A stretch of 6,026 bases of DNA from Candidatus Heimdallarchaeota archaeon (GTDB lineage Archaea; Asgardarchaeota; Heimdallarchaeia; Heimdallarchaeales; Heimdallarchaeaceae): positions 1 through 6,026 of the forward strand of contig JAGLTP010000021.1 in the NCBI GenBank assembly GCA_023135215.1, written 5' to 3'. The translations under genes and the position numbers were made by a program. Below the pieces are notes generated by a model that was not told the DNA's origin, ran no database searches, and saw only the letters and a list, made by a program, of their open reading frames with translations. Below, in pieces: positions 1-6,026 of this stretch (the stretch's first letter is position 1; each line of letters opens with the position of its first letter).

Positions 1-410
1 TGTCTTTTAGCATAGAATAGCAGAGCTGCTGTAATTAGCAATGCAATTCCGATGATGAGCATAAAATACTCTCCAATTTGAGGATTAGAACCTAGATGTC
101 GTACTAAGAAATAACAAGGCACACCAATGATTATTGTACCTACAGTACTTAAGAGAATGAACCATCTCCATTGTTTGATTGTTTCTTCTTTGACTTGGGG
201 ATTTAGATATTGATATATCTCTTTTCTGAATTTTATTACTACAGCTATCAGTGTTCCTAGATGTAACCATAACGATATTTCAAGAGCTTCTTCAGGACTG
301 ATTCCTAGAAAACCTGTTAATAGAGTGATAGTTTGTCCTTCTGAGCTTACTGGTAACCATTCTAAAACTCCCTGAAGAACAGCAAAAGCTATTAGAATCC
401 AGATAAGCAT
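1..410 (-). CDS. uppP: Undecaprenyl-diphosphatase (UppP/BacA), partial: 3' end beyond window
   Basis: Integral-membrane polyprenyl-diphosphate phosphatase that recycles the lipid carrier used for glycan assembly; in archaea this would serve N-glycosylation or surface polysaccharides. The ATG at 408-410 opens a frame of 136 complete codons with no stop before the window edge; family members are about 250-280 residues, so about half is visible. Seen: the N-terminal motif GVLEWLPVSSEGQ at residues 14-26, matching the family's E-(F/W)-LP-x-SS signature with the likely catalytic Glu17; HLGTL at residues 50-54, the second conserved block with its His; and hydrophobic stretches near 1-13, 44-61, 83-104 and 113-134. 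The SSEGQ form, where bacteria usually have SS-x-x-H, is typical of archaeal members as I recall. A TATA-like box about 29 bases before the ATG suggests its own leaderless transcript, separate from the upstream operon. Family assignment is firm; the exact lipid is not shown. Confidence 0.88.
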   Translation of the reverse strand, partial: MLIWILIAFAVLQGVLEWLPVSSEGQTITLLTGFLGISPEEALEISLWLHLGTLIAVVIKFRKEIYQYLNPQVKEETIKQWRWFILLSTVGTIIIGVPCYFLVRHLGSNPQIGEYFMLIIGIALLITAALLFYAKR

Positions 411-433
411 CTGTTATCCCGTAAAGTGACTAT

Positions 434-444
434 TGTATAAAAAA
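434..444 (-). promoter_or_regulatory. Candidate TATA box for uppP
   Basis: On the minus strand this reads TTTTTTATACA, centred about 29 bases before the uppP ATG at 410. No SD-like sequence precedes that ATG. The spacing fits an archaeal promoter giving a leaderless or nearly leaderless mRNA. Seen by eye only; AT-rich sequence makes chance matches common. Confidence 0.45.
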
Positions 445-456
445 TTATGTAAAAAT
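439..456 (-). terminator. T-rich candidate terminator after the three-gene operon
   Basis: About 16-33 bases past the stop of the GcvH-like gene the minus strand carries runs of five and six T residues (451-455 and 439-444) with no clear hairpin. Archaeal intrinsic termination usually depends on such T tracts. The second run overlaps the proposed uppP TATA box, so one stretch may both end the operon and start uppP. Base composition alone could produce this. Confidence 0.3.
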
Positions 457-471
457 GCATTAATATTGTTG

Positions 472-909
472 CTATTCTTGACTAATTCTCCAACGTATAT
501 ATTTCTCTAGTTTATCTCCTGTTGGAACAATTTCCTTATCTTCAACTATTTTATTTTCTATATCTTTTCCTTCAATCGATAGAATCCAGCCTTCTCCATA
601 AGGATCAGTGTTAATTAAATCAGGTGTTTTTCTTAATAGTTCATTTTTCTCAATTATCTCACCTGCAATAGGAGCTCGAATTTGTCCAACCCATTTTCCA
701 CTTTCATAAGTCCCTATGATTTGGTTTTTTTTCACTCGCTGTCCTTCTTTCATCATTCGAACAAATTCAATTTTCCCTGCTCTTTTTGAAGCATAATCGT
801 CTATACCTAACTGGAAGATATCCTCTGATTTTCTTTTTATCCAAATATGACCGGGATCTCTAAGAATGTAAAATAAATCATCTGGGAAATCGTATTGCTC
901 AATTTTCAT
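472..909 (-). CDS. GcvH-like lipoyl-carrier protein
   Basis: A 145-residue protein of the glycine cleavage H-protein/biotinyl-lipoyl fold, which carries a lipoyl arm on a lysine and shuttles electrons or intermediates between enzymes. Seen: HIWIK at residues 21-25 (family H-x-W), GIDDYA at 35-40 (family GITDYA), candidate lipoyl Lys72 in ESGK, then APIAGEIIEKN at 79-89 and DPYGEGWILSI at 102-112, all close to H-protein. Odd: residues just after the lysine are WVGQIR rather than the usual AASDIY of classical GcvH (ESVKA...), suggesting a paralogue rather than the glycine-cleavage subunit. No gcvT, gcvP or lipoylation gene is nearby. It is the last gene of the operon: its ATG overlaps the previous TAA by one base (TAATG), with an AGGT site 7 bases upstream (917-920). 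Family knowledge: GcvH-like LbpA proteins serve sulfur-oxidising Hdr-like complexes, so a carrier role for the neighbouring Fe-S protein is plausible but inferred. Confidence 0.85.
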   Translation of the reverse strand: MKIEQYDFPDDLFYILRDPGHIWIKRKSEDIFQLGIDDYASKRAGKIEFVRMMKEGQRVKKNQIIGTYESGKWVGQIRAPIAGEIIEKNELLRKTPDLINTDPYGEGWILSIEGKDIENKIVEDKEIVPTGDKLEKYIRWRISQE

Positions 910-2318
910 TATATAAACCTACTTGCTAATTTTAATGCTGTTTTTAAACTAATTAAGGGGAATAATTTCAATCTTGGAGAGATTACTTTCCCAGGATTAC
1001 TTATTCCTTTTGGGTCAACTTCTTTCTTGAATTCTTTATACTTTTTGTATTGTTCTTTACCAAAAATAGTCTGATAATATCCTGAAAACCATAGACCAGT
1101 GGTGTAAGGATACCCTTTAACTTTAATCCCTTTAAGTACGTTTTTGTACAAATCCAAATTGATTCGAAGTTTCTTGAAAGGACCTAGTTTTTCTTCAAAA
1201 TACAAAAACATTAGAAGTGAATAATGAGTTTTACCAATCATTTCTCCTTCAAGATGAATCTGACCTTCAATCTTTGAAGACAATTTCTGCAGATACTTAC
1301 CACTTGTTTCTATAGGTAAGATTATTTCATTAGTGAGGTAGTCCTTATATTCTTTCAACATTGCAAACGTCTTAAATCGAAAACTCCAGATATTAGTGAT
1401 GTATCTCCTGTCTAAAATTTGCCCACCTGCATTTCTTACTGTATGATTGAAACTGAGATTAAATTCGTTTTCTTCTTCTTCATAGCTAATCTCCTTAGTT
1501 ACAATAATAACATATCTTTCGGGTAGTGAGTATCCAAACGATTTGTTGATTTTTTCAACATTTTTTGGATTAAAGAACCATATAGAATAAGGATCAATTT
1601 CAGAAATTTCTTTCAATCCCTTAGCTAATTGTATAGGTGAGTCAAAGGTACATCCGAACTGTTTTAGAGGAATATCAAATTTGATTTTTAGTTGTATTCT
1701 TGTAATTAATCCTAAAGTTCCATTTGAACCAACAAATAGTTCTATATCCTCTTTCTCAGTGAACTTTTTCATTTCTCCTGTTGGTAATACAACATCCAAA
1801 GCTAGAATTTGATCTAAAGCTCCTCCATATTTAGCGCTACCCACACCATATCCACCATGAGCTATCCACCCACCAATTGTAGCAGAATGAAAACTTGAAG
1901 GGTATGAGCAGAGAGAGAAACCTTGAAGGTTCAGCTGTCTTTGCAACTCTGAAATCACTGTTGAAGGACTAACTAAAACAGATTGATCAAAAGGTTCAAT
2001 CAACAGTTCACTTTCCAAACCTTTAACGTCGACAATTATACCTTTTTTATAGGTAACACATCCACCAAAACCTGCAGTTCCACCACTTCTTGGAGTTATA
2101 GGAACTTTGTTTTCTGTTGCAAGCTCATAGAGTTTTTTCACTTCATCAGGAGTTGATGGAAGTACAACTGCATCAGCAGTATTGTTGTAAAATAATTTTG
2201 TGAGTGGAGGGAGATCTGCTAGATCTCTAGAATAAATTCGAATGGTCGTTTCATCATCTCTAAAACCTTTCCCCAAATGTCTCACGAATTTAGTACGAAC
2301 TTTGTTTTTCAATGTCAT
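909..2318 (-). CDS. FAD-binding oxidoreductase, GlcD/D-lactate dehydrogenase family (VAO/PCMH type)
   Basis: Flavoprotein of 469 residues, about family length, expected to oxidise a 2-hydroxy acid or similar substrate and pass electrons to the Fe-S protein encoded just before it. Seen: the FAD-binding PCMH domain at about 45-215, with PRSGGTAGFGG (76-86), SATIGGWIAHGGYGVGSAKY (145-164), LDVVLPTGE (174-182) and GSNGTLGLITRIQLK (197-211), all standard flavin-contact blocks; and the family ending DPKGISNPGKV (435-445). Odd: I do not find the H-x-GDGN-x-H motif that GlcD and D-lactate dehydrogenases use in their C-terminal half; the nearest sequence is GKTHYSLLMF (362-371). The substrate is therefore open. 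After NPGKV a basic, hydrophobic tail (about 449-469) could be an amphipathic docking helix. The start ATG lies inside the previous gene's stop (ATGA) and is backed by a strong GGAGGG SD site, indicating translational coupling. Confidence 0.88.
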   Translation of the reverse strand: MTLKNKVRTKFVRHLGKGFRDDETTIRIYSRDLADLPPLTKLFYNNTADAVVLPSTPDEVKKLYELATENKVPITPRSGGTAGFGGCVTYKKGIIVDVKGLESELLIEPFDQSVLVSPSTVISELQRQLNLQGFSLCSYPSSFHSATIGGWIAHGGYGVGSAKYGGALDQILALDVVLPTGEMKKFTEKEDIELFVGSNGTLGLITRIQLKIKFDIPLKQFGCTFDSPIQLAKGLKEISEIDPYSIWFFNPKNVEKINKSFGYSLPERYVIIVTKEISYEEEENEFNLSFNHTVRNAGGQILDRRYITNIWSFRFKTFAMLKEYKDYLTNEIILPIETSGKYLQKLSSKIEGQIHLEGEMIGKTHYSLLMFLYFEEKLGPFKKLRINLDLYKNVLKGIKVKGYPYTTGLWFSGYYQTIFGKEQYKKYKEFKKEVDPKGISNPGKVISPRLKLFPLISLKTALKLASRFI

Positions 2319-3502
2319 TTTTTACCCTCCACCATTCGTTTGACCAACTCAGCTATATCAATTACTTCAACATCCATTTCTCTTTGCTTAACACCATGTT
2401 GAATAGTATCTAAACATGTTGGGCACCCATTAACTACAATGTCAGCTTCTGAATATTGGATCTCAGATATAAGATGAGAATTGATTTGCTCAGCTAAATC
2501 TTCATCATTTAGTTTTAGTAAACCTCCTCCTCCACAACATAGTGCTTCTTCCCTATTAGATGGTAGTTCTTCATATCTGACATCAGGAATGTTCTGAATT
2601 ACTTCTCTCGGAGCATCACTTAATCCACAATGTCTCACTAGTTCGCAAGGATCTTTGAATGTTATTTTTTCTTTAATTGGATTAGTAGCTTTCAGTTTCT
2701 TTTCTTTGAAAAGTTCATTAGCTAATTCAGAGATATGAACTACTTCTATATCCCACTCTTCACCCAGGACTCTAGGGTAAACTATCTTAAAAGATCTATA
2801 ACAACCTGCACAAGCTGTAACTATTTTCTTAACGCCTAGTTTTTTAAATTGATCTAAATTGTGCTTTGCGAATGTTTTCCCAACGGAAAAACCACCAGCT
2901 AAGAAAATAGGAGATCCACAACATCTTTCTTCAGTTCCTAAGATAGTAAAGTTTAGTTTTGCTTTTCTAAGAATCTTAACAACACTTTCTGCTATACTTC
3001 CCATTTTACCTGAATATGATGCTTGACATCCCACAAAATATGCTAAAGGTGCTTTCTTTTGTGTTCGTCTAGACATATTCATACCACTTAATGCTGCCCA
3101 AGAAACCCTTTCTTCCGCTGGTAAACCATAGATATTAAAGAAATCTTTTACTCTGTTATAGAGAGACAGGAGTTCGGGATTCCATCTTCCCCTTCTGAAC
3201 GCTTCTTGTCTTATTTGTTCCCAAACCTTCAACAAAGGTAAATCAACAATACAAATGTCTTCACAAGCTCGACACACGGTACAAAGGAATACGCTTTCAA
3301 ATAGCTGCTTTGAGACATCAGTCTTCAGCTTATCTTTTACTTCTTCAGAATAATATAACTTAATCTGATCAAGAATTCCTCTTGGATGATAAATTTCCCA
3401 TTTAAGTTCTTTATAGGTTGGACATAATGAACAATAACCACAATATACACACTTTTGTGCTACATCTAATACGTCAACTTGCCAACCTTGTGGAGAACTC
3501 AT
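2315..3502 (-). CDS. (Fe-S)-binding protein, GlcF/HdrD-like, with two CCG domains
   Basis: Electron-transfer subunit of 395 residues resembling GlcF of glycolate oxidase and HdrD of heterodisulfide reductase; probably cytoplasmic or membrane-associated, with no transmembrane helix seen. Domains in order: a ferredoxin-type site at C18, C21, C24, C27 followed by Pro; a second at C74, C77, C80, C84; a first CCG domain with C159, C194-C195-G and C231-x2-C234; a second with C286, C322-C323-G and C360-x2-C363. Spacings (34 and 35 residues between elements) match the HdrB-type motif that ligates non-cubane [4Fe-4S] clusters used in disulfide reduction. Odd: the first ferredoxin site is CxxCxxCxxCP, one residue shorter than usual before the last Cys, and the second ends CI rather than CP. 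It is the first gene of the operon; the ATG has no SD but a TATA-like box about 34 bases upstream. Its stop overlaps the FAD gene start by four bases. Confidence 0.9.
   Translation of the reverse strand: MSSPQGWQVDVLDVAQKCVYCGYCSLCPTYKELKWEIYHPRGILDQIKLYYSEEVKDKLKTDVSKQLFESVFLCTVCRACEDICIVDLPLLKVWEQIRQEAFRRGRWNPELLSLYNRVKDFFNIYGLPAEERVSWAALSGMNMSRRTQKKAPLAYFVGCQASYSGKMGSIAESVVKILRKAKLNFTILGTEERCCGSPIFLAGGFSVGKTFAKHNLDQFKKLGVKKIVTACAGCYRSFKIVYPRVLGEEWDIEVVHISELANELFKEKKLKATNPIKEKITFKDPCELVRHCGLSDAPREVIQNIPDVRYEELPSNREEALCCGGGGLLKLNDEDLAEQINSHLISEIQYSEADIVVNGCPTCLDTIQHGVKQREMDVEVIDIAELVKRMVEGKK
2325..2330 (-). promoter_or_regulatory. Strong Shine-Dalgarno site for the FAD oxidoreductase gene
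   Basis: The minus strand reads GGAGGG six bases before the ATG at 2318, within the last codons of the upstream Fe-S gene (the Glu-Gly of its C-terminal VEGKK). It is the best ribosome-binding site in the window and fixes the start of the FAD gene. The other within-operon starts at 909 and 5694 carry only AGGT, each with a 7-base spacer. Confidence 0.7.
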
Positions 3503-3530
3503 CTACAACAGATAAATGATATTAACATCT

Positions 3531-3543
3531 CTTTTAATTTTTT
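3531..3543 (-). promoter_or_regulatory. Candidate TATA box for the three-gene operon
   Basis: The minus strand reads AAAAAATTAAAAG, centred about 34 bases before the ATG at 3502, in the 94-base gap after endA. No SD-like site precedes the ATG. This would place transcription initiation a few bases upstream of the start codon. The match is to an AT-rich consensus in AT-rich DNA, so support is modest; read-through from endA is an alternative. Confidence 0.35.
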
Positions 3544-3566
3544 GTGGTAATCTAAATCAAGATTTC

Positions 3567-3597
3567 AAGAAGAATTATTGAGAGATTCACACTCAAT
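3567..3597 (-). terminator. Possible stem-loop plus T-rich tail after endA
   Basis: Directly at the endA stop codon, ATTGAG (3577-3582 on the plus strand) and CTCAAT (3592-3597) form a six-base inverted repeat with a nine-base loop. On the minus strand it is followed by AATTCTTCTT. This could end endA transcription and separate it from the downstream operon. The stem is short and AT-rich, so it may be chance. Confidence 0.3.
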
Positions 3598-4148
3598 TAT
3601 GGCTTATATCGGTTAAAAACGAAGAAATGAAGTTTCTTCTTAATTTTTGATGCAATAACGAAATTCTTTCGAACAGTTGTCGCAAGTCTTCCAGCTCTCA
3701 CGAGTTCTATAGGATTTATTTTTCCCTCTTGTTCTATAATCTGTACCATATATGGACTATGTTCCAAACCAGGACCTTTGATATAAACTGCAAAGTCTAC
3801 TCCAAACTTCAGACCAGGTCTTACAATATAACCTAGTTTCCTCAAGTGTCTGTAAACATACATTTTATTTTCAAAGTTCATATATTGATCATTGCATCTT
3901 TCTTCGAATACTTTCTTCGAAACATGTACACCTTTTTCATCAAGAATTATCAATTTCTTATTTTCAAGAAGATAAAGACCTTCAAAATATGAAAGCTCAG
4001 AAGGATCTCTGAATTCATCACCTAGGTTGGGTTTTCTTACACCTATAGGTTTTCCAAAGAAACCTGAGGAATAAAGCTCAATGCCTTCTTGTATATCCCA
4101 CACTATTAACCGGTTACCAATCATCTGTGCAGTATATTTAGAAGACAT
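3597..4148 (-). CDS. endA: tRNA-splicing (tRNA-intron) endonuclease
   Basis: Cuts introns from precursor tRNAs (and rRNA) at bulge-helix-bulge structures. The 183-residue length fits the short single-repeat archaeal form (about 180 residues), which normally acts as a homotetramer. Seen: N-terminal domain with DPSELSYFEGLYLLENKKL (48-66), the family's LS-x-x-E-x-LYLLE block; VYRHLRKLGYIVRPGLKFG (98-116), the start of the nuclease domain; and the catalytic triad as Tyr122 (in DFAVY), His130 (in EHSPY) and Lys161 (in TTVRKN). ELVRAGRLATTVRKNFVIAS (148-167) is the conserved region near the C-terminus. No missing active residue is seen. The ATG at 4148 has no SD but a TATA-like box about 27 bases upstream, so the mRNA is probably leaderless. 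It is divergent from the KaiC-like gene and separated by 94 bases from the redox operon; no functional link to either neighbour is evident. No tRNA gene lies in the window. Confidence 0.93.
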   Translation of the reverse strand: MSSKYTAQMIGNRLIVWDIQEGIELYSSGFFGKPIGVRKPNLGDEFRDPSELSYFEGLYLLENKKLIILDEKGVHVSKKVFEERCNDQYMNFENKMYVYRHLRKLGYIVRPGLKFGVDFAVYIKGPGLEHSPYMVQIIEQEGKINPIELVRAGRLATTVRKNFVIASKIKKKLHFFVFNRYKP

Positions 4149-4170
4149 TCATTCTAACCCGTGAATAAAG

Positions 4171-4180
4171 ATATAAATAA
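4171..4180 (-). promoter_or_regulatory. Candidate TATA box for endA
   Basis: The minus strand reads TTATTTATAT, followed by CTTT, centred about 27 bases before the ATG at 4148. No SD site precedes the start. This is the clearest leaderless-type promoter arrangement in the window and supports the chosen endA start. Confidence 0.5.
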
Positions 4181-4231
4181 TTTGAGATTGTTAAGAATTT
4201 GTATGTTTCTATCTACTTTTGTTTAATACTT

Positions 4232-4248
4232 TAGATATAATTTTATAG
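4232..4248 (+). promoter_or_regulatory. Candidate TATA region for the KaiC-like/thioredoxin operon
   Basis: The stretch TAGATATAATTTTATAG offers two overlapping TATA-like elements. The right-hand TTTTATAG (4241-4248) is centred about 25 bases before the TTG at 4269 and 34 before the ATG at 4278. The start codon choice therefore shifts the inferred leader from none to about nine bases. Which element is used cannot be told from sequence alone. Confidence 0.4.
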
Positions 4249-4277
4249 ATGTAGATTGTAATTTATTATTGAAATAT

Positions 4278-5684
4278 ATGATTATCTCAACAGGGATAAA
4301 TGAGTTAGACAAGATGATAGATGGAGGGTTAAGGACAAGTTACTGTTATGCTATCAAAGGAACGGCAGGAGCAGGAAAAACTGTTCTCTCATTGTTTATC
4401 ACACATGGTGCATTACTTCAAGATATTCCAGTATTGTTTATTTCCACAGAAGTCGATCCTGATAAAATAGTTGAATATGGTAAATCCTTTGGAATGGATT
4501 TACAACCTTACATAAAAAATGGTAAATTAAGTGTAGAAAAAATGACGCTTAAACCACAAGGAGTCCATCTTGTTCAAACTGAAAGATTTGACCTTTCCGG
4601 TATAATTACAAGAACTAAAGCCAAAATGCAAAAGATCAAAGCAAAATTAGTTATTTTTGATTCTATCTCCGCATTCTTTGCAGAGTTTCAATATGAGAAA
4701 ACAGCAAGAAGCAATTTTATGGATTTCATTAGAGAAATCACAAACGAAGATGCCGTACTTATATTCACAGCTGAATCACAAGTTGCTGAAGAATATGCGA
4801 CTCTTGAAGAATTCTTAGTAGATGGTGTAATTAAAATAAGAACTGAACTAAAAAATAATCAACTTATCAAAAAAATATCTGTCCCTAAACTTAGGTCAGC
4901 ACAACCAACCCATTTCGAGAACAGATTTATGATAGATAAAAAGGGAGTTACAATCTTCCGTTCAGAACATCCTCCCATATCTTTAATTGATGAAGAGAAA
5001 ACAGGAATAGGAAAACTAGATGTTTTATTAGGTGGAGGAATTCCTACTGGAAGTGTCATTCTTATTGAGATGGATGGAGAAACAAATTACTTCCCCTTAT
5101 TCTTAACTACTATGTATCATCATTTAAATGAAGGTAAGGGAGTAATTATTCATTCTAATGTACATATGTATTCATCCAAAATCGTGGAGGAATTTAAGAG
5201 ATCGAAAAGTGATATTACTCCCCATCTTAATGAAGGGAATGTAGTATTCATTGACAAGTATAATCGTTCAGTCACAGCAGTTGAAGCAAGAGAGATGAGC
5301 CAATTAATGACAACTGATGATATGATCTCAGTGACAGTTGAATTAATGGAAGCATTTGCACAAGCAAAACAAAAAGTAGTCTTATTTGGTGATTTAACAG
5401 ATGATGCAAACATCCTATCTGAATCTGATTTCCTTCGTTATTTTGCTCTTCAATCTTTCAATATTAAAGAAAGACGAGCTGTAGCTTATTCATTCATCAA
5501 CTTCAATGCTATAAGTAGGGAAATTCTTGCTAGATTGAGAACTACAGCTGATATAATCATAAGATTCTCTAGAGTAGACTATAATCACTATATAGAATGT
5601 CTGAAGAGCTCAACAGGAGCTACATTCTTACCAAAAATCGTAAAATTCAACGATACTATCCCACTAATTGAAATCATTGGTTAG
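4278..5684 (+). CDS. KaiC-like RecA-superfamily ATPase, double domain with degenerate second half
   Basis: A 468-residue protein from the ATG; an in-frame TTG at 4269 would add three residues. KaiC-like ATPases are widespread in archaea, mostly of unknown, probably signalling, function; this one does not imply a circadian clock. Seen, in ATG numbering: TGINELDKMIDGG (5-17), the family entry motif; Walker A GTAGAGKT (28-35); STE with a candidate catalytic Glu (56-58); Walker B LVIFDS (124-129); and KLRSAQPTHFENRFMI (204-219), the usual end of a KaiC/RadA domain. The second repeat restarts at TGIGKLDVLLGGGIPTG (242-258), but its P-loop position reads IEMDGETNY (264-272) with no GK(T/S), and the Walker B equivalent is VVLFGD (367-372). 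The second domain has therefore probably lost ATP hydrolysis and may be structural or regulatory. Nine bases separate its stop from the thioredoxin-like gene, so the two are likely co-transcribed. No SD precedes either start. Confidence 0.88.
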   Translation: MIISTGINELDKMIDGGLRTSYCYAIKGTAGAGKTVLSLFITHGALLQDIPVLFISTEVDPDKIVEYGKSFGMDLQPYIKNGKLSVEKMTLKPQGVHLVQTERFDLSGIITRTKAKMQKIKAKLVIFDSISAFFAEFQYEKTARSNFMDFIREITNEDAVLIFTAESQVAEEYATLEEFLVDGVIKIRTELKNNQLIKKISVPKLRSAQPTHFENRFMIDKKGVTIFRSEHPPISLIDEEKTGIGKLDVLLGGGIPTGSVILIEMDGETNYFPLFLTTMYHHLNEGKGVIIHSNVHMYSSKIVEEFKRSKSDITPHLNEGNVVFIDKYNRSVTAVEAREMSQLMTTDDMISVTVELMEAFAQAKQKVVLFGDLTDDANILSESDFLRYFALQSFNIKERRAVAYSFINFNAISREILARLRTTADIIIRFSRVDYNHYIECLKSSTGATFLPKIVKFNDTIPLIEIIG

Positions 5685-5693
5685 GTAGATAAG

Positions 5694-5960
5694 ATGGAAC
5701 TAAAAGTAATGTTCTTCACAAGTCCAACATGTGGTTGGTGTCCATTTATTGAAGGAATATTAAAGAAAATAATCGAAGAAGTAGATCATTTGACTTTGGA
5801 TGTTATTGATATTTCTAAAGAAGTGGATAAAGCTGAAGAATATGAAATAGTTGCTATCCCAACTATCATCCTTCCAAATAACCAGAGAATAATTGGAGGA
5901 GCTGATGAAGCCTTTATTAGAGAACAACTGGATTTCTTTGTGTTTATGGGACAAAGTTAA
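5694..5960 (+). CDS. Small thioredoxin/glutaredoxin-fold protein
   Basis: An 88-residue protein with a minimal thioredoxin fold, likely a cytoplasmic thiol-disulfide oxidoreductase; no signal peptide or membrane segment is seen. Seen: a first beta strand LKVMFFTSPT (3-12), redox motif CGWC at Cys13-Cys16, and the cis-proline loop VAIPTIIL (53-60, Pro56), followed by a GG turn (68-69) and a C-terminal helix. The length matches small archaeal glutaredoxin-like thioredoxins (about 85 residues). The dipeptide between the cysteines, Gly-Trp, differs from the Gly-Pro of thioredoxin and the Pro-Tyr of glutaredoxin, which should shift its redox potential. The ATG is nine bases past the KaiC-like stop, with an AGGT site (5683-5686) 7 bases upstream, so it is probably the second gene of that operon. 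Its partner protein is unknown; the ATPase upstream is a candidate. Confidence 0.85.
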   Translation: MELKVMFFTSPTCGWCPFIEGILKKIIEEVDHLTLDVIDISKEVDKAEEYEIVAIPTIILPNNQRIIGGADEAFIREQLDFFVFMGQS

Positions 5961-5985
5961 AAAAATCTTCAATTTACTTCTTCTT

Positions 5986-6026
5986 ATGTATAACTCTGAT
6001 GAAGTGCTTGAAAAACTACTTGGCAA
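5986..6026 (+). CDS. Possible start of a further gene, cut by window end
   Basis: An ATG at 5986 opens a frame beginning MYNSDEVLEKLLG that stays open to the edge (13 full codons plus two bases). The composition resembles an amphipathic helix of a real protein. There is no SD site, but GTTAAAAAAA (5956-5965) lies about 26 bases upstream, the spacing seen for leaderless starts elsewhere in the window. The visible part is too short to name a family, and it may be a chance frame. Confidence 0.35.
   Translation, partial: MYNSDEVLEKLLG

What the first reader, a model, noticed from the sequence alone, without database searches (positions are those of the whole stretch)
472..3502. Co-translated HdrD-like / FAD oxidase / lipoyl-carrier cassette
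Seen: three genes on the minus strand with ATGA and TAATG junctions encode an Fe-S protein with two complete CCG motifs, a GlcD-family flavoprotein and a GcvH-like protein with a candidate lipoyl lysine. Known: CCG domains of HdrB/HdrD bind non-cubane clusters that act on disulfides, and lipoate-binding GcvH-like proteins (LbpA) work with sulfur-oxidising Hdr-like complexes. Inference: the flavoprotein and Fe-S protein may exchange electrons with the lipoyl disulfide of the carrier, forming a compact substrate:lipoamide oxidoreductase. I do not recall this exact trio being described, but cannot check that.
Basis: partly seen in the sequence, partly recalled or inferred. Interest (0 to 1): 0.75.

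Follow-up and report, generated by a model that had tools for sequence, protein, structure and literature searches.

The report
Lipoyl carrier with Hdr-like redox pair
Three coupled genes in a Heimdall-type archaeon encode a likely lipoic-acid carrier protein and two partner redox proteins; similar sets recur in bacteria beside lipoic-acid assembly genes, so it looks like a little-known way of moving electrons through bound lipoic acid.

Summary
Window 472-3502 (minus strand) holds C (HdrD/TfrB-like, ligands of two ferredoxin and two CCG clusters), F (GlcD-fold flavoprotein) and H (GCV_H fold, lipoyl-type Lys72), overlapping by ATGA and TAATG. C-F-H is conserved in 21 of 21 Asgard genomes with F at E<1e-200.

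H is not the glycine-cleavage H: at least 18 of 23 genomes of that clade have another H gene beside GcvP, and the tree puts trio-H in a KW-motif clade beside sHdr LbpA, though it lacks LbpA's two cysteines.

In a Bacillota sample, 13 genomes carry a related F-C pair; 12 of 13 also have H and lipoate-assembly genes nearby, and 7 of 13 have an E2 gene, with no recognisable E3 in the 12 neighbourhoods searched.

F lacks both catalytic motifs of GlcD/D-lactate dehydrogenases. Heimdall trio genomes have glycine cleavage, LipA and LplA genes but almost no clear dihydrolipoyl dehydrogenase.

Best reading: lipoyl-H is the disulfide partner of C; C and F oxidise dihydrolipoyl groups, standing in for E3 (0.42). 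Rival: substrate:lipoamide oxidoreductase (0.25). Lipoylation, direction and acceptor are inferred.

The parts
2315..3502 (-). C: HdrD/TfrB-like Fe-S protein, 395 aa, first gene of the trio
3251..3451 (-). two [4Fe-4S] ferredoxin-type motifs of C (C18/21/24/27, C74/77/80/84)
   Evidence: invariant in the 49-row alignment
2801..3028 (-). CCG motif 1 of C (C159, C194, C195, C231, C234)
2414..2647 (-). CCG motif 2 of C (C286, C322, C323, C360, C363)
2315..2318 (-). ATGA overlap of C stop and F start
909..2318 (-). F: FAD_binding_4 flavoprotein of the GlcD/D-lactate dehydrogenase fold, non-canonical, 469 aa
1227..1265 (-). place in F where canonical enzymes have GHxGDGNxH; absent here
   Evidence: alignment
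1074..1115 (-). GYPYTTGLWFSGYY in F, where canonical enzymes have EHGxG
   Evidence: alignment
909..911 (-). TAATG junction: F stop (TAA, 909-911) overlaps the H start codon by one base
472..909 (-). H: GcvH-fold lipoyl-type carrier of the KW-motif (LbpA-side) clade, 145 aa, no cysteine
685..705 (-). ESGKWVG lipoyl motif of H; candidate lipoyl Lys72 at 694-696
   Evidence: sequence; Lys invariant

Best explanation
The trio is a dedicated lipoyl-carrier redox module. Steps: (1) H is lipoylated on Lys72 by the cell's LplA/LipA (genes shown in relatives; modification inferred). (2) The dithiol/disulfide of lipoyl-H is the thiol partner of the non-cubane clusters of C, in the way CoM-S-S-CoB is for HdrB/HdrD (inferred from clusters, fold, and the repeated coupling of KW carriers with CCG proteins). 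(3) C passes electrons through its ferredoxin clusters to or from the FAD of F (inferred from the operon and from GlcD-GlcF, recalled). (4) Since F has lost the 2-hydroxyacid catalytic residues, F is more likely an electron-outlet flavoprotein than a classical substrate oxidase (inferred). (5) Most likely net flow: dihydrolipoyl groups of the glycine cleavage H protein (Heimdall) or of E2 (Bacillota clusters) -> lipoyl-H -> C -> F -> unknown acceptor (ETF, ferredoxin or quinone pool), i.e. an NAD-independent stand-in for dihydrolipoyl dehydrogenase (E3/L-protein) (inferred). Steps 1-2 are better supported than step 5.
For: C-F-H in 21 of 21 Asgard genomes with F at E<1e-200. H lies in the KW clade, split 98/97 from the GcvH side and next to sHdr-type LbpA at 96/91. 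Of 80 H loci from one scan, 16 of 29 with Lys-Trp at the lipoyl site have a C-like protein in the held stretch, 0 of 51 without it (recounted without hand-sorting, Fisher p 2.5e-9; loci not independent). Bacillota sample of 398: 13 with F at E<1e-150; C adjacent in 13 of 13, H in 12 of 13; lipoate-assembly genes in 12 of 13, E2 in 7 of 13, the fullest being E1a-E1b-AcoX-E2-LplA-LipB-LipA-H-F-C-H2-LipT-LipS2-LipS1 (some families). No E3 with its redox-disulfide part in the 12 enlarged neighbourhoods. F lacks both catalytic motifs. Heimdall clade G017-G039: GcvP 22 of 23; GcvT and GcvPA over cut-off beside GcvH in G018; LipA 20 of 23, LplA 21 of 23; no strong E2 (best 60.5 bits against 274-298 in sister genomes); Lpd over cut-off in 1 of 23, that one lacking the second redox cysteine; single-contig G018 has only a 1e-43 match to profile 105-435.
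Against: 11 of the 13 Bacillota genomes have an over-cut-off Lpd elsewhere, so there E3 is not missing from the cell. 8 of 23 Heimdall-clade genomes have an Lpd-related flavoprotein below cut-off at E<=1e-70; the 4 read keep CTWTGC, and the one scanned scores best, below cut-off, as 'FAD-containing oxidoreductase': these could serve as L-protein. The contrast with G040-G066 (Lpd over cut-off 21 of 27) is one phylogenetic contrast and confounded: of 10 of those genomes searched for E2, 7 have a strong E2 and in all 7 an Lpd lies on the same contig within 1.6 kb. Other Asgard genomes with GcvP and no trio (e.g. G200-G203, G205-G207) also show only sub-cut-off Lpd. The missing GlcD motifs are not peculiar to trio F: the 17 more distant F in L210-L226, without H nearby, lack them too. 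Canonical GlcD-HdrD fusions beside ESGKW/ETGKW carriers (L004, L011) favour a substrate oxidase there. No structure of the complex, no lipoylation data.
Confidence: 0.42

Rival explanations
1. Substrate:lipoamide oxidoreductase: F oxidises an unknown substrate, electrons go through C onto the lipoyl disulfide of H, and dihydrolipoyl-H feeds a reductive step elsewhere.
For: GlcD-like fold with Arg314 invariant in 41 rows; in L004 and L011 an ESGKW/ETGKW carrier sits in one cluster with a GlcD-HdrD fusion that keeps GHxGDGNxH and EHGxG, with a LarA-family racemase in L011 and an HgdB-like gene in L004; Dld-HdrD pairs in Asgard MAGs were read as lactate oxidation onto CoM/CoB in PMC9723677 (passages).
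Against: Both catalytic motifs absent in the window's F and in the 13 Bacillota F of trio type; 7 of 13 Bacillota clusters carry E2, a dihydrolipoyl producer.
Confidence: 0.25
2. LbpA-like sulfur carrier: lipoyl-H binds sulfane sulfur and C-F oxidise it, a reduced sHdr system.
For: H is next to sHdr-type LbpA and shares ESGKWVG; C has HdrB-type fold.
Against: No cysteine in H, whereas LbpA has two conserved ones except in some archaea (PMC6067878 section 6); no sulfur-transferase family among the seven window ORFs scanned.
Confidence: 0.12
3. Maturation role: C-F-H supplies or stores electrons or sulfur for lipoate assembly itself.
For: Lipoate-assembly genes in 12 of 13 Bacillota clusters.
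Against: Not recognised next to the trio in the two enlarged Heimdall stretches read (L169, L170, read by eye); in Bacillota the E1/E2 genes also need lipoate.
Confidence: 0.08
4. F-C is an ordinary flavoprotein/Fe-S dehydrogenase and H is a neighbour that serves the glycine cleavage system.
For: Related F-C pairs occur without H in the stretch held (L171, L178; L210-L226).
Against: Overlapping genes, own H clade, another H beside GcvP in at least 18 of 23 genomes, H coupling re-found in Bacillota.
Confidence: 0.08

Closest known systems
sHdr-LbpA sulfur oxidation system (LbpA; PMC6067878, PMC10332631)
   Same: GcvH-fold lipoyl carrier with ESGKW-type motif (seen in L057, whose cluster matches HdrC, HdrB, HdrA and LipS1), linked to CCG-cluster proteins and lipoate-assembly genes
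   Different: C is one HdrD-type chain; a GlcD-fold F is present; H lacks the two LbpA cysteines; no sulfur-transfer family in the window
HdrDE / HdrABC heterodisulfide reductase
   Different: no CoM/CoB evidence; flavoprotein partner; a protein-bound lipoyl group would replace the heterodisulfide
GlcDF / LctD-EtfAB / Dld-HdrD lactate or glycolate dehydrogenases
   Different: F lacks GHxGDGNxH and EHGxG; a lipoyl carrier is added
Dihydrolipoyl dehydrogenase (E3, L-protein)
   Same: proposed job only: reoxidising dihydrolipoyl groups
   Different: different proteins: Fe-S and FAD chain instead of a disulfide/FAD/NAD enzyme
Glycine cleavage H protein (GcvH)
   Same: GCV_H fold and lipoyl lysine
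   Different: ESGKW motif, separate clade, below NCBIfam gcvH cut-offs, not beside GcvT/GcvP
Mycobacterial EtfD
   Different: EtfD is a longer chain (742 residues in 9ojn); its membrane part and ETF partner are recalled

Membership tests
GcvH of the glycine cleavage system | NCBIfam cut-offs | tested here: not met
   TIGR00527 86.6 of 115.85 bits; NF002270 105.3 of 117
GcvH of the glycine cleavage system | groups with GcvH in a tree | tested here: not met
   split 98/97 from the GcvH side, 46 rows
GcvH of the glycine cleavage system | lipoyl lysine | tested here: met
   Lys72 invariant
sHdr LbpA | groups within LbpA | tested here: not met
   outside the eight-row LbpA clade (100/99), next to it at 96/91; a ninth LbpA-labelled row, L005_3, lies elsewhere; only L057's context was checked by families
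sHdr LbpA | two conserved cysteines (some archaeal LbpA excepted) | tested here: not met
   0 Cys in window H; criterion from PMC6067878; the archaeal exception weakens this test
sHdr LbpA | genes in a shdr cluster | tested here: not met
   seven window ORFs scanned
HdrD/HdrB CCG proteins | two complete CCG cluster motifs | tested here: met
HdrD/HdrB CCG proteins | acts on a disulfide | not testable with these tools
   needs enzymology
TfrB, GlpC, GlcF (named CCG families) | NCBIfam cut-offs | tested here: not met
   TfrB 185.6 of 385; GlpC 106 of 278; GlcF 71.9 of 333
GlcD / D-2-hydroxyacid dehydrogenase | fold | tested here: met
GlcD / D-2-hydroxyacid dehydrogenase | motifs GHxGDGNxH and EHGxG | tested here: not met
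   catalytic and metal roles recalled
GlcD / D-2-hydroxyacid dehydrogenase | NCBIfam cut-off | tested here: not met
   TIGR00387 114.4 of 567.9
Lipoylated protein | lipoate on Lys72 | not testable with these tools
   genes in relatives only

The most novel reading that the evidence does not exclude
KW-motif lipoyl carriers are a general protein-bound counterpart of the CoM-S-S-CoB heterodisulfide: across archaea and bacteria they partner CCG proteins with different outlets (non-canonical flavoprotein F, GlcD, NarI-like membrane protein, sHdr), and in Heimdallarchaeaceae and Bacillota the C-F-H form is an NAD-independent replacement for dihydrolipoyl dehydrogenase.
Probability: 0.35. Interest if true: 0.85.

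Novelty: new variant of a known kind. Interest (0 to 1): 0.64.

Why it matters
Lipoate was characterised in five multienzyme complexes (PMC6067878, passage) and then in sHdr sulfur oxidation. A further, widely spread use, with a lipoyl protein as the disulfide partner of an Hdr-type Fe-S protein, would explain part of the reported LipS1/LipS2 genomes that lack sHdr (PMC10332631 section 8) and would give an electron route from glycine or 2-oxoacid oxidation that bypasses NADH, in archaea close to the origin of eukaryotes (recalled). It opens simple tests: lipoylation, and redox coupling of three modest-sized proteins.

Tried and rejected
Glycine-cleavage H: rejected (own clade, another H beside GcvP). 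Plain 2-hydroxyacid dehydrogenase: F motifs absent. Genuine LbpA: no cysteines, outside the clade. 'E3 absent from all trio genomes': not true for Bacillota. Sister-lineage Lpd contrast as independent proof: rejected, since those Lpd genes lie near E2. Own-genome search: none held. Complex prediction: not tried, since joined chains would not be a sequence of the window; C and F were folded apart.

Literature: ten searches in an open-access PMC library; no title or abstract start listed describes this trio. Papers seen: PMC6067878 passages and section 6; PMC10332631 passages and section 8; PMC9723677 passages; the rest only in listings.

Rows dropped and limits: the H tree kept 46 rows; L002, L011, L019, L030, L060, L069 and L080 were asked for but gave no H ORF with my caller, and not every known H copy of each locus entered. 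LbpA and GCS labels in the tree are mine; by families I checked only L057 (HdrA/B/C-like, all below named cut-offs; LipS1 over cut-off) and L111 (GcvT, GcvPA over cut-off). My ORF caller keeps the longest non-overlapping frames, so some listed ORFs are spurious. L203 shows H only as a 135-nt partial match; L232, the same place enlarged, has a further H match downstream of C. In one search I had sorted two loci (L010, L013) by hand; one search repeats the count by rule, with the same result. One search scored only six candidates per genome; one search scored all or 42 for the Heimdall clade. The 13 KW loci counted as lacking C include L057, which has HdrB-like proteins that my C query missed.
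Full report
What is there. The window comes from an archaeon close to Heimdallarchaeaceae: the best named matches of all three proteins carry that name or Heimdallarchaeota. On the minus strand lie C (2315-3502), F (909-2318) and H (472-909), joined by ATGA and TAATG. Upstream on the same strand is a tRNA-intron endonuclease, downstream a BacA/UppP gene cut by the window edge; a KaiC-like ATPase and a thioredoxin-like gene run the other way.

H. GCV_H fold with Lys72 in ESGKWVG. In a tree of 46 H proteins, 13 rows (GcvH, the degenerate Heimdall copies and a Jordarchaeia row with ESVKA) split from 33 others at 98/97. The window's H lies with the six Heimdall trio rows (100/99), then with two Thorarchaeota rows (90/78) and five Bacillota rows (89/82; neither starred), then beside eight LbpA rows (96/91). 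The other Bacillota carriers fall in two further places, so H near F-C is not one clade.

Conservation. A search of 227 Asgard genomes with an F alignment gave 21 with E<1e-200; all 21 have C-F-H in order. Two more genomes numbered within that group, G031 and G036, show no F at the cut-off used. A 398-genome Bacillota sample gave 13 with F at E<1e-150: C is adjacent in 13, H in 12. One of the 13 is L010's own genome, and other rows of the query alignment (P0100-P0104) may come from some of the rest. The 17 lower-scoring F loci fetched (L210-L226) showed no H in their short stretches.

Context. In one search the Bacillota clusters read: L231 E1a-E1b-AcoX-E2-LplA-LipB-LipA-H-F-C-H2-LipT-LipS2-LipS1; six more (L227-L230, L232, L233) have E2 with parts of this; L236-L238 have F-C-H with LplA, LipT, LipS2 and LipS1; L010 and L234 have LplA-H-F-C followed by genes that look like methionine salvage (by eye; S-adenosylhomocysteine hydrolase checked); L235 has only F-C. 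Labels rest on matches to reference ORFs. Families were checked for E1b and LipB (over cut-off), LipS2 (242 of 270 bits), a geranylgeranyl-reductase-like protein that I call LipT by position, and an E2 (below the named cut-offs) with an AhpD domain; and for LplA, LipS1 and LipS2 in Asgard loci. AcoX is recalled. In L227-L238 no E3 with its redox-disulfide part was found; two distant matches, in L235 and L237, begin after that part.

Lipoate and E3 in the Heimdall clade (G017-G039, 23 genomes). H-type genes 2-4 per genome; in at least 18 of 23 one lies beside GcvP (coordinates). LplA catalytic domain 21 of 23, LipA 20 of 23 (the two outgroup genomes in that call have none), GcvP 22 of 23. Lpd over cut-off 1 of 23, and that protein reads GGVCLNWGG, without the second cysteine; 8 of 23 have a weaker match at E<=1e-70, of which the 4 read keep CTWTGC. 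In G040-G066, 21 of 27 are over cut-off (lists typed). That contrast is confounded: of 10 of those genomes searched for E2, 7 have a strong one, each with an Lpd on the same contig within 1.6 kb, while the trio clade shows only weak E2-like matches (best E 1e-16). So in the trio clade glycine cleavage is the only lipoyl enzyme that I found, with no clear L-protein; I did not search for others.

Linkage of KW carriers with CCG proteins. Of 80 loci, 29 have Lys-Trp at the lipoyl site, 16 of them with a C-like protein in the held stretch; 51 lack it, none with one. Many of the 16 look like sHdr-type loci and the scan pattern favoured ESGKW, so the p value is only a guide. Three Chloroflexota loci have H and C (L016, L024, L036); in L036 a NarI-like membrane protein lies between.

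Interpretation. Steps 1 and 2 (H lipoylated; lipoyl-H the partner of C) rest on motif, genes, tree and repeated linkage. Step 5 (oxidation of dihydrolipoyl groups in place of E3) rests on F's lost motifs, on E1-E2 clusters without E3 and on the Lpd gap in Heimdall. Against it: 11 of 13 Bacillota genomes have Lpd elsewhere, and other Asgard genomes with GcvP and without the trio also have only sub-cut-off Lpd.

Known and new. F-C pairs (Dld-HdrD) are in print for other Asgard lineages (PMC9723677, passages); LbpA with sHdr is known (PMC6067878, PMC10332631). The triple with a non-LbpA KW carrier was not found in ten searches of an open-access library. I file it as a new variant of Hdr/lipoyl-carrier systems.

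Noticed in passing
L140, L121, L138, L134 (Heimdall genomes): A further GcvH-like protein of about 156-159 aa without the lipoyl lysine (IDSIE-type stretch in its place), beside a gene that looks like PheS (by eye), in three of the four also a HAD-like gene.
   Followed up: partly
L171, L172, L178, L179, L180 (Asgard genomes, L180 from a Thorarchaeota record): F relatives of about 646-676 aa; in L171 the C-terminal part is NuoB-like (PF01058). They lie in what look like Nuo operons with a C relative close by and no H seen.
   Followed up: partly
G018-G039: 2 to 12 matches per genome to parts of the E2 catalytic domain (PF00198), often two in one frame of about 270-300 aa, all weak, while no strong E2 is found.
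   Followed up: no
L036:7962-10568, also L024: Chloroflexota: ESGKW carrier, NarI-like membrane protein (L036) and HdrD-like protein in a row, like an HdrDE with its own lipoyl carrier.
   Followed up: partly
L010:7986-16322, L234: Bacillota LplA-H-F-C followed by genes resembling MtnP, MtnA, S-adenosylhomocysteine hydrolase (checked) and a deaminase.
   Followed up: no
L011:8001-12369: ETGKW carrier, LarA-family racemase and a canonical GlcD-HdrD fusion in one cluster.
   Followed up: partly
L227:11278-12861: E2 acyltransferase fused to an AhpD domain in the lipoate/E2/H-F-C cluster; in L228 the AhpD-like protein is a separate gene.
   Followed up: partly
L170:10445-11455; similar ORF starts in L123 and L136: Arf/Ras-like GTPase gene (Pfam Arf in L170) downstream of the trio and UppP in relatives.
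   Followed up: no
window 4275-5960: KaiC-like two-domain ATPase followed closely by an 88-aa thioredoxin-like protein (CGWC), running opposite to the trio.
   Followed up: no
L005:4080-7986 and L023:1852-5902: ORFs that look like ETF subunits and an EtfD-like protein (by eye) beside KW carriers.
   Followed up: no
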